Program-made: the position numbers and the translations under genes | Assembly (NCBI RefSeq): GCF_017968845.1 | Contig: NZ_CP072876.1 | Coordinates: forward strand, 1,736,001 to 1,800,000 | Length of the DNA: 64,000 nt | Reading direction: 5' to 3' | Origin: Microbacterium sp. NIBRBAC000506063 | Lineage (GTDB): Bacteria; Actinomycetota; Actinomycetes; Actinomycetales; Microbacteriaceae | Notes under the pieces: model-generated | Databases searched by the model: none | What the model saw: only the letters and a program-made list of their open reading frames with translations | Told to the model about the DNA's origin: nothing | Shown: positions 1 to 64,000 of the stretch, one piece after another | Layout: every line of letters begins with the position of its first letter | Numbering within the stretch: the stretch's first letter is position 1

Positions 1-744
1 ACCGGCTCGGAACGCGCCGGTGCTGCCGTCGCCGAGGTCGCCGGACGCCACCTGAAGAAGGTGGCGCTCGAGCTCGGCGGCTCGGACCCGTTCATCGTGC
101 TCTCGGCATCCGATCTCGACGAGGTCGTGCGATCCGCGGTCGACGCGCGCCTGGACAACAACGGGCAGTCGTGCAACGGCGCCAAGCGCTTCATCGTCGT
201 CGGCGAGCTGTACGACGCCTTCGCGGAGAAGTTCACCGCCGCGATGGCCGCCGTCGCACCGAGCGATCCCATGCAGGACGACACGATCCTGGGTCCGCTG
301 TCGTCGGATGCCGCATCGGCCCGCCTGCAGGAGCAGCTCGACCACGCCGTCGCGCAGGGCGCGACCGTGCTGACCGGCGGCGGCCGCGAGGGCAACTTCT
401 TCGCGCCGACCGTGCTCGCCGATGTGACCCCGGAGATGGACGTCTACCGGGAAGAGCTGTTCGGCCCGGCGGCGGTGCTCTACCGCGTCGCCGACGAGGA
501 TGCGGCCGTCGCGCTCGCCAATGACACCGCCTTCGGGCTCGGCTCGTACGTCTTCACGACCGATGCGGAGCAGGCCGAGCGCGTGGCCGACCGGATCGAG
601 GCCGGCATGGTCTACGTCAATCTCGTTCTCGCCGACAGCCCGGAGCTCCCCTTCGGCGGGGTGAAGCGCTCCGGCACCTCGCGCGAGCTCGGACTGTTGG
701 CCGCCGACGAGTTCGTGAACAAGAAGCTCATCCGCATCGGCTGA
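1..744 (+). CDS. NAD(P)-dependent aldehyde dehydrogenase, 3' part
   Basis: This is the C-terminal half of an aldehyde dehydrogenase, an enzyme oxidising an aldehyde to its acid with NAD(P)+. The frame is open to the left edge, so the N-terminal cofactor-binding half lies outside the window. The visible part begins in the G-S-x-x-A-G cofactor loop and continues with LELGGSDP, which holds the general-base glutamate. The catalytic cysteine is in GQSCNGAKRF (codon at 172-174), and EELFGPA plus the terminal LPFGGVKRSG motif follow. The succinate-semialdehyde dehydrogenase subgroup is plausible from the motif spellings, but the substrate cannot be fixed from a half protein. Confidence 0.9.
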   Translation, partial: TGSERAGAAVAEVAGRHLKKVALELGGSDPFIVLSASDLDEVVRSAVDARLDNNGQSCNGAKRFIVVGELYDAFAEKFTAAMAAVAPSDPMQDDTILGPLSSDAASARLQEQLDHAVAQGATVLTGGGREGNFFAPTVLADVTPEMDVYREELFGPAAVLYRVADEDAAVALANDTAFGLGSYVFTTDAEQAERVADRIEAGMVYVNLVLADSPELPFGGVKRSGTSRELGLLAADEFVNKKLIRIG

Positions 745-798
745 GCCTCGACATCCGATCCCCTGTTGCTGCGCGCCGCGCGGCGACAGAATGGAGAT

Positions 799-1236
799 AT
801 GGAGAACACGCAGGATCCGGTCGTCGCACTCACCGATGAGCAGTGCTGGGAGCGTCTGGGCGCGCAGGAACTCGGGCGCATCGTCACGCATGTCGGCGGC
901 GTCATCGACATCTTCCCGGTCAACTACGTCGTCGACGGTCGTGAGATCGTGTTCCGCACCGCCGAGGGCAGCAAGCTTTTCGAGCTCACTGTGAACGACG
1001 ACGTGCTCTTCGAGGTCGACGATCACACCGAGACGGATGCCTGGAGCGTCGTGATCCGCGGCACCGCCCGCCGCCTCGAGACCGACGACGAGGTGCAGCA
1101 CGCCGACACCCTGCCGCTGACGCCCTGGATCCCCACGCTCAAGCACAACTACGTGCGGATCGCGCCGGGGGAGATCAGTGGGCGGGCGTTCCGCCGCGAT
1201 GGAGAGCCCGACCGCTACGGCGTGCAGCCGTACTGA
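799..1236 (+). CDS. Pyridoxamine 5'-phosphate oxidase-fold protein
   Basis: A 145-residue protein of the split-barrel flavin-binding (PNPOx-like) superfamily. The family pattern is visible: an N-terminal helix ending in WERLGAQELGRI, a strand with FPVNYVVDGREIVFRT, an acidic stretch around LFEVDDHTE, and W-S-V-V-I-R-G-T-A-R in the core. Such small proteins bind FMN or F420 and often act as reductases, but no substrate can be named. ATG 799 is chosen over an upstream TTG because a CAGAAT -10-like element at 787-792 ends six bases before it, suggesting a leaderless transcript. A GGAG also lies just upstream. Confidence 0.8.
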   Translation: MENTQDPVVALTDEQCWERLGAQELGRIVTHVGGVIDIFPVNYVVDGREIVFRTAEGSKLFELTVNDDVLFEVDDHTETDAWSVVIRGTARRLETDDEVQHADTLPLTPWIPTLKHNYVRIAPGEISGRAFRRDGEPDRYGVQPY

Positions 1237-1266
1237 CCCGGGTTCGGACGGGTGCGCGGGATGCCG

Positions 1267-1272
1267 TACAAT
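1267..1272 (+). promoter_or_regulatory. Probable -10 element for tRNA-Trp/secE
   Basis: TACAAT matches the actinobacterial -10 consensus well and lies about 80 bases before tRNA-Trp in a gap with no other gene. The -35 side is weak (TTCGGA at 1243-1248, 18-base spacer). Confidence 0.5.
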
Positions 1273-1354
1273 TGATCTCGCAGTGATTATCTGCATTCTT
1301 TTGCCATGCCCGAGAGGGTAGGCGGAATGCGGATGCAGGGGCCGAAGGGTCTCT

Positions 1355-1427
<73 letters not shown>

Positions 1428-1466
1428 CGCGTCAGCCCACGCTGGCACACGAAAGGTACATGCAGG

Positions 1467-1730
1467 ATGACTAACGACCCCACGGGTGGCGATCTCGTCG
1501 CAGGCGGCGGTGCCGTCAGCGAGAAGAAGCTCGGCTTCTTCGGGCGCATCGCGCTGTTCATCCGCCAGATCCTCGCCGAGCTTCGCAAGGTCGTCACTCC
1601 GACCCGCAAGGAGCTCGCCAAGTTCACCTCGGTGGTCTTCGTCTTCGTGCTGATCGTGATCGGGATCGTCTACGGACTCGACTTCGTGTTCTCGTGGCTG
1701 GCCCGACAGGTGTTCGGGATCCCGGGCTGA
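1467..1730 (+). CDS. secE: Preprotein translocase subunit SecE
   Basis: SecE is the small clamp subunit that holds SecY together in the Sec translocon of the cytoplasmic membrane. The 87-residue product has the actinobacterial form: a polar N-terminus, the amphipathic helix FIRQILAELRKVVTPTRKEL (the conserved core), then one membrane span FVFVLIVIGIVYGLDFVF. ATG 1467 is preferred because GAAAGG lies ten bases upstream. The in-frame reading towards 1401 runs through the tRNA and is spurious. It sits between tRNA-Trp and nusG as expected. Confidence 0.95.
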   Translation: MTNDPTGGDLVAGGGAVSEKKLGFFGRIALFIRQILAELRKVVTPTRKELAKFTSVVFVFVLIVIGIVYGLDFVFSWLARQVFGIPG

Positions 1731-1787
1731 TCAGCCTGACATTCCCGCCGCGGCGCCACAGCCGCACCACAACGGAGAAGAAACAAC

Positions 1788-2815
1788 GTGTCTGAACGAT
1801 TTGCCGACGACGCCGACTGGGCGACCGCCGCTGAGCAGTCCAGCGAGGACGACGAGGCCCAGGAGGGCAACATCCTCGCTGCGGAGGAGCGCGCGGTCGC
1901 ACCTGCAGAGCACGTGGCGCTGCACATCGAGGGCGACGATGACGAAGACCTCGCCGACGACACGGATGACATCGATATCGAAGACCCGGAGGCAGACGCG
2001 ATCGTGAACGACGCCCTCAACCTGGACCAGGCGGCAGAATCCGAGGCCGCCGCGGAGGTCCTCAACGACTCGGTCGCCGAGGAGGCCGCCGAGATCGAGG
2101 CCGCCACCGCCGACGAGGTCACCCCTACGACGGGCCGGATCTCGGCGACGACGAGGATGCGGCATCCGACTCCGCCGACGAGGACTCCGAGGAAGACCCC
2201 TACGAGGCGTTCCGCGCCGACCTGCGCATGCTCCCGGGCAAGTGGTACGTCATCCACTCCTACGCCGGCTTCGAGCGCAAGGTGAAGGCCAACATCGAGC
2301 AGCGCAAGTCGACGCTCGAGGTCGAGGACGACATCTACCAGATCGAGGTCCCGATGGAGGACGTCGTCGAGATCAAGAACGGTCAGCGCAAGATGGTCAC
2401 GCGCGTCCGGATCCCGGGCTACGTGCTCGTGCGCATGGAGCTCAACGAAGACACCTGGTCGGTCGTGCGCCACACGCCGGGCGTGACCGGCTTCGTCGGC
2501 AACGCGCACAACCCGACCCCGCTGCGGTTCGAAGAGGCCTTCAACATGCTGAAGTCCCTTGTCGAGGTCAAGGACGTCCCGACCACCAAGGCCACGGCGG
2601 TCAAGGGCGGCACGGCTGTTGCCCGTCCGATCCCCGCCGAGGTGGACTTCGAGGTCGGCGAGACCATCACGATCAAGGAAGGCTCCTTCGCGGGCCTGCC
2701 GGGCTCCATCAGCGAGATCAAGCCCGAGAGCGGCAAGCTCACCGTGCTCGTCTCCCTGTTCGAGCGCGAGACCCCCGTCGAGCTCAGCTTCGACCAGGTC
2801 ACGAAGATGTTGTGA
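1788..2815 (+). CDS. nusG: Transcription termination/antitermination factor NusG (frame broken)
   Basis: NusG binds RNA polymerase, sets elongation rate and links to Rho and the ribosome. After repair the product has about 342 residues. A very acidic N-terminal extension of about 160 residues, common in actinobacteria, precedes the NGN domain ([20 protein letters not shown]) and the C-terminal KOW domain ([15 protein letters not shown]). The extension and the NGN domain are in different frames. Reading moves back by one near 2122, inside the C run of GTCACCCCTACG, and one extra C gives VTPYDGPD and an unbroken protein. nusG is essential, so a base-calling dropout is far likelier than a mutation. 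GGAGAAG precedes the GTG start. Confidence 0.93.
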
Positions 2816-2860
2816 CGGTGCGGATCAATGCCGCGCAGCGGCGTTGATGCGATCGTCCCG

Positions 2861-2898
2861 GTTGAGCGAGCACGCCGCAGGCGAGCGAGTCGAAACCT
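2861..2898 (+). repeat. REP-like element, family B
   Basis: The unit GTTGAGCGAGC…GCGAGCGAGTCGAAACC recurs at 14784-14822 and, shortened, at 14843-14867. Here it is preceded by a hairpin (ATCAATGCCGC…GCGGCGTTGAT, 2825-2849), and a close relative of that hairpin also precedes the 14784 copy. Both follow the end of a ribosomal or transcription operon. Confidence 0.6.
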
Positions 2899-2911
2899 CA
2901 GCGATTTCCCT

Positions 2912-2955
2912 GAAACGCCCCGTGCGACCTCGGTCGGCGGGGCGTTTCCTTTGCC
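2912..2955 (+). terminator. Rho-independent terminator after nusG
   Basis: A ten-base stem GAAACGCCCC (2912-2921) pairs perfectly with GGGGCGTTTC (2939-2948), followed by CTTT. It ends the secE-nusG unit. The remainder of the gap to rplK (2956-3220) holds no gene: only a TAGACT -10-like word at 3084-3089 and a REP-like repeat. Confidence 0.75.
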
Positions 2956-3172
2956 CGGCATCCGCTCGTCACGCCGAGACAGGCAAAGACGCCGCAACAG
3001 GCCGATCTCGCAGAAAGTCGCCTGTTCTCGCGCCTTCGCCTGTTCCTGCGCGTTCCCGTGCGGAGGGTGGACGCGAGATCGGGTAGACTTATGTGGTTTG
3101 CGTGCCGTTTCGGCGTGCGCGCGGACGGAACCGCGGTCCGGAAAGGCCGGATGCGCGGGAGAACGACTCGGT

Positions 3173-3191
3173 CCCTGAGCTTGTCGAAGGG
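3173..3191 (+). repeat. REP-like element, family A
   Basis: CCCTGAGCTTGTCGAAGGG is nearly self-complementary. Its reverse-complement form occurs at 4349-4367, and a diverged copy lies inside the cystathionine beta-synthase gene at 20794-20811. Here it lies in the rplK leader. Confidence 0.65.
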
Positions 3192-3220
3192 CCCGGATCA
3201 TTCGACGAAAGGAAGAGGAA

Positions 3221-3652
3221 ATGGCACCGAAGAAGAAGGTGACCGGCCTGATCAAGCTTCAGATCAACGCCGGTGCCGCCAACCCGGCGCCGCCGATCGG
3301 CCCCGCGCTCGGTCAGCATGGCGTCAACATCATGGAGTTCTGCAAGGCGTACAACGCCGCGACCGAGTCGCAGCGCGGCAACGTCATCCCCGTGGAGATC
3401 ACCGTCTACGAGGACCGCAGCTTCACGTTCATCCTGAAGACCCCGCCGGCCGCGGAGCTCATCAAGAAGGCCGCCGGCCTCCCGAAGGGCTCGGCCACGC
3501 CGCACACGGTCAAGGTCGGCAAGATCACCAAGGACCAGGTCCGCCAGATCGCCGAGACCAAGAAGGCCGACCTCAACGCGAACGACGTCGAGGCCGCAGC
3601 CAAGATCATCGAAGGCACTGCCCGTTCCATGGGCATCACGGTCGAGGGCTAA
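3221..3652 (+). CDS. rplK: 50S ribosomal protein L11
   Basis: L11 forms the GTPase-associated stalk base on 23S rRNA and is needed for factor-driven GTP hydrolysis and the stringent response. The 143-residue product is full length and unbroken. The N-terminal domain has [20 protein letters not shown] with the thiopeptide-contact prolines, and [18 protein letters not shown] follows. The C-terminal RNA-binding domain ends in [21 protein letters not shown] stands just before the ATG. It is followed after 11 bases by rplA. Confidence 0.98.
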
Positions 3653-3663
3653 GGGGAATCATC

Positions 3664-4348
3664 ATGGCAAAGTCCAAGGCTTATCAGGCTGCCGTCGCGA
3701 AGATCGACGCAGACAAGTTCTACACGCCCACCGAGGCGGTCGCGCTCGCGAAGGACACCGGGTCGGCGAAGTTCGACTCGACCGTCGAGGTCGCGCTCAA
3801 GCTCGCGGTCGACCCGCGCAAGGCAGACCAGATGGTGCGCGGCACCGTCATCCTGCCCACGGCACGGGCAAGACCGCCCGCGTCATCGTCTTCGCCACCG
3901 GTGCTGCGGCTGAGGCCGCCATCGCCGCGGGCGCGGACGAGGTCGGCAGCACCGAGCTCATCGAGAAGGTCGCCGGCGGCTGGACCGACTTCGACTCCGC
4001 GGTCTCGACCCCGGAGCTCATGGGTCAGGTCGGGCGCCTCGGCAAGGTGCTGGGTCCCGTGGCCTCATGCCCAACCCGAAGACCGGCACCGTCACCCCGA
4101 ACCCGGCCAAGGCCGTCGAGGAGATCAAGGGCGGAAAGATCGAGTTCCGCGTCGACAAGCACGCCAACGTGCACTTCATCGTCGGCAAGGCCTCGTTCTC
4201 GGCCGAGCAGCTCGATGACAACATCAAGGCCGCCCTCGAAGAGGTCGTCCGGCTGAAGCCGGCCAGCGCCAAGGGCCGCTACATCCAGAAGGGTGCGGTC
4301 TCGACCACGTTCGGCCCCGGCATCCCGCTGGACGTCAACGCGATCTGA
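3664..4348 (+). CDS. rplA: 50S ribosomal protein L1 (frame broken twice)
   Basis: L1 forms the mobile stalk at the ribosomal E site and represses its own operon by binding mRNA. The full-length protein of about 228 residues is spread over three frames. The start [18 protein letters not shown] reads to about 3858, where CTGCCCACGG should be CTGCCCCACGG ([11 protein letters not shown]). The centre reads to about 4053, where GGTCCCGTGG should be GGTCCCCGTGG ([15 protein letters not shown]). The end reads through [12 protein letters not shown]. Both repairs add one C to a C run and regenerate L1 signature motifs, so these are sequencing dropouts in an essential gene. Confidence 0.95.
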
Positions 4349-4367
4349 GCCCTTCGACAGGCTCAGG
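4349..4367 (+). repeat. REP-like element, family A
   Basis: GCCCTTCGACAGGCTCAGG follows the rplA stop codon at once. It is the opposite orientation of the copy at 3173-3191. Confidence 0.6.
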
Positions 4368-4385
4368 AGTCGTCTGACTTTCGCA

Positions 4386-4420
4386 CGAAGGCCCTCACCT
4401 CGGTGGGGCCTTCGTCGTTC
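4386..4420 (+). terminator. Terminator after rplA
   Basis: The stem CGAAGGCCC (4386-4394) pairs with GGGCCTTCG (4406-4414), followed by a T-containing tail. A separate perfect 20-base palindrome built on GGATGCCGCGGCATCC lies immediately after (4421-4440). Confidence 0.7.
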
Positions 4421-4464
4421 CCGGATGCCGCGGCATCCGGCGCCGAGGGCAACGCGGCGTAACG

Positions 4465-5123
4465 CGAGTCGCCGCCCTCTCCCGCCCGTTCAGCTTCCAC
4501 GACGCCTCCGGCGCCCTCGTCGGCTACGACGTCGAGATCGCCGAGTCCGTCGCCGAGAAGCTGGGTCTGGAGATCGACTTCCAGGAGACGCAGTGGGACG
4601 CGATCTTCGCGGGCCTCGACGCCGGTCGCTTCGACGTCATCGGCAATCAGGTCTCCATCAACCCCGACCGCGAGGCGAAGTACCTCTTCAGCGAGCCGTA
4701 CACCGTCTCGCCCGGCGTGATCGTCGTGCTCGAGGACGACGACTCCGTCGCCTCCTTCGACGACCTCGCAGGCAAGACCACCGCGCAGTCGCTCACGAGC
4801 AACTGGTACGAGCTCGCCCAGAGCCACGGCGCGAACGTCGAGCCCGTCGAGGGCTGGGCGCAGGCGGTGACGCTGCTGCAGCAGGGCCGCGTCGACGCGA
4901 CCATCAACGACAAGCTCACCTTCCTCGACGACGAGACCACCAACGCGCCGACCGGGCTCAAGATCGCGGCCGAGACCCCGAGGCCGGTCGCGCCGCCTTC
5001 GTCTTCACGCAGGACAAGCAGGCCCTGGTCGCCGCGATCGATGAGGCGCTCGCCGAGCTCCGCGCCGACGGCACCCTCGCTGCGATCAGCGAGAAGTACT
5101 TCGGGGACGACGTGTCGCAGTGA
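4465..5123 (+). pseudogene. Polar amino-acid ABC transporter binding protein, N-terminus missing
   Basis: This is the periplasmic-binding-protein type II component of a polar amino-acid importer. Visible family motifs are GYDVEIAESVAEKLGL, WDAIFAGLDAGRFDVIGNQ, YLFSEPY and the terminal L-A-A-I-S-E-K-Y-F-G-x-D. About 50 residues expected before this, the lipoprotein signal peptide and first strand, are absent. The homologous sequence begins abruptly about 60 bases after the rplA terminator. A second break near 4979 (GAGACCCCGAGG) is cured by one C. The missing N-terminus could be a real deletion or an assembly collapse at the adjacent palindrome. The intact permease and ATPase downstream argue the transporter was functional. 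Confidence 0.8.
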
Positions 5124-5802
5124 CCGACGCCGCAGAGGGCGGCGGCATCTGGCAGCTCGTCCTGGACTCGTTCTGGCCCTGCTCCTGGCAGGGCTCAAAG
5201 GGACGATCCCGCTGTCGCTGAGCTCCTTCGCGGTCGGTCTCGTGATCGCGCTGGTCGTCGCCCTCATGCGGATCTCCGTGAACCCCGTGCTCTCGGGGAT
5301 CGCACGCTTCTACATCTCGGTGATCCGTGGCACGCCGCTGCTCGTGCAGCTGTTCGTCATCTTCTTCGGTCTTCCCGCCATCGGCGTGCTGATCGACCCC
5401 TGGCCGGCCGCCATCATCGCCTTCTCGCTGAACGTCGGCGGCTACGCGGCCGAGGTGATCCGTGCCGCGATCCTCTCCGTGCCCAAGGGGCAGTGGGAGG
5501 CCGGGTTCACCGTCGGGATGTCGCGCACCAAGACGCTGGAGCGCATCATCCTGCCGCAGGCGGCGCGGGTGTCGATCCCGCCGCTGTCGAACACCTTCAT
5601 CTCGCTGGTCAAGGACAGCTCTCTCGCCTCGCTCATCATGGTCACCGAGCTGTTCCGGCAGGCGCAGATCATCGCCGCCCGCACCTATGAGTTCATGGTC
5701 ATCTACCTGGAGGCGGCCCTCATCTACTGGCTCTTCTGCCTCGTGCTCTCCGCCGGGCAGGGCGCGATCGAGAGGAGGCTCGAACGCTATGTCGCACACT
5801 GA
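5120..5802 (+). CDS. Amino-acid ABC transporter permease, HisM/GlnP family (frame broken)
   Basis: The inner-membrane channel subunit of the polar amino-acid importer, 227 residues, with several membrane spans and the ATPase-contact loop EAGFTVGMSRTKTLERIILP (the EAA motif). The GTG start overlaps the binding-protein stop by four bases, indicating translational coupling. The frame shifts near 5178, where TTCTGGCCCTGC needs one more C to read FWPLLLAGLKGTIPLS. Typical family length and uninterrupted hydrophobic segments after repair support an intact gene. Confidence 0.92.
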
Positions 5803-6576
5803 GGAACCGTTGCTGCGGGCGAGCGGGATCGTGAAGAGCTTCGGCGACAACCGGGTGCTCGACGGCGTCGACTTCGAGGTGCGCCGCGGCGAGGTGATGT
5901 GCCTGATCGGTCCGAGCGGCTCGGGGAAGACCACGGTGCTGCGCTCGCTCAACGGCCTGGAGACGCCGGAGGAGGGCGTGCTCGAGTTCGCGCCCCTCGA
6001 CGGGCGCGATGAGCTGCGCGTGGACTTCTCCGAGAGACTGAGCAAGGCGCGGCGGAGTGCTCTCCGCGACCGCTCGGCGATGGTGTTCCAGCACCACAAC
6101 CTCTTCCCGCACCGCACGGTGCTCCAGAACGTGATCGAAGGACCCGTACAGGCGCACGGGGTGCCCAAGGCCGAGGCGATCGCTCATGCCGAGCGGTTGC
6201 TCGAACGCGTCGGCCTGGCCGCCAAGCGCGACGCCTATCCGCACGAACTCTCGGGGGGCCAGCAGCAGCGCGTCGGCATCGTGCGGGCGCTCGCGCTGCA
6301 ACCCGAGCTCCTGCTGTTCGACGAGCCGACCAGCGCCCTGGACCCGGAGCTCGTCGGAGAGGTGCTCCTCGTGCTCAAGGAGCTCGCCGACGAGGGGTGG
6401 ACGATGCTCATCGTCACCCACGAGCTGGGCTTCGCGCGGCGCGTCGCCGACGAGGTGCTCTTCTTCGACGAGGGCGTGGTCGTCGAGCGCGGTGCGCCCA
6501 AGCAGCTGTTCGAGAACCCCGGCACGAGCGCACCCGGCGCTTCCTCGATCGGATCCTGCGGCCGCTGGACGATTGA
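5789..6576 (+). CDS. Amino-acid ABC transporter ATP-binding protein (frame broken near end)
   Basis: The ATPase of the same importer, about 262 residues, starting inside the permease gene. Walker A is GPSGSGKTT, the Q-loop lies in MVFQHHNLFPH, the ABC signature is LSGGQQQRV, Walker B is LLLFDEPTSALD, and the switch histidine is in IVTHE. The last 20 codons lie in another frame: ENPG should read ENPRHERTRRFLDRIL, recovered by adding one C to the run at about 6522. The stop is then TGA 6574-6576. It is convergent with the lysE-type gene. Confidence 0.93.
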
Positions 6577-6634
6577 GGCCCGGCATCGGTGCGGTACAGC
6601 GCGTTCCTGACCGGCAGCGGATGCCGCAAGCGGC

Positions 6635-7291
6635 TCAGCCGGTGAAGACCGGCACGACGAGGCCGACCGCGATCGCGATCATGACGACCGCGATGCCGGC
6701 GTCGAGGATCCGCCACGCGCGCGGGGTGCGCAACCAGCGGCCGAGGTAGCGGGCGCCGAAGCCGAGCGCGGTGAACCACAGGATGCTGGCGGCGACCGCC
6801 CCGGCGGCGAAGAGCCAGCGGCTCTCGCCGTGGGTCGCGGCCACCGATCCCAGCAGCAGCACCGTGTCGAGGTAGACGTGCGGGTTCAGCCAGGTGAGGG
6901 CGAGCGCCGTCAGCGCGACGGTGGTGAGGGTCGCGCGGCGGGTGAGCGTCGTGGTCGCGCCGGAGGCGGATGCGGCATCCGACGCCTCCGCGGTCTCGAG
7001 CGTCTGGCCCGCGCCGCGCCAGGCGCGCCGGGCGGCGAGCAGTCCGTAGCCGAGGAGGAAGGCGGCGCCGAGCCAGCGGGCGGCGGTGATGAGCCAGGGC
7101 ACGGCCTCGAGCAGCGCGCCGAGCCCGGCGACGCCGACGATGATGAGCGCGGCATCCGACACCGCGCAGATGACGACGACCGCGAGCACATGCTCGCGAC
7201 GGATGCCCTGGCGCAGCACGAAGACGTTCTGCGCGCCGATGGCGATGATGAGGGAGAGACCGAGTCCGAGGCCGGCGAGAACACTGAGCAC
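6635..7291 (-). CDS. LysE/ArgO-family amino-acid exporter
   Basis: A 218-residue inner-membrane exporter for basic amino acids. It has the family start LSLIIAIGAQNVFVLRQGIRR, six predicted membrane spans, a polar loop rich in Ala/Thr near the middle, and the signature LTWLNPHVYLDTVLLLGS. The start is GTG at 7291. The divergent LysR gene 70 bases away is the classic partner: such regulators activate lysE/argO when Lys or Arg, or their peptides, build up. Whether it exports lysine, arginine or both cannot be read from sequence. Confidence 0.92.
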   Translation of the reverse strand: MLSVLAGLGLGLSLIIAIGAQNVFVLRQGIRREHVLAVVVICAVSDAALIIVGVAGLGALLEAVPWLITAARWLGAAFLLGYGLLAARRAWRGAGQTLETAEASDAASASGATTTLTRRATLTTVALTALALTWLNPHVYLDTVLLLGSVAATHGESRWLFAAGAVAASILWFTALGFGARYLGRWLRTPRAWRILDAGIAVVMIAIAVGLVVPVFTG

Positions 7292-7361
7292 CCTTCGACG
7301 CTAGGTCGATCGGGTCATGAACTCCAGCGAAGATTCCTACAGAACCATTAGTGTCGCTTAA

Positions 7362-8241
7362 GTGATCATCACTCCGGAGCTCGCCGCCACGGTCGCCGCG
7401 GTCATCGACGAGGGCACCCTCGACGCGGCCGCCCGACGGCTGCGCATCACGCCGTCGGCCGTCAGTCAGCGCCTGAAGTCGCTCGAGCAGCAACTCGGGA
7501 GGGTGCTCGTCGTGCGCTCGAAGCCGGCCAGGGCGACCGACGCGGGGAGGCGGTCGTGCGGCTGGCGCGCCAGATCGCCCTGCTCGAGCACGATGCGCTC
7601 GCGTCCTTCGGCACGGAGCCGGATGCCGCCGGCCGCCGCATCGGCGTCCCGCTCGCCGTCAACGCAGACTCCATGGCGACCTGGTTCCTCCCGCCGCTCG
7701 CGCGGCTGTCCGAGCGTCTCGGCGTGGACTTCGACCTGCACCGCGACGACCAGGACTTCACCGCGCGGCTGCTGGAATCGGGCACCGTGATGGCGGCGGT
7801 CACGAGCGAGAGCGAGCCGGTCGCCGGATGCTCGGTGACGCGCCTCGGCGTGCTCGAGTACGAGGCGATGGCCACGCCCGAGTACGTCGCACGGTGGTTC
7901 CCCGACGGCGTCGGGGCCGACGCGCTGGAGAACGCACCCTTCGTCGACTTCGACCGGCGCGACAGCCTTCAGCGCGACTGGCTGCGGGCGCAGGGCGTCG
8001 CCGCGCCGGGCGTGCCGCGCCACTACGTGCCGGCGTCGTACGACTTCGCGCGCGCCGTGGAGCTGGGTCTCGGATGGGGATGCTGCCGCAGCTGCAGGTC
8101 ACGCCGGGGCGGCTCGTGCGGTTGGGCGGCCCGCCCATGCGGGTGGCCCTTCACTGGCAGCAGTGGAACCTGCGCTCTGAACTCCTCGACGAGGTCGCTG
8201 CCGAAGTCGCCGCCGAAGCACGCGAGCGGTTGGAACCCTGA
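7362..8241 (+). CDS. LysR-family regulator, ArgP/LysG type (frame broken twice)
   Basis: A transcription regulator of about 293 residues, divergent from the exporter. The N-terminal winged HTH reads VAAVIDEGTLDAAARRLRITPSAVSQRLKSLE, the ArgP/LysG spelling. The effector domain follows with LAVNADSMATWFLPPL. Breaks are near 7544 (GACGCGGGGAGG, one G restores ATDAGEAVVRLARQ) and near 8078 (GGATGGGGATG, one G restores LGWGMLPQLQ). The likely job is to sense intracellular basic amino acids and switch on the lysE-type gene across the shared 70-base promoter gap. Confidence 0.9.
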
Positions 8242-8289
8242 ATCGTTCCCTGCCGGCTGAGGATTCATGACGGCATATGCACGTCGCGC

Positions 8290-8318
8290 TTGTCGCGCTG
8301 TCGGCGATGGGCCATGAT
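8290..8318 (+). promoter_or_regulatory. Promoter of the SipW-type operon
   Basis: TTGTCG (8290-8295) and CATGAT (8313-8318) are separated by exactly 17 bases. This leaves a leader of about 65 bases before the first gene, whose start is preceded by AGAGGGG. Confidence 0.5.
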
Positions 8319-8389
8319 ATGGACAAGTGCCGTTGTCGCCCCGGCGGCCTCTGCGCTCCTATCCGAACACGTGTGCAGAGGGGCACCTG

Positions 8390-8995
8390 ATGAACAACAC
8401 AGCAACAAAGCGACGCAAAGTTCTCGCGGTACTGGCAGGAGGCGTCGTCCTCGGTGTCGGCGCGGCGATCACGCTCGCGGCATGGAACGACTCCGAGTTC
8501 GCGACCGGATTGTTCGGCGCGGGATCGTTCAACCTCGAGGGCTCGACGACCTCGGCGACCGACGACTTCGACGACCACGCGACGGCGGGAGCGGCGGCCG
8601 AGCTCGAGTTCACCCTCCCGCTCGCCGAGAACCTGGCGCCGACGGATGTCGTCTACGCCTCGTTCTGGGTGAGATTGGACGCCGCCACGACGACCGCAGG
8701 TACCCTGACCGGAGCAGGAGCCACCGGAACCGGGGCAAACGCCGACCACCTCTCCTACGAGGTCCAGGTGATCGGGCCGACCGCGGACTGCGACGCCACG
8801 GCATCCGGCACCGTGATCGCCTCCGGCGACGATCTCGCCGACTTCACCGCAGGTGCCCCCACCGCGCTCGCCGTGGGAGCAGGCAGTGATCCCGGTGCGG
8901 CCGTGCACCTCTGCTTCGCCGTGACCGCCGAAGACGGGCTGCTCCAGGGCGAGACCGCCACCGGCACCTGGCAGTTCACGGCCGAATCGAACTGA
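8390..8995 (+). CDS. SipW-dependent secreted protein, TasA/camelysin-like
   Basis: A 201-residue secreted protein. The N-terminus is a non-classical signal peptide: a basic start (TKRRKVLAVL), a glycine-rich hydrophobic segment, then LAAWNDSEFATG. The TLAAWNDSE-like sequence is the hallmark of SipW-type signals, cleaved by the peptidase encoded two genes downstream. The mature part is predicted beta-rich and acidic, with two cysteines in PTADCD and VHLCFAV that could form a disulfide. TasA relatives build extracellular fibres; a fibre or surface-coat role here is inference. First gene of the operon. Confidence 0.85.
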   Translation: MNNTATKRRKVLAVLAGGVVLGVGAAITLAAWNDSEFATGLFGAGSFNLEGSTTSATDDFDDHATAGAAAELEFTLPLAENLAPTDVVYASFWVRLDAATTTAGTLTGAGATGTGANADHLSYEVQVIGPTADCDATASGTVIASGDDLADFTAGAPTALAVGAGSDPGAAVHLCFAVTAEDGLLQGETATGTWQFTAESN

Positions 8996-9003
8996 GTCCG
9001 GCC

Positions 9004-9620
9004 ATGACCACCCGCCGTCGGATGCGGGAGGCTCGACGTCGGCGCTCCCGTCGGATACGCGCACTGCTCGCGGCAGGCGTGGTGTTCGGCGTGGGCGCCG
9101 CCGGGACACTCGCGGCGTGGAACGACTCCGAGCACGCGACCGCCACGTTCGACTCGGGCAGCTTCGGCATCTGGGGCAGCATCGACGGGGCCGACTTCGT
9201 CGACCACGCCGTGTCGGGCACCCCCGCGACGCTCAACTTCCAGCTGGCGCCGACGGCGATGGTCCCGGGAACGACGACCTACGCGCTGTTCTCCGTCAAG
9301 ACGCTCGACGACTCGGTCGGAGGCAGCGTCAGCCTGGCGGCGGGCACGCCGAGCGGCGCACTCGCCCCCTACCTGCGGTACGGCGTGCGGATCGTCCCAC
9401 GCCGACGTGCGATGCCTCCGCGTACGATGCGTCCGGGGACGTGGTCGTCGCCGCAGGATCGATGCTCACTGCACACGGCGCGTCACCGCAGACGCTCGCC
9501 GCGGCAGGCGCGAGTCCCGTCCACTACTGCTTCGCGGTCACCCTCCCCGCAGACGCCGACAACGGCGCTCAAGGGCAGAGCGGCGCGCAGAGCTGGACGT
9601 TCGCCGGAACCACGGGCTGA
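9004..9620 (+). CDS. Second SipW-dependent secreted protein (frame broken)
   Basis: A paralogue of the preceding gene, about 205 residues, eight bases downstream. It has a very basic N-terminus (RRRMREARRRRSRRIRALL), a hydrophobic stretch and TLAAWNDSEHATA. The mature part repeats the pattern of the first protein: ALFSVKTLDDS aligns with ASFWVRLDA, and the cysteine pair recurs in PTPTCDAS and VHYCFAV. The frame shifts near 9395, where ATCGTCCCACG needs one more C (IVPTPTCDA). Two tandem paralogues suggest major and minor subunits of one structure, which is inference. Confidence 0.85.
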
Positions 9621-9639
9621 GACGAAGGCGCAGAAGAGG

Positions 9640-10212
9640 ATGACGCAGAGCACGCTCACTCGACGGGAACGGCGCGAGCAGGCGCCGTCGGCGAGTCGCG
9701 CCCGCCCGCACCTGGGGAGGATCCTGTGTGAGCTCCTGCTCTGGTGCGCTGCGGCGGCCGGAGTGGTGTGCCTGGTGCTCGTCGTCGTCGCCTACACGAT
9801 GAACATCACCCTGATCATGTTCCGCACGGGATCGATGGCTCCGGCGATCCCCGCCGGATCGGTCGCGGTCGTGCAGCGTGTACCGGCATCCGACATCTCC
9901 GTCGGAGACGTCGTCACGGTCGATCGCGAGGGACTGCTCCCGGTGACCCACCGCGTCACCTCCGTCGAGGCGGGAACGGATGCCGCGACGCGCGTGATCA
10001 CCCTGCGCGGCGACGCGAACGCCGCAGACGACCCGCTTCCCTACGAGGTCGAGTCGGTTCGGATCGTGCGCTTCTCGGTTCCGGGGCTGGCCCCGGTGAT
10101 CGCCGCGTTCGGCAACCCCTTCGTGCTCGGGACGCTCACAGTCGGGGCGTCGCTTCTCGTCGTCTGGGCGTTCTGGCCGCGCGCGTCGAAGCGGGGTGAT
10201 CCCTCGCCATGA
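9640..10212 (+). CDS. Signal peptidase I, SipW type
   Basis: A 190-residue membrane peptidase of the S26 family in its ER/archaeal-like form. An N-terminal membrane span (LLLWCAAAAGVVCLVLVVVA) is followed by the catalytic serine in FRTGSMAPAIPAGSV and the catalytic histidine in PVTHRVTSVE, in place of the bacterial lysine. The substrate-binding strand has VITLRGDANAADDPLPY, and a second span closes the protein. It is embedded between its presumed substrates. The ATG at 9640 directly abuts AGAAGAGG, so the ribosome-binding spacing is unusually tight. Confidence 0.92.
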   Translation: MTQSTLTRRERREQAPSASRARPHLGRILCELLLWCAAAAGVVCLVLVVVAYTMNITLIMFRTGSMAPAIPAGSVAVVQRVPASDISVGDVVTVDREGLLPVTHRVTSVEAGTDAATRVITLRGDANAADDPLPYEVESVRIVRFSVPGLAPVIAAFGNPFVLGTLTVGASLLVVWAFWPRASKRGDPSP

Positions 10213-10882
10213 GACCCCGACCCGACCCTGGTGTCCTGTCCTTCCGTCGAACCCTCCTCGGCACGGGGCTGCTCGTGCTGGTCGGAGGCGGGGGTGCCAC
10301 GGCGGCGTGGGGTGCGCCGGTGACCGAGGTCGTGCAGGGGAGTTCCTGCGCATCGTGTCGGTCGCCGACTGGCAGAGCGCGGCGAACCTGCTGCCCGAGG
10401 ACGTCGTGCAGTGGGACCTGACCATCAGCGCCGATGCCCCGGAACCGGGAACCGTGTCGATAGGGGTGAGCGCGTCGGGCGACGCGCCGCTGGTCGTGGA
10501 CGCGCTGCTCTGCCTCCAGGAGTGGGATGTCGACGAGTGCCCGGGCGGGGCGACGACCTTGCGCGCCGGATGGGACCTGCCGCGCGACGATGCGATGACG
10601 GCATTGGCGGAGGTCACCGATACGGACGTTGCGCGGCTGCGGTTGTCGATCTCGCTCGGCGACGGGGCCGCGGAGGGCGTCACGGCGGTGCGGGTCCACG
10701 CCATCGGAGCGGGGGAGACCGTCACCGTGGACCCTTCCACGCCCCTGCCCCCGACCGGCCTGTCGCCGGTCGTCCCACGCCTGCTGTCCGCCGGTGCGAT
10801 CGTGCTCGTGCTCATCGCCGTGCTCATGCTCGTGGCCGGACGTCGCGCGCGAACCGAGGACCAGTCCGGGGAGGGAGCATGA
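10209..10882 (+). CDS. LPXTG-anchored surface protein of the SipW operon (frame broken)
   Basis: About 224 residues, overlapping the peptidase gene by four bases. It has an N-terminal signal (RRTLLGTGLLVLVGGGGATAAWG) and an exported beta-rich domain with one cysteine pair (LLCLQEW, DECPGG). It ends in a sortase sorting signal: LPPTG, then a hydrophobic span (LLSAGAIVLVLIAVLMLVA), then a basic tail GRRAR. This predicts covalent attachment to peptidoglycan, possibly anchoring the SipW-type fibre. One G added near 10335 (CAGGGGAGTTCC) joins the frames as VVQGEFLRIVS. No sortase gene is visible in the window. Confidence 0.82.
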
Positions 10883-11409
10883 GCGCCGGGCGGACGCGGC
10901 GGGTGCTCGTCGCGGCGACGGGCCTCGCTCTGCTGGCCGGGGTGGCGCTCGTGCCGCAGGCGCAGCAGACCGAGGCGGCGTTCACCGACGGGGAGCTCGC
11001 GGCGGGACCTTCACGGCGATCACGGTTCCGACACCGGTGCCCTGGGATCACCCGAGTGCTCGGCGCAGAACATTCTCGTCGTCGGTGCTCAGTTGACGGT
11101 TCGGTGGCGGGTTCCGGCGGAGTTCAGCGGATACACATCGGCGAATGCCGAGTACGGGCAAGTAGTCGACGGTGTGTTGGATCCCATTCTCGGCGCCTTG
11201 CTCGGTTCGGTCACCACTACCGGCACGCCAAGCGCCTACACGACGGTTGTCCAGGGCGGACTGCTCAGCGGGCTCCTGGGGGTTCAAAACGGTTCGCGAT
11301 CCGGTTGAAGCACTCGAGCGGCTGGGTCTCGGACTGGTTGGTGGCCGACGCGACATTCCCTGCCCTCCTCGGCACAGGTACGTGCACGCTGCAGGTCCTG
11401 CCAAGTTGA
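10879..11409 (+). CDS. Small secreted protein of the SipW operon (frame broken three times)
   Basis: About 177 residues after repair, with ATG overlapping the previous stop by four bases. The N-terminus RTRRVLVAATGLALLAGVALVP plus TEAAFTDGE resembles the other SipW-type signals (the E-A-A-F-T-D form). The mature part includes ECSAQNILVV and LTVRWRVPAEFSGYTSANAE and ends in LLGTGTCTLQVLPS; the cysteine near each end could pair. Breaks at about 11009 (GGG needs one G), 11042 (CCC needs one C) and 11276 (five G needs one G) are all in homopolymers. Function is unknown beyond membership of this operon. Confidence 0.7.
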   Translation: MSAGRTRRVLVAATGLALLAGVALVPQAQQTEAAFTDGELAAGPSRRSRFRHRCPGITRVLGAEHSRRRCSVDGSVAGSGGVQRIHIGECRVRASSRRCVGSHSRRLARFGHHYRHAKRLHDGCPGRTAQRAPGGSKRFAIRLKHSSGWVSDWLVADATFPALLGTGTCTLQVLPS

Positions 11410-11462
11410 CCGTGCCACCTCACGGCTAGCGCGCAATGGCACTTCGTCGAGTGAGCAGCCGC

Positions 11463-12140
11463 CTACTCCGCCAGTGCGAGGGCTCGGAAGATGTCGCGCT
11501 CGCGGAGGGCTTCCCGGCGACTCGCGGCATCCGTTCGCGTGTGGCGGGACGGCACCGGATTGCCGGTCGTGCGCGCGTAGAGCTCGTCGATGAGGCCGGT
11601 CGCGAGGTTCACGAGCCGAGAGATCTCGCGGTCGTCGCGGTCGATCCACACCGACTTCGGCTCGTCGTGCAGGGGCGGAAGTCCTCGTGCTCCTCCCACA
11701 CGAACAGCGTCCGCTCGGCGCCGAGCACATGCTGCTGCCACCACACCTGGCGAAGGTACGTGCGGGGATCGTGCGCCACGACTTGTTCGTCGTCTTGATC
11801 TCGGCCAGCAGCACCCGGCCGTCGCCGTCGACGGCCACGCCGTCGGGGTGGCGAGATGCCGCCGCTCGATCTCGGCATGGAACAGCGCGGAGGACGGGCG
11901 GATGCCGTGCGTCGCAGCCACCCAGGCGGCGATCTCGGGCTCGCGCCGTCGGCCGTGATCGGTGTAGGCGTTCCCGCCGAAGCGCGAGCCGCCGAGCTTC
12001 GCATCGGCCGCCCGTGCGATCGACTTCTCGCCGGTCAGGCCTGCGACGTCTGTCGCCGTGATCCCCTGGGAGCGTGCGCGCAGCCACGCGACCCGGTCGC
12101 GGGAGTCCGCGACGATGCGCGCTTCAAGTTCCGGGGTCAC
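11463..12140 (-). CDS. YqaJ-family exonuclease-like protein (frame broken three times)
   Basis: A PD-(D/E)xK nuclease related to lambda exonuclease/YqaJ viral recombinase, about 226 residues. The family pattern is clear: GITATDVAGLTG near the start, GRRREPEIAAWVA, then the active site DGVAVDGDGRVLLAEIKTT (D and E-x-K), followed by YLRQVWWQQHVLGAERT. Three C-run repairs (about 11860, 11774 and 11678 on the plus strand) are needed to join them. No other phage gene is nearby, so this is probably a stand-alone chromosomal relative and not part of a prophage. Its cellular role is unknown. Confidence 0.85.
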   Translation of the reverse strand: MTPELEARIVADSRDRVAWLRARSQGITATDVAGLTGEKSIARAADAKLGGSRFGGNAYTDHGRRREPEIAAWVAATHGIRPSSALFHAEIERRHLATPTAWPSTATAGCCWPRSRRRTSRGARSPHVPSPGVVAAACARRRADAVRVGGARGLPPLHDEPKSVWIDRDDREISRLVNLATGLIDELYARTTGNPVPSRHTRTDAASRREALRERDIFRALALAE

Positions 12141-12227
12141 GCCTCGACCCTACCCGGCATCGCCGACGCCACCGGACCGGACTCGCGGCATCCGTGCCAC
12201 TCGCCCCTTCGCGTCATTCATGACCCG

Positions 12228-12306
12228 CGAGTGCACCACTTGCCGCCGAATGCACCATGTATTGGTGTGCGCAAGGTGGTGCGTTCGGCGACAGGTAGTG
12301 CACTCG
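12228..12306 (+). repeat. Long inverted repeat (hairpin 1) beside AbiEi-like gene
   Basis: The arms 12228-12257 and 12277-12306 are inverted copies matching at 26 of 30 positions, with a 19-base loop. Each arm starts with the core CGAGTGCAC. A similar perfect hairpin with the same GAGTGCACCA core stands on the other side of the next gene (13432-13495). The rest of the 276-base gap between 12141 and 12416 shows no gene. Confidence 0.75.
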
Positions 12307-12416
12307 GCGATGAGGGCGGAGGACGACCGCTTCTCCACAATCGCGCGAATGCGTGAGTTGTTCATTTCGGGAGAGATCCACCCCGGTGGCCGGGCGTCAC
12401 GTTTCAGCATGGAGCG

Positions 12417-13391
12417 ATGAAGAACTCCGTGTCGTCGATGTCGCCCAGGATTCGTTCCCGCCGCAGTCTGCTCTCAGAGGGGTGGAGTGATCGGATGCTG
12501 GCAACTGCTCTCGATGCCGAGCGACTGCACCAGATCAGGCGAGGCTGGTACATGGCGCAGGACGAGTGGGACGAGCTCTGGGCCGAGGACAGGCATCGGG
12601 CGCATGTGATCGCCGTCGCTCGAGATGCCCAAAGTCGTGCCCCCATGTCGTACACATCGGCGGGGGTGCTGCACGAGCTTCCGCTGTTCCGGATGCATCC
12701 GGAACGCGTGCACACCACGACCGCTGCGCCGTTGCGCAACTCCAGCGGCCCCGATGTCATGCGGCACGTCGAGGCGCTTCCGCCCGACGACGTCACGGTC
12801 GTCGACGGCATCCTGTGCGCGACCCTGTCGCGTACTGTGTTCGATCTGATCCGCACGCTGCCGATCGAGGCTGCGATCAGCGCCGCTGATGCCGCCGAGC
12901 GAAAAGTGACTCTGCGTGGCCGGGAGTGGGATCACGACGCGCGAGCAGTCTGGCGGCTCGGGCTGCAGCGGCGCATCGACGCGGGACAGGGGGCGCGTGG
13001 CATCCGACAGGCGCGATTCGTCGCGGAGTTCGCCGACGGGCGCGCGCAGCTGCCCGGCGAGAGCGTCAGCAGGCTGCAGCTGTGGCAGCTGGGCTTCGCC
13101 GCGCCGAGTCTGCAGGTCGTGATTCCGGGGCCTCACGGGAACACCTTCGAGGTCGATTTCGGGCTGGACGATGTGGGCGCCTTCGGTGAGTTCGACGGTG
13201 AGACGAAGTATCGCGATGAAGCGATGCGCAGGGGCAGGAGCATCGAGGATGTCGTGCTGGCGGAGAAGCAGCGCGAGGACTGGATCCGAGGTCGCACACA
13301 GCGACGCTTCGCCCGTTGGAGCACGCCGCACATCCGGACCCACCATCATCTCGGGCGCAGACTGGCCGCGTTCGGCATCCGTGCCCCGTGA
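12417..13391 (+). CDS. AbiEi-like winged-HTH protein with DUF559-type nuclease domain
   Basis: A 324-residue unbroken protein. The N-terminal quarter looks like the AbiEi antitoxin-type winged helix (LLSEGWSDRMLATALDAERLHQIRRGWYM). The middle matches the AbiEi core (TVVDGILCATLSRTVFDLIRTLP). The C-terminus resembles a Vsr/DUF559 PD-(D/E)xK nuclease: GESVSRLQLWQLGF, then EVDFGLDDVGAFGEFDGETKY with the D, E and K in place. No AbiEii toxin partner lies next to it. The gene is bracketed by two long hairpins, which suggests a small discrete cassette. The start at 12417 has GGAG very close upstream. Confidence 0.78.
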   Translation: MKNSVSSMSPRIRSRRSLLSEGWSDRMLATALDAERLHQIRRGWYMAQDEWDELWAEDRHRAHVIAVARDAQSRAPMSYTSAGVLHELPLFRMHPERVHTTTAAPLRNSSGPDVMRHVEALPPDDVTVVDGILCATLSRTVFDLIRTLPIEAAISAADAAERKVTLRGREWDHDARAVWRLGLQRRIDAGQGARGIRQARFVAEFADGRAQLPGESVSRLQLWQLGFAAPSLQVVIPGPHGNTFEVDFGLDDVGAFGEFDGETKYRDEAMRRGRSIEDVVLAEKQREDWIRGRTQRRFARWSTPHIRTHHHLGRRLAAFGIRAP

Positions 13392-13431
13392 GCGCTCCAC
13401 CGTCACCCCCCCGTCGAACGCACTGCTTGTT

Positions 13432-13495
13432 GCCGAGTGCACCATCTCTTCGACGTGGACAACCGGTGCAGTCGCGAAGAGATGGTGCACTCGGC
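13432..13495 (+). repeat. Perfect inverted repeat (hairpin 2) beside AbiEi-like gene
   Basis: Arms of 21 bases, GCCGAGTGCACCATCTCTTC plus G (13432-13452) and its exact complement (13475-13495), are separated by 22 bases. The GAGTGCACCA core is shared with hairpin 1. Confidence 0.8.
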
Positions 13496-13525
13496 GGGGA
13501 AGTAAGGGGAGTGGGGACGGGCGAT

Positions 13526-13554
13526 TTGGGGGAGAGGGGCGGATGCCGTAAAGT
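13526..13554 (+). promoter_or_regulatory. rplJL promoter
   Basis: TTGGGG (13526-13531) and TAAAGT (13549-13554) are separated by 17 bases. They stand at the head of the 220-base rplJ leader. A GGATGCCGTAA context is also seen at the rplM promoter. Confidence 0.6.
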
Positions 13555-13670
13555 AGTACCAACCGAAGACCGCCGGTCATCGTGGTGCCCGCAAGTGCAC
13601 AGCGATCGAAGCTTCTGTGAGAGCAGAGGGCCTGCGCAGGTGACACGAACCGATCCCGAACGGGATGACC

Positions 13671-13706
13671 AGGCTCCGTGCGCTTGCGCCGGGGCCTTTT
13701 TCTTTT
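13671..13706 (+). terminator. Attenuator-type terminator in the rplJ leader
   Basis: The stem AGGCTCCG (13671-13678) pairs with CGGGGCCT (13690-13697) through one G-T pair, directly followed by a T-rich tract (TTTTTCTTTT). It lies between the rplJ promoter and rplJ, where ribosomal L10 leaders regulate the operon. An upstream palindrome (GATCCCGAACGGGATG, near 13652) could form an alternative fold. L10-L12 feedback at this leader is known in other bacteria; here it is inference. Confidence 0.6.
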
Positions 13707-13780
13707 GCCGGGTTTCCCGCCGTGGGTCTGAGGCCGATGCTTCACCACCGTGACGCATCTCGCATACACAAGGAGTGGCC

Positions 13781-14296
13781 ATGGCGCAGAAGGACGCATC
13801 GGTTGCCGAGCTCACGAAGAACTTCGAGGACTCGACCGCCGTTCTGCTGACCGAGTACCGCGGTCTGTCGGTGGGGGAGCTCCGTGAGCTCCGCAACAGC
13901 ATCCGGCAGGACGCGGAATACGCCGTGGTGAAGAACACGCTGACCAAGATCGCTGCGAGCAACGCAGGGATCACGGGGCTCGACGACGACCTCAAGGGTC
14001 CGTCGGCCATCGCATTCGTGCACGGTGACCCGGTCGCCGTCGCGAAGGGTCTTCGTGCCTTCGCCAAGGCACACCCTCTTCTCGTGATCAAGGGCGGTTA
14101 CTTCGACGGTAACCCGCTCAGCGCCGAGGAAGTCGGAAAGCTCGCCGACCTCGAGAGCCGTGAAGTCCTGCTGGCGAAGCTCGCCGGCGCGATGAAGGCC
14201 TCGATGTCCAAGGCTGCCGCCCTCTTCCAGGCGCCGCTGTCCAAGACCGTCCGTACGGTCGAGGCGCTGCGTGAGAAGCAGGACGCCGCCGCCTGA
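13781..14296 (+). CDS. rplJ: 50S ribosomal protein L10
   Basis: L10 carries the L7/L12 dimers of the ribosomal stalk. The 171-residue frame is intact. The N-terminal rRNA-binding domain has [21 protein letters not shown] and [11 protein letters not shown], and the C-terminal helix that binds L12 ends in [19 protein letters not shown] precedes the ATG with good spacing. rplL follows after 51 bases. Confidence 0.97.
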
Positions 14297-14347
14297 TCGG
14301 GCTGCGGAAGCAACACCTTTACACCCCAACAAAGCAGGAGATAAATC

Positions 14348-14733
14348 ATGGCTAAGCTCAGCACTGAAGAGCTGCTCGACCAGTTCAAGGAGCTCACGCT
14401 CATCGAGCTCAGCGAGTTCGTGAAGGCCTTCGAGGAGACCTTCGACGTCACCGCTGCCGCTCCGGTCGCCGTTGCCGCCGCAGGCGCGCCCGCCGGTGCC
14501 GCCCCGAGGCCGCCGAGGAGAAGGACTCGTTCGACGTCGTTCTCGAGGCCGCAGGCGACAAGAAGATCCAGGTCATCAAGGTCGTCCGCGAGCTCACCTC
14601 GCTCGGCCTCGGCGACGCCAAGGCTGTCGTCGACGGTGCCCCCAAGGCTGTCCTCGAGGGCGCCAACAAGGAGACCGCAGAGAAGGCCAAGGCCGCTCTG
14701 GAAGAGGCCGGCGCCTCCGTCACCCTCAAGTGA
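14348..14733 (+). CDS. rplL: 50S ribosomal protein L7/L12 (frame broken)
   Basis: The stalk protein that recruits and activates translation GTPases, about 128 residues. The N-terminal dimerisation domain [20 protein letters not shown], an Ala-rich hinge, and the C-terminal domain [20 protein letters not shown] are all visible. The hinge frame breaks near 14508, where GCCGCCCCGAGG needs one more C ([20 protein letters not shown]). The protein ends in [19 protein letters not shown] lies upstream of the ATG. Confidence 0.96.
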
Positions 14734-14783
14734 GTCGGGAGGGCTCACTGCCGCGTAGCGGCGTTGAGCCCTCTGCGACTCAG

Positions 14784-14867
14784 GTTGAGCGAGCCCGCGC
14801 GAAGCGCGAGCGCGTCGAAACCTCTCGTCTCGTGCGTGAGAAGTTCAGCGAGCGAGTCGAAACCTCA
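14784..14867 (+). repeat. REP-like elements, family B, tandem
   Basis: One full copy (14784-14822) and one shortened copy (14843-14867) of the GTTGAGCGAGC…GAGTCGAAACC unit also found at 2861. A hairpin related to the one before the 2861 copy lies at 14743-14770. These fill the gap after rplL. Confidence 0.6.
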
Positions 14868-14916
14868 AGGAGCAGGATCGGATGCCGCTGAGCGGTGTTC
14901 GGTCGAAGAGCTTCAT

Positions 14917-14950
14917 CGAATGCCCCGGAACCACGGTTCCGGGGCATTCG
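14917..14950 (+). terminator. Bidirectional terminator between rplL and the LacI gene
   Basis: A 16-base perfect inverted repeat, CGAATGCCCCGGAACC (14917-14932) with its complement at 14935-14950. It stands between convergent genes and can serve both. Confidence 0.75.
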
Positions 14951-14955
14951 TGCGT

Positions 14956-15960
14956 CTACTCCGGGGGCGCCGCCGTGGAGCTGCGGACGATCAGACGGGC
15001 CTTCATGTGGATGGTCTGCGGCGGCTTCTCGGGATCGGCGAGGTGCGCGAGCAGGAGGTCGACGGCCGCGGCTCCCTGCTCGCGCGGCACCTGCCGGAGA
15101 GTCGTGAGCGAGAACATCTCGGCGTACTCGTGGTCGTCGATCCCGACGACGCTGAGATCGCCCGGCACGCGGATGCCCAGTCGTCGCGCAGCGATGATCC
15201 CGCCGACGGCGACCTCATCGCTGACGGCGACGATGCCCGTCGGGCGGCTGCGCACGTCTCCCAGGGCATCGACGGCCGCGTTGTAGCTGGCGGGCAGGGA
15301 GGCTGCTGCGCGGATGTGCGAGATGTGCGCGGCAAGTCCGGCGTCCTCCATGGCCGCGGTGTAGCCCTCCAGCCTTCGGCGCTCGACCTGAGGCCAGTGC
15401 TCGCCGCCTCCGCCGCCCAGGAATGCGATCGACTCGTGCCCGAGGCCGATCAGATGCTCGGTGGCGCGCCTGGTGGCGTAGTCGTCGTCGACGGCGATGA
15501 CGCTGACGGAGCCGGCGATCCCCACAACGCTGACGAGCGGGCATCCGATGGCCAGGAGTCGTTCCAGCTCTCGGTCCTCGGGTTCGAGCCCGATGGCGAT
15601 GAGCCCGTCGAAGCGCTTCCGCGCGAGGAAGTCGTCGAAGACGCGCGCCCGGGCGGCCGTGCCCGGCTTCGCGTCGTAGAGGGTCAGGTCGAGCCCCTCC
15701 TCCAGGAGTCGCTGCTGGACGCCCTCGAGGACCTCGGCGAAGAACCACCGGGTCACATACGGCATGATGACGCCGATGCTGTTCGTGTGACCGGTGGCAA
15801 GGCTCACCGCCGTCGTCGACGGGACGTAGCCGAGTGTCTCGGCAGCGACGACGACCTTCGCGCGCGTCGTCGCGGATACGTGCCCTCGTCCGGAGAGAGC
15901 ACGACTGGCCGTCGACTTCGAGACGCCCGCAAGCGCGGCGACGTCGGCGATACCGGCCAT
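14956..15960 (-). CDS. LacI-family transcription regulator
   Basis: A 334-residue repressor. The HTH and hinge read MAGIADVAALAGVSKSTASRALSGRGHVSATTRAKVVVAAETLGY, followed by a sugar-binding core with NSIGVIMPYVTRWFFAEVLEGV, RFDGLIAIG and VAVSDEVAVGG. ATG 15960 is chosen since AGGAAG lies just upstream. It diverges from the sugar ABC operon, and three operator-like inverted repeats lie in the 274-base gap between them, so it most likely represses that operon until its sugar is present. Confidence 0.92.
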   Translation of the reverse strand: MAGIADVAALAGVSKSTASRALSGRGHVSATTRAKVVVAAETLGYVPSTTAVSLATGHTNSIGVIMPYVTRWFFAEVLEGVQQRLLEEGLDLTLYDAKPGTAARARVFDDFLARKRFDGLIAIGLEPEDRELERLLAIGCPLVSVVGIAGSVSVIAVDDDYATRRATEHLIGLGHESIAFLGGGGGEHWPQVERRRLEGYTAAMEDAGLAAHISHIRAAASLPASYNAAVDALGDVRSRPTGIVAVSDEVAVGGIIAARRLGIRVPGDLSVVGIDDHEYAEMFSLTTLRQVPREQGAAAVDLLLAHLADPEKPPQTIHMKARLIVRSSTAAPPE

Positions 15961-16010
15961 GGGACTTCCTCTCCGAACCATCCGAGACTAGCGCGACCCC
16001 CATAAAGATG

Positions 16011-16026
16011 GAACCGGTTGCGGTTC
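16011..16026 (+). promoter_or_regulatory. LacI-type operator 1
   Basis: GAACCGGTTGCGGTTC contains inverted GAACCG/CGGTTC arms and an inner AACCGGTT palindrome with the central CG typical of LacI-family sites. It lies between the divergent regulator and the sugar transporter. Confidence 0.55.
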
Positions 16027-16139
16027 TCTGAACGATGCTCATCGACACTGCAAGCGGTTACATCTCGGGTATAGCGCTTGTATTACAGTTCGGCGGCGCT
16101 TGTTGTGCCGGGGCTCGATCATGGAATAGCTTGGGCGCT

Positions 16140-16151
16140 GGAAACGGTTCC
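16140..16151 (+). promoter_or_regulatory. LacI-type operator 2
   Basis: GGAAACGGTTCC is a near-perfect 12-base palindrome centred on CG, 84 bases before the binding-protein gene. A weaker site (GCAAGCGGTTAC, 16050-16061) lies between the two. Confidence 0.5.
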
Positions 16152-16234
16152 CGGTTTCGTCGCCGCAGATCTGACATGCGGCGGGACACCGCTTGTACCC
16201 GGACCGTTGTGCACCACTCGAAGAGGAGAATCAC

Positions 16235-17595
16235 ATGATGAGAAAGAAAGGCGGCCGGATCGCGGCTGTCGCGGCATCCGTCGGCGCAGTGTCGCTCGCC
16301 CTCACCGCATGCGGTGGCGGCAACGGCGGGGCACCGATCCTGGTGCGGGTCCGAGCGGGGACTGCAGCGCTTACGAGGCCTACGGTGAGTTCAGCGGCGA
16401 GAGCGTCGAGCTGTACACCACGATCCAAGGCGTCGAGCTCGATCAGATGGCCGAGACCTTCTTCGACTTCGAGGACTGCACCGGCATCGACGTCAACCTC
16501 GTGGGCACGCAGGAGGCCGAGACGCAGATCAACGTCCGGGCCGCCGCCGGCGACCCGCCCGACCTGATGATCATCCCGCAGCCCGGTCTGCTGGAGCGTC
16601 TCGTCTCCGACGGCTACGTGCTCCCGGCATCCGCCGAGGTCGAGGCCAATGTCGACGAGTTCTGGTCGGAGTCGTGGAAGGGCTACGGCACGATCGACGA
16701 CGTCTTCTACGCGGCGCCCCTCATGGCCAGCGTCAAGGGCTGGGTCTGGTACTCGCCGGCCGAGTTCGCCGACAAGGGCGTCTCGATCCCCGAGACCTGG
16801 GACGAACTGCTCACCCTGACGGCGACGCTCGCCGAGGACTCGACCGCGACCTACCGCCCCTGGTGCGTCGGCTTCGGCTCCGGTGACGCGACCGGCTGGC
16901 CGGGCACGGACTGGGTCGAGGACCTCGTGCTGCGCACCGCAGGACCGGAGGTCTACGACCAGTGGGTCGTCGGCGAGGTCAAGTTCTCCGATCCCGAGAT
17001 CCGCAAGGCCTTCGAAGAGGTCGAGAAGATCCTGCTGAACCCCGACTACGTCAACGGCGGCTTCGGCGGTGTCGAGTCCATCGTCTCGACGACGTTCAAC
17101 GACGGCGGACTGCCGATCCTCGACGGGAACTGCTCGATGCATCACCAGGCCTCGTTCTACGAGGCGCAGTGGCCCGAGGGCACGACGGTCTCGCCGGACG
17201 GCGACATCTGGGCGTTCCTGACGCCGAAGTACGACGCGGCGGCGGGTGACGCGGTCACCGGTGGTGGCGAGTTCGTCGCCAAGTTCGTCGAGTCGGAGGC
17301 CGTCGACGCCGTCCAGCAGTTCCTGGCCACCGACACCTGGGCCAACCTCCGGGTCGACATCGGTGGCGTGATCAGCGCGAACAAGGGACTGGACCCGTCG
17401 CTGGCCTCGAGTGAGCTCGGGCGTGCGGCGATCGAGATCCTGCAGGCGGAGGACACGGTGTTCCGCTTCGACGGATCCGACCTCATGCCGGCCGCGGTCG
17501 GCACCAGCTCCTTCTGGACCGGGATGAACGACTGGGTCGTCGGAACGGTCAACACCGACCAGCTGCTGGCGTTCATCGACAGCACCTGGCCCTAG
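16235..17595 (+). CDS. Sugar ABC transporter binding lipoprotein (frame broken)
   Basis: A family 1 extracellular solute-binding protein of about 453 residues. The lipoprotein signal ends in LALTACGGG (lipidated Cys). The mature protein has VELYTTIQGVELDQMAETFF, CTGIDVNLVGT and a mid-domain WYSPAEFADKGVSIPETWDEL. The two permeases downstream match the alpha-glucoside (AglF/AglG) type, so an alpha-glucoside or maltodextrin ligand is likely but unproved. One G added near 16334 (GGCGGGGCACC) joins the signal to the mature part. GAAGAGGAG precedes the ATG. The operon is headed by LacI-type operators. Confidence 0.9.
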
Positions 17596-17610
17596 TAAAC
17601 CGGGGGACGA

Positions 17611-17648
17611 GGGGGCGCCCCGAACCGCAGTCGCGGTCCGGGCGCCCC
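17611..17648 (+). terminator. Intra-operon hairpin after the sugar-binding protein gene
   Basis: GGGGCGCCC (17612-17620) pairs with GGGCGCCCC (17640-17648), with partial pairing inside. No T tract follows, so it more likely stabilises the upstream message or partly attenuates, giving more binding protein than permease. Confidence 0.55.
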
Positions 17649-17806
17649 ACCGCCCCCAGCCTTGATCCATCGGTATTGACCTCGACATATGGGGGAGACA
17701 GCGTTGTTCACGACCCATTCAGATGAGGGCAGCGCGCAGCATCGCGTGCGCCCGTCCACGACTTCTCGGCCCTCGGTCGACGCTGAACGCAGGGAAGTGA
17801 TGCGCG

Positions 17807-18787
17807 ATGCGAGGTGACTTCTGGGGATCCACCGCCGAGAAACTCGGCTTGCTCGGCATCGGCCTCGTCGTGTTCATCGCGGTGATCGGCCTCGTCCTGT
17901 TCCTCGCGGATAAAGCACCCAAGCGAGGCCGCGACGTCGTCCAACTCCTGGCGTTCCTCGCGCCGGCGCTCATCCTGCTGATCGTGGGTCTCGTGTACCC
18001 GGCGATCCGGACGACGTATCTCGCCTTCACCGACCGTCGCGGCGAGTGGGTCGGCCTCGACAACTTCGTCTGGATGTTCACCCAGCCGAACACCCTGATC
18101 GTCCTCGGCAACACTTTCCTCTGGGTGGCGCTCGTCCCGGCGTTCTCGACGCTGGTCGGGCTCGCCTACGCGGTGTTCATCGACAAGTCCAAGGGCGAGA
18201 AGGCGCTGAAGGCACTCGTCTTCATGCCGATGGCGATCTCCTTCGTCGGCGCGGGTATCATCTGGCGCTTCGTCTACGAGTACCGGGCCGAAGGCTTCGA
18301 GCAGATCGGTATCCTCAACCAGCTCGTCGTCTGGCTCGGCGGCACGCCGCAGCAGTGGCTGATCAACTCGCCGTGGAACACCGTCTTCCTCATCATCGTG
18401 ATGATCTGGATCCAGACCGGCTTCGCGATGGTGCTGCTGTCGGCCTCGATCAAGGCGGTTCCGGTCGAACGCATCGAGGCGGCCAAGCTCGACGGCGCCA
18501 ACGCCTGGCAGCAGTTCCGGAACGTCACGATCCCCGAGATCCGTCCGACGATCGTCGTGGTCGTCACGACGATCACGATCGCGACCCTGAAGGTCTTCGA
18601 CATCGTCCGAGCGATGACCGGCGGAAACTTCAACACGAGCGTCATCGCCAATGAGATGTACACGCAGGCGTTCAACCGCGGCGAGTTCGGTCAGGGTTCG
18701 GCGCTGGCGGTCGTGCTCTTCATCATGGTGCTGCCCATTGTGATCTACAACGTCAGAGTGATGCGCAAGCAGAGGGAGGTGCGCTGA
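17807..18787 (+). CDS. Sugar ABC transporter permease, MalF/AglF type
   Basis: A 326-residue inner-membrane subunit with about eight membrane spans, an extended N-terminal span (LGLLGIGLVVFIAVIGLVLFL) typical of AglF proteins, and the ATPase-contact loop EAAKLDGANAWQQFRNVTIP. ATG 17807 is the first start in this frame with AGGGA upstream. A 42-codon frame (17689-17817) ending 11 bases inside this gene reads like an N-terminal extension (MGETALFTTHSDEG…EVMRDAR, then GDFWGST) and would join if two G were missing at about 17814, so the true start may be 17689. Confidence 0.9.
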   Translation: MRGDFWGSTAEKLGLLGIGLVVFIAVIGLVLFLADKAPKRGRDVVQLLAFLAPALILLIVGLVYPAIRTTYLAFTDRRGEWVGLDNFVWMFTQPNTLIVLGNTFLWVALVPAFSTLVGLAYAVFIDKSKGEKALKALVFMPMAISFVGAGIIWRFVYEYRAEGFEQIGILNQLVVWLGGTPQQWLINSPWNTVFLIIVMIWIQTGFAMVLLSASIKAVPVERIEAAKLDGANAWQQFRNVTIPEIRPTIVVVVTTITIATLKVFDIVRAMTGGNFNTSVIANEMYTQAFNRGEFGQGSALAVVLFIMVLPIVIYNVRVMRKQREVR

Positions 18788-19725
18788 TGGCCATCGCGCC
18801 GATTAATGTGTCCGGGCAGGACTTGAACACCGAGGCGGTCACCGTCCGCCGTGGGTCCAAGGCGTCGCGCGTCAAGAAGACGCTGACCTCGCCCTGGGCG
18901 ACCGCCGCGGCGATCATCATCGCCGTGATCTGGACGATTCCCACCTTCGGGCTGTTCGTCTCGTCCTTCCGGCCGCCCAACGACATCCGCTCGACCGGAT
19001 GGTGGACGGTCTTCACGAATCCGTCGTTCACGCTCGATAACTACGCGGAGGTGCTCTTCGCCTCGGGGGCGTCGAGTGCGAACCTGGGTTCGTACTTCAT
19101 CAACTCCTTCGTCATCGCGATCCCCTCCGCGCTCTTCCCGATCGTGCTGGGCGCGATGGCCGCCTACGCTCTCGCCTGGATCCCCTTCCGGGGGGCGCAC
19201 TGGATCTTCATCATCATCTTCGCGCTGCAGATCGTGCCGCTGCAGATGGCGCTGATTCCGCTGCTGCAGATCTTCTCGCAGGTGCTGGGCATCAGCGGCA
19301 CCTTCCCGGCCGTGTGGGTCGCCCACACGATCTTCGGGCTCCCGCTCATGACGTTCCTGCTGCACAACTTCATCGCGCAGATACCGGGCGATGTGCTGGA
19401 GGCCGCGCGCGTGGACGGCGCCAACCACACGCAGATCTTCTTCCGGATCATCCTGCCGCTGTCGGTGCCTGCTCTGGCGAGCATGGCGATCTTCCAGTTC
19501 CTGTGGGTGTGGAACGACCTGCTGGTGGCGCTGGTGTTCTCGGGCGGAACGGTCGAAGTCGCCCCGCTCACACAGCGACTGGCGGAGATGGTCGGAAACT
19601 TCGGCCGGAACACGCACATCCTGCCGGCGGGAGCATTCATCTCGATCATCGTGCCGCTGATCGTGTTCTTCGCGCTGCAGCGCTACTTCGTGCGCGGACT
19701 GCTGGCCGGCTCGACGAAGGGCTGA
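18787..19725 (+). CDS. Sugar ABC transporter permease, MalG/AglG type
   Basis: The second channel subunit, 312 residues, whose ATG shares one base with the preceding stop (TGATG). Six membrane spans and the EAA loop EAARVDGANHTQIFFRIILP are clear, and FVSSFRPPNDIRSTGWW is typical of the AglG subgroup. No ATPase gene follows; such transporters commonly use a shared MsiK-type ATPase encoded elsewhere, which is known for actinobacteria and inferred here. Confidence 0.92.
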   Translation: MAIAPINVSGQDLNTEAVTVRRGSKASRVKKTLTSPWATAAAIIIAVIWTIPTFGLFVSSFRPPNDIRSTGWWTVFTNPSFTLDNYAEVLFASGASSANLGSYFINSFVIAIPSALFPIVLGAMAAYALAWIPFRGAHWIFIIIFALQIVPLQMALIPLLQIFSQVLGISGTFPAVWVAHTIFGLPLMTFLLHNFIAQIPGDVLEAARVDGANHTQIFFRIILPLSVPALASMAIFQFLWVWNDLLVALVFSGGTVEVAPLTQRLAEMVGNFGRNTHILPAGAFISIIVPLIVFFALQRYFVRGLLAGSTKG

Positions 19726-19738
19726 CCGACGGGCGTGA

Positions 19739-19773
19739 GCCGGATGCCGCGACTTCTTTCCGCGGCATCCGGC
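19739..19773 (+). terminator. Terminator after the sugar ABC operon
   Basis: A 13-base perfect stem, GCCGGATGCCGCG (19739-19751) with CGCGGCATCCGGC (19761-19773), and loop ACTTCTTTC. Its arms are made of the iterated GGATGCCG word. Confidence 0.7.
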
Positions 19774-19795
19774 CCCGCCGCGTACGCTGGAGCAT

Positions 19796-21186
19796 GTGAA
19801 ATATGCGGAGAACATCGTCGAGCTCGTCGGCGACACGCCCTTGGTCAAATTGCAGCGGGTCACGGAAGACATCGCCTGCACGGTGCTCGTCAAACTCGAG
19901 TACCTGAACCCCGGCGGGTCGAGCAAGGACCGCATCGCCACACGCATCATCGACGCGGCCGAGGCCGAGGGCAAGTTGAAGCCCGGCGGCACGATCGTCG
20001 AGCCCACGAGCGGCAACACCGGTGTCGGGCTGGCCCTCGTCGCACAGCAGCGCGGGTACCGCTGCGTGTTTGTCCTCCCCGACAAGGTCGGCGAGGACAA
20101 GATCAATGTGCTGCGGGCGTACGGTGCCGAGATCGTCGTGACGCCGACATCCGTCCCCGCCGACAGCCCCGAGTCGTACTACAGCGTCAGCGACCGTCTC
20201 GCCGCGGAGATCCCGGGCGCCTTCAAGCCGAACCAGTATGAGAACCAGAACGGCCCGCGCAGCCATTACGAGTCCACCGGGCCGGAGATCTGGCGCGACA
20301 CCGACGGAACGATCACGCACTTCGTCGCCGGTGTCGGCACGGGCGGCACGATCACCGGCACGGGCCGGTACCTGCGGGAGGTGTCGGATGACGCGGTGCG
20401 CATCATCGGCATCGATCCCGAGGGCAGCGTCTACTCGGGCGGCACGGGTCGTCCCTATCTCGTCGAGGGAGTGGGCGAGGACATCTGGCCGGGCGCCTAC
20501 GATCCGAAGATCCCGCATGAGATCGTCGCCGTCGACGACGCGGAGTCGTTCGCGATGACCCGCAGGCTCGCCGAGGAGGAGGGCATCCTCGTGGGTGGTT
20601 CGAGCGGGATGGCCGTCGCCGGCGCCCTGCGCGTGGCGAAGGATCTGCCGGCCGAGGCCGTCATGGTCGTGCTTCTGCCCGACGGCGGTCGCGGATACCT
20701 CGGAAAGATCTTCAACGACTCCTGGATGCGCGCCTACGGCTTCGCCGAGGCACCGGAGGGCGAGACTGTGGCCGATGTGCTCGAGGCGCGGGCGCTTCGG
20801 CAGGCTCAGGGCCGGGAAGAGGAGACATCCCCGCCCTCGTGCATGCGCACCCGACCGACACGGTGCTGGAGGCCATCGAGATGATGACCGAGTTCGGCGT
20901 CTCGCAGCTCGTCGTACTCAGTGCCGAGCCGCCCGTCATGATGGGTGAGGTCGTCGGCACGGTCGATGAGAAGGGGCTGCTGGATCTGCTCTTCCGCGGC
21001 GAGGCGAAGCCGGCGGATGCCGTGGGCGTCCATGTCTCGGATCCGATGCCGCTCATCGGCATCCGGGACTCGATCGCCCAGGCGCGCGCGGCGCTGGCGG
21101 AGGCCGACGCGCTGCTGGTGACCGAGGAGGGCAAGCCCCACACGGTGCTCACCCGGCAGGACCTGCTGGCCCACCTCTCGCACTGA
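19796..21186 (+). CDS. Cystathionine beta-synthase (frame broken)
   Basis: A PLP enzyme condensing homocysteine with serine (or O-acetylserine) to cystathionine, about 463 residues. The PLP lysine is in NPGGSSKDRIA, the phosphate loop is TSGNTGVGLAL, and GVGTGGTITGTGRYL is conserved. A C-terminal pair of CBS domains starts at AHPTDTVLEAIEMM and ends at VLTRQDLLAHLSH. The linker holds a diverged REP-like sequence (20794-20811) and a break near 20814 that one G repairs. GTG 19796 lies seven bases behind TACGCT, suggesting a leaderless message. With the next gene it forms a transsulfuration pair. Confidence 0.92.
20794..20811 (+). repeat. REP-like element, family A, inside cbs
   Basis: GCTTCGGCAGGCTCAGGG is a diverged copy of the repeat at 4349. 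It is read in frame as Leu-Arg-Gln-Ala-Gln-Gly in the linker between the catalytic and CBS domains. Confidence 0.5.
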
Positions 21187-21241
21187 CGCGTGGCGTAATA
21201 CGACGGCCCTTGACGACCTCCTCCGACGTAGGCTGAGAGAC

Positions 21242-22399
21242 ATGTCCGACCACAGCTTCGCCACGCGCGCCATCCACGCCGGCCAGGAGTTCGACCCGAC
21301 GACGGGTGCGATCATTCCGCCGATCTACCAGACCTCGACGTTCGTGCAGGACGGCATCGGCGGCTTCCGCGGCGGCTACGAGTACAACCGTGCGGGCAAC
21401 CCCACGCGCACCTCGCTGGAGACGCAGCTGGCGGCGCTGGAGGGCGGCGTGAGCGCGCTGTCGTTCGCCTCGGGCCTGGCATCCGAGGACGCCCTTCTGC
21501 GCGCCCTGCTGCGCCCGGGCGACCACGTGCTGCTCGGCAACGACGTGTACGGCGGCACGCACCGGCTCCTCTCCCAGGTGTGGGGCCCGTGGGGCATCGA
21601 GACGAGCACGGTCGAGCTGTCCGACCTCGATGCGGTGCGTGGCGGCATCCGACCCGAGACGAAGATCGTGTGGATCGAGACGCCGAGCAACCCGCTGCTG
21701 AAGATCGTCGACATCGCCGCGGTTGCGGAGCTCGCGCACGCCGCGGGTGCGACCGTCGTCGTCGACAACACCTTCGCCTCGCCGGCACTGCAGCAGCCGC
21801 TGGCGCTCGGCGCCGACGTGGTCGTGCACTCGACGACCAAGTACCTCGGCGGCCACTCCGATGTGCTGGGCGGCGCCGTCGTCTTCGGCGACGACCGCTT
21901 CGTCGATGCGGTGAAGTTCCAGCAGTTCGCCGTCGGCGCCGTCTCGGCTCCGCTGGATGCCTGGCTCACGACCCGGGGGGTCAAGACCCTCGCGGTCCGG
22001 ATGCGGCAGCACACCGAGAACGCCACCGCGATCGCCGAGTGGGCCGCGGCCCGGCCCGAGTTCGCGACGGTGTTCTACCCCGGGCTGGCCACCCATCCTG
22101 GTCACGAGGTGGCCGCACGCCAGATGAGCGGCTTCGGAGGGATGCTCTCCTTCGGGCTGGCCGCCGGTCCCGGCGCCGCTCGCGCCTTCGCCGAGGCGAC
22201 GGAGCTCTTCCAACTCGCCGAGTCGCTGGGCGGCGTCGAGTCGCTCATCGGCTACCCGCCGGAGATGACGCACGCCTCCGTCCGCGGCACCGAACTCGCC
22301 GTCCCCGAGAACGTGGTGCGTCTCTCGGTCGGCATCGAGGAAGCCGGCGACCTCATCGCCGACCTCGAGCAGGCGCTGGCGAAGATCGCCGGTCGCTGA
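21242..22399 (+). CDS. Cystathionine gamma-synthase/gamma-lyase
   Basis: A Cys/Met-metabolism PLP enzyme of 385 residues. The start HSFATRAIHAGQEFDPTTGA and YEYNRAGNPTR are family signatures. The PLP lysine lies in HSTTKYLGGHSDVLGG, and the C-terminus has SLGGVESLIGYPPEMTHASV and RLSVGIE. Motifs do not separate synthase from lyase. Placed 56 bases after cystathionine beta-synthase, a lyase would complete homocysteine-to-cysteine transsulfuration. ATG 21242 lies seven bases behind TAGGCT (leaderless style). Confidence 0.9.
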   Translation: MSDHSFATRAIHAGQEFDPTTGAIIPPIYQTSTFVQDGIGGFRGGYEYNRAGNPTRTSLETQLAALEGGVSALSFASGLASEDALLRALLRPGDHVLLGNDVYGGTHRLLSQVWGPWGIETSTVELSDLDAVRGGIRPETKIVWIETPSNPLLKIVDIAAVAELAHAAGATVVVDNTFASPALQQPLALGADVVVHSTTKYLGGHSDVLGGAVVFGDDRFVDAVKFQQFAVGAVSAPLDAWLTTRGVKTLAVRMRQHTENATAIAEWAAARPEFATVFYPGLATHPGHEVAARQMSGFGGMLSFGLAAGPGAARAFAEATELFQLAESLGGVESLIGYPPEMTHASVRGTELAVPENVVRLSVGIEEAGDLIADLEQALAKIAGR

Positions 22400-22454
22400 G
22401 CCGGCGATTCCGGGCGGTACCAGGCATCCTGGGAGAGATATCCTGTAGCGTAGT

Positions 22455-22468
22455 TCGAATCGATTCGA
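22455..22468 (+). promoter_or_regulatory. Palindromic operator candidate before the efflux gene
   Basis: TCGAATCGATTCGA is a perfect 14-base palindrome, rare in this GC-rich context. It lies 47 bases before the efflux pump start. A TetR- or MarR-type repressor site is a reasonable guess; no regulator gene adjoins. Confidence 0.45.
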
Positions 22469-22514
22469 TTCTGCCGTGCTCTGCGGCATCCGCTCTCTCC
22501 TTTCCGGAAGCTCT

Positions 22515-23837
22515 GTGACCGACCCCACTTCGCCTGCATCCTCGCCGCGCCCCTCGACGGGTGCCATCCGCACCATCGGATCCAACCCCGCGACCGCCCC
22601 GATCGTCCTCCACCCCGGCGACGCGATCCCCACGCGCCGTCGTGTGCTCTACGTGATCCTGCTGGGCGCCCTCACCGCCCTCGGTCCTTTCACGATCGAC
22701 CTGTACCTGCCGGCGTTCCCGGTGCTGCAGGAGGACTTCAACACGACGAAGGCGGCAATCCAGCTCACCCTCTCGGGCACGATGATCGGGTTCGCGATCG
22801 GTCAGCTGGTGGTCGGTCCGCTCAGCGACAAGGTGGGCCGACGCGTTCCGCTCATCGCCGTGACGGCGCTGCACGTGCTGGCGAGCACCGCTGCGGCGCT
22901 GGCGCCGAATCTCGAGCTGCTCAGCGTCACCCGGGTGTTCATGGGCATCGGCGCGGCCGCCGGCGGCGTCGTCGCCATGGCGATCGTGCGCGACCTGTTC
23001 GGCGGACGGCGCCTGGTCATCATGCTCTCGCGGCTCGCGCTCGTCTCAGGCGCGGCCCCCGTGATCGCGCCGCTGACCGGCTCGGCTCTCCTCACAGTGA
23101 TGCCCTGGCGCGGCATCTTCTACGTGCTCGCCGCCTATGGCGCGGTCATGCTGGTCTGCGCGGTGGTCTTCATCCCCGAGACGCTGCCGAAGGAGCGCCG
23201 CGGCGGGGTCGTGGGAACGATGACGATGGGCCAGCGGTACAAGAGCGTGCTCACCGACCGCGTGTACATCGGCGTTCTCATCATCGGGGGCATGACCTTC
23301 TCGGGCCTGTTCTCTTACCTCGCCGCCTCGCCCTTCCTCTTCCAGGAGACCTACGGGCTCAACGCCCAGCAGTACGGTCTGCTCTTCGCCGTGAACTCCC
23401 TCGGTCTGGTCGTCGCGGTGCAGGTCTCGGCACGCCTTGCCGCGAGGTTCGGCCCTCAGTGGGTGCTCGCCTGGTCGACGGGGGCACTGCTGTTCTTCGG
23501 TACCTCGATCATCGTCGCCGACCTGCTCGGTCTCGGACTCTGGGGAACGGTCGTCACGCTGAGCCTGTTCATGGTCTCCTGCGGCTTCACCTTCCCCAAC
23601 GTGCAGGTGCTCGCCCTCGACCGGCACCCGGCGGCGGCGGGAACGGCGGCCTCGCTCATCGGTGCCGCCAACTTCGGCGTCGCCGCGATCATCTCGCCGC
23701 TCGCGGAGGCCGTCACCCACAGCGGGGAGACCACCGCGACCTCCATGGCGTCGGTCATGGTCGGATGCGCCGTCGTCGGCGTTCTCGCGCTCTGGCTCAT
23801 CGTGCGCCCGCGCGCGGTCGGCATGCTGAATCCTTAG
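22515..23837 (+). CDS. Bcr/CflA-family drug efflux MFS transporter
   Basis: A 440-residue major-facilitator pump with 12 predicted spans. Family signatures include GPFTIDLYLPAFPVLQEDF in the first span, the A-motif GPLSDKVGRRVPL, and the drug-efflux motif region AAGGVVAMAIVRDLF. Such pumps export bicyclomycin, chloramphenicol-like and other small molecules. GTG 22515 is chosen for the GGAAG six bases upstream. A 14-base palindrome in the leader may be its operator. Confidence 0.92.
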   Translation: MTDPTSPASSPRPSTGAIRTIGSNPATAPIVLHPGDAIPTRRRVLYVILLGALTALGPFTIDLYLPAFPVLQEDFNTTKAAIQLTLSGTMIGFAIGQLVVGPLSDKVGRRVPLIAVTALHVLASTAAALAPNLELLSVTRVFMGIGAAAGGVVAMAIVRDLFGGRRLVIMLSRLALVSGAAPVIAPLTGSALLTVMPWRGIFYVLAAYGAVMLVCAVVFIPETLPKERRGGVVGTMTMGQRYKSVLTDRVYIGVLIIGGMTFSGLFSYLAASPFLFQETYGLNAQQYGLLFAVNSLGLVVAVQVSARLAARFGPQWVLAWSTGALLFFGTSIIVADLLGLGLWGTVVTLSLFMVSCGFTFPNVQVLALDRHPAAAGTAASLIGAANFGVAAIISPLAEAVTHSGETTATSMASVMVGCAVVGVLALWLIVRPRAVGMLNP

Positions 23838-23869
23838 TGTCGCCGCGCAGCGCCCTGCACAATGGGACG

Positions 23870-25102
23870 ATGACGTCGCGCACTCTTCTGGCCTCGGGAC
23901 TCGCCTGCCTCGCCCTGGCGGTCGGGCTCGGTGTGCTCATCGTCCAGACGATCGGCGACGGCCCGCTCCCGGTCGACGTGTGGTGGAACGCCTTCATGAC
24001 CGAGGCGCGCTCAGACCTGACCGTCTCCTTCGCTCGCACACTGGATCGTCTCGGCGGCGGCCGGTTCGCGCTGTTCGTCGTGCCCGGGGCGATCGCGATT
24101 CTGCTGATCGTGCTGCGGCGCTGGCGGGCGCTCGCCTTCGCCCTGGCGACCTTCATCGCCAGCGTCGCGGTTGTGCAACTGCTCAAGAACCTCTTCGGGC
24201 GAGGCCGCCCCGAAGACATGCTCGTGCTGTCGGACTTCGGCTCCTTCCCCTCCGGGCATGCGGCCAACGCCGCGACGATCGCGGTCGTGCTGTGGGTCGT
24301 TTTCCCGCGGGTGTGGGTCGCCGTCGCCGGAGCCGTCTGGGTTCTCGCGATGGCGTTCTCGCGCACCGTGCTCTCGGTGCACTGGCTCTCCGACACGATC
24401 GGGGGAGCGCTCGTCGGCGCGGGAGTGGCGTTCGTCGCCGCGGCGATCTCGGCGCCGTGGATCGCGCGGGATCGCGCAGGAGAAGGAGACGACATGATTG
24501 GCTTCGGCATCCGACCCTTCCGTCACGAGGATCGTGACGCGGTGGCGGAGGTGTGCGTGAAGACGGCGGATGCCGGAACGGATGCCACGGGCATGTTCCG
24601 CGACGACCGGCTGTGGGCCGACGTGTTCGCCCTGCCGTATGTCGAGCGGCATCCGGATCTCGCCTGGGTCGTCGAGGCGCCAGGCGCCGGGGTCGTCGGA
24701 TACGTCCTGGGCGTGGCCGACACCGACGCCTTCGAGACGTGGTTCCGCGACGAGTGGTGGCCGTCGCGCGTAGGGGCGTACGCGGAGTCGGATGCCGTCA
24801 TCCCGTCGAGGGAGGCCGAGATCCTGCGCTACGCCGGGGCGAGGGCACCGGGGACGCTCTCGGCGACGGCCGAGTACCCCGCCCATCTGCACATCGACCT
24901 GCTGCCCGCGGCCCAGGGACAGGGGCTCGGACGGAAGCTCACCGATGCCCTCTTCGCCGCGCTGCGCGAGCGCGGCGTGCCGGGCCTGCACGTCGGTGTC
25001 GATCCGCGCAACACGGGCGCCGCGGCGTTCTACCAGCGGCTCGGCTTCGAGCGGCTGCCGTCCGCTCCAGGCGTGCTGCTGCTCGGCATCCGGCTTGCCT
25101 GA
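23870..25102 (+). CDS. PAP2 phosphatase fused in frame to GNAT acetyltransferase
   Basis: A single 410-codon frame. Residues 1 to about 208 are a PAP2 (type 2 phosphatidic-acid phosphatase) membrane protein with KNLFGRGRPED, FPSGHAANAAT and SVHWLSDTIGG, the three catalytic motifs. From codon 209 (ATG 24494) a GNAT acetyltransferase starts: IGFGIRPFRHEDRDAVAEV, the acetyl-CoA loop PAAQGQGLGRKLTDALF, and NTGAAAFYQRLGFE. AGGAGAAGGAG just before ATG 24494 looks like a ribosome site, so two proteins may be made, or a one-base insertion may have removed the PAP2 stop (an ATGA overlap exists in another frame). CACAAT six bases before ATG 23870 suggests a leaderless start. Confidence 0.85.
   Translation: MTSRTLLASGLACLALAVGLGVLIVQTIGDGPLPVDVWWNAFMTEARSDLTVSFARTLDRLGGGRFALFVVPGAIAILLIVLRRWRALAFALATFIASVAVVQLLKNLFGRGRPEDMLVLSDFGSFPSGHAANAATIAVVLWVVFPRVWVAVAGAVWVLAMAFSRTVLSVHWLSDTIGGALVGAGVAFVAAAISAPWIARDRAGEGDDMIGFGIRPFRHEDRDAVAEVCVKTADAGTDATGMFRDDRLWADVFALPYVERHPDLAWVVEAPGAGVVGYVLGVADTDAFETWFRDEWWPSRVGAYAESDAVIPSREAEILRYAGARAPGTLSATAEYPAHLHIDLLPAAQGQGLGRKLTDALFAALRERGVPGLHVGVDPRNTGAAAFYQRLGFERLPSAPGVLLLGIRLA
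24478..24497 (+). promoter_or_regulatory. Internal ribosome-binding site and start before the GNAT part
   Basis: AGGAGAAGGAG followed by ACGAC and ATG is a strong Shine-Dalgarno arrangement inside the PAP2-GNAT reading frame. ATG 24494 is followed by A, giving an ATGA typical of overlapping genes. Confidence 0.55.
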
Positions 25103-25165
25103 GAGCCGCCCGGTCACGAGGGGCCGGCGGGCAGGGTAGGATGGTCTGCGGCCCTCAGGGGCCCT

Positions 25166-25250
25166 GGAGGATTCGCCTAGTGGCCTATGGCGCACGCTTG
25201 GAAAGCGTGTTGAGTGAAAGCTCTCAGGGGTTCGAATCCCCTATCCTCCG
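25166..25250 (+). tRNA. tRNA-Ser (GGA)
   Basis: An 85-nt cloverleaf with the long variable arm of serine tRNAs. The acceptor GGAGGAT pairs with ATCCTCC, and the anticodon stem CACGC/GCGTG holds TTGGAAA with GGA at 25200-25202. The T-loop carries GGTTCGAATCC. CCA is not encoded. TAGGAT at 25137-25142 is a likely -10. Confidence 0.96.
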
Positions 25251-25319
25251 CCGATTTCTTGACTTCGCCAGCCGTGCCGGATGTGGCACCGCGGTGCGAC
25301 CTGGTGCACACTGAATCCC

Positions 25320-26216
25320 ATGGGATCAGCGTTGACCACCATCGGATTGCCCGTCGCCCTCGGCATCATCATGTTCGGCCTGGGGCTCACCCTCACACTC
25401 GGCGACTTCAAGAGAGTGCTGAAGCATCCGAAGGCGGTGTTCATCGCTCTCGTCTGCCAGCTCATCCTGCTGCCCGCGGTCTGCTTCGGCCTCGTGCTGC
25501 TGTTCCAGCTGCCCCCTGTCCTCGCGGTCGGCATGATGATGCTCGCCGCCTCCCCGGGAGGCACGACCGCGAACCTGTACAGCCATCTGTTCCGCGGCGA
25601 CGTCGCCCTGAACATCTCGCTGACGGCCGTGAACTCGGTGATCGCCGTGGTGACGCTCCCGATCATTACGAACATCGCCATCTGGTACTTCCAGCCCTTC
25701 GACGATCAGCTCGGACTGCAGTGGGGCAAGACCCTCGAGGTGTTCGCGATCGTGCTTCTGCCGGTCGCGCTGGGCATGCTCGTCCGGCACTTCTGGCCGC
25801 GATTTGCCGACCGGATGGATCGCCCGGTGCGGATCGCGTCGGTCATCATCCTCGTGGTCGTCATCGGCGGCGCCGTCGCGACGAACTGGCAGCTGCTCGT
25901 CGACAACTTCCTGAGCCTGGCCGGCATCACGGTGCTGTTCTGCGTGATCAGTCTCGCGGTCGGCTTCTGGGTGCCGCGCCTGTTCGGTGTGAGCGACCGT
26001 GAGGCGATCGCCTGCTCCTTCGAGATCGGCATCCACAACGCCACACTCGCGATCGTGATCGCCCAGTCTGTGCTGGGGTCGATGGAGCTGAGCCTGCCGG
26101 CAGCGGTCTACGGCGTACTGATGTTCTTCGTGGCGTTCGCGTTCGGATTCGTCGTGAGAGGAAAGATCCAGAAGGGCTCGGATGCCGCGAAGGCGTCCGC
26201 TCGGCCGACTTCCTAG
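25320..26216 (+). CDS. Bile acid:sodium symporter (BASS) family transporter
   Basis: A 298-residue membrane protein with nine to ten predicted spans. The family core is visible: GLTLTLGDFKRVLKHPKAV near the start, ASPGGTTANLYSHLFRGDVALN (the crossover region lining the sodium sites), and the second repeat EIGIHNATLAIVIAQSVLG. Members carry organic anions with sodium; the bacterial substrate is not predictable here. ATG 25320 follows CACACT by seven bases. Confidence 0.9.
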   Translation: MGSALTTIGLPVALGIIMFGLGLTLTLGDFKRVLKHPKAVFIALVCQLILLPAVCFGLVLLFQLPPVLAVGMMMLAASPGGTTANLYSHLFRGDVALNISLTAVNSVIAVVTLPIITNIAIWYFQPFDDQLGLQWGKTLEVFAIVLLPVALGMLVRHFWPRFADRMDRPVRIASVIILVVVIGGAVATNWQLLVDNFLSLAGITVLFCVISLAVGFWVPRLFGVSDREAIACSFEIGIHNATLAIVIAQSVLGSMELSLPAAVYGVLMFFVAFAFGFVVRGKIQKGSDAAKASARPTS

Positions 26217-26225
26217 ACTGGAGTC

Positions 26226-26720
26226 ATGCGCGCTCTGACAGAGACCGAAGTGCGGGAGGCGTTCGTCAACGCCTCCGAGGAGGAGTTGCGGCTGCTGCGG
26301 CTGCCGCACGACTTCCTGCTGGTCGACTGGGACTACCTGGACTTCTTCGCCTGGCGGGATCCGAGCGGGGCGAAGCGCGGCTACGTGCTCATGCAGGAGG
26401 ACGATCGGGTGATCGGTGTGGTGCTACACGCCTCCGGGCCCGGTCGCATGCGCTCGGGCATGTGCAACATCTGCCACACGATGCAGCCCGGTAACCAGGT
26501 GGGGCTCTTCACGGCGCGGCGCACGGGCGATGCGGGTCGCCGGGGCGACAGCGTCGGCACCTACATCTGCGCCGACCTGTCCTGCCACGAGAACGTGCGG
26601 CTGGCGCATCCGCTCGCCCCCAACGAAGTGCGGGCGCCCGGCCAGGTCGACATGCGCCTGGACGGCACCACGCGCCGCATGGAGAACTTCGTCGGGCGCG
26701 TGCGGGAGCCGGTGCCGTAG
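26226..26720 (+). CDS. FBP-domain treble-clef zinc-finger protein
   Basis: A 164-residue protein of the FBP (FusB-like, EF-G-binding) C-terminal zinc-finger family. Conserved features are DFLLVDWDYLDFFAWRDPSG, the zinc knuckle MCNICHTMQPGNQV, and the second pair in YICADLSCHENVRL. Homologues bind EF-G and can rescue it from fusidic acid, but this short form lacks the N-terminal helical part, so that role is uncertain. TAGACT ends six bases before the ATG (leaderless style). Confidence 0.85.
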   Translation: MRALTETEVREAFVNASEEELRLLRLPHDFLLVDWDYLDFFAWRDPSGAKRGYVLMQEDDRVIGVVLHASGPGRMRSGMCNICHTMQPGNQVGLFTARRTGDAGRRGDSVGTYICADLSCHENVRLAHPLAPNEVRAPGQVDMRLDGTTRRMENFVGRVREPVP

Positions 26721-26781
26721 GCTGGTGGTGGCATCCGATCCCATGTGAGGTCGGACTCAGTACCGCATCGAAGGAGACGTC

Positions 26782-27580
26782 ATGAGTGAGCCCATCCTCT
26801 ACACGCGGGGCGACGGCCTTGCCCGGCTGACGCTGAACCGTCCGGCCCGCCTCAACGCCTTCAACGCCGACCTGGCCCGCGCCTGGCGCGATGCGACGAC
26901 GGATGCCGTCGGGCGCGACGATGTCGGTGCGATCCTCATCGACGCGGCCGGTCCGGCGTTCTGCGCGGGCGGCGACGTGATCGACATGGCGCAGTCGATG
27001 AGCGGCGGGCAGGACATCACTGCGCTCGCCGGTGTGATCAATGAAGGGATCCGCGCGCTCGTCGAATCCGACGTCCCGGTCGTCGTCGCCGCGCACGGCA
27101 CGACCGCCGGCGGGGGCCTGGGCATCCTGCTCAGCGGCGACTACGCCGTCGTGGGGGCGAACTCCCGCCTGGGCAGCCTCTACGCGAACATCGGGCTGAC
27201 CCCCGACCTCTCCGTCTCGGCGCAGCTGGCGCGGGCGGTGGGGAGCGACGCGCTCTGCAGCTCGTCCTGCAGGACCGCATGCTCACCGGCGAGGAGGCCC
27301 GCGACTGGGGCCTGGTCGCCGAGGTCGTGGAGGGGCGGATGCCGCATCCACCGCCGACGCCGTCCGCGAGCGTGCTGAAGAGATCGCCCGGTTCTGGCTG
27401 GCCGGCGCCACCGCCGCCTACGGGCAGGCCAAGCGGCTCGTGCGCTCTCAGCCGACGCGGACCTTCGCCGAGCAGCTCGCGGAGGAGGCGCGTTCCATCG
27501 GCGCATCCTTCGACACCGCGGACGCCCGGGCCCGCGTCGCGGCCTTCGCCTCGGCCGGCGGGAAGGGCGGTCGCGGCTGA
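26782..27580 (+). CDS. Enoyl-CoA hydratase/isomerase family protein (frame broken twice)
   Basis: A crotonase-fold enzyme of about 266 residues acting on CoA thioesters. It shows LTLNRPARLNAFN, the oxyanion-hole motif FCAGGDVIDMAQ and the second one AAHGTTAGGGLGILLSGDY. The position of the usual catalytic glutamate is in ANIGLTPDLSVS, not the classic pattern, so isomerase or thioesterase activity is possible. Breaks near 27242 (GTGGGGAGC) and 27333 (GAGGGGCGG) each need one G, restoring VGERRALQLVLQDRMLTGEEA and EGADAASTADAVRE. AAGGAG precedes the ATG. Confidence 0.87.
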
Positions 27581-27622
27581 CGCATGGCAGGATGAGGGCA
27601 CACGGTCTTTGAGAGGACTCGC

Positions 27623-28710
27623 ATGTCAGAATCGCCCACTCCCCGGCAGACCACCTCCTCCCTCCTCATGCGCGGAGCGATCTGGGTCGCGATCGGCGCC
27701 CTCATCGCCGCGGCGCTCGTGTGCGTGTTCTGGGTGCTGTTCGGCTCGCAGAACGGTCTCGTCGCGCGCGCCTTCCTGACGATCCTGCTGCTGGCGGGCT
27801 TCGCCGGGGTCGCGATCCTCGAGGCCGGCCTCGCCTCGAAGCGCCCGGACTGGTTGAGCCTGGCCAGCATGATCACGTGGATCGTCGCGCTGCTCGTCGG
27901 CGCCGTGAAGATCTGGCAGCCCTGGGCGTCGGATTCCGCGGACAACCCCGCCACACGGGTGTTCTTCCTGGCGCTCGCGATCGGGCTTCTCCAGCTCGCC
28001 CTCGTGCACGTGCGGCTGTACCGTCCGGCGGCGCAGCGGTACGTGACGACCTTCACCCGGGTCATCTACTACACGACGATCGCGTTCCTCGTGATCCTCG
28101 TGGGGCTGGTCGTCTTCTACCTGACCTTCCCGCACCACATCGACTACTCCGACATGTACTGGCGCATCGTCGTGGCGGTGACGATCCTCGTCGCGGTCGG
28201 CACGACGCTCATCCCGCTGCTGAACGCGCTGTTCGCCCCGAAGGCGCCGCCGCGCGCGGACGCTCCCGAGCTGCTGCCCTGGCCGACGTACGGCGACGGC
28301 ATCACGCCTCTGCCGGCGCTCGCCGACGGATCGCCCGACTGGAACGCCTACTACGCCGCCGAGCAGCGCGCTCTCGCGGGTCCGCCCGCCTGGTCGACCG
28401 CCCCGTCCGCCGCGGCGCCGATCGCCTCGGTTCCGGCGACGCCGACGGCACCTGCACCGGTCTCGCAGGGTGCCCTGCCGCCGATCCCGCCGATCCCCGG
28501 GTCGTTCCCGACCCCGACCCCGACCCCGACGCCGCCGGTCGCCGAGGTGTCTCCTCCGGCTCCGCAGACGGTCCCGGGGAGGAGCCGGTCATCGGCGCCG
28601 AAGCGGGCGCGGATGCCGAGGCGCCTCCTGCGCCGGCCGAACCCGCCACGCCGACGCCGACGGATCCGGCATCCTTCCCGCCTCCGCCTCCTCCCGCCCC
28701 GGCGCCGTGA
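27623..28710 (+). CDS. Membrane protein with proline-rich tail (frame broken)
   Basis: About 362 residues of unknown function. Six or so membrane spans fill residues 15-210 (AIWVAIGALIAAALVCVFWV, FLTILLLAGFAGVAIL and further). A short conserved-looking segment LLPWPTYGDGITPLPALADG follows, then a long proline/alanine tail with a PTPTPTPT run and a final block of seven prolines. One G at about 28578 joins the tail frames (VPGEEPVIGAEAGADAEA). The stop overlaps the next GTG by four bases, so it is coupled to the inositol-phosphatase gene. Confidence 0.75.
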
Positions 28711-29530
28711 GCGAGACGGTGACCGATGCGCACAGGGCGGCCGACCCTGAAGGGCTGACCCGCCTCGCCGTCGAGATCGCCCGCGAGGCAGGTGACCTGG
28801 CACGCGCGCGGCGTGCGGAAGGCGTCGCGCTGGCGGCGACGAAGTCGACGCTCGCCGATATCGTCACCGAGGCCGATCGCGAGGTCGAGGAGTTGATCCG
28901 CGGACGCCTCCGTACGGTGCGACCGGATGACGGATTCTTCGGCGAGGAGTCCGGCGGAACCGCCGGGGAGTCGGGCGTCACCTGGGTCGTCGACCCGATC
29001 GACGGCACGGTCAACTATGCCGCGGGGATCGCGAACTATGCCGTGAGCATCGCCGCCGTGACGGGTCCGGTCGATCGCGACGCCTGGGAGGTGCAGGCGG
29101 CGGTCGTTTACGCGCCCGCTCTCGGCGAGCTGTTCCAGGCGGCGCGCGGGGAGGCGCATGGCTCGACGGTGCGCGCCTGCAGGCCTCGACCGAGACGCCC
29201 GCGGGCGCGCTGATCGGAACGGGCTTCGGCTACGATCCGGCGACGCACGAGGGCGACCTCGCCACGGTCCGATCCGTGATGCCGCTCGCGAGGGACCTCC
29301 GTCGGATGGGCGCGGCCGCGATCGATCTCGCCTACGTCGCGGCGGGTCGGCTCGATGGCTACTTCGAGCGCGGACTCCAGCCCTGGGATCATGCGGCGGG
29401 CTCGCTCCTGGTCACCGAGGCCGGTGGCCGGTTCAGCCAGTTCGAGCGGGAGAACTCCCGCCGAATGACCGTCGCGGCGGGTTCCCAACTCCACGATGAT
29501 TTAGTTAGGATCATTGCGGGGGGAAAATAA
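28707..29530 (+). CDS. Inositol monophosphatase-family protein (frame broken)
   Basis: A Mg-dependent sugar or inositol phosphatase of about 274 residues. The metal-binding motifs are all present: ADIVTEADREVE, FFGEESGG, WVVDPIDGTVNYA, and the C-terminal LQPWDHAAGSLLVTEAGG. Relatives act on inositol-1-phosphate, histidinol phosphate or PAP; the choice cannot be made here. The frame shifts near 29150 (GCGGGGAGG), where one G restores ARGGGAWLDGARLQAS. The GTG start overlaps the upstream stop by four bases. Confidence 0.9.
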
Positions 29531-29647
29531 GCGGTTTCGTTCATGGCATTCCCAGGCTGTGACCGATAGTGTTTACCTGATCGTTATCTTTGTAACCCGA
29601 TGCAAGGCCACGAGTAGCCCGATTCCGACAGCCCGAGAGACACTTTC

Positions 29648-31033
29648 TTGACGTTCGATACCCCCCAGGCTCAGCCTGCGCCCACGCGACGGTCGAGCCG
29701 ACGCCACAGCGCGGCCTCGCCCGCTCCCACGGGATCGACGTTCCTCTCCTCCTCGGCATCCTCGTCCGAGCTCTCCTCGCCAGCTGAGGCTTCTCCGCAG
29801 TCCGCCGCCTCCGTGGCGCAGGACCCGCAGCACGCCTCGCCGGCACCGACTCGGGCAAGCGCGCGCCGTGCCGCGCGCATGGCCCAGGCCGCCGCCCGTC
29901 CGGCGCCCGCAGTGCTCCCGGCGCCCGCCGCTCCCGCGGCCGCGTCACCCCTGACCCGTCGTACCGTCCGCACTGCTCCGATGGTTCCGGCGGTGGCGGT
30001 GACCTCATCCGTGGCCTCGTCTCCGGTGACCGACGTCATCGTGGTCCCGGTCGCCGTTCCCACCGAGACATCGGATGCCGCGCCCGCTCCTGCTTCGCAG
30101 AAGGCCGCCGCGCCGGAGCCCGCTGCTGCGGAAGAGGCGCCCGCTGAGCAGGAGATCCCGGCATCCGACACGGCCGACCTCTTCGACGAGGCGCTCCGGA
30201 TCTTCGGCACGTCCGAGATCCCCACGATGCCGCAGGCCGCGGCATCCGATGATGCTCCTGCAGCCACCGCGCACATCGTGCCGCCTCGCCACCGGAAGGG
30301 TGCGCGCAAGCTCGTCACGGCCGGCTCCACGTTCGCCGTCATGGGCGTGACGACGCTGCTGGCCGTGTCGATGACGCTGCCGAGCGAGGCCGTCGCCGCC
30401 GCCCAGGGCGCCCAGGCCTTCTCCATGGCGTCGCTGGCCGCGAGCACCTCGGCCGATGCCCCGGTGATCGAGGAGGAGGAGATCCAGGCCTTCATCGCGC
30501 CGGAGGACGTCTCCACCGAGTCGCTGGCGCGCACCGCCGAGAACTACTCGACCGTCTCGCTCGTCGAGCTGGCGGCGCAGCAGGGCATCCGGTACTCCGA
30601 CACCGTCTACACGAACGACCCGAACGCTGCCATCCAGTGGCCGTTCTTCGTCGGCGTGCCGATGACCTCCCGCTATGGGATGCGCTGGGGCCGCATGCAC
30701 CAGGGCATCGACCTCGTGCCCGGAAGCGGTGCGCCGATCCAGGCGATCGCCGACGGTACGGTGCGCATCGCATCCGAAGCCGGCGGCGCGTACGGCGTGC
30801 ACGTCTACATCGACCACGTGATCGACGGCATGAACGTCACGAGCCACTACGCGCACATGCAGTACGGGTCGCTGGAGGTGACCGCCGGTCAAGAAGTGAA
30901 GGTGGGCGATGTCCTCGGAAAGGTCGGAAACACCGGTCGCTCCTACGGTGCGCACCTGCACTTCGAGATCCTCATCAACGGCTCGCACGTCGACCCGCTG
31001 CCGTTCATGAACAAGTACGCCGGGACCTACTAG
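29648..31033 (+). CDS. M23-family cell-wall metallopeptidase with membrane anchor
   Basis: A 461-residue cell-envelope protein. The first 210 residues are a low-complexity Ala/Pro/Ser-rich cytoplasmic region, followed by one membrane span (LVTAGSTFAVMGVTTLLAVSM) and a linker. The C-terminal LytM/M23 domain has zinc ligands in MHQGIDLVPGSG and GAHLHFEILING, with HYAHMQYGSLEV between. It likely cleaves peptidoglycan cross-bridges during growth or division. TTG 29648 is the only start that fits. The 117-base upstream gap holds GTTTACC…GTTATC…GTAACC repeats, faintly like MtrA sites of other actinobacteria. Confidence 0.88.
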   Translation: MTFDTPQAQPAPTRRSSRRHSAASPAPTGSTFLSSSASSSELSSPAEASPQSAASVAQDPQHASPAPTRASARRAARMAQAAARPAPAVLPAPAAPAAASPLTRRTVRTAPMVPAVAVTSSVASSPVTDVIVVPVAVPTETSDAAPAPASQKAAAPEPAAAEEAPAEQEIPASDTADLFDEALRIFGTSEIPTMPQAAASDDAPAATAHIVPPRHRKGARKLVTAGSTFAVMGVTTLLAVSMTLPSEAVAAAQGAQAFSMASLAASTSADAPVIEEEEIQAFIAPEDVSTESLARTAENYSTVSLVELAAQQGIRYSDTVYTNDPNAAIQWPFFVGVPMTSRYGMRWGRMHQGIDLVPGSGAPIQAIADGTVRIASEAGGAYGVHVYIDHVIDGMNVTSHYAHMQYGSLEVTAGQEVKVGDVLGKVGNTGRSYGAHLHFEILINGSHVDPLPFMNKYAGTY

Positions 31034-31096
31034 CCCGGTTTCATGAGGACGCCATTGTGATGGTATTCTCGTCTGGTTGCCCGCTGAGGGCAGCAC

Positions 31097-31168
31097 GCCC
31101 CGATAGCTCAGTGGCAGAGCACTTCCATGGTAAGGAAGGGGTCGTCAGTTCAATCCTGACTCGGGGCT
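31097..31168 (+). tRNA. tRNA-Thr (GGT)
   Basis: A 72-nt cloverleaf. The acceptor GCCCCGA pairs with TCGGGGC, and the anticodon stem CTTCC/GGAAG encloses ATGGTAA with GGT at 31129-31131. The T-arm has CAGTTCAATCCTG. TATTCT at 31064-31069 is a likely -10. Confidence 0.96.
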
Positions 31169-31203
31169 CGCAGCATTCTTTTCGTTCGATTCGGATGCAT
31201 CGC

Positions 31204-31280
31204 GGCGGAGTAGCTCAGTTGGTGAGAGCGCACGACTCATAATCGTGAGGTCGCGGGTTCGAGTCCCGCCTCCGCTACCA
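31204..31280 (+). tRNA. tRNA-Met (CAT), elongator
   Basis: A cloverleaf with acceptor GGCGGAG/CTCCGCT (G-T first pair), anticodon stem CACGA/TCGTG around CTCATAA with CAT at 31238-31240, T-arm GGTTCGAGTCC, and an encoded CCA (31278-31280). The paired first acceptor base points to elongator and not initiator. The accessory island begins immediately after it. Confidence 0.95.
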
Positions 31281-31291
31281 GATTCTGTTGA

Positions 31292-31339
31292 ACCGTGCTG
31301 ACCTGGGGTGATATTTATCCCAGGTCAGCATGGTTTTTG
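31292..31339 (+). terminator. Terminator after the tRNA-Thr/tRNA-Met unit
   Basis: A 16-base stem, ACCGTGCTGACCTGGG (31292-31307) with CCCAGGTCAGCATGGT (31319-31334, one G-T pair), followed by five T. The stretch from here to the first insertion sequence (31340-31499) shows no gene. Confidence 0.85.
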
Positions 31340-31499
31340 CGTTGGTGCGCGATGGTGATCGTGGCGGCGTCGAGTGGTGCGTGACGGTGAATTGGATGAT
31401 CAAGAGACGCCTGAGGTCGTGATCGAAGGCCGCGGATGTCACTGTCGCCAGCGACGCGGTGCTACCTCTGCAGGTTGACGCCGGGGTGTGTCCGATGAA

Positions 31500-32817
31500 C
31501 GGTGTTTCTGGGCCGGCGGTCATTAGTTGATTCGGTCTTCGAAGGCGATCGCGAACGCGTTCAGTGCTGGCTTCCACCTCGTCGCCCAGCGTGCCCTGCC
31601 CCGACCGGTGGGGTCAAGTGAGCGGGTCACGAGGTAGAGGCACTTCAGCGCTGCGGCATCGTTGGGGAAGTGCCCACGCGCCCTAACGGCGCGGCGGTAG
31701 CGGCCGTTGAGAGACTCGATCGCGTTCGTTGAGCAGATGATCCGTCGGATCTCGACGTCCCAGTCCAGGAACGGCACGAACTCGGACCAGGCGTTGCGCC
31801 AGAGCTTGCTGATCGCCGGATACTGCTGCCCCCACTTCGCGTCGAACTCCTCGAACCGCTCCCGGGCGGCCGCTTCAGTCGGAGCCGTATAGACCGGTCG
31901 GAGGTCCTTGCCCATCTCTTCCCAGTAGTGGCGGGACGCGAACCGGAACGTGTTCCGGATCAGATGAATGATGCAGGTCTGCACCGTCGCGAGCGGCCAC
32001 GCGGTGTTGATCGACTCCGGCAGCCCTTTGAGACCGTCGCAGACGACGATGCAGACGTCCTCGGCGCCACGGTTCTTGATCTCGGTGAGGACACCGAGCC
32101 AGAACTTCGCTCCCTCACCGCCGTCGCCGGCCCAGATCCCGAGAATGTCGCGTTCTCCGTTCACCGTGACACCCACGGCGATATAGAACGGCTTGTTGCG
32201 CACCTGCCCGTCGCGGACCTTCACCACCAAGGCGTCGATGAACACCACCGGATAGACGCGATCCAATGGTCGGTTCTGCCATTCGGTCATCTCCTCGATC
32301 ACCTTGTCGGTGATCCGGCTGATCGTGTCCTTCGACACGGACGCACCATAGACGTCGTCGAAGTGCGCCGCGACCTCACCGGTCGTGAGCCCACGCGCGG
32401 TGAGCGAGAGCACGATCTCGTCGACCCCGGTGAGCCGTCGCTGCCGTTTCTTGACGATCTTCGGCTCGAACGACCCCGCCCGATCCCGCGGCACGTCGAT
32501 CTCGACGGGACCGACCTCGGTGAGCACGGTCTTCGAGCGGCTGCCGTTGCGGATGTTGCCGCTCTCAGCCTGCTGGTGCTTCTCGTGACCAAGGTGCTCG
32601 GTCATCTCCGCCTCGAGCGCTGTCTCCAAGACTCGCTTGGTGAGTCCGTTCAACAACCCGTCGGGACCGACGAGGTCGACGCCCTGTTCCTTCGCTTGCT
32701 TCAGCAACTGCTCCGCGAGCTGCTGCTCATCGATGATCTCTCCCGTCACAGGATCGATCATCTCGGTCGTGTCCATCACGGCCTGTTCCTTTCGGTCAGG
32801 CCGACCCAGAAACACCG
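31500..32817 (-). mobile_element. IS256-family insertion sequence
   Basis: Terminal inverted repeats are visible: CGGTGTTTCTGGGCCGGC at 31500-31517 and its partner at 32800-32817, differing at one position. They bracket a single transposase gene. The outermost bases and target duplication could not be fixed. Confidence 0.82.
31523..32776 (-). CDS. IS256-family transposase
   Basis: A 417-residue mutator-type DDE transposase. The N-terminus has LTKRVLETALEAEMTEHLGHEKH, the family start. The first catalytic Asp is in VVFIDALVVKVRDG, the second in CIVVCDGLKGLPESI, and the Glu in CSTNAIESLNGRYRRAVR. The frame is unbroken, so the element may be active. The start at 32776 is preceded by AAAGGAACAGG. 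It lies next to IS110 with only short spacing. Confidence 0.95.
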   Translation of the reverse strand: MDTTEMIDPVTGEIIDEQQLAEQLLKQAKEQGVDLVGPDGLLNGLTKRVLETALEAEMTEHLGHEKHQQAESGNIRNGSRSKTVLTEVGPVEIDVPRDRAGSFEPKIVKKRQRRLTGVDEIVLSLTARGLTTGEVAAHFDDVYGASVSKDTISRITDKVIEEMTEWQNRPLDRVYPVVFIDALVVKVRDGQVRNKPFYIAVGVTVNGERDILGIWAGDGGEGAKFWLGVLTEIKNRGAEDVCIVVCDGLKGLPESINTAWPLATVQTCIIHLIRNTFRFASRHYWEEMGKDLRPVYTAPTEAAARERFEEFDAKWGQQYPAISKLWRNAWSEFVPFLDWDVEIRRIICSTNAIESLNGRYRRAVRARGHFPNDAAALKCLYLVTRSLDPTGRGRARWATRWKPALNAFAIAFEDRIN

Positions 32818-33051
32818 AAAACCAGACATGCATGCTGGTATGGCGGTGCGGGGGTCGTGACCCGAAATCTGACTGGCGTCCTGCTGGACTGCCGTTGGTC
32901 TGATCAGTCCGGCTCCCGCACCTATCTGACGGCACCTGCCGGTCGGGCATGACCTAATACGAGCCTGGCCCCGTCGCAGGAGGCCTGGTGCATGTCCTGT
33001 CTGACCGATCCGGCCGGTGTCGACCCACTGGATCGGAAGGGCATCACCAGC
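32818..33051 (+). other. Non-coding left end of the IS110 element (possible bridge RNA)
   Basis: This 234-base stretch between the IS256 end and the IS110 start codon has no convincing frame but several self-complementary words, for example CGGGGGTCGTGACCCG and GGCACCTGCCGG. IS110-group elements carry a structured bridge RNA in the non-coding end upstream of the recombinase, of about this length. Its presence here is inferred from position only. Confidence 0.3.
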
Positions 33052-34250
33052 ATGACAGAGCATCACCGCCGGGTCGGCGGAATCGACTCTCATAAAGACA
33101 GCATCCACGCGGCGGTCATCGACGAGGTCGGGCATCACGTCGCCGATCGTGAGTTCCCGACCACGCAAGCCGGCTACCGTCGGGCGGTCGCGTGGCTCAT
33201 CGAGCACGGCCCCTTGACGGCGGTCGGGGTCGAAGGAATCTCGAGCTACGGCGTCGGCATCACCGCAGCCATCGCCGCGGCTGGCATCCGGGTAGTGGAG
33301 GTCAACCGCACCAGGCCAGCCGAGCGGCGACGGCAGGGGAAGACGGACCGGCTCGACGCCTACCGCGCCGCCCGGTCGGTGCAGTCGGGTGAAGCCACCA
33401 CCGACCCGAAGAGCGCCACGATCGAACCGCTGCGGGCACTGACCGTGGCCCGCCGCTCCGCGGTCAAGGCTCAGCAAGTCGCTCTGCGGCAGATCGGCGC
33501 GGTGCTGATCAACGCCCCGCCCATCTCCGGGATCGTTACCGGGATCTGAGGGACGCGAAGCTGGTCGCCGCTCTTGCTGCCGTACGCCCGGAACAACACA
33601 CCGATCCCGGTCTGGCCGACACACTCCACTCCCTGCGTTCACTGGCACGCCGCCACCGCACGCTCCACGAGGAAATCGTCGGCATCGAGGCTCGCATGAA
33701 AGCGCGCGCGACCGCAGCCAACCCCGCCCTCATGGCCGTCAAAGGAGTGGGTCCCGTCGTCGGCGCTCAGCTACTGATCACCGCCGGCGACAACCCCGAC
33801 CGGCTGCGCTCGTCCGCGTCCTTCGCCGCGCTTTGCGGCACCGCGCCGATCCCGGTCAGCTCCGGCCGCACCGACCGGCACCGGCTCTCCCGCGGCGGAG
33901 ACCGGCAAGCCAACGCCGCGCTGCACCACATCGTGAAAGTCCGACTCTCCTGCGATCCCGCCACCCGCGCCTACCGCGACACGCACCTCGCGAAAGGATG
34001 GACGATCAAAGCCGTCTTCCGTGCGCTCAAACGCGCCGTCGCACGCGAGATCTTCCAAGCACTCGCCGGGCACTGCGCCGTGCCCGACTACAGCGACCTG
34101 CGCTCCGCACGTCGAGCCAAGAACCTCACCCTGACCGCCGCGGCCCTCCATCTCGGCGTCTGGCCCGCCCGAGTCGGCGAACTCGAACTCGGACGACGAC
34201 CCAACGACGACCTCGCCACCCGCTACCGCGAATGGCTCACCGCCGCTTGA
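33052..34250 (+). CDS. IS110-family transposase (DEDD recombinase; frame broken)
   Basis: About 399 residues. The N-terminal RuvC-like DEDD domain has GGIDSHKDSIHAAVID, GVEGISSYG and RQGKTDRLDAYRAAR. The C-terminal transposase_20 domain has MAVKGVGPVVGAQLLITAG and the serine-containing RLRSSASFAALCGTAPIPVSSG. A break near 33520 (GCCCCGCCCATC) is repaired by one C, giving APHLRDRYRDLRDAKL. GGAAGG stands 11 bases before the ATG. Its right end lies within about 30 bases of the stop, where the broken host gene resumes. Confidence 0.92.
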
Positions 34251-34279
34251 CACGCAATAGGAGCATCAGTCCCCTCTGT

Positions 34280-34405
34280 CCCGCACCGGTAGCGGTAGCG
34301 GACCTTGAACTCGGGTTCCTTCAAGATGGCGGGAATCGACCCAGTCATCGGGATGAGAGCCGAAGACTCCTTGTCGATGCGCGCCTGCATCTTCGCTAGC
34401 TGACC
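34280..34405 (-). pseudogene. Broken island gene, 3' fragment between IS110 and IS30
   Basis: This fragment continues the gene at 35851-36305 on the other side of the IS30 element. It reads GQLAKMQARIDKESSALIPM then GSIPAILKEPEFKVRYRYRC, ending at the IS110 right end. Removing IS30 with a CC target duplication restores the frame EQG-QLAK exactly. The protein's C-terminus beyond the RYRYRC motif is lost. Confidence 0.75.
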
Positions 34406-35850
34406 AGGTTCAACCGGTCGTTGCAACACCGGGTTGTTGGAGCAACAGTAGCTGCTCGTTGAATGCCTCGGCTGGTGTCCTCCAGCCGAGCGTCTTGCGT
34501 GGCCTTGTGTTGAGGGCATAGGCGACGGCGTCGATCTCCTCGGCGGACCATCGCGAGAGGTCCGTGCCTTTCGGAAAGTACTGGCGGAGCAGGCCGTTGG
34601 TGTTCTCGTTCGTGCCGCGCTGCCAAGGTGATTGTGGGTCGGCGAAGAACACCGGGATACCGGTCTCGACTCGGAACTGGGCGTGCGCAGACATCTCCTT
34701 GCCGCGATCCCAGGTCAACGACCGGGCCAGCTGCTCCGGCAGCGTCGACATCGTGTTCGTCAGCGCTTTCGCCATCGTCACCGCGCCATACCCGGCCAGC
34801 GCTGGCCCGTTCTTCGGGGTCTCCTTATGCCGGTAGCCTTCCTCGCGTGGGAGGTGAACAAGCAGCGTGTAACGAGTCGCACGTTCGACGACGGTGCCGA
34901 CCGCAGAACGTTCCAGTCCAATCAGCAAGTCGCCCTCCCAATGCCCGGGAACGGCGCGATCCTCAACCTCAGCGGGACGCTCACTGATCAGCGTCTCCGG
35001 GGTCACGTGGGCCCAGGTCTTGCGCCTGGAGCGTTCCCGTGGGGCGCGGAGCGCTCGTCCGGTACGCAGACACCACACCAGCTCGCGTTTGAGCGCGCCC
35101 CGCCCTCGATATAGAGCGACTGGTAGATCGCTTCGTGGCTGATGCGCATGGAATCATCATCCGGGAAGTCGATGCGGATCCGGTTCGCGATCTGCTCAGG
35201 ACTCCACGCCCACGACCACGGCCGGTCCTTCCGGTGCGGCTTGTTCCGGCCCGTGAACTTCGGCACCTCAGGACCAGCCACGACAGCACCGTCGGGCATC
35301 ACGATCTGCCCGGAGAGACGTTCCTCAACGTAATCCCGCAGTCTCGGGTTCGCGACGAGTTTGGCGACCTTGGGTCGCTTCGCGGCGATGTCCGACTTCC
35401 ACTGCGCGACGGACGCTCGATAGTCCCGTTTGCTGCCCCGGGTCGCAGCGTTGCGCCGCAGCTCGCGGGAGATCGTCCCCGGGTCGCGTCCGACGCGTCG
35501 GGCTATCTCACGAACACCGCAGTCTTGCGCGTTGAGGATCGCGATCTCCTCCCGCTCCGCGAATGACAGATACCTGCCGGAGGGTGGTTTGCTCAGATCG
35601 AACGGCGGCATGCCGCCAGCGTTATGGAACCACCGCCCACCGACCGGCTGCGACACCCCAACCCGAGCCGCCGCCTCTTCAGGCAGCAACCCTTTCGCGA
35701 TCTCGACCCAGAACCTGTGCTGCACCTCTCGAGAGATCGGCGGTGTGCCCGGCGACCGCAACTTCGGTCTGATCGCCCGATCCGCATCCTGCTGACGACG
35801 TCCCATCACACACCTCCCACTCGAGGTGTTGCGACGACCAATTGAATCCG
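34406..35850 (-). mobile_element. IS30-family insertion sequence
   Basis: Imperfect terminal repeats AGGTTCAACCGGTCGTTGCA (from 34406) and CGGATTCAATTGGTCGTCGC (from 35850, minus strand) both lead into the shared CAACACC. A two-base CC target duplication is consistent with both flanks. The element has split an island gene. Confidence 0.82.
34410..35806 (-). CDS. IS30-family transposase (frame broken)
   Basis: About 465 residues. The N-terminal HTH region reads SFAEREEIAILNAQDCGVREIARRVGRDPGTISRELRRN, the IS30 signature. The catalytic core follows with GHWEGDLLIGL (first Asp), LTWDRGKEMSAHAQF (second Asp) and SPWQRGTNENTNGLLRQYFPKG (Glu). One G added near 35098 (GGCGGGGCGCG) joins the halves as YIEGGGALKRELVWCL. 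The stop codon lies inside the terminal repeat. Confidence 0.94.
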
Positions 35851-36305
35851 CCCTGTTCCGGTGTCCACTTTGGGTGCGGCTCGAACTCGAGGCGGTCGAC
35901 ATCTGCGGGGTAGACGAGTCCCAGGGATGGAGCGGAGCCGTTAGCGGACGCGGCGCGCATCAGTTCGCACGTCGTGGTCGCTGGCAGCTGGCCGATCACC
36001 TTGTGACGTGCCTTCCACGGCGGAAGGTTCTGGACGACGGTCCAAGAGTCCTGCGTTGGCGAGTAGCTTTCCCGACGGGTGTCGGAGTCCTTGCGTCGGA
36101 CCTCAAGCTCGATGACGTCGTACTTCTTGAACTGCGCCTCGCCGTCGAGCCAGCGGAACGCGATCGGATACAGCCGAATCCAGGTTGGTTCATCTCCATC
36201 GATGCGCACACCCGCAACACACGAAGTGTCCCCGTAGCTCGTCGACGGCTGCGGCGTCGCCTTCACTGTGATCAGTACACGCGCCTGTTCGCCTTCCACC
36301 CTCAT
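35851..36305 (-). pseudogene. Broken island gene, 5' fragment (unknown family)
   Basis: The first 151 codons of an unrecognised gene cut by IS30. The product begins MRVEGEQARVLITVKATPQP and continues with VAGVRIDGDEPTWIRLYPIAFRWL and YDVIELEVRRKDSDTRRESY, a compact soluble domain with many conserved-looking aromatic and charged residues. The 3' part sits beyond IS30 at 34280-34405. An insertion in each direction has inactivated it. It starts head-to-head with the 36771 gene, 465 bases away, and may once have belonged to the same system. Confidence 0.7.
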
Positions 36306-36712
36306 AGCGTGAGCATATTGCGGAGACCGGACAGCGCCAGTTCGGGCGGTCACTTGACCGTCGCGCACCATTGCCCGAGCCCCGCTCACCTCTCGGAGCG
36401 GGGCTCGCTGCGTTGTCGCCGAATGGATCGGTGCGCGCTCGCAGATAGGCAAGGACATGGCTGACAAGGATGGCTAGTGCGCCACTGCATGAAGACGCCG
36501 ATTCTGCCGTGTTCTGCGCCTAAAACTGCATGCAACATGCCGGACCGATGGGACTCATGGACCGACGGTTACGCCACGCCGTCATGGATAGATTGATCGG
36601 CACACCTTTTGTGGCACCAAAAGACGCTTCTGACCAGCATGATTGTGTGACTAGTCCGCAAGGCAAGCAGGTCTGTACATGCGTGCATGGATGTATTTCG
36701 CAAAGGACCTTC

Positions 36713-36741
36713 TTGTTTTCGTCCGTCGCGGCAGGTAGTCT
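36713..36741 (+). promoter_or_regulatory. Promoter of the three-gene island unit
   Basis: TTGTTT (36713-36718) and TAGTCT (36736-36741) are separated by 17 bases, 30 bases before the first gene, which has AGGAG upstream. The 36306-36712 stretch is less GC-rich than its surroundings and shows no convincing gene. Confidence 0.6.
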
Positions 36742-36770
36742 CGGGATTCCACAAGTGTTAGGAGTGCTGT

Positions 36771-37412
36771 ATGGAAGTCAGCGAGACGCTCAAGAAGGCG
36801 TGGACTGCCGTCGAGGATGCCGGTCTGCCCGAGAAGATTCAGGAAGTTGCGTTCCGCGAAGCGGTGCGACTGCTCGCCCCCACTCAGGTCGTGGCGGCTG
36901 CCCCTGCCGCCGCACCGCGCTCGTCTGGCCAGACGGAGAAGTCTGCCCAGACAAGCGGGCCCACCGGGAGTGGTACGAGCCGCGGTGGCTCCAACGGCGA
37001 CGGGTCCAAGATCACCGAGGCTGAGAGCACGATCCTCGACAAAGTCGAGCAGCATACGGCCGTCTCCCGCGCGAAGCTGGAGGAACTGGTCCACCTCGAT
37101 GACGGGGTCCTGAAGGTCAGCCTCCCCGGTATCAAGTTGGGCAAGAATAACGCCGACAAGACGCGGGCGATCGCGCAGATCCTCACCATCGTGCGCGGCT
37201 TCGGTCTGGACGAGGGCGAGACCTCGCTGGAACTCGTGCGAGCCGAGGCCCAGCGGCTCAAGTGCTACGACTCGGCGAACTTCTCGTCGCAGATCAAGGT
37301 ACTGAACGGCTACCTCATCACCGGTAGCGGCACTAATCGCCGCATCCGGGCGAAGTCCGGTGCCATCAACGGGTTCCCCGCATTCGTGGACAGCCTCCTG
37401 GGCGAGTCGTGA
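36771..37412 (+). CDS. Island gene A: unknown protein, possible winged-helix C-terminus
   Basis: I do not recognise this 213-residue protein. A helical N-terminus (SETLKKAWTAVEDAGLPEKI…AFREAVRLL) is joined by an Ala/Gly/Ser-rich linker (residues about 40-80) to a C-terminal part starting TEAESTILDKVEQHTAVSRAKLEELVHLDDG. That C-terminal region has the helix-turn-helix-strand rhythm of a winged helix and ends in LNGYLITGSGTNRRIRAKSG. It overlaps the next gene by four bases, so the two are co-translated. A sensing, DNA-binding or antitoxin role is speculation. Confidence 0.75.
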   Translation: MEVSETLKKAWTAVEDAGLPEKIQEVAFREAVRLLAPTQVVAAAPAAAPRSSGQTEKSAQTSGPTGSGTSRGGSNGDGSKITEAESTILDKVEQHTAVSRAKLEELVHLDDGVLKVSLPGIKLGKNNADKTRAIAQILTIVRGFGLDEGETSLELVRAEAQRLKCYDSANFSSQIKVLNGYLITGSGTNRRIRAKSGAINGFPAFVDSLLGES

Positions 37413-38179
37413 CCGCGCTCGACGATCGCGTCCAGCAGGGCTTCATCGCCGCGGGCATTCCCGCCGAACTGGTGAAGGAGCTGCTGGAGGCGTTCGCCGA
37501 GGCGAAGCGGCGGTTCTACCGGGACGACCTGCGGCCCTCCGAGATCGAGGGCGCTCGGTTCTCGGAGGCCGTGTTCCGGATCCTCGAGTGGGCGACGACG
37601 CAGCAGTACACGCCGCTCGGCGGCAACCTGCCCAAGATCCCGACCCTGATGGGCAAATTCGAGCAGGCTACGGCTGCGCCTGAGAGCGTCCGCTTCCACA
37701 TCCCGCGTACGCTCCGTCTAATTTACGACGTGCGGAACAAGCGGGACGTGGCGCACCTTGGCGACGGCATCGACCCGAACCAGCAGGACGCCACGATGGT
37801 CGTTCGGAACATGGAGTGGGTGCTCGCAGAACTTGTTCGGCTCCACCACAACATGTCTGCGACCGAGGCGCACGGGATCATCGTCGACTTGGTATCGAAG
37901 GACGTCCCGCTGATCCAGGTCTTCGACGGCTTCCCGCGCGTGTTGAAGCAGTTGAAGGCATCGGACCACGTGCTCACCCTGCTCTACTGGCGCGGTGTCG
38001 AGGGTGCCACTTTCACCGAGTTGCACTCCTGGGCGAGGGCAGCGATGCGCGCCAACCTGAAGCGCACCCTGAACACGCTGGACGCCAAGGATCTGATTCA
38101 CCTCAACGGTGACCGCCACGTTCTGACTAACCTCGGCGAACGGGACGTCGAGCAGCGCAAGTTGCTCGAACCGCAGTAG
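37409..38179 (+). CDS. Island gene B: unknown protein with HEPN-like RNx(5)H motif
   Basis: A 256-residue protein, unbroken. A helical region contains RFSEAVFRILEWATTQQY and then RTLRLIYDVRNKRDVAHLGD, where RNKRDVAH fits the HEPN nuclease motif R-N-x(5)-H and resembles the end of Abi_C-type abortive infection proteins. HDxx-like helices follow (MVVRNMEWVLAELVRLHHNM). The last 70 residues look like a winged helix (VLTLLYWRGVEGATFTELHSWAR…LNTLDAKDLIHLNGDRHVLT). An RNase toxin or defence effector controlled by its partner gene A is a reasonable hypothesis; no activity is proved. Confidence 0.78.
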   Translation: MTALDDRVQQGFIAAGIPAELVKELLEAFAEAKRRFYRDDLRPSEIEGARFSEAVFRILEWATTQQYTPLGGNLPKIPTLMGKFEQATAAPESVRFHIPRTLRLIYDVRNKRDVAHLGDGIDPNQQDATMVVRNMEWVLAELVRLHHNMSATEAHGIIVDLVSKDVPLIQVFDGFPRVLKQLKASDHVLTLLYWRGVEGATFTELHSWARAAMRANLKRTLNTLDAKDLIHLNGDRHVLTNLGERDVEQRKLLEPQ

Positions 38180-38222
38180 GTCGTTCCCTGGAGCCTCCGA
38201 CACAAGCCATACCGAACCTCTC

Positions 38223-38737
38223 GTGGGCTCCCGCCGATCTTCCAGCAGTTCGCGGAGGCCGGCCAAGCCTTCTTCGCCGGCCTGCTCGACGAGGATTTCA
38301 TCGAGCCCACGCCGGCCCGCGAACCCGGCACGGGAGGCAATGGCGAAGGCGGCAGCCTTCCGGTAATCACCATGCAAGACCACGTGCTACTGGAGAACCT
38401 CACCCTGCTCACGGCCGACCCCAAGATTGCGGAGGCCCTCGCGGTCCTGACAGATGTCGGCGTCAGCACTGGAGAGCAGTTCGACCGTTTGCGGCGGATC
38501 ACCCCAACTGAGCAGGCCTCCCGCAAGGCCAAGCGGGCGCCGCTCGAAGAGCTCGTGAAGACCGCCGTCGGCAAGTTCCTCGCCAAACTCAGCCTCAAAC
38601 ACGCCCGAGCGGTGCGGTCCGCGCGCCGGTCCGCAGCTCAGGTCATGAGCTGCGTGATCAGAGCGGATGCTGCGGCACCGGCACCCGAGTTGGCTGCCGA
38701 GGTAAGCACGCCCTCAGCGGTAGCAAGAGCTTCTTGA
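38223..38737 (+). CDS. Island gene C: unknown protein (frame broken, ends uncertain)
   Basis: About 171 residues if GTG 38223 is the start and one C is restored near 38231 (TCCCGCCG to TCCCCGCCG), giving MGSPPIFQQFAEAGQAFFAG. The middle has a glycine-rich linker and DHVLLENLTLLTADPKIAEALAVLTDVGVSTGEQFDRLRR; the tail is basic and helical (LEELVKTAVGKFLAKLSLKH). Its last 100 bases overlap the 3' end of the opposing gene, so the true stop may be earlier. No family recognised. It follows gene B by 43 bases and may be the third member of the unit. Confidence 0.5.
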
Positions 38738-39277
38738 GCACGCGCTGGTCCGGCTCGGTCTTCGCTGCCTCCTCGACCACGAGCGTCGCCGCTTCACGGG
38801 CGGCGTCTACCTCGTCAGGGTCAATCCCTGAGTGGCCTCGATCAGCGCTAATGCGCGGCCGACAGCATCAGCCAGTTGCTCGTATCCGGCAGCGATCGGT
38901 ACTTGCTGTGTGATGGTGCTGCCTTCAAGGGCGATGTTCACATTGCTGCCATTGACGACAATGACGTGACCGTTGCCTGATGGTGAGGCAGGAACAGGCG
39001 GGGTCTTGGCCCACTTGACCGAGATGTGACGCATGTTGCGGCTCCCGGCGTCGAGCACGTCGACGTGCGTCGCGTACACGTGCTGTTGCCCGCCGCGCGG
39101 GTCATCCCAGGTCAGCTGGTCGCCCTCGTAGATCGGGGTGTCGACGTTGAAGTCGACGGACTTGGACTGTACCAGGCCGTCGAAGACCTCAACGTTCCGA
39201 CCGGGAGCTTCGGCGCCGGGCGTGACGGTGACCCTCTTCGTTCCGAAAGTCTTGCCGAACGTCTGGATGAACGTCAT
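38638..39277 (-). CDS. Island gene D: unknown protein with Asn/Gly-rich beta segment (frame broken twice)
   Basis: About 213 residues after repair. The N-terminal half (TFIQTFGKTFGTKRVTVTPG…VSVKWAK) looks beta-rich and ends in the motif HVIVVNGSNVNIALEGSTIT, a short repeat-like strand that recalls amyloid-type signalling motifs. A helical C-terminus follows (YEQLADAVGRALALIEA, then HSGIDPDEVDAAREAATLVV and LITQLMT). The second half appears only after adding one base near 38834 (CCC run) and one near 38712 (GGG run); the resulting helices are regular, which supports the repair. Function unknown. Confidence 0.6.
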
Positions 39278-39340
39278 GTCGTCTTCCTCTCCGGGGCGAC
39301 TGAGAGCCATCATTGCCTCCGGTTCATTTTCGCTTGGTGG

Positions 39341-40063
39341 TCATGGTGTCGAATCGATCTCAACGAACTGGAGCAGTTCAACGCCCAGGGGCTTCGTGCG
39401 CTGCTGGAGGGGTCCGCTTGGAGTCATCATCGTGTTCAGGGGTGCGTTGTCGAGTAGGCCAGCGTTCTGTAGCTCATCGAGCACCGGCGTCACGAGCTGC
39501 CGCCAACCGGCAACGCTCGGGAAGACGTACTTCTCGAGAAGCGCCCCGAGCGACGAAGCGCCCCACTGAGCAGGTTCGTGCCAGTCGGCCGTGCTCGCTT
39601 TGATCCATGCCCGCGGGTCGCGGAAGAAGTTGAGCATCGCGAAGTGCAGGTCGTCGTAGCGCGCCACAAGAGTCAGGAACTGTGCCCGTTTCGACTCATC
39701 GATGGTGCTCCACGGGCCAGCGTGCCGGACGGCTGAAGCGAGCCGGGTGCGCTTCTCCGCGCTGGAGGTCTCGGCGGCAGCTCTGGATGCACGCTCATAT
39801 GCAGCCATGAACTCGTCGGAATCCAACACGGCCTCGGGCGTGAGCCCGTCGACACGCGTCAAGACGTCTTCCACAACACGAGCGACCGCCACGTTGAACT
39901 TGTGCTGCCGTGCGCCCTGACGTTCGGCAAGCAGTCCTGAGGTGAACTGCGCCACGACGCCACCGACCAGGGGAACTGCTGAAATCCCAGCCAGGCCGGC
40001 ATTGATCATGGTGTCCCTGAGCGGTGAATGCCCTGGCACACGATCGTCGAGCGAATCCGTCAT
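39341..40063 (-). CDS. Island gene E: unknown protein, DUF4393-like pattern
   Basis: A 240-residue protein upstream of gene D on the same strand, 63 bases apart. An amphipathic glycine-containing stretch (AGLAGISAVPLVGGVVAQFTSGLLAER) is followed by a helical domain with EKRTRLASAVRHAGPW and RAQFLTLVARYDDLHFAMLNFFRDP. It ends in a winged-helix-like tail closing with TPSGPLQQRTKPLGVELLQF. This order of features resembles DUF4393-type proteins of phage-defence and mobile regions, by memory of the pattern only. It may act with gene D. Confidence 0.65.
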   Translation of the reverse strand: MTDSLDDRVPGHSPLRDTMINAGLAGISAVPLVGGVVAQFTSGLLAERQGARQHKFNVAVARVVEDVLTRVDGLTPEAVLDSDEFMAAYERASRAAAETSSAEKRTRLASAVRHAGPWSTIDESKRAQFLTLVARYDDLHFAMLNFFRDPRAWIKASTADWHEPAQWGASSLGALLEKYVFPSVAGWRQLVTPVLDELQNAGLLDNAPLNTMMTPSGPLQQRTKPLGVELLQFVEIDSTP

Positions 40064-40198
40064 AGCTCCGATTCTCGCGCAGCCCACCGACAAACCCGGT
40101 CCGACTGGACCTCCCGTTCGATAGAGCGAGCTGACAAGCACGACTCGGTGAGACTGCCCTTCGGCAGTCGTGAACCGGTCCGATGACAATATGTACCT

Positions 40199-40669
40199 AT
40201 GGATGGCTTCGTCAGTTGGGTGGTGCGGCACCGCATCGTCATCGGCGTTGTGCTGTTCGGGCTTGGCCTCGGAACCTCTGTGTTGCTCGCTTTCGGTGCG
40301 TCCTCGGCTGACCCGCCCGACGGCGCTCAGAGCGCCCTTCTAGTTATCATCAGCGGCCTGTTCAACGTCGGTGGTGCATGGGCGGTATCACGCCGGCCTG
40401 GCGGCCCAAACCTCACTGGTTCACAAGTGGCCGTTCGTCACCTCGCCAAGATCACGACCGATGTCGGCAAGCTGGCGCAGTTCGCCGACGAGGCCTTCGA
40501 AGGCAGACCCGCTGGAAAGAATCGCGAGGACGTAGGGCAGTTGAGTTGGAAACTCAGTGACATTGAGAGCCGCCTAATCACGAACCTTGAAGATTGGGCG
40601 AAGGTCTACCCGGACCTGATCGAAAACGGACCTAGCGATGCGAGCGGTCAAGAACCGGAGGAACAATGA
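40199..40669 (+). CDS. Island gene F: small membrane protein
   Basis: A 156-residue protein with two membrane spans (IVIGVVLFGLGLGTSVLLAF and SALLVIISGLFNVGGAWAVS) and a cytoplasmic helical tail (VRHLAKITTDVGKLAQFADEAF…LSDIESRLITNLEDW). It reads divergently from genes D/E and overlaps gene G by four bases. No family recognised. A membrane-anchored sensor or scaffold for gene G is a guess from their coupling. Confidence 0.65.
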   Translation: MDGFVSWVVRHRIVIGVVLFGLGLGTSVLLAFGASSADPPDGAQSALLVIISGLFNVGGAWAVSRRPGGPNLTGSQVAVRHLAKITTDVGKLAQFADEAFEGRPAGKNREDVGQLSWKLSDIESRLITNLEDWAKVYPDLIENGPSDASGQEPEEQ

Positions 40670-41085
40670 GCGACGAACTGATCCAGGCCAAGGTGGCGCG
40701 CATCATCAATAACACCGACCTGGCACTTAACAAGGGTGCTGATGACGGTGTGGAAGAGGGCATGAAGTTCGCCATCCTTAGTGACGCTGGCGAAGAGATC
40801 CGAGACCCCGACACCGACGAGGTTCTGGACTCGATTCAGATTGCCAAGACCGTGGTAAAGATCATCCATTCTGCCTCCCGCTCGTCGATCGGACGGACCT
40901 TCCGCAAGCACGAGTCAGCGGGGATCTTCAACGCATTTGGGCAGGGCTCAACCCGATACGAGACTCTCGCGACCGACGAGAGCCGCGTCCAGCAGGAACT
41001 TGACCCGAAGAAGGCCAAAGTCAAAGTTGGCGATCGCGCTGTGGAGTACACGGGAGAATACACCGGTATCGTCTACGACTTCTGA
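40666..41085 (+). CDS. Island gene G: FlgT-C-like beta-domain protein
   Basis: A 139-residue soluble protein. The segment LIQAKVARIINNTDLALNKG-ADDGVEEGMKFAI-LSDAGEEIRDPDTDEVLDSIQI matches the K-G-x-x-D-G-V-x-x-G-M-x-F rhythm seen in FlgT C-terminal and related small beta-barrel domains. A helical or flexible stretch and a final strand pair (KVGDRAVEYTGEYTG) follow. It is translationally coupled to the membrane protein F. A weak hairpin (41093-41125) follows the stop. Confidence 0.65.
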   Translation: MSDELIQAKVARIINNTDLALNKGADDGVEEGMKFAILSDAGEEIRDPDTDEVLDSIQIAKTVVKIIHSASRSSIGRTFRKHESAGIFNAFGQGSTRYETLATDESRVQQELDPKKAKVKVGDRAVEYTGEYTGIVYDF

Positions 41086-41165
41086 TCCGTGACCGGCGCG
41101 CCGTGTGGGCGGTGCGGCGCACCGGCTGGCTTCCGAGAACAGAAGATCGCCAGGTTGGCGAGTTG

Positions 41166-41531
41166 TCAGCCGGTCCCACCGTTGTGGTCTCGTACGACTG
41201 CGTAGTTGGTCCGTGCAGCGTCGTGGCCGAGCTTCTTCGCGACGAACTCTGACCGCTGCGTGCCGTCGGCAGCCGTGTAGGACTTCACGTAGCCCTCGGC
41301 GAGGAACCAGTCAGACCTGAGGAACTTCGAGTACGACTCCTCCGCAGCGCTCCGGTATTGCACCAGATCGTGGAACGTGGTGTTGACCTTGACGGTCGAT
41401 CCGTCCTTCTCACGTTGATAGTGCTCTTGGCCGATCTTCGCGTAAAAGCGGGCATCGCCCGTGCGGGTGAAGCTGAGCGAGGGCTCTGATGCGATGAAAC
41501 CGGATAGAGACCGCTGAGTATGGAGTGTCAC
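41166..41531 (-). CDS. Conjugation-type single-stranded DNA-binding protein
   Basis: A 121-residue OB-fold protein resembling the SSB-like proteins of actinobacterial conjugative plasmids and integrative elements: GFIASEPSLSFTRTGDARFY, then IGQEHYQREKDGSTVKVNTT and FHDLVQYRSAAEESYSKF, closing with FVAKKLGHDAARTNY. It lacks the acidic C-terminal tail of the chromosomal Ssb. Its presence suggests this island descends from a conjugative element that has lost its transfer genes. Confidence 0.8.
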   Translation of the reverse strand: MTLHTQRSLSGFIASEPSLSFTRTGDARFYAKIGQEHYQREKDGSTVKVNTTFHDLVQYRSAAEESYSKFLRSDWFLAEGYVKSYTAADGTQRSEFVAKKLGHDAARTNYAVVRDHNGGTG

Positions 41532-41558
41532 GCGTTCTCCTCGTGAGATTCGGCACTG

Positions 41559-41946
41559 CTATGTCACCGCTTCTGCGTTGTTCCGCGGCTTACGGGGAGT
41601 ACCCGGCGCTCCTCGGCGACCAGGCCGGAGCCCCACACCCCGGTGCAGTAACTGAGTCTGTACCCGGCTCGGTCCGATGCCGTACCTCTTGCCGATGGCG
41701 GCGAGGCTGTACCCTGCTCATATAGTTCCACGAACGCGTCGGCCTCATTGACCTGGGGACTCGGTCGCGTGCTTCAACGTCGTGGCGGCGTAGGTGCGCG
41801 CGAACGGTCGACCGGTGCAGGTCGTATCGCTGCGCCAGCTCCGATACGCGGGCACCCTGGCGGTACTGGCTGACGAGCGCCCCGATCTCTGTCGCGTCCA
41901 GGCGTGTTCCAGCCATCTCAATCGATGCCGCCACAGGGCCGCGCAT
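41559..41946 (-). CDS. Helix-turn-helix protein, resolvase/invertase-tail type (frame broken twice)
   Basis: About 129 residues with two consecutive HTH units: DATEIGALVSQYRQGARVSELAQRYDLHRSTVRAHLRRH and, after adding one C near 41756 and one G near 41721, ADAFVELYEQGYSLAAIGKRYGIGPSRVQTQLLHRG. Such repeats form the DNA-binding tails of serine recombinases; no catalytic domain is upstream, so this is a remnant or a small stand-alone DNA-binding protein. It marks the island's right boundary. The 41947-42133 gap shows no clear gene. Confidence 0.65.
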
Positions 41947-42133
41947 GTCACTTCTGGGCGAAGTCGAGGTACGCCTGGGTAGGAGGAGACTCCCGTCCTT
42001 GGCCCGTTTTATCAGGGTTTTCAGCGCCCGCCGGGTGTTCCAGGACCCTCTCATTTGGACTACTTGATCAGATCCTCGGCTCAGCCGGCGATTTTTCCGT
42101 CCCGCGCCGTGATCGCGGACGCCGGGCCGGAGC

Positions 42134-43148
42134 TCACATCCGGTCGAAACGGGTGCGGGCCAGCCGGTGCAGCATGAGCGCGACATCGAGTCGCGTCCGG
42201 CCGGAGGGCGTCGTGGGGTCGTATCCGAGCAGTGCGGGAAGCTTCTGCAGGCGGGCATTCATCGACGAATGGTGGATGCCGGCATCGGCTGCGAGGGCCC
42301 GCACGCTGGTGCCCGCGGTGATCCCGTGCAGCAGCGGCAGGGTCCAGGTGGCGGCCAGCAGCCGATCGACGTCCTCGACGTCGGGGTGAACCGTGGGCCG
42401 CTGATCCTCCGCCTCCGCGAGGCTCAGGAGAGCGCCGAGATCGTCGGCGCGTACGACCGGATGCCGGGAGTCGCTGAGTCGCAGGGCGACGAGAGCCGAG
42501 CGCCATGAGACCCGCACGTCCATCGGGGAAGAAGCGACGACGCCGATGCCCGCCTGCTCTGCCGGGTGCGGCCCGTCGTCCGCCGTCAGAACTGCGCGGA
42601 CCACGCCGAACCTGGTCGCGACGATGGCATGCGGCAGCGGGCGAGTGAGCTGCGCCGACGAGAGCACCGCGATCGTGCGGATCGGCGCATGCGTCGGGAA
42701 GGCGAGGTGCGCGACCGCCTCCTCTCGCTCGCTGTCGGTGGCATCGCCGGCCAGCAGCACCTCCACGGCGCGCCGGGTCGGTGCCGTGGTGTCGAGCCTG
42801 TGCGAGATGATCGACAGGGAGATCGCGAGCCGTTCGAGGATCATCGCATCGTTGGCGTGCGGCGCCTCGGCGCGCTCGATCCAGACGACGGCGTCCTCGC
42901 CGAAGCGGACCGCAGGCCAGCCCTCGGGGAGCCCGGTCGCGGCGAGGATCCGTCGGCCTCGAAGAGAAGCCCTCTGCGCGTGCAGCGGGACGATAGCCGA
43001 CCGGGGCCCCGCTGAGCACAGCCGCTCCCCGCAGCATGCCTTCCGCGCGGACACGGCCGTCGACGAGCCTGTCGAAGTACTCGATCACCCGCAGCGTCTC
43101 GCTGGCCTCCGGGTCGAGTGCGCTGAGCCTTCCTGCGAGCTCCTTCAT
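42134..43148 (-). CDS. PucR-type transcription regulator (frame broken twice)
   Basis: About 338 residues. The start KELAGRLSALDPEASETLRVIEYFDRLVDG leads to a GAF-like central region (PEGWPAVRFGEDAVVWIERA) and the C-terminal PucR HTH (LLHGITAGTSVRALAADAGIHHSSMNARLQKL). Two bases lost around 42967 and 42955, both in G runs on the coding strand, must be restored (AEGLLFEADGILAATG). PucR/CdaR regulators usually sense a metabolite. The alpha/beta hydrolase gene follows upstream in the same orientation, 59 bases away, and may be a target. Confidence 0.85.
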
Positions 43149-43207
43149 CGCAGCATCCCTTCGCCGTCATGCCCCACCCTACGCGAGCGGGGCATGACGG
43201 TCAGCGG

Positions 43208-44171
43208 TCAGGCGTCGAGCATGCGGGTCAGCCAGCGGTTGCGGGTCTCGACCATTGCGATCGACAGCTCCGCGTGAGGGGCGAGTCCGTCGAAGCCGTG
43301 GAACCCGCCGGGCCACACATGCAGCTCGCACTCGCCGCCGGCGGCCCAGATGCCCGAAGCATAGGCGACGTCCTCATCGCGGAACACCTCGGCGCTGCCG
43401 ACGTCGATGAAGGTCGGAGGCAGGCCCGAGAGATCGTCGGCCCGCGCCGGCGCTGCGTAGATCGAGACGGCGTCTGTGCCGCGACGATCGCCGAGCAGGG
43501 CATCCCAGCCGGTGTCGTTGCTGGCGCGATCCCACACCCGACGCCCTGGAACTGGTGAGAGGAGACCGTTTCGTTGCGGTCATCGATCATCGGATAGATG
43601 AGCAGCGAGGCGCGCAGCGCCGGTCCCTTGCGGTCCCGAGCGAGAAGCGTGACGCCGGCGGACAGTCCGCCCCGGCGCTCGCACCTCCGACGATGAGGCG
43701 GGAGAGGTCGATGCCGAGCTCGTCGGCATGCTCGGCGGTCCAGACCAGGCCCGCGTAGCAGTCCTCGACCGGCACCGGATCGGGAAACTCCGGCGCAAGA
43801 CGGTACTCGACGGAGACGATCACGGCTCCGTGGCTGGCGATGTACGGCAGGAAGCCCTGGACGCCCTGAAGGCGGTTGCCGAGGATCATCCCACCGCCGT
43901 GGATGTGATAGATCCCGGGACCCGGCGTGGTCTGATCGGGGCGCCGGAAGATCGATGCGACGATCTCCCCGCCGTCGAAGCCCGCGATCGTGCGCTCCTC
44001 GTGCACGGCGCCGACCGCGGCGACCTGCTCGGCGAACGTCGGATCCTCCGGCATCTGGCGCAGCGCCGGGATCATCTCCGGAGTGACGGTCGGCGGGATC
44101 ATCTCCGCGATCAGATCCAGAGCGGCGTTCAGCTCGGGGTCGAAGGGCGGGCTGGGGTGGATGCTGGTCAT
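43208..44171 (-). CDS. Alpha/beta hydrolase, hormone-sensitive-lipase family (frame broken twice)
   Basis: A carboxylesterase of about 321 residues. The oxyanion hole is IYHIHGGGMILGNR, the nucleophile serine lies in VGGASAGGGL (after adding one G near 43676), the catalytic Asp is in DVGSAEVFRDEDV and the His in WPGGFHGFDG. A second break near 43539 (GTCGGGTGTGG) needs one G. ATG 44171 has GAGAT upstream; an in-frame ATG at 44183 is possible. It likely hydrolyses short-chain esters; the physiological substrate is unknown. Confidence 0.9.
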
Positions 44172-44340
44172 CGCGATCTCCATCGGTCGGTCAGGTCCGC
44201 GGCACTGCGGATGACTAGATTCTGGTCGTGCTCCGGAGCTGTCGCGACCGCCGCGTGCTCCTGTTTCGGCGGTAGGCGACCGACACATGGCGCTCCCGCT
44301 CCGCCGGTCGGAGCGCTGGTGTCTGAGTACGATCAGCGAT

Positions 44341-44988
44341 GTGACCACAGATATCGAAGGCGCGGACGCCCGATCCACGAATCTCCCTGTCAAGCTCGTC
44401 CTCGCCCTCATCGGGCTGGTCGTGCTCGGCTTCGGTGCGTGGTTCGGCGCAGCGCACTGGGCGATGTCCGGCACGAAGGTCGTCCTCGATGCGCAGCCGT
44501 TCGAGTGCGCCGGCGACGAGGTGACCCGCTACGCGGATGATGCCTTCGCGACGGAGGATCAGGCGATGTGGCGGCACGCGATCGAGCTGCGCGAAGGGCT
44601 GGACTGCAGCATCCGCTTCCATGTCGTCAATGAAGGCTGGCGTTCCGTCAACGTCGAGAGCATCGTCCTTCCGTTTCTCGGCGCAGAGTCCGCGCTTCCG
44701 ACTGCCACCTCGCTCGGACCACACGGCGATCCTGCGGTCCTCCCGCCGATCGATGCCCGCGTCGACGCCGCCTTCACGATCTCCGGCTCCCCTCTGGAAA
44801 GCGACGACCGGGAGACGTTCGTCGCGCGACTCGCCTCCAACGCCGATGGCTGCGTCTCGGAGGGTGGGGCGATCATCGTGCCCGCACCTGCGGTCGTCGT
44901 GTCGGCGTGGGGGATGTCGCGGACGATCCAACCGGTGGCGAGCGAGCTGGCCTTCCTCGGTACGGTCGACAGCTCCTGCGACGAGTAG
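44341..44988 (+). CDS. Membrane-anchored extracytoplasmic protein, unknown
   Basis: A 215-residue protein with one N-terminal membrane anchor (VLALIGLVVLGFGAWFGAAH) and an exported domain of about 165 residues. Four cysteines (PFECAGDE, GLDCSIRF, NADGCVSEG, DSSCDE) could form two disulfides. Predicted beta-rich. GTG 44341 follows TACGAT by seven bases, matching the leaderless pattern of neighbours. No family recognised. Confidence 0.75.
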   Translation: MTTDIEGADARSTNLPVKLVLALIGLVVLGFGAWFGAAHWAMSGTKVVLDAQPFECAGDEVTRYADDAFATEDQAMWRHAIELREGLDCSIRFHVVNEGWRSVNVESIVLPFLGAESALPTATSLGPHGDPAVLPPIDARVDAAFTISGSPLESDDRETFVARLASNADGCVSEGGAIIVPAPAVVVSAWGMSRTIQPVASELAFLGTVDSSCDE

Positions 44989-45003
44989 GCGCCCCTCCTT
45001 TTC

Positions 45004-45041
45004 CTTGCACTCGTGCAGAAATGCACACTGTGCAATAATCT
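45004..45041 (+). promoter_or_regulatory. TetR operator and promoter
   Basis: An extended inverted repeat, TTGCAC…TGCA…TGCAC…GTGCAA (45005-45034), abuts a TAATCT -10 element at 45036-45041 that ends six bases before the TetR start. A repressor bound here would block its own promoter and that of the coupled efflux gene. Confidence 0.65.
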
Positions 45042-45047
45042 GGAGTG

Positions 45048-45662
45048 ATGAGTGACGAAGGACTCCGCGCGCGCAAACAGCGTCAGACACGGGATACGAT
45101 CCATCGCGCCGCCGTCGACCTCGCCCTCGAGCTCGGACCGGATGCCGCCACCGTCGCAGCGATCAGCGAGCGCGCCGACATCTCGCCGCGCACGTTCTTC
45201 AACTACTACCCGAGCAAAGAAGACGCGATCGTCGGCCTGCACGAGGGGCTGCCCAGCGACGACGAGCTCGACGAGCTGCGCACGGGCGTCTCCGACGACC
45301 TGATCGCCGACATCCTGCGGCTCATGCTCGGGGTCTTCAGCCCCAGCGACGACCGGCTCCTCGAGCAGCGCAAGGCCCTCATGGCGGAGCACCCGCGACT
45401 CCTCCAGCGTCAGTGGGCGCGCATGATCGGCATCGAGCAACGGATCGGGGGCGCCGTGGCCGAGCGGATGCGGGCGACCGACCGTTTCGCCCATCTTCCC
45501 GACATCGACGCCGCCGCCCTCGCCCTCGTCGTGACCTGCAACGCCGTGCTGCGGCTCAGCATCCGCAAGGTCATCGCCCACGACATCCCGCCGTCGGAGA
45601 TCCAGCCGCATCTGGACGACACTCTCCACACGCTTCGAGAGGTACTGCGCACGCTGCCATGA
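45048..45662 (+). CDS. TetR-family transcription repressor
   Basis: A 204-residue regulator. The HTH is RQTRDTIHRAAVDLALELGPDAATVAAISERADISPRTFFNYYPSK, a canonical TetR N-terminus; the ligand domain is helical. It overlaps the efflux-pump gene by four bases (ATGA), so it most likely controls that pump by binding the inverted repeat at 45005-45034. The ATG at 45048 is preferred over an in-frame GTG three bases earlier. Confidence 0.93.
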   Translation: MSDEGLRARKQRQTRDTIHRAAVDLALELGPDAATVAAISERADISPRTFFNYYPSKEDAIVGLHEGLPSDDELDELRTGVSDDLIADILRLMLGVFSPSDDRLLEQRKALMAEHPRLLQRQWARMIGIEQRIGGAVAERMRATDRFAHLPDIDAAALALVVTCNAVLRLSIRKVIAHDIPPSEIQPHLDDTLHTLREVLRTLP

Positions 45663-47363
45663 CGTCTTCCCGCACTGCTCCGCGCCCGCGCTCCCACGAG
45701 ACGCGCCGCGGCATCATCCTGCTCTTCGTCGGCCTGGTGCTGGCGATGCTGCTGGCCGCGCTCAGCCAGACCGTGCTCAGCGCCGCGATGCCGACGATGG
45801 TCGGCGAGCTCGGCGGTGTCGACCAGATGCTGTGGGTGATGACCGCCTACATCCTTGCGTCGACGATCATGATGCCGATCTACGGCAAGATGAGCGACCT
45901 GATCGGGCGCAAGCCCCCGCTGATCATCGCGATCCTGCTGTTCATCGCGGGATCGGTGCTCGGCGCGCTCGCGCCCGACATGGGCGTGCTCATCGCCAGT
46001 CGCGTCGTGCAGGGGCTCGGCGGCGGCGGGCTCATCATCCTCTCGCAGGCGATCATTGCGGATGTCATCCCCGCCCGTGAGCGCGGGAAGTACATGGGCA
46101 TCATCGGGCCGTCTTCGCGGTCTCGTCCGTGGCCGGCCCGCTCCTGGGCGGCTGGCTGACCGAGCAGGTCGACTGGCGGTGGACCTTCTGGATCAACGTG
46201 CCGCTGGGTCTGCTGGCGCTGGCGGCGGCCATCACCCTCCTGCATCTGCCGAAGGGCACCAATACCCGGCCGAAGATCGACGTCCTCGGCATGATGACCC
46301 TGGCCCCGGCCACCGCGTGCCTGATCCTCGTCGCCTCCTGGGGCGGCAACGACTTCGCCTGGACCTCGCCGGTCATCCTGTCCTTGATCGCGGCCACGGT
46401 GCTGCTGTCGGTCCTGTTCGTGCTCGCCGAGCGTCGGGCGACCGAGCCGATCATCCCTCCGGCGCTCTTCCGGGACCGCAACTTCAACCTCGCGACGTCG
46501 GCGGGCCTGCTCGTCGGCGTCACGATGTTCGGTGCGATCGGATATCTTCCGACCTATCTGCAGATGACCTTCGGCGCCGACGCGACAGCCGCCGGCATGC
46601 TCATGGTCCCGATGATGGGCATGATGCTCGTGACCTCGCTCGGCAGCGGATGGCTGGTGAGCAAGTACGGCCGCTACAAGTGGATGCCGATCGCCGGTGC
46701 AGCGCTCATCACGCTCTCGCTCGTGCTGCTGAGCTTCATGACGCCCGAGACGCCGCTGTGGCGGTTCTGCACCGACGTGGGACTCCTGGGCGCCGGGCTG
46801 GGCGTGAACCTGCAGATCCTCGTCCTGATCGTGCAGAACTCCTTCCCGAGCCGGATGGTCGGCACGGCGACGGCGGCGAACAACTTCTTCCGTCAGATCG
46901 GTGCGTCGCTGGGAAGCGCGATCGTCGGCAGCCTGTTCACCGTCCGGCTGGTGGGTATCCTCGGCGAGCGGGTTCCCGAGGAGGGGCGGCCCAGGTCGGC
47001 GACGTCGGCTCCCTCACTCCGCACGGCGTCCTGGATCTGCCCGCAGGCCTGCAGTCGATCGTCGTGCACGGCTACAACGACGCCCTCACACCCCTCTTCC
47101 TGTGGATGGCGCCGCTCGGCCTCGTGGCCGTCGTGCTGCTGAGCTTCATCAAGGAGATCCCGCTGAAGACCACGGTCGAGCGCGACATCGTGCCCGAGGG
47201 CATCAGCGAAGGGCAGCTCATCATCGAGCATGAGGACGAGTTCGACCCGGCGGCGCCTTCCGACGCACCGGTGCGGCCAGGGTCATCCTCGCGTGCGGAG
47301 GCCTTCCCTCCGGGTCAGCCTTCGCCGCGGACGCGCTCCCACCGGTCTCCTCCTTCGGCATGA
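45659..47363 (+). CDS. DHA2-family (EmrB/QacA) multidrug efflux MFS transporter (frame broken twice)
   Basis: About 568 residues with 14 predicted spans. It shows SQTVLSAAMPTMVGELGG in the first span, the A-motif GKMSDLIGRKPPL, the C-motif region VAGPLLGGWLTEQVDWRWTFWINVP (after adding one G at about 46112), and a hydrophilic tail. A second break near 46984 (GAGGGGCGG) needs one G (VPEEGAAQVGDVGSLTPHG). Its stop lies 49 bases inside the 3' end of the opposing gene. Regulated by the coupled TetR protein. Confidence 0.92.
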
Positions 47364-48348
47364 GCGACCACGGCAGCCTCCGATGCGGCGTCGAGGAGGG
47401 CATGCAGATCGTAGCCGGTGGACGTCGCCTGCGCCCATCCGATGCTCGCCGAGAGGCGGATGGGGATCGCCTGGTGCTCCTCGAGTGTCGAGACGCGCTC
47501 GAGGAGCACGCTGAGGATCTCCCGCATCCCGCCCTGTGACCGCGGAACGAGGGCGATGAACCTCGTGGGGCTCATCCGCTCGACATCGGCGTCGGCGGGC
47601 AGTGTCGCGTAGACGTCGTCTGCGAAGCTCTCGCTGATCGCGCTGAACGCGGCGGTGCCGGATGCGGCACGGATGTCGTCGGGATGGAAGATGCGGTTGG
47701 CGACCTCGAGGAGGCCCTCGGCGCCGACGCGGGCGATGCCCACGTCGAGGGAGTCGATCAACCGGCGGTTCCGGGCGCGCTGATCGGTCACGCGACGCAG
47801 GGCGAACCCGATGAGGGACGATTGCGCGCGAAGCAGACGCTTGGAGGAGCGGTTGCGCAGCGCGCCGACGGCCATGGTCGTGCCGATGAAGCCGAGGACG
47901 ATGAGCAGGACGATGAGATCGATCGCCTTCTGCACGGACAGTCCTGTGTAGAACAGCCCGATGACCATGAGCACGCCGATGAACACGAGCGCGCCGAGCA
48001 GGATCGGCACGGAGTAGTAGGTGGCGATCCACGCGATCGGGAAGGCCCAGAGGAAGGCCATGGGGCCTCGCTGCCGGCATCGAGCAGTCCGATCGCGACG
48101 ATGTCCACGGCGGGCACGATCAGGATCCCGTGGCCGCCGATGCGACGCCAGGGAACAGCGAGGGCGGCCAGGGTGACGGCCACGATCAGGGCGAGCGCTG
48201 CGAGAAAGCGCCAGTCGGTGAAGCTCGCGGGAACGAGCAATGCGGAGACGGCGGCGATGGCGACGGTCGAGAAGGCGAGGACGAGCTGCCATTGCCAGAT
48301 CGACCGTGATCGGACGTCACCGAAGTGCCGTTCCGGCGCCTTGGACAC
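47315..48348 (-). CDS. Membrane protein with degenerate GGDEF-like domain (frame broken)
   Basis: About 344 residues. The N-terminal 200 residues hold some six membrane spans (WQLVLAFSTVAIAAVSALLV, FPIAWIATYYSVPILLGALV and others). The C-terminus looks like a diguanylate-cyclase fold (DSLDVGIARVGAEGLLEVAN…LSASIGWAQATSTGYDLHALLDAASEAAVVAHAEGGDRW), but the GGDEF signature is replaced by MSPTRFIALVP-type sequence, so it is probably inactive as a cyclase and may sense or bind. One C near 48062 joins the halves. The GTG start has AGGAGAG upstream. Confidence 0.72.
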
Positions 48349-48410
48349 GTGCTCTCCTGTCGCTGCCCCTTCCCGCTGCCACCATAGCGGGACGATGAGC
48401 CGCGTTTGAT

Positions 48411-48440
48411 TTTCGGTGTACCGAAACCTAAAGTTTAGGT
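48411..48440 (+). promoter_or_regulatory. Metal-responsive operator overlapping the leaderless start
   Basis: Two overlapping palindromes, TTTCGGTGTACCGAAA (48411-48426) and ACCTAAAGTTTAGGT (48426-48440), directly abut the GTG at 48441. TAAAGT (48429-48434) inside the second is a -10 element ending six bases before the start. AT-rich palindromes of this kind are bound by DtxR/MntR or Fur/Zur-type metal regulators, so repression by metal is inferred. Confidence 0.65.
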
Positions 48441-49394
48441 GTGCCGAAAAGTCATCGAATCGTCGCTGTCGCCGGAGTCGCGCTCGCCGCACTGCTCGCG
48501 CTGAGCGGGTGCGGTCTTGCGGCATCCGATTCGCCGTACAGCGCCCCCGACCGCTCGCCTGCGGCCGACGATCGCCCGCTCGTGCTCACGACCTTCACGG
48601 TGCTCGCCGACATGGCGCGCAACGTCGCCGGAGAACACCTGCGGGTCGAGTCGATCACGAAGATCGGCGCCGAGATCCACGGCTACCAGCCGACGCCCGG
48701 CGACATCCGGCATGCCGCCGACGCCGCGCTCATCCTCGACAACGGTCTGGGCCTGGAAGCCTGGTTCGAGAGGTTCGTCCAGACCGTGGACGCACCGCAT
48801 GTCGTGGTGTCGGATGCCGTCGAGCCGATCGACATCGCCGCCGACGCCTACGCCGGGCTGCCCAACCCGCACGCGTGGATGAGCGCGCTGAACGCGCAGC
48901 TGTACGTGGATGCCATGGCGGCGGCCTTCAGCGATCTCGCGCCTGCCCACGCCGAGGCCTTCGTCGCCAACGCCGAGGCGTACAAGGCCGAGATCCAGGA
49001 GGTCCACGACGAGCTGCTCGCGGCGCTGGACACGCTCCCCGAGAACCAGCGGGCGCTCGTCACCTGCGAAGGGGCCTTCTCCTACCTCGCCCGCGATGCC
49101 GGGCTCACCGAGCAGTACATCTGGCCGGTCAACGCCGAGCAGCAGGCGACCCCGCAGCAGATCGCGGCGACGATCGCCTTCGTGGAAGCAGGCGACGTCC
49201 CCGCGGTCTTCTGCGAGTCCACGGTCTCCGATCGCGCGATGCAGCAGGTCGTCGCCGCGACAGACGCCGAGTTCGGGGGCGTGCTCTACGTCGACTCGCT
49301 GTCCGAGCGCGATGGGCCTGTGCCGACCTATCTGGATCTCCTGCGCCACGATGCCGACACGATCGTCGCCGGACTCACGCGAGGCTCGGAGTGA
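48441..49394 (+). CDS. Mn/Zn ABC transporter binding lipoprotein (ZnuA/TroA family)
   Basis: A cluster-9 metal-binding protein of 317 residues. The lipoprotein signal ends in ALLALSGCGLAA. The metal ligands appear in order: His in EIHGYQPTPGDI, His in LPNPHAWMS, Glu in FCESTVSD and Asp in LYVDSLSE. The His-His-Glu-Asp set is typical of manganese or iron binders and lacks the long His loop of zinc ZnuA, which favours Mn. First of a three-gene operon with overlapping starts. Confidence 0.9.
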   Translation: MPKSHRIVAVAGVALAALLALSGCGLAASDSPYSAPDRSPAADDRPLVLTTFTVLADMARNVAGEHLRVESITKIGAEIHGYQPTPGDIRHAADAALILDNGLGLEAWFERFVQTVDAPHVVVSDAVEPIDIAADAYAGLPNPHAWMSALNAQLYVDAMAAAFSDLAPAHAEAFVANAEAYKAEIQEVHDELLAALDTLPENQRALVTCEGAFSYLARDAGLTEQYIWPVNAEQQATPQQIAATIAFVEAGDVPAVFCESTVSDRAMQQVVAATDAEFGGVLYVDSLSERDGPVPTYLDLLRHDADTIVAGLTRGSE

Positions 49395-50116
49395 CACCGG
49401 CGCTCGAAGTGACCGGCCTCTCCGTGAACTACGGAGAGGTCACGGCGCTCGACGACGTCTCGATCCGCGTCGAGTCGGGGCGTGTCTGCGCGCTGATCGG
49501 CATGAACGGCTCGGGCAAGTCCACCCTGTTCAAGGCGATCATGGGGCTCGTGCGGCCCTCGGCAGGACGCACGACGATCCAGGGCTCGTCACCCGCGATC
49601 GCCCGGCGTCGGGGAATCGTCGGCTACGTGCCGCAGAGCGAAGAGATCGACTGGAGCTTCCCGCTGTCGGTGCGCGACGTCGTGATGATGGGGCGTTACG
49701 GGCGGCAGGGAGTGCTGCGTCGCATCCGTGCTTCCGATCGTGCCGCCGTCGATGAGGCGCTCGCGAGGGTCGAGCTCGCCGACCTCGCGGATCGGCAGAT
49801 CGGCCGGCTCTCGGGAGGGCAGCGCAAACGCGCCTTCGTCGCCCGGGGGATCGCGCAGCAGGCCGAGGTGCTGCTGCTGGACGAGCCCTTCGCCGGTGTC
49901 GACAAGCGTTCCGAGGCGACGATCGTGCGGCTCCTGAAAGATCTCGCCACAGACGGCCGGACCATCCTCATCTCCACCCACGACCTGCATGCGCTGCCGG
50001 CGCTCGCCGACGAGGCGATCCTGCTCATGAACCGCGTGCTGCTGCACGGCGACGTCGACACGGTGCTGGAGCCGGCCAACCTCGCCAGGGCCTTCGGGCT
50101 GGAGGCGGACGCATGA
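49391..50116 (+). CDS. Mn/Zn ABC transporter ATP-binding protein
   Basis: A 241-residue ATPase with Walker A GMNGSGKST, Q-loop VGYVPQSEEIDWSFP (the QSEEIDWSFPL spelling typical of Mn/Zn importers), signature LSGGQRKRA, Walker B VLLLDEPFAGVD and switch His in ISTHD. GTG overlaps the binding-protein stop by four bases, and its own stop overlaps the permease ATG by four bases. Confidence 0.95.
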   Translation: MTPALEVTGLSVNYGEVTALDDVSIRVESGRVCALIGMNGSGKSTLFKAIMGLVRPSAGRTTIQGSSPAIARRRGIVGYVPQSEEIDWSFPLSVRDVVMMGRYGRQGVLRRIRASDRAAVDEALARVELADLADRQIGRLSGGQRKRAFVARGIAQQAEVLLLDEPFAGVDKRSEATIVRLLKDLATDGRTILISTHDLHALPALADEAILLMNRVLLHGDVDTVLEPANLARAFGLEADA

Positions 50117-50961
50117 GCATCCTCGACCTGCTGCTCGAGCCCCTCGCCTACGACTTCATGGTGCGGGCGCTGGTGACGACCGTGATCGCCGCCGTGGTGT
50201 GCGCGCTGCTGTCGTGCTGGCTCGTGCTGATCGGCTGGTCTCTCATGGGCGACGCGGTCTCGCACGCGGTGCTGCCGGGCGTCGTCATCGCGTACATCTT
50301 CGGGGCGCCCTTCGCGCTGGGCGCGCTCGTGTTCGGGCTCCTCGCGGTGGCGCTGATCGGCGGCATCCGCGACACGAGCAAGGTGAAGGAGGATGCCGCG
50401 ATCGGCATCGTCTTCACCACGCTGTTCGCGCTCGGCCTCGTGCTGATCTCGGTGACGCCCTCGCAGACCGACCTGAACCACATCATCTTCGGCAACGTGC
50501 TGGGGGTGTCGCCAGCGGATCTCGTGCAGATCGTGGTGCTGGCCGCCGTCGCCTTCGCGGTGCTCATGGTCAAGCGGCGCGATCTGACGCTGTACGCGTT
50601 CGATCCCACGCATGCGCATGCGATCGGGCTCTCGCCGCGGCTGCTGGGGGCGCTGCTGCTGGGGGTGCTGGCGCTGACGGCGGTCGTCGCGCTGCAGGTG
50701 GTCGGGGTGATCCTGGTGGTGGCGATGCTCATCATCCCCGGCGCCAGCGCGTATCTGCTCACGGAGCGCTTCGGGCGGATGCTGCTGATCGGCCCGGCGC
50801 TCGCCGCCCTGTGCTCGGTGGTCGGCATCTACCTGAGCTATTGGCTGGACGCGGCGCCGGGAGGGCTCGTGGTCCTCGTGCAGGGAGCGGCGTTCGCGCT
50901 CGCGTACCTGGCGAGCAAGGTGCGGGCGCGGCTCTTCCGGGCGGTGTCCGCCTGGCGATAG
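50113..50961 (+). CDS. Mn/Zn ABC transporter permease (ABC-3 family)
   Basis: A 282-residue channel subunit with eight or nine membrane spans. The family start EPLAYDFMVRALVTTVIAAV and SLMGDAVSHAVLPGVVIAYIF are clear, as is the ATPase-contact loop FDPTHAHAIGLSPRLLGALL. It completes the operon. Uptake of Mn2+ (or Zn2+/Fe2+) controlled by the upstream operator is the likely role. Confidence 0.95.
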   Translation: MSILDLLLEPLAYDFMVRALVTTVIAAVVCALLSCWLVLIGWSLMGDAVSHAVLPGVVIAYIFGAPFALGALVFGLLAVALIGGIRDTSKVKEDAAIGIVFTTLFALGLVLISVTPSQTDLNHIIFGNVLGVSPADLVQIVVLAAVAFAVLMVKRRDLTLYAFDPTHAHAIGLSPRLLGALLLGVLALTAVVALQVVGVILVVAMLIIPGASAYLLTERFGRMLLIGPALAALCSVVGIYLSYWLDAAPGGLVVLVQGAAFALAYLASKVRARLFRAVSAWR

Positions 50962-50992
50962 GCTCCACACAACAACTCTGAAAGGAACCCCC

Positions 50993-51379
50993 ATGTCCTT
51001 CTTCTCCGCTGTGTGGGATGTGCTGCTGTGGGCACTGCTGTTCACGGTCTTCATCGGCTACCTGATGGCGCTCTTCTCGATCATCACCGACCTGTTCCGC
51101 GACACGAAGCTGAACGGCTGGCTGAAGGCCCTGTGGTTCGTGTTCCTGATCTTCCTGCCGCTGCTGACCGCGCTGGCGTATCTCATCTTCCGCGGACGCG
51201 GCATGACCGAGCGCGCGGTCGCACAGCAGCAGGCGGCGCAGGCGGCGGCGGACGACTACATCCGTTCGGTGGCCGGTTCTCCGACCGACGACATCGCCAA
51301 GGCGAAGTCGTTGCTGGACTCCGGCGCGATCACGCAGGCCGAGTACGAGCAGCTGAAGGCGGCCGCACTCGCCCGCTGA
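50993..51379 (+). CDS. Small membrane protein with PLDc_N-like region and SHOCT domain
   Basis: A 128-residue protein. Two membrane spans (VWDVLLWALLFTVFIGYLMA and ALWFVFLIFLPLLTALAYLIF) are followed by a charged linker and a SHOCT domain (DDIAKAKSLLDSGAITQAEYEQLKAAAL), a short oligomerisation helix pair. AAAGGAA lies upstream of the ATG. Common in actinobacteria; function unknown. Confidence 0.85.
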   Translation: MSFFSAVWDVLLWALLFTVFIGYLMALFSIITDLFRDTKLNGWLKALWFVFLIFLPLLTALAYLIFRGRGMTERAVAQQQAAQAAADDYIRSVAGSPTDDIAKAKSLLDSGAITQAEYEQLKAAALAR

Positions 51380-51453
51380 CCGAGGCTCACACGCCCTCGT
51401 GCCCCGCGCTCGGCGCCGGGGTGCGGGGGCGTCGCGGTTCTAGACTGGCAACC

Positions 51454-52296
51454 GTGCGCATCCGACTCGACATCGCCTACGACGGCACCCATTTCCGGGG
51501 CTGGGCGCGTCAGCCGGGGCTGCGCACGGTGCAGGGCACGCTCGAGGACGCGCTGGCGCGGATCGTCGGCTCCGAGGTGCGCCTGGTCGTGGCCGGGCGC
51601 ACGGATGCGGGCGTCCACGCATCCGGTCAGGTCGCCCACGTCGACCTGGACGAGGCCCAGTGGGCGCGCATCGAGTCGCGACACGGGCGTGCGGCGCACG
51701 ATCCTGCCGGGTCGATCGCGGGTCGCATGCGCGGAGTGCTGGGAGCGTATCCGGATGTCACGGTCAGCCGCTCCGCGCTCGCACCCGAGGGGTTCGACGC
51801 GCGCTTCTCCGCCGTGTGGCGTCGGTACCGGTACCGCCTGGCCGACGGCCTGTCGGGCTACGATCCGCTGCGCCGGCTGAACACGACGACGATCCGTGGC
51901 GAGCTGGACGCCTCGGCGATGGATGCCGCGGCGCGCTCGCTCATCGGTCTCCACGACTTCGCCGCCTACTGCAAGCCGCGCGAGGAGGCCACGACGATCC
52001 GGACCCTCCTCGAGTACGGCTGGCATCGTGACGCCGACGGCGTCCTGATCGCCGAGGTCACGGCGGACGCCTTCTGCCACAGCATGGTGCGGGCGCTCGT
52101 GGGCGCCTGCGCCGCTGTGGGGGAGGGGCGCCTCGACGTGGAGGATCTCGTGGTGCTGCGCGAAGGGCGGGAGCGGACGAGCGAGTTCAAGGTCCTCGCC
52201 GCTCGAGGTCTCACGCTCACCGAGGTCGGCTATCCCGCCGACGACCTGCTCGCCGCACGCGCGGAGCAGACGCGGAATCGCCGCGATCGCGAGTAG
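51454..52296 (+). CDS. truA: tRNA pseudouridine(38-40) synthase TruA
   Basis: TruA converts U38-40 of many tRNAs to pseudouridine. The 280-residue product has RIRLDIAYDGTHFRGWARQP at the start, the catalytic Asp in VAGRTDAGVHASGQVAH, RYRYRLADG, and ADAFCHSMVRALVGACAAVGEGR near the end. GTG 51454 lies seven bases behind TAGACT (51441-51446), so the message is probably leaderless. In many actinobacteria truA precedes rplM, as here with one gene between. Confidence 0.95.
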   Translation: MRIRLDIAYDGTHFRGWARQPGLRTVQGTLEDALARIVGSEVRLVVAGRTDAGVHASGQVAHVDLDEAQWARIESRHGRAAHDPAGSIAGRMRGVLGAYPDVTVSRSALAPEGFDARFSAVWRRYRYRLADGLSGYDPLRRLNTTTIRGELDASAMDAAARSLIGLHDFAAYCKPREEATTIRTLLEYGWHRDADGVLIAEVTADAFCHSMVRALVGACAAVGEGRLDVEDLVVLREGRERTSEFKVLAARGLTLTEVGYPADDLLAARAEQTRNRRDRE

Positions 52297-52352
52297 ACAC
52301 GAGTGGTGCCTTCACGCCCCGCGCACAGCCGAGGGGCGTACCGTGGAACGTG

Positions 52353-53045
52353 ATGCGGATCATCTCGTACAACCTGCGCAAGCACCGTGCGGCATCCGAG
52401 CTCACCAGGCTCGTCGAGGACCACGGTGCGAACCTCCTGTGCCTGCAGGAGTGCGACGTCGCCGCCCTCCCCGAGCGCATCGCGAACCTGAAGCTCGCGC
52501 GTGCGACCGCGGGCAACCGGCTGGGGCTGGCGCTGTATCACGGGGCGAGCATGTTCCGTGCCGAGAAGGTCATGACCTGGGGGCTGAAGAAGTCCCTGCA
52601 CGACATCGTGCTCCGGCCGGCGCACGAGAGGGTGCTCGGTGTGCGGCTGCGCGACATCGACGACGGGCATGAGATCGTCGTGGGGTCGTTCCATGCGGCA
52701 CCGCTGACGGCGCTGAACTCGCTGCGGCGCAGTCAGATCCGTGCGGCGCTCACGCAGCTGCAGTCCCTCGGCCCCGATCTGCCGGTGCTCATGGTCGGCG
52801 ACTACAACTATCCGGTGTTCAAGGAGAGCCTCGGGCAGACGGTCCGCGACCACGGCTACTCGCTGACCCTCAGCGACGACCACACCTATACGCGGTACCG
52901 GGTCTTCCGCGGACACTACGACTTCGCGACATCCGTCGGCCTGACTATCGACCGCATCACCACGCTTCCGCAGGGCACGAGCGATCACCGGCCGATCCTC
53001 GTGACGGCGCGGGTGCGCGAGGCGTTCGCCTACGAGCGCATTTGA
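52353..53045 (+). CDS. Endonuclease/exonuclease/phosphatase-family protein
   Basis: A 230-residue metal-dependent phosphodiesterase fold (EEP superfamily). Active-site motifs are MRIISYNLRKHRAA, LLCLQECDVAAL (metal Glu), VGSFHAAPLTALNSLRR, VLMVGDYNYPVFK (Asp and Asn) and GTSDHRPILVTA (terminal His). No signal peptide, so it acts in the cytoplasm; the substrate is unknown. The start is ATG 52353 (or the adjoining GTG 52350), close behind TACCGT (leaderless style). Its stop lies within the rplM promoter. Confidence 0.87.
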   Translation: MRIISYNLRKHRAASELTRLVEDHGANLLCLQECDVAALPERIANLKLARATAGNRLGLALYHGASMFRAEKVMTWGLKKSLHDIVLRPAHERVLGVRLRDIDDGHEIVVGSFHAAPLTALNSLRRSQIRAALTQLQSLGPDLPVLMVGDYNYPVFKESLGQTVRDHGYSLTLSDDHTYTRYRVFRGHYDFATSVGLTIDRITTLPQGTSDHRPILVTARVREAFAYERI

Positions 53046-53070
53046 TCGAGGCGACCGGATGCCGTAAGCT
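53042..53070 (+). promoter_or_regulatory. rplM promoter
   Basis: TTGATC (53042-53047) and TAAGCT (53065-53070) with a 17-base spacer; the -35 overlaps the previous stop codon. A leader of about 125 bases follows, containing the inverted pair TGCCCGCACTGCTGGGTGCC, which may be an L13-type autoregulatory site. Confidence 0.65.
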
Positions 53071-53202
53071 GATCCTTTGGTGCCCGCACTGCTGGGTGCC
53101 ACGAACGTGAGCCCTCCACTGGCGTGTTCCCTCCTGTCGGAGAGAACCACCCCGGAGCGGGATTCACGAACCACTCCGTTCGATCAAGAAAGCAGCACTA
53201 CT

Positions 53203-53649
53203 GTGACGCGCACTTACACCCCGAAGGCCGGGCAGGTCCAGCGTGACTGGGTCGTCATCGACGCAACCGATGTCGTCCTCGGCCGCCTCGCCTCCCACGC
53301 CGCCACGCTCCTGCGTGGCAAGCACAAGCCGACGTTCGCCAACCACGTCGATGTCGGTGACTTCGTCATCATCATCAACGCCGACAAGGTGGCACTGACC
53401 GGCCAGAAGCTCCAGAAGAAGCTGGCGTACCGTCACTCGGGCTACCCGGGCGGCCTCAAGTCGGTCACCTACGCCGAGCTGCTCGAGAAGAACCCCGTCC
53501 GTGCGGTCGAGAAGGCCGTCCGTGGGATGCTCCCGAAGAACACCCTGGGCCGCCAGCAGCTCTCCAAGCTGAAGGTCTACACCGGTGCCGAGCACCCGCA
53601 CGCTGCGCAGCAGCCCCAGCCGTACACCCTCGACCAGGTCGCCCAGTAA
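53203..53649 (+). CDS. rplM: 50S ribosomal protein L13
   Basis: An early-assembly 23S rRNA-binding protein, 148 residues, unbroken. It has [60 protein letters not shown] and [22 protein letters not shown], the L13 signature. The GTG start is followed by the usual rpsI neighbour after 26 bases. Confidence 0.97.
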
Positions 53650-53675
53650 GCGCCGCACAGACTAGGACAATTCTC

Positions 53676-54160
53676 GTGGCGAACAACGATTCCATCGAAA
53701 CCCCCAGAACTACACGACCGAGACTCCCGAGGCGGCTGCTGCCGAGCACGCCGCTCCTCGCCCGGTCCTCAACGTCCCCGGCGCCGCCGTGGGCCGTCGC
53801 AAGCAGGCCATCGCCCGCGTGCGCCTCGTTCCCGGCTCGGGCACGATCACGGTCAACGGCCGTGCACTCGAGGACTACTTCCCGAACAAGCTCCACCAGC
53901 AGCTGATCACCGACCCGTTCACGGTCCTGGGCCTCACGGGTGCCTACGACGTGATCGCTCGCATCTCCGGCGGCGGCGACTCCGGTCAGGCCGGCGCGCT
54001 GCGCCTGGGCATCGCCCGTGCCCTCAACGAGATCGACGCGGAGAACAACCGTCCGACCCTCAAGAAGGCCGGCTTCCTCTCGCGTGACGCTCGCATCAAG
54101 GAGCGCAAGAAGGCTGGTCTCAAGAAGGCCCGCAAGGCTCCTCAGTACTCGAAGCGTTAA
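53676..54160 (+). CDS. rpsI: 30S ribosomal protein S9 (frame broken)
   Basis: S9 reaches the P-site tRNA with its C-terminal tail. The product of about 161 residues carries an actinobacterial N-terminal extension ([20 protein letters not shown]) in a different frame from the core; one C added to the run at about 53704 joins them. The core has [41 protein letters not shown] and the terminal RKAPQYSKR with the conserved last arginine. Essential gene, so the break is an artefact. Confidence 0.96.
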
Positions 54161-54175
54161 GGTTCGGCCCTTCCG

Positions 54176-55533
54176 ATGCCGCTTTTCGGCACGGACGGTG
54201 TGCGAGGACTCGCCAATGGCGTCCTCACCGCCGACCTCGCTCTCACCCTGGCCCAGGCGACCGCGGTCGTCCTGGGCCAGGGCCGTACTGCAGAGGCGCG
54301 CAAGGCGCAGGGCAAGCGGCTGACGGCCGTCGTCGCCCGCGATCCGCGCGTATCCGGGGAGTTCCTCGCCGCGGCCGTGGCCGCGGGCCTGGCCTCGTCC
54401 GGCGTCGATGTGCTCGAGGCCGGGGTCATCCCGACGCCGGCCCTGGCGTTCCTGATCGCCGACCGCGACGCCGACTTCGGCGTCATGGTGTCGGCGTCGC
54501 ACAACCCCGCCCCGACAACGGCATCAAGATCTTCGCCCGCGGCGGGGTGAAGCTCCCCGACATCGTCGAGGAGCGCATCGAGAAGGCGATGTCCGGCGAC
54601 AAGCTGCTGCCCACGGGCGCCTCCGTCGGCCGCATCCGACGCTTCTCGGACGCCGAGGACCGCTATCAGCTGCACCTGCTGGCTTCGATCCCGCATCCGC
54701 TCGACGGCATCCACGTCGTGCTCGACTGCGCGCACGGCGCGGCGGCGGGCGTCTCGCCGCAGACCTTCACGGACGCCGGCGCCAAGGTCACGGTCATCGG
54801 TGCCGATCCCGACGGCCTCAACATCAATGACGGCGTCGGCTCGACCCATCTCGACAACCTCGCCGAGGCCGTCGTCCGGCTCGGAGCCGATGTCGGCATC
54901 GCCCACGACGGCGACGCCGACCGCTGTCTCGCGGTGGACGCCGACGGCAACATCGTCGACGGCGATCAGATCATGGCGATCCTCGCGGTGGCGATGAAGG
55001 AGCGCGGCGAGCTCGCCGAGAACACGCTCGTGGCGACTGTCATGAGCAACCTCGGACTCCACCGGGCCATGCACGAGCACGGCATCACCGTGCGCCAGAC
55101 CGCCGTCGGCGACCGCTATGTGCTCGAAGACATGAATGAGGGCGGCTACTCGCTCGGTGGCGAGCAGTCCGGCCACGTGATCATGAGTCGGTACGCTACG
55201 ACCGGCGACGGTCTGCTCACCGGTCTGCACCTGGTGTCGGAGATGGCCCGCCAGAAGAAGTCGATGGCCGAACTCGCGTCGATCATGACCGTGTACCCGC
55301 AGGAGCTCGTCAACGTTCGCGGCGTCGATCGCACCCGGGTGAAGGACGACGAGGGCGTCACGGCCGCCGTGCGCGCCGCCGAGGAGCAGCTGGGCGACAC
55401 CGGTCGGGTGCTGCTGCGCGCCTCGGGCACCGAGCAGCTCGTGCGGGTCATGGTCGAGGCGGCCGATGCCGACACGGCCCGCTCGCTCGCCGACTCCCTC
55501 GCAGAGGTCGTGCGGGAGCGGTTGGCGCTGTAG
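54176..55533 (+). CDS. glmM: Phosphoglucosamine mutase (frame broken)
   Basis: GlmM converts glucosamine-6-phosphate to glucosamine-1-phosphate for peptidoglycan. About 452 residues. The phosphoserine loop is [10 protein letters not shown]; the break near 54513 (GCCCCGAC) lies directly after it and one C restores [16 protein letters not shown]. The metal loop is [11 protein letters not shown], the sugar-binding loop GGEQSGHVI, and the phosphate-binding loop [14 protein letters not shown]. It starts 15 bases after rpsI, a standard actinobacterial order. Confidence 0.96.
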
Positions 55534-55694
55534 GCGAACTCGTCGTCTCGCACGGCTTCCCTCCCGGAAGGCGAGGATACGAGCGAGCCCCTTCAGGTGC
55601 GTGCATGAGTGCGCTGCGGCGCGCGCAGGATTCCGCACCGCGTCCCAACGGGTACCCTTCATTCCTGATGGCCTCTGCGCCGAAGGAGTGTTGC

Positions 55695-56718
55695 ATGGCG
55701 ATGAACGACATCAAGGTCGACAGCGCGGATCGCCTTGTGGCGGCGGCGCTGCAGGTGAACGGGCGTGCCTCATGGGGGAGATCGCTCGTGCGCTCGACAT
55801 CCCGGAGCGCACGGTCGCGCGACGCGGCCAGAGACTGCTCGACAGCGGACTCGTCAGGGTGTCCACGTACGTGGACCCCGCCCGCGTGCTGCACGCGAGG
55901 GCGGTGCTGTTTCGCATCACCACCCGCCCGAAGGAGCTGTGGAACGTCGCTCGCACTCTCGCCCGACGCGCGGATGCCTCGTCCGTGTCGATCCTGGAGG
56001 GCAGCAGCGACATCGCCGGGATGCTCCTGCCTCGCGATGACGCGTCGATCCGTGAGTTGCTCTTCACAGACTTCCGTGAGTTGAAGGGGGTCGAGTCCAT
56101 CAACGTCACGACTGTGCTGAAGTTCTTCCGCTCAGGGCACGATTGGCGCGCGGATGTGCTGAGCGACGCGCAGGTGCGGCTGCTCGATCCTCCTACGACG
56201 CGGAGGGCCGATCCGGGTGACGTTCTCTCTGCGGATGAGCAGGCGCTGATCGAGCTGCTTCTTCTCGATGGGCGGATGCCCGTGGCTCAGCTGGCGCGCG
56301 GCGTCGGTTTGAACGTCACGACGACCCGTCGCCGCATGGAGTCACTCACGCGACGCGGACTCATGCATCCTCGCACCGAGGTCGTCCCTCAGTTCTTCGG
56401 GCTCGGGCTCGAGGCGCTGGTGTGGTTCCGGGCGCCGATGGCGCGCCTGGAGACCATCGGGTGCGCACTCGCGGAGACGGCTGAGGTCAAGTTCATCGTG
56501 GCGACCACGGGACCTCCCAGCTGCTCGCGAACATCCTCGTCAAAGACGAGGCGGCCTTCTACGAGTTCCTGACGGGGCCTGCCATCGCGGGGCATGACGG
56601 ACTCGAGGTGGTCGACTCCCTGGTGGTGATCACCCCGGTCCTGAGGGGGTCGCTCATGGTCGATGAGGCGCCCGAGCGCGACGGTGAGGACGCACTCACC
56701 GGGGCGATCAGAATCTAG
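55695..56718 (+). CDS. Lrp/AsnC-family regulator with duplicated architecture (frame broken twice)
   Basis: About 341 residues, twice the usual Lrp length. Two HTH units are visible (SWGEIARALDIPERTVARRGQRLLDSG and PVAQLARGVGLNVTTTRRRMESLTRRG), each followed by an AsnC-type ligand fold (VLFRITTRPKELWNVARTL and LVWFRAPMARLETIGCALAE). Breaks near 55777 (five G, needs six) and 56511 (ACGGGACC) are homopolymer losses. AAGGAG precedes the ATG. It lies directly before the amine-catabolism operon and is its likely regulator. Confidence 0.88.
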
Positions 56719-56770
56719 GCCACATCCTCCAAGTTATAGAGCTGTTATGGCGAAATAGTTCAATCTGACT

Positions 56771-56795
56771 TGCATAATTGGCCAATACAAGCAAA
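56771..56795 (+). promoter_or_regulatory. AT-rich palindromic site before the amine operon
   Basis: TTGCATAATTGGCCAATACA, centred on TTGGCCAA (56778-56785), lies in the most AT-rich stretch of the area, 50 bases before the aldehyde dehydrogenase. Lrp-type regulators bind such symmetric AT-rich sites, so this is a candidate target of the adjacent regulator. Confidence 0.45.
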
Positions 56796-56833
56796 TATCA
56801 TCTCGTACGGATTCAACCGGCGAGAGGATCACC

Positions 56834-58322
56834 GTGTTCACGGCAACGGGAAGCGACTGGGCGCAGCGCGTGGAAGCACTGGATCTGCGCACGAGCCTGC
56901 TTCTCGACGGCGGATGGGTACACGGCTCCGCCGCACCGCTCACGCCTGTCAGCCCTCGCGACGGCCGTGCACTGCCGGAGGTAGCGGCAGCGTCGGCCTC
57001 TGATGTCGATGCCGCGGTCCGCTCGGCGCGCACCGCCTTCGAGTCGGGCGTCTGGTCGCAGCGTGCACCACGTGACCGCGGGCAGGCCCTGATCGCCTTC
57101 GCGCAGAAAATCCACGACACGGCCGAAGAGCTCGCGCTGCTGATCTCGCTCGAGATGGGCAAGCCCATCCGCGAAGCCCTGCAGACGGAGCTCCGCGCGG
57201 TCGTGAACTGTTTCCGCTGGTATGGCGAGGCTGCGGACAAGGTTCTCGACGAACTGCCAGTCACGACGCCGAGCAGCTTGGCGCTGGTCACCCGCGAGCC
57301 CGTCGGCGTCGTCGCCGCAGTGGTGCCGTGGAACTTCCCGCTGACCATGACGGCCTGGAAGCTTGCGCCGGCACTCGCCGTGGGCAACAGCGTGATCCTC
57401 AAGCCCGCCGAGAACTCCACCTATTCGGCGCTGCGCCTCGCCGAGCTCGCCATCGAGGCGGGCATCCCCGCCGGCGTCCTCAACGTCACTCCCGGTCGCG
57501 GGATGAGACCGGACGGGCGCTCGGCGAGCACGGGGATGTCGACGTCGTGACCTTCACCGGCTCTCCCGAGGTCGGTCGGAGGTTCCTCGGCTATTCGGCT
57601 GCTTCGAACGGCAAGCGCGTCTGGCCGGAGCTCGGCGGCAAGACCGCGAGCCTGGTGCTGCCCGACGCCGATCTGGAGCAGGCCGTGCGAGCCACGGCAG
57701 ACGGATGCTTCTACAACCAGGGCCAGATGTGCACCGCTTCCTCGAGGTTGCTCGTACCCCGGGCCGACCGCGATCGCGCGCTGGAGATCGCCGCCGAGGT
57801 CGCGCGCACGAGCCTTCCGGATGATCCCTTCGCCGTCACCACCTCGATGGGCGCCATCGTCGGCGAGGGACAGCTCCGCAGCATCGCGGGATTTGTGGAG
57901 CGCGCGGTCGCGGAGGGCGGAGAGATCGCCGCGGGAAGCGCTGAGCGCTACGAGGCCGTTCCCGGAGGCAGCTACTTCGCGCCCGTCGTCCTCGGCGTCA
58001 CCCCGGAGCACGAGGTCGCACGTCGCGAGGTCTTCGGTCCGGTGCTGTCCGTCATCGCCTACGACGACGTCGAGGATGCGCTCAACATCGCCAACGGCAC
58101 CGAGTACGGTCTCGCCGCAGCCCTGTGGAGCAACGACCTCAACGCCGTGCACAGGCTGTCGCGCCGGCTCAAGGCAGGGTGGTCTGGGTGAACTGTTTCG
58201 AAGAGGGCGACATGACCATTCCGTTCGGCGGGGTGAAGGGCTCGGGCTTCGGGCGGGACAAGAGCCTGCACGCACTGGAGAAGTTCACCGATCTGAAGTC
58301 CACCTGGATCGAGCTGTCATGA
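56834..58322 (+). CDS. Aldehyde dehydrogenase, PuuC-like (frame broken twice)
   Basis: About 496 residues, probably oxidising gamma-glutamyl-aminobutyraldehyde or a related aminoaldehyde. It shows VPWNFPLTMTAWKLAPALA, VVTFTGSPEVGRRFLGYSA, the general-base Glu in PELGGKTASLV, the nucleophile in FYNQGQMCTASSRLLV, and IPFGGVKGSGFGRDKSLHAL. Breaks near 57502 (CGCGGGATG) and 58179 (GCAGGGTGG) each need one G. GAGAGGA precedes the GTG. The link to a PuuD-like hydrolase and a Pot-type transporter supports polyamine use. Confidence 0.9.
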
Positions 58323-59072
58323 TCCGGCCCCTCATCGGGATCACCACCTGGCAGCGTCGGTTCGACACCGAGCTTGGCGAGAAACGCCCCGTGCACAGCC
58401 TGGGCGTCGAGTACGCCTCACCTGTGGAGGCTGCGGGCGGCGCGGTCGTGCTGCTTCCTCCCACCGGAGGCGTCGACGACGTGCTGAACCGGCTCGACGG
58501 TCTGGTCGTCTCCGGCGGGGAGGACATGGACCCGACCCGTTACGGTGCAGGACGGCAGAACGGCAGGAGCTACGACCCCTCCCGCGACGAGTTCGAGATC
58601 GCGCTCGTCTCGGGCGCCCGCGACCAGGGATCCCTGTCCTTGCGATCTGTCGCGGGATGCAGGTGGCCAACATCGCCTTCGGCGGCACTCTGATCGTCGA
58701 CATCGCGGCGTCCGCGGCTCATCGCCCCGTGCGGGGCGCGGCACAGCTCGACGAGCGGCATCCGATCTCCCTCGATCCGGTCAGCCGACTGGCGAGGACG
58801 TATGGGGTGACCGAGCGGATCGTCAACACCATCCATCACCAGGCCGTCGGAACTCTCGCCCCGGGGTTCCGTGCTGTCGCCTGGGCGCCGGACGGGATCA
58901 TCGAGGCGATCGAACCCGATGGCGAATGGCCCTTCTGGGGTGTGCAGTGGCATCCGGAGAAGATGGCGCAGCCGGCCGAAGCTGCTCAGGAGCAGCCCTT
59001 GTACGCGGCATTCCTCGCCGCGGCACGTCAACGAGCGGCGGGGAGTCCGCCGCAGAGAAAGGAACAGAATGA
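58319..59072 (+). CDS. Class I glutamine amidotransferase-fold hydrolase, PuuD-like (frame broken twice)
   Basis: Relatives hydrolyse gamma-glutamyl-GABA to glutamate and GABA in putrescine breakdown. About 251 residues. It has GITTWQRRFDT, LDGLVVSGGEDMDPTRYG, the nucleophile Cys in ICRGMQVANIAFGG (recovered by adding one G near 58631), and the catalytic His-Glu pair in WGVQWHPEKM. A second G near 59039 gives the short end GESAAEKGTE, whose TGA overlaps the next ATG by four bases, a good sign that the repair is right. Confidence 0.9.
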
Positions 59073-59539
59073 GCAAGCAGATCTTCCTCGAGTACGAGAA
59101 CGGCACCCGTGCCGTAGCGACCTTGATGGAGGACCTCGCCCCCGAGACCTGCAAAGCGCTGTGGGGCGCTCTGGAGAAGCCGGTCACGATGCAGGCCCTG
59201 CACGCCATCTACGCCGGACCCGAGGTCATGGTCGGCCTTCCCGAGGAAGCGCAGAACTTTGACCCCGAGGCGGTGCCCCACGAGAACCAGCAGGTCATTC
59301 CCGCCCCTGGCGACCTGATGTGGTACTGGCAGCGCCCCATGCAGATGGGCGGGCTGCCGTTCGAGTGGTACGAGGTCGGTGTCTTCTACGACCGCGGGGC
59401 ACGTACGCTCGGTCCGCTCGGCTGGACTCCGGTGAACATCTGGGCGTCTGTCACCGAGGGTCTGGCGGAGTTCGCCGCGGAGAGCGCCGCCATCCGTATC
59501 GACGGCGCCAAGAACCTCACGATCGGTCGTGTCGCCTGA
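59069..59539 (+). CDS. DUF3830 family (cyclophilin-like fold) protein
   Basis: A 156-residue soluble protein, unbroken, with the DUF3830 pattern: MSKQIFLEYENGTRAVATLM, APETCKALWGALEKP, NQQVIPAPGDLMWYWQRPMQ and WTPVNIWASVTEGLAEFA. The family has a cyclophilin-like barrel without known activity and is often found beside amidohydrolase or transporter genes. Tight coupling to the PuuD-like gene suggests a role in the same catabolic route. Confidence 0.85.
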   Translation: MSKQIFLEYENGTRAVATLMEDLAPETCKALWGALEKPVTMQALHAIYAGPEVMVGLPEEAQNFDPEAVPHENQQVIPAPGDLMWYWQRPMQMGGLPFEWYEVGVFYDRGARTLGPLGWTPVNIWASVTEGLAEFAAESAAIRIDGAKNLTIGRVA

Positions 59540-59597
59540 GGGAACCTCGCCCACGCCGCCTGATCACATACCGAATGACGAATACAAAGGAGTAAGC

Positions 59598-60683
59598 ATG
59601 AAGAACCGCAGACTATTCACGCTCGGCGCCCTCGCGGCCGCCAGCTCGCTCGTGCTGGCCGGCTGCAGCGGCAATGCCGAACCCCCGTCGGAAGGCGGCG
59701 ACGAGAAGCCGTTCGCCGGCGAGACGCTCGTCGTCACGACCTTCGGCGGCGACTGGGAGACGGCCTTCGTCGAGGCGGTCGTTGAGCCCTTCGAAGAGGA
59801 GACCGGTGCCAGTGTGCAGCTCGTCACCCTCTACAGTGCCGACGCGCTCGCGCAGGTGACCGCCCAGAAGGCCAGCCCGCAGATCGACGTCGTGCACTTC
59901 TCCGGAGGACAGGAGTACACCGCCGCACAGGAGGGACTGATCGAGCCGATCGCCGCATCCGACCTCTCCGAGTACGACAACCTCGTCGAGGTCGCGACCG
60001 TCGGACTCGAGCGCGGGGAAGGCCCGGTGATCCAGCTGGCGCCCATCGGGCTCGTCTACAACACGGAAGCGGATGCCCCGGCACCGACATCCTGGACGGA
60101 CCTGTTCGACGAAGCCTACGCGGGTCACATCGCACTCGCCGACTTCTCCAACACCTACGGGGTGCTGTCCATGCTTCGCGTCTCGGACGTGCTCGGCGGA
60201 GGGATCGACGACCCCTCCCAGGCGATCGCCGACCTTGGCGCGCTTGCGGCCGATGGCGACGCGATCGTCGTCCCGACATCGCCCGACCTTCAGACGGCGT
60301 TCGCGCAGCGCGGCACCTGGCTCGCCCCGTACGCGATGGACTACGCCGGCACTCTGCAGGACGCCGGACTCCCGGTGGAGTTCATCGTCCCCGAAGAGGG
60401 CGTGACCGCATCGCTCATCACCGCAAACGTGGTCTCCGGCCGGGAGAACCCGGAGCTGGCTAAGTTGTTCATCGACTTCGAGCTGCGCCCGCACGCACAG
60501 AAGGTCTTCGCCGAGCAGATGCGCTACTCGCCGGTCAACACGACCACCGAGCTGTCGGCGGACGCCGAGGGCACTGTGCTCACCGCCGATGAACTCGCTT
60601 CGGCCGTCGTGTACGCTCCTGGTGACATCGCCGCGAACCGTCAGGCGTGGACCGATGAGTGGAACGCCCTGATCACCCAATGA
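59598..60683 (+). CDS. ABC transporter binding lipoprotein, spermidine/putrescine (PotD) type
   Basis: A 361-residue extracytoplasmic binding protein. The lipoprotein signal ends in SSLVLAGCSGNA. The mature part begins with ETLVVTTFGGDWETAFVEAV, and IQLAPIGLVYNTEADAPAPTSWTDLFD is the conserved hinge region of PotD-like proteins; MRYSPVNTTTEL is near the C-terminus. The ligand is probably a polyamine or other amine, in line with the upstream enzymes. CAAAGGAG stands eight bases before the ATG. Confidence 0.9.
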   Translation: MKNRRLFTLGALAAASSLVLAGCSGNAEPPSEGGDEKPFAGETLVVTTFGGDWETAFVEAVVEPFEEETGASVQLVTLYSADALAQVTAQKASPQIDVVHFSGGQEYTAAQEGLIEPIAASDLSEYDNLVEVATVGLERGEGPVIQLAPIGLVYNTEADAPAPTSWTDLFDEAYAGHIALADFSNTYGVLSMLRVSDVLGGGIDDPSQAIADLGALAADGDAIVVPTSPDLQTAFAQRGTWLAPYAMDYAGTLQDAGLPVEFIVPEEGVTASLITANVVSGRENPELAKLFIDFELRPHAQKVFAEQMRYSPVNTTTELSADAEGTVLTADELASAVVYAPGDIAANRQAWTDEWNALITQ

Positions 60684-61513
60684 GCACTCGAACCCGCAAG
60701 GAGCCCTGGCTCCTTCTCCTGCCGGCGATCGCCCTCCTGGCGATCGGCTTCGTCACCCCGGTGGCGGGTATGCTCCTCATGAGCGTGCAGTCGCCGGCAG
60801 GCGGGTTCACCCTGGAAAACTTCACGCGACTGTTCTCCAGCGACTACCATCTCCAGGCTGCGTGGCGCTCGCTCCGCCTGGGGCTGATCCAGACGGCCGT
60901 CACTCTCGTGCTGGCCATCCCGCTCTCGTACATCATGGCGAGGTCCGGTCCGAGAGTGCGCTCCTTCCTGCTGATCGTCATCATCCTCCCGCTCATGACG
61001 AGCGTCGTCGTCCGCACCTTCGGGTGGGTCGTGCTGATGGGACCCATGGGCCTGCTCATGGACATTCCCGGCGCCGAACTTCTCGTTCGCGGCACACAGG
61101 GCTTCCTCGGCACCGAGGCGGGAGTGGTCATTGCCATGGTCCAGGTGCTGCTGCCCTTCGCGGTGTTGAGCATCCTCGGCGTCATCTCCGGCATCCGCCC
61201 GCAACTCGAAGAGGCAGCGCGCACGATGGGCGCCGGTTTCTGGCGCACACTGTGGCATGTCGTACTGCCCTTGTCGGTGCCCGGCATCATCGCCGGGGCA
61301 TCCCTCGTCTTCGTGCTGTCGGTCAGCTCGTTCATCACGCCCCGCTTCATCGGCGGTGCGCAGATCCCGGTCTTCGCGCAGACGATCTACGTCGACGCGA
61401 CCACCAATCTCAACTGGCCGTTCGCAGCGGCTCAGGCTGTGCTGCTCTTCGGCGGCGTCACGCTCGTGCTGGCGGCGACCGCTCGACTCGGAAGGGCACG
61501 GGTGCAGGCATGA
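60680..61513 (+). CDS. ABC transporter permease, PotB type
   Basis: A 277-residue inner-membrane subunit with six spans. It has [20 protein letters not shown] at the start, [20 protein letters not shown], and the ATPase-contact loop [25 protein letters not shown] overlaps the binding-protein stop by four bases. Confidence 0.93.
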
Positions 61514-62310
61514 TCCGCTCAGTGCCGATCCTCGGAAAGATCCTGGCGATTCTTCTCGGCGTCGTCGTGACGCTGTACATGCTCGTCCCGCTTCTCGTGG
61601 TCGCAGGTGCCTCGGTGAGCGAGAGCCGTTTCCTCACCTTCCCACCGCAGGGGTTCACCCTCGACTGGTACGTGGACGCCCTCACCTCAGACACCTACCT
61701 CGAGCCCTTCCGGCTGAGTCTGATGGTCGGTGTGACGGTCGCGATCTTCGCAGCCGTCATAGGGACGGCTGCGGCGCTCGCCCTGACGCGCTTCCCGATC
61801 CCCGGTGCCGGAGCGATCCAGGCGTTGCTGATGTCGCCGTTGACGCTGCCGACGATCATCCTCGCCATCGGTGCGCTGTCGTTGACGTCCATGACCATCG
61901 GTGCTCCCAACGTCGGCGTGCTGGTCGTCGTGCACATCGTGATCGCGATTCCCTATGTCATGCGCACCGTCACCGGTGTGATGGCGCGGGCGGATCACTT
62001 CACCGAAGAAGCTGCACGGACCCTCGGTGCGAGCGCGTGGAACCGCTACCGCCTGGTCGTGCTACCCATCGCCCGCCCGGGCATCGCCGCAGGCGCCTTC
62101 TTCGCATTCAACATCTCGTTCGACGACGCGGTGATCGCGCTGTTCCTGAGGACGCCGCAGCTGGAGACACTGCCGATCGCCATCTACGGGCAGCTGGAGT
62201 TCAGCACGTCGCCGACGGTCGCCGCCGTCTCGACGCTCATGGTCTTGATCACCGTCGTACTCATGATCGTCCTCGAACGCATTATCGGCCTGGGAAGGTT
62301 GTTCGTCTGA
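61510..62310 (+). CDS. ABC transporter permease, PotC type
   Basis: A 266-residue second channel subunit with six spans. The family pattern [20 protein letters not shown] and the contact loop [23 protein letters not shown] are clear. It overlaps its upstream neighbour by four bases and shares one base with the ATPase gene start. Confidence 0.93.
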
Positions 62311-63349
62311 TGACTACGCTCACCATCGCTTCTCTCACGAAGGACTTCAAGAGCACCACCGTGCTCAAGGGGATCGACCTTACGGTCGAGTCGGGGGAGT
62401 TCATCTCCTTGCTCGGGCCGTCGGGCTGCGGCAAGACGACTTTGCTGCGCTGCATCGCCGGCCTCGAGACGCCCAGCGGCGGGTGATCGAGATAGGTGGG
62501 ACGGACGTCACGCGCCTCCCGCCGGAGAAGCGTCATCTGGGCATGATGTTCCAGAGCTATGCGCTTTTCCCGCACATGACGGTCGCGGAGAATGTGCGGT
62601 TCGGGCTGCGGATGGCCGGCGACAAGCCGAAGTCCGAACAGCGCGCGCTCGCCGTGCGTGCGTTGGAGCGCGTGCAGATGGGCCACCTCGCCGACAGGTT
62701 CCCGGCTCAGCTGTCGGGCGGACAGCAACAGCGGGTCGCGCTCGCGCGAGCGATCGCGTTCGAACCGCGGGTCCTTCTGCTCGATGAGCCACTGTCTAAC
62801 CTCGACGCGCGTCTGCGGGAGGACATGCAGATCGAGCTGAAGGAGTTGCATCGTGCTCTGGGACTGACGACCGTCTTCGTCACCCACGACCAGGAGGAGG
62901 CGATGAGTCTCTCCGACCGCATCGTTCTCATGAACGCCGGCCGCATCGAGCAGGAAGGAGCGCCGACCGAGCTGTACGGTGCCCCGCGCTCGTCCTTCGC
63001 CGCAGACTTCATCGGCTCGGCGAACCTCCTGCCGGCCACCCGTTCCGGCGGGTCGGCAGTGCTGGAGGGAACCGACGTGACAGTCGCCGTGAGCGGCGAA
63101 GGGGCGATGGGCAAAGGGCAGGTCATGCTCCGTCAGGAAGATCTCCGCCTCCGCTCCGCGGTCGCCGCGGACGCACCGGTGCCTGTCGACGTCGTCGCCT
63201 CCGTGTACCGGGGTGCCGATGTCGTCTACGTTGTCGAGCTGGCTGGGCGGCGCCTGCGTGTCGTGCTCCCGAGGCATGAGGAGATCCTCCCGGCGGGATC
63301 GGCCGGCCTCGGCTGGCGGGAGGGCGCCGCGCTGTGGCTCTCTGAGTGA
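62310..63349 (+). CDS. ABC transporter ATP-binding protein, PotA type (frame broken)
   Basis: About 346 residues. Walker A is [10 protein letters not shown]-loop [13 protein letters not shown], signature LSGGQQQRV, Walker [13 protein letters not shown], switch His in [13 protein letters not shown]-terminal TOBE domain runs from about residue 275 ([21 protein letters not shown]). The break near 62482 (GGCGGGTGATCG) needs one G ([16 protein letters not shown]). Last gene of the amine operon; it converges on the ppx gene. Confidence 0.94.
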
Positions 63350-63366
63350 GCTCGCGGCATCCGGTC

Positions 63367-64000
63367 TCAGGGTTGGTCGCCCTCCCACGACATCGACTCG
63401 ATGTAGCGCAGAAGCACGCCCTCGCGCAGCGCCCAGGGGCTCACCTCGAGCACATCGATCTTGAGCGCCTCCATCGCGGCGTGCAGGACGACGGCGGCCG
63501 CGACGATCTGGAACGTCCGGTCCGGGGTGATCCCGGGCAGCTCCTGGCGGGCGGCGGCGGGATCTTCGCCAGACGCGGGATCCATGCGGCGAGCGAGTCC
63601 TTGGCCAGCTCGACGCGGTCGTAGCTCGGCACCGAGGCGACGCGGCGCCCGGCCAGCGTGGCGAGGGAACGGATCGCCTTCGACGAGCCGACGATGTGAT
63701 CGGGCTTCGGGAGGGCGCGGAACTGCTCGGCCAGCGGCGCCAGCACCCCGCGGGCGTGTTCGCGCAGACGCTCGACCGCCTCCAGCCCGGGCGGGTCGTC
63801 GGGGAGGAACTGCACCGTCATCCGACCGGCTCCGAGCGGAACGGATGCCGCGAGCTCCGGTGTCTCCTCGGCGCCGGCCGCGAACTCGAAGGAGCCCCCG
63901 CCGATGTCCAGCAGCATGATGCGCCCGGCCGCCCACCCGAACCAGCGGCGCACAGCGAGGTAGGTCAGCTCCGCCTCCGCCTGCCCGCCGAGGACCTGCA
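63367..64000 (-). CDS. Ppx/GppA-family phosphatase, partial (frame broken)
   Basis: The C-terminal two thirds of an exopolyphosphatase/guanosine pentaphosphatase-type protein, reading in from the right edge. The ASKHA-fold motifs GGQAEAELTYLAV and IMLLDIGGGSFEFAAG (the P2 phosphate loop) are visible, then SVPLGAGRMTVQFL, IVGSSKAIRSLA and the C-terminal end VLEVSPWALREGVLLRYIE. One C near 63571 (GATCCCGCC on the coding strand) joins the two frames. The N-terminus lies outside the window. It hydrolyses polyphosphate or pppGpp in relatives. Confidence 0.92.
   Translation of the reverse strand, partial: AGPRRAGGGGADLPRCAPLVRVGGRAHHAAGHRRGLLRVRGRRRGDTGARGIRSARSRSDDGAVPPRRPARAGGGRASARTRPRGAGAAGRAVPRPPEARSHRRLVEGDPFPRHAGRAPRRLGAELRPRRAGQGLARRMDPASGEDPAAARQELPGITPDRTFQIVAAAVVLHAAMEALKIDVLEVSPWALREGVLLRYIESMSWEGDQP

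Follow-up and report, generated by a model that had tools for sequence, protein, structure and literature searches.

How short palindromic repeats in genomes originate, spread and stay uniform is an open question, and what is known comes mainly from RAYTs and REPINs. RAYTs are enzymes of the HuH Y1 type. In the arrangement called REPtron, a RAYT (TnpA-REP) gene lies next to its own palindromic REPs or REPINs, which are dispersed, extragenic and organised in inverted pairs, and the RAYT protein co-evolves with its repeats, as described earlier (PMC3116915, PMC8266576). As regards AbiEi antitoxins, AbiEi is reported to bind two 23-bp inverted repeats and Rv2827c four, each in its own promoter (PMC7319586).

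In this work, we have analysed a stretch of 64,000 nucleotides from Microbacterium sp. NIBRBAC000506063 (the window), in which a gene lies between two palindromic arrays. The REPtron is the nearest known arrangement, while the enzyme found here is unrelated. As in a REPtron, the gene is flanked by its own palindromic repeats, these repeats are dispersed, extragenic and in inverted pairs, and a part of the protein co-varies with the repeat. Unlike in a REPtron, the enzyme is by predicted fold an AbiEi part joined to a Vsr-like nuclease, with no HuH Y1 domain, and the units in Microbacteriaceae are set in a four-unit array with a 19-bp period. Since there is no HuH Y1 enzyme, this is not a member of the REPtrons, despite looking and perhaps working like one. 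With the AbiEi antitoxins, including Rv2827c, the protein shares the fold of its residues 9–207, and AbiEi proteins bind paired inverted repeats; on the other hand, it carries a fused nuclease domain, and its repeats lie on both sides of the gene and genome-wide. Among the papers listed from the open-licence PMC literature, no title or abstract start links AbiEi-, DUF559- or Vsr-like genes to dispersed repeats.

The initial annotation had described two related hairpins, one of 30 bases and imperfect, the other of 21 bases and perfect, around a single gene, and this description holds well. The arms of hairpin 1 (12228–12257 and 12277–12306, 30 nt) are 87% complementary, and those of hairpin 2 (13432–13452 and 13475–13495, 21 nt) are 100% complementary. 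In folding, both outdo dinucleotide shuffles (z of −5.5 and −7.0, respectively; 0 of 200 shuffles as good). GAGTGCACC occurs three times in the window, every time inside the arms of these hairpins, though the count alone is not rare, as it is reached in 12 of 100 shuffles. Judged by a search for units, the two hairpins are the same kind of object, that is, arrays of 79 nt with four 9-nt units (CGA plus a variable hexamer) at offsets 0, 19, 51 and 70, two units forward and then two reversed. The upstream array spans 12228–12306 (units 12228–12236 and 12247–12255 on the plus strand, 12279–12287 and 12298–12306 on the minus strand), and the downstream array spans 13415–13493 (13415–13423 and 13434–13442 plus, 13466–13474 and 13485–13493 minus); neither array as a whole has a strand. 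Since the downstream array starts at 13415, the perfect hairpin 2 is its inner and right part. Rfam gives nothing at the gathering threshold. A role as terminators only was considered and rejected: the sole T-tract candidate, at 12341, is away from the arrays, in a scan that allowed loops of 3–8 and is blind to these hairpins.

The gene between the arrays (12417–13391, plus strand) is a single CDS of 324 aa. In PADLOC, the protein matches AbiEi (E 2e-12) and all 10 matched families are AbiEi, while Pfam and NCBIfam give no match up to E 1. Its structure model (pLDDT 93) was compared with the chains in Foldseek's list. Residues 9–207 (12441–13037, plus strand) form a complete AbiEi-antitoxin-like part, winged helix and C-terminal domain, which aligns to the whole S. 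agalactiae AbiEi antitoxin 6y8q_A (Z 10.5, rmsd 7.2, 172 aligned; Foldseek E 1.7e-4) and to the Rv2827c structure 1zel_A (Z 7.8). Residues 209–324 (13041–13388, plus strand) are predicted to form a PD-(D/E)xK-type nuclease domain of the Vsr/I-Bth0305I kind by fold and invariant residues, with Z 9.5 to the I-Bth0305I catalytic domain 3r3p_B and Z 9.1 to Vsr 1cw0_A. They also match a T. gondii mitoribosome chain with Z 10.0, and since this chain scores as high, the fold alone cannot name the nuclease family. In all 43 homologues compared, D247, E258, D260, K264, E283 and K284 are invariant. This agrees with the annotated coupling of an AbiEi-type part to a Vsr/DUF559-type nuclease, as the fold matches both and D247, E258, D260 and K264 are residues of the catalytic type. 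Conserved acidic and lysine residues and fold thus relate the predicted nuclease to Vsr, I-Bth0305I, DUF559 and REase_MTES_1575, but the Pfam families DUF559 and REase_MTES_1575 are each matched, weakly, by only one of the 43 members (E 0.068 and 0.0059, respectively), and by the window protein not at all. Overall, it is a probable DNA-cutting protein.

The two adjacent ORFs that were scanned encode a YqaJ-like protein (weak, E 0.077) and ribosomal protein L10. Neither is a transposase, as the initial annotation had stated, and neither is an AbiEii-type nucleotidyltransferase toxin, which sets the locus apart from AbiE toxin–antitoxin systems. The Y1 transposase family is absent among the 8 Pfam families matched by the 43 members. 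A phage origin was also considered and rejected, with no relative confirmed in viral_contigs and no PHROGs match for 2 proteins. Farther away, at 8327–10212, two ORFs share a GVGAAxTLAAWNDSE-like start and the second runs into a signal-peptidase-like stretch, so that the pair resembles a SipW-type cluster.

Homologues at E<=1e-20 are found in 87 of 119 genus genomes, with 1–4 gene copies per genome with a match, and most of the 80 kept relatives are from Microbacterium. We scored bracketing as the alignment of the upstream flank to the downstream flank of one gene. In the first set (the 66 of 71 loci with both flanks), the own median is 64, compared with 23 for mismatched flanks; 58 loci are above the mismatched 95th percentile and 31 above the 99th. 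When 248 neighbouring genes of the same loci serve as control, the own median is 57.5 versus 22 (control maximum 32), and 79 of 88 homologues exceed the 99th percentile of this control, while the other 9 are not above it. In the second set (51 loci, i.e., 80 minus 26 repeats of the first set and 3 with short flanks), the medians are 58 and 24, but only 9 of 51 are above the mismatched 95th percentile, because the relatives there share units; the null of this test holds close relatives. The paralogue at C1:1820911 of the same genome, 52% identical, has a different shared repeat on both sides (score 61, rank 1 of 66). Bracketing by locus-specific repeats is therefore the rule across homologues.

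Within the family, homologues occur in 150 of 249 genomes and 62 of 85 genera, and at phylum level in 37 of 346 genomes. Outside Microbacteriaceae (25 loci from 11 families sampled, with the own-genus loci L299 and L313 left out beforehand), the score is 59 versus 20 for mismatched flanks, and 20 and 19 of the 25 loci lie above the mismatched 95th and 99th percentiles, respectively. The same layout with differing repeat sequences in many Actinomycetota suggests that a nuclease and a repeat family of its own form a partnership not described before.

These controls bear on a rival explanation, that the hairpins act as terminators or are mobilised by some other enzyme, the position of the genes among them being due to chance or tolerance. 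The hairpins are indeed numerous and lie between genes, and orphan arrays exist. However, the neighbouring genes, with their maximum of 32 in 248, are not bracketed, the unit co-varies with the protein (see below), and no T run follows either window array as read from the sequence, so we regard this explanation as very improbable.

The arrays of the homologues also share a geometry. A 19-bp direct-repeat period is present in 109 of 140 flanks, compared with 4.9% of 284 control windows, in 88 of 102 flanks of the second set, and, in a comparison that overlaps these sets, in 144 of 176 homologue flanks versus 22 of 496 neighbour-gene flanks. The family search adds 41 of 58 flanks in 29 loci, one of them own-genus. 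Outside Microbacteriaceae, this period is mostly missing (9 of 50 flanks, with about 3 expected). Facing units have preferred offsets of 31/50/69 and 32/51/70, independent of the hexamer. In 88 of 125 loci, the CGA-hexamer units number five or more and are present on both sides of the gene; of the shuffled sets, 2 of 125 reach five units or more; the hexamer finder misplaces the phase in some loci, e.g., L011, L019 and L079. Unusually many units, 20 in two flanks, are seen in L169 (Microbacterium sp. 13-71-7).

We have further looked at copies away from the genes. In the own genome, GAGTGCACCA occurs 13 times versus 3 for a reversed-pattern control. Three of the sites are inside the window arrays; the other ten matches fall in nine stretches, of which three show hairpin-like clusters (C1:873310, 1674194 and 1903433) and the remaining six contain single matches; there is an additional hairpin at C1:1841881. 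These clusters and the paralogue at C1:1820911 together show that the hairpins occur without the gene, and that a related gene is accompanied by a pair of a different kind. Widespread hairpins without the gene are what the initial annotation would have counted against a link, and the association still stands. In the two cases with clean counts, the CACCCC unit and G814 (see below), dispersed copies match the unit of the gene in their own genome. For the GTGCAC unit, they match the unit of the own gene in part only.

Direct pairs of CGACACCCC with 19-bp spacing occur in 6 of 119 genus genomes and in none of the other 113, and the control has no match. The numbers of pairs away from the gene are 7 in G076, 7 in G071, 4 in G033, 3 in G036, 3 in G107 and 1 in G006, where one array may account for two pairs. 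At least three pairs are present in five genomes, and these are the ones with a fetched gene that has that unit (L078, L077, L073, L062 and L061), L061 being a mixed case with CGACACCCC together with CGAGACCCC. Pairs of CGAGTGCAC occur in 20 of 119 genus genomes, with 2 control matches, both in G054. The carriers include genomes with the cognate gene, but also G077 (28 pairs), G060 (15) and G117 (18), where no cognate gene for CGAGTGCAC was found: in G077 and G060, the best homologues give only weak or partial matches (E 1.8e-5 and 7.3e-21, respectively) and their flanks lack the 19-bp period, and the gene in G117 is bracketed by CGAGACCCAT-type units instead, as read by eye. In G814, a 7-Mb genome from a different family of the same class, the gene-flanking unit is present 174 times with at most one mismatch, while 11 other genomes and the reversed control have no copy. 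The copies often form facing pairs 35–36 bp apart.

As for their placement, the fetched genus loci hold 46 distinct pairs, including some beside the gene, and 41 of these are outside predicted genes, compared with 144 of 800 random positions. The gaps that hold pairs are convergent, divergent and tandem in 16, 4 and 17 cases versus a background of 16, 5 and 19, that is, there is no preference.

This dispersal should be weighed against autoregulation, in which the protein represses itself via the repeats in its own promoter region, the nuclease is used otherwise (e.g., in defence), and the distant copies constitute a regulon or persist as neutral relics. Such a role would follow the AbiEi and Rv2827c precedents (PMC7319586), and the upstream arrays mostly lie about 100–230 nt 5' of the gene start. 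However, it leaves the matching downstream array and the 174 copies in G814 unexplained, array placement follows the gap-type background and not promoters, and a weak scan found no sigma-70-like promoter in 12100–13800. Since a strictly conserved nuclease domain is fused to the reader and copies are genome-wide, simple autoregulation is insufficient, and we think it unlikely as the whole explanation.

In addition, the unit varies between lineages. We compared hexamer similarity with protein identity for successive segments of the protein, the rest of the protein being held constant, in loci with at least two 19-bp pairs and at least two exact units and with proteins below 90% identity. The misplaced phases in some loci reduced this set to 50 of 125. 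The partial correlation peaks at residues 101–120 (12717–12776, plus strand) with 0.353, compared with a permutation 95th percentile of 0.158 and maximum of 0.196, where the permutation is not corrected for descent and shared descent is incompletely removed. Other segments of the AbiEi part are also above the permutation maximum (residues 51–80, 0.21–0.22; 131–150, 0.28; 171–200, 0.24–0.27). In the nuclease part, segments within 201–260 range from −0.03 to 0.08, and those in 271–300 reach 0.16–0.17, just above the permutation 95th percentile. Protein pairs were also compared at similar overall identity. At 0.42–0.5, the shared fraction of the loop is 0.38 when the hexamers are identical or differ by one base and 0.22 otherwise, with 0.55 versus 0.55 for the nuclease; at 0.5–0.7, the values are 0.58 versus 0.37 for the loop and 0.65 versus 0.69 for the nuclease. 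Below 0.42 there is no loop effect (0.18 versus 0.19). By these sequence comparisons, the unit tracks the AbiEi part, most of all residues 101–120, more than the nuclease part.

Particular loops go with particular hexamers, namely RISS.PDV with GTGCAC (once GAGCAC), RHSRVIA.V with CACCCC, RHTRT..G with GACCCC, GGSSR.GL with GATGAC, and HPPSGRA with GGACGC, and small variants of these loops exist. This natural variety of unit–loop pairs is possibly a readable DNA-recognition code for AbiEi proteins. Together with the locus-specific bracketing, the co-variation lends support to the idea in the initial annotation of a gene that recognises its own flanking structures.

Considering the observed bracketing, the array geometry, the dispersed cognate units, the extragenic position of the sampled pairs, the reader–unit co-variation and the conserved nuclease residues, our preferred reading, which we hold to be rather probable, is a REPtron-like system with an unrelated enzyme: the protein reads its arrays, the nuclease cuts there, and repair spreads and homogenises the repeats. 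A resident gene between two copies of a palindromic array would encode an AbiEi-type DNA reader fused to a Vsr-like nuclease. The AbiEi part would read the short unit, which in Microbacteriaceae is usually CGA plus a variable hexamer, every 19 bp, two facing two, and the specificity for the unit may be set mainly by the loop at about residues 101–120. Reading of the arrays is likely in view of the paired inverted repeats to which AbiEi proteins bind in their promoters. Held on the symmetric array by this reader, the nuclease part would nick or cut there, and repair from other copies would keep the repeats alike within a genome and spread them. DNA binding, cleavage and nuclease-driven spread or homogenisation of the arrays are what we infer. 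Several results speak against this reading, namely the orphan CGAGTGCAC pairs in G077, G060 and G117, the small share of loci above the mismatched 95th percentile in the second set, the 9 of 88 genes not above the neighbour control, the co-variation beyond the loop and its absence there in distant pairs, the rarity of the 19-bp period outside the family, and the weak match of the glmS–acpS elements to the own gene (see below).

A wider proposal is more tentative, and we consider it possible rather than probable: a second, independently evolved class of REP-type systems across Actinomycetota, in which sequence-specific AbiEi–Vsr nucleases would cut the palindromic arrays cognate to them, break repair or gene conversion would multiply these arrays in the genome and make them uniform, specificity would switch through one recognition loop, and old arrays would be left behind as orphans. 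If true, comparable work would be done in another phylum by a second type of enzyme, which would provide a test of what is essential, and a common group of unnamed nuclease genes would gain a role.

The window cassette lies just upstream of rplJ, between the YqaJ-like ORF and the presumed rplJ leader (13560–13780, plus strand), which is directly 3' of the cassette, outside the system, and marks its usual address. A query covering 13560–14720, of which the leader is the first part, matched 362 of 366 genus genomes; leader-like sequence also precedes rplJ in related loci, with no Rfam match at the gathering threshold. Actually, 53 of 125 homologues lie at most 1.5 kb upstream of rplJ. On the gene tree, residence at rplJ is clustered but still requires 18 changes, compared with a mean of 40 and a minimum of 30 after shuffling. 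In four species, YqaJ adjoins the rplJ leader with neither gene nor array. At the YqaJ–rplJ site of L137 (2763–2911), there is a large palindrome without the nuclease gene, with 58-nt arms 72% and inner 19-nt arms 95% complementary. Remnants are also seen at the site, i.e., a weak gene start in G004, the nearest relative by rplJ region (87%; model positions 5–43, E 0.0017), and a stop-broken piece in G003 (positions 2–53).

Such turnover could also be read as homing, where the nuclease cuts bare arrays, the repeat–gene–repeat block is copied in, and the gene itself is the mobile unit. The block-wise presence and absence at the YqaJ–rplJ site, the 18 changes of residence, the palindrome without gene in L137, and the likeness of the nuclease fold to the homing endonuclease I-Bth0305I would fit this. 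However, there are 1–4 gene copies per genome versus many bare arrays in some genomes, residence is clustered on the tree well beyond the shuffled values, and the four empty sites lack an array; we judge homing quite improbable. As to the hallmark of homing endonucleases, a gene that interrupts its own target site, whole arrays stand on both sides of the gene here, the four empty sites are without one, and the site of L137 has its palindrome without the gene. The small passenger element of the initial annotation keeps part of its ground: the block is absent at the four sites, while the gene keeps preferred loci. Overall, what had been taken for a passenger element is better described as a family of repeats with a protein dedicated to it.

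Between glmS and acpS, a GTGCAC array, partly decayed, is present in G117 and two sisters; at this position, other species have arrays built from different units, different hairpins, or none (all read by eye). When the elements at this site were compared with the fetched gene of the own genome (29 sites minus G076 without anchor and G077 without gene), the median was 25 versus 23 for genes of other genomes (p 0.023), with 4 of 27 above the 95th percentile and 3 of 27 ranking first. The match to the own gene is thus weakly better, and the test is weak because arrays are missing at many of the sites and every genome holds additional, unfetched paralogues. In three species (L333, L334 and L335), the glmS–acpS gap holds a palindromic element with the core GGATGCATGCCCGGAT, of a plan unlike the 19-bp arrays.

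Several smaller observations were made on the way. Frame breaks near the 3' end of the homologue are seen in L011 (near 1440–1500) and L237 (G117), and may reflect either decay or errors in sequencing; the completeness rating of the own genome is 76.8%. L213, from a record titled Planococcus sp. APC 4015, a Firmicute name, holds a high-GC homologue next to rplJ and is probably mislabelled or mixed. Finally, draft contigs end about 80–260 bases from a nuclease gene in G040:C1, G027:C46, G079:C13, G016:C157 and G088:C25, which would be expected of assemblies interrupted at the flanking repeats, and the system, if true, could explain some of the breaks in draft assemblies.
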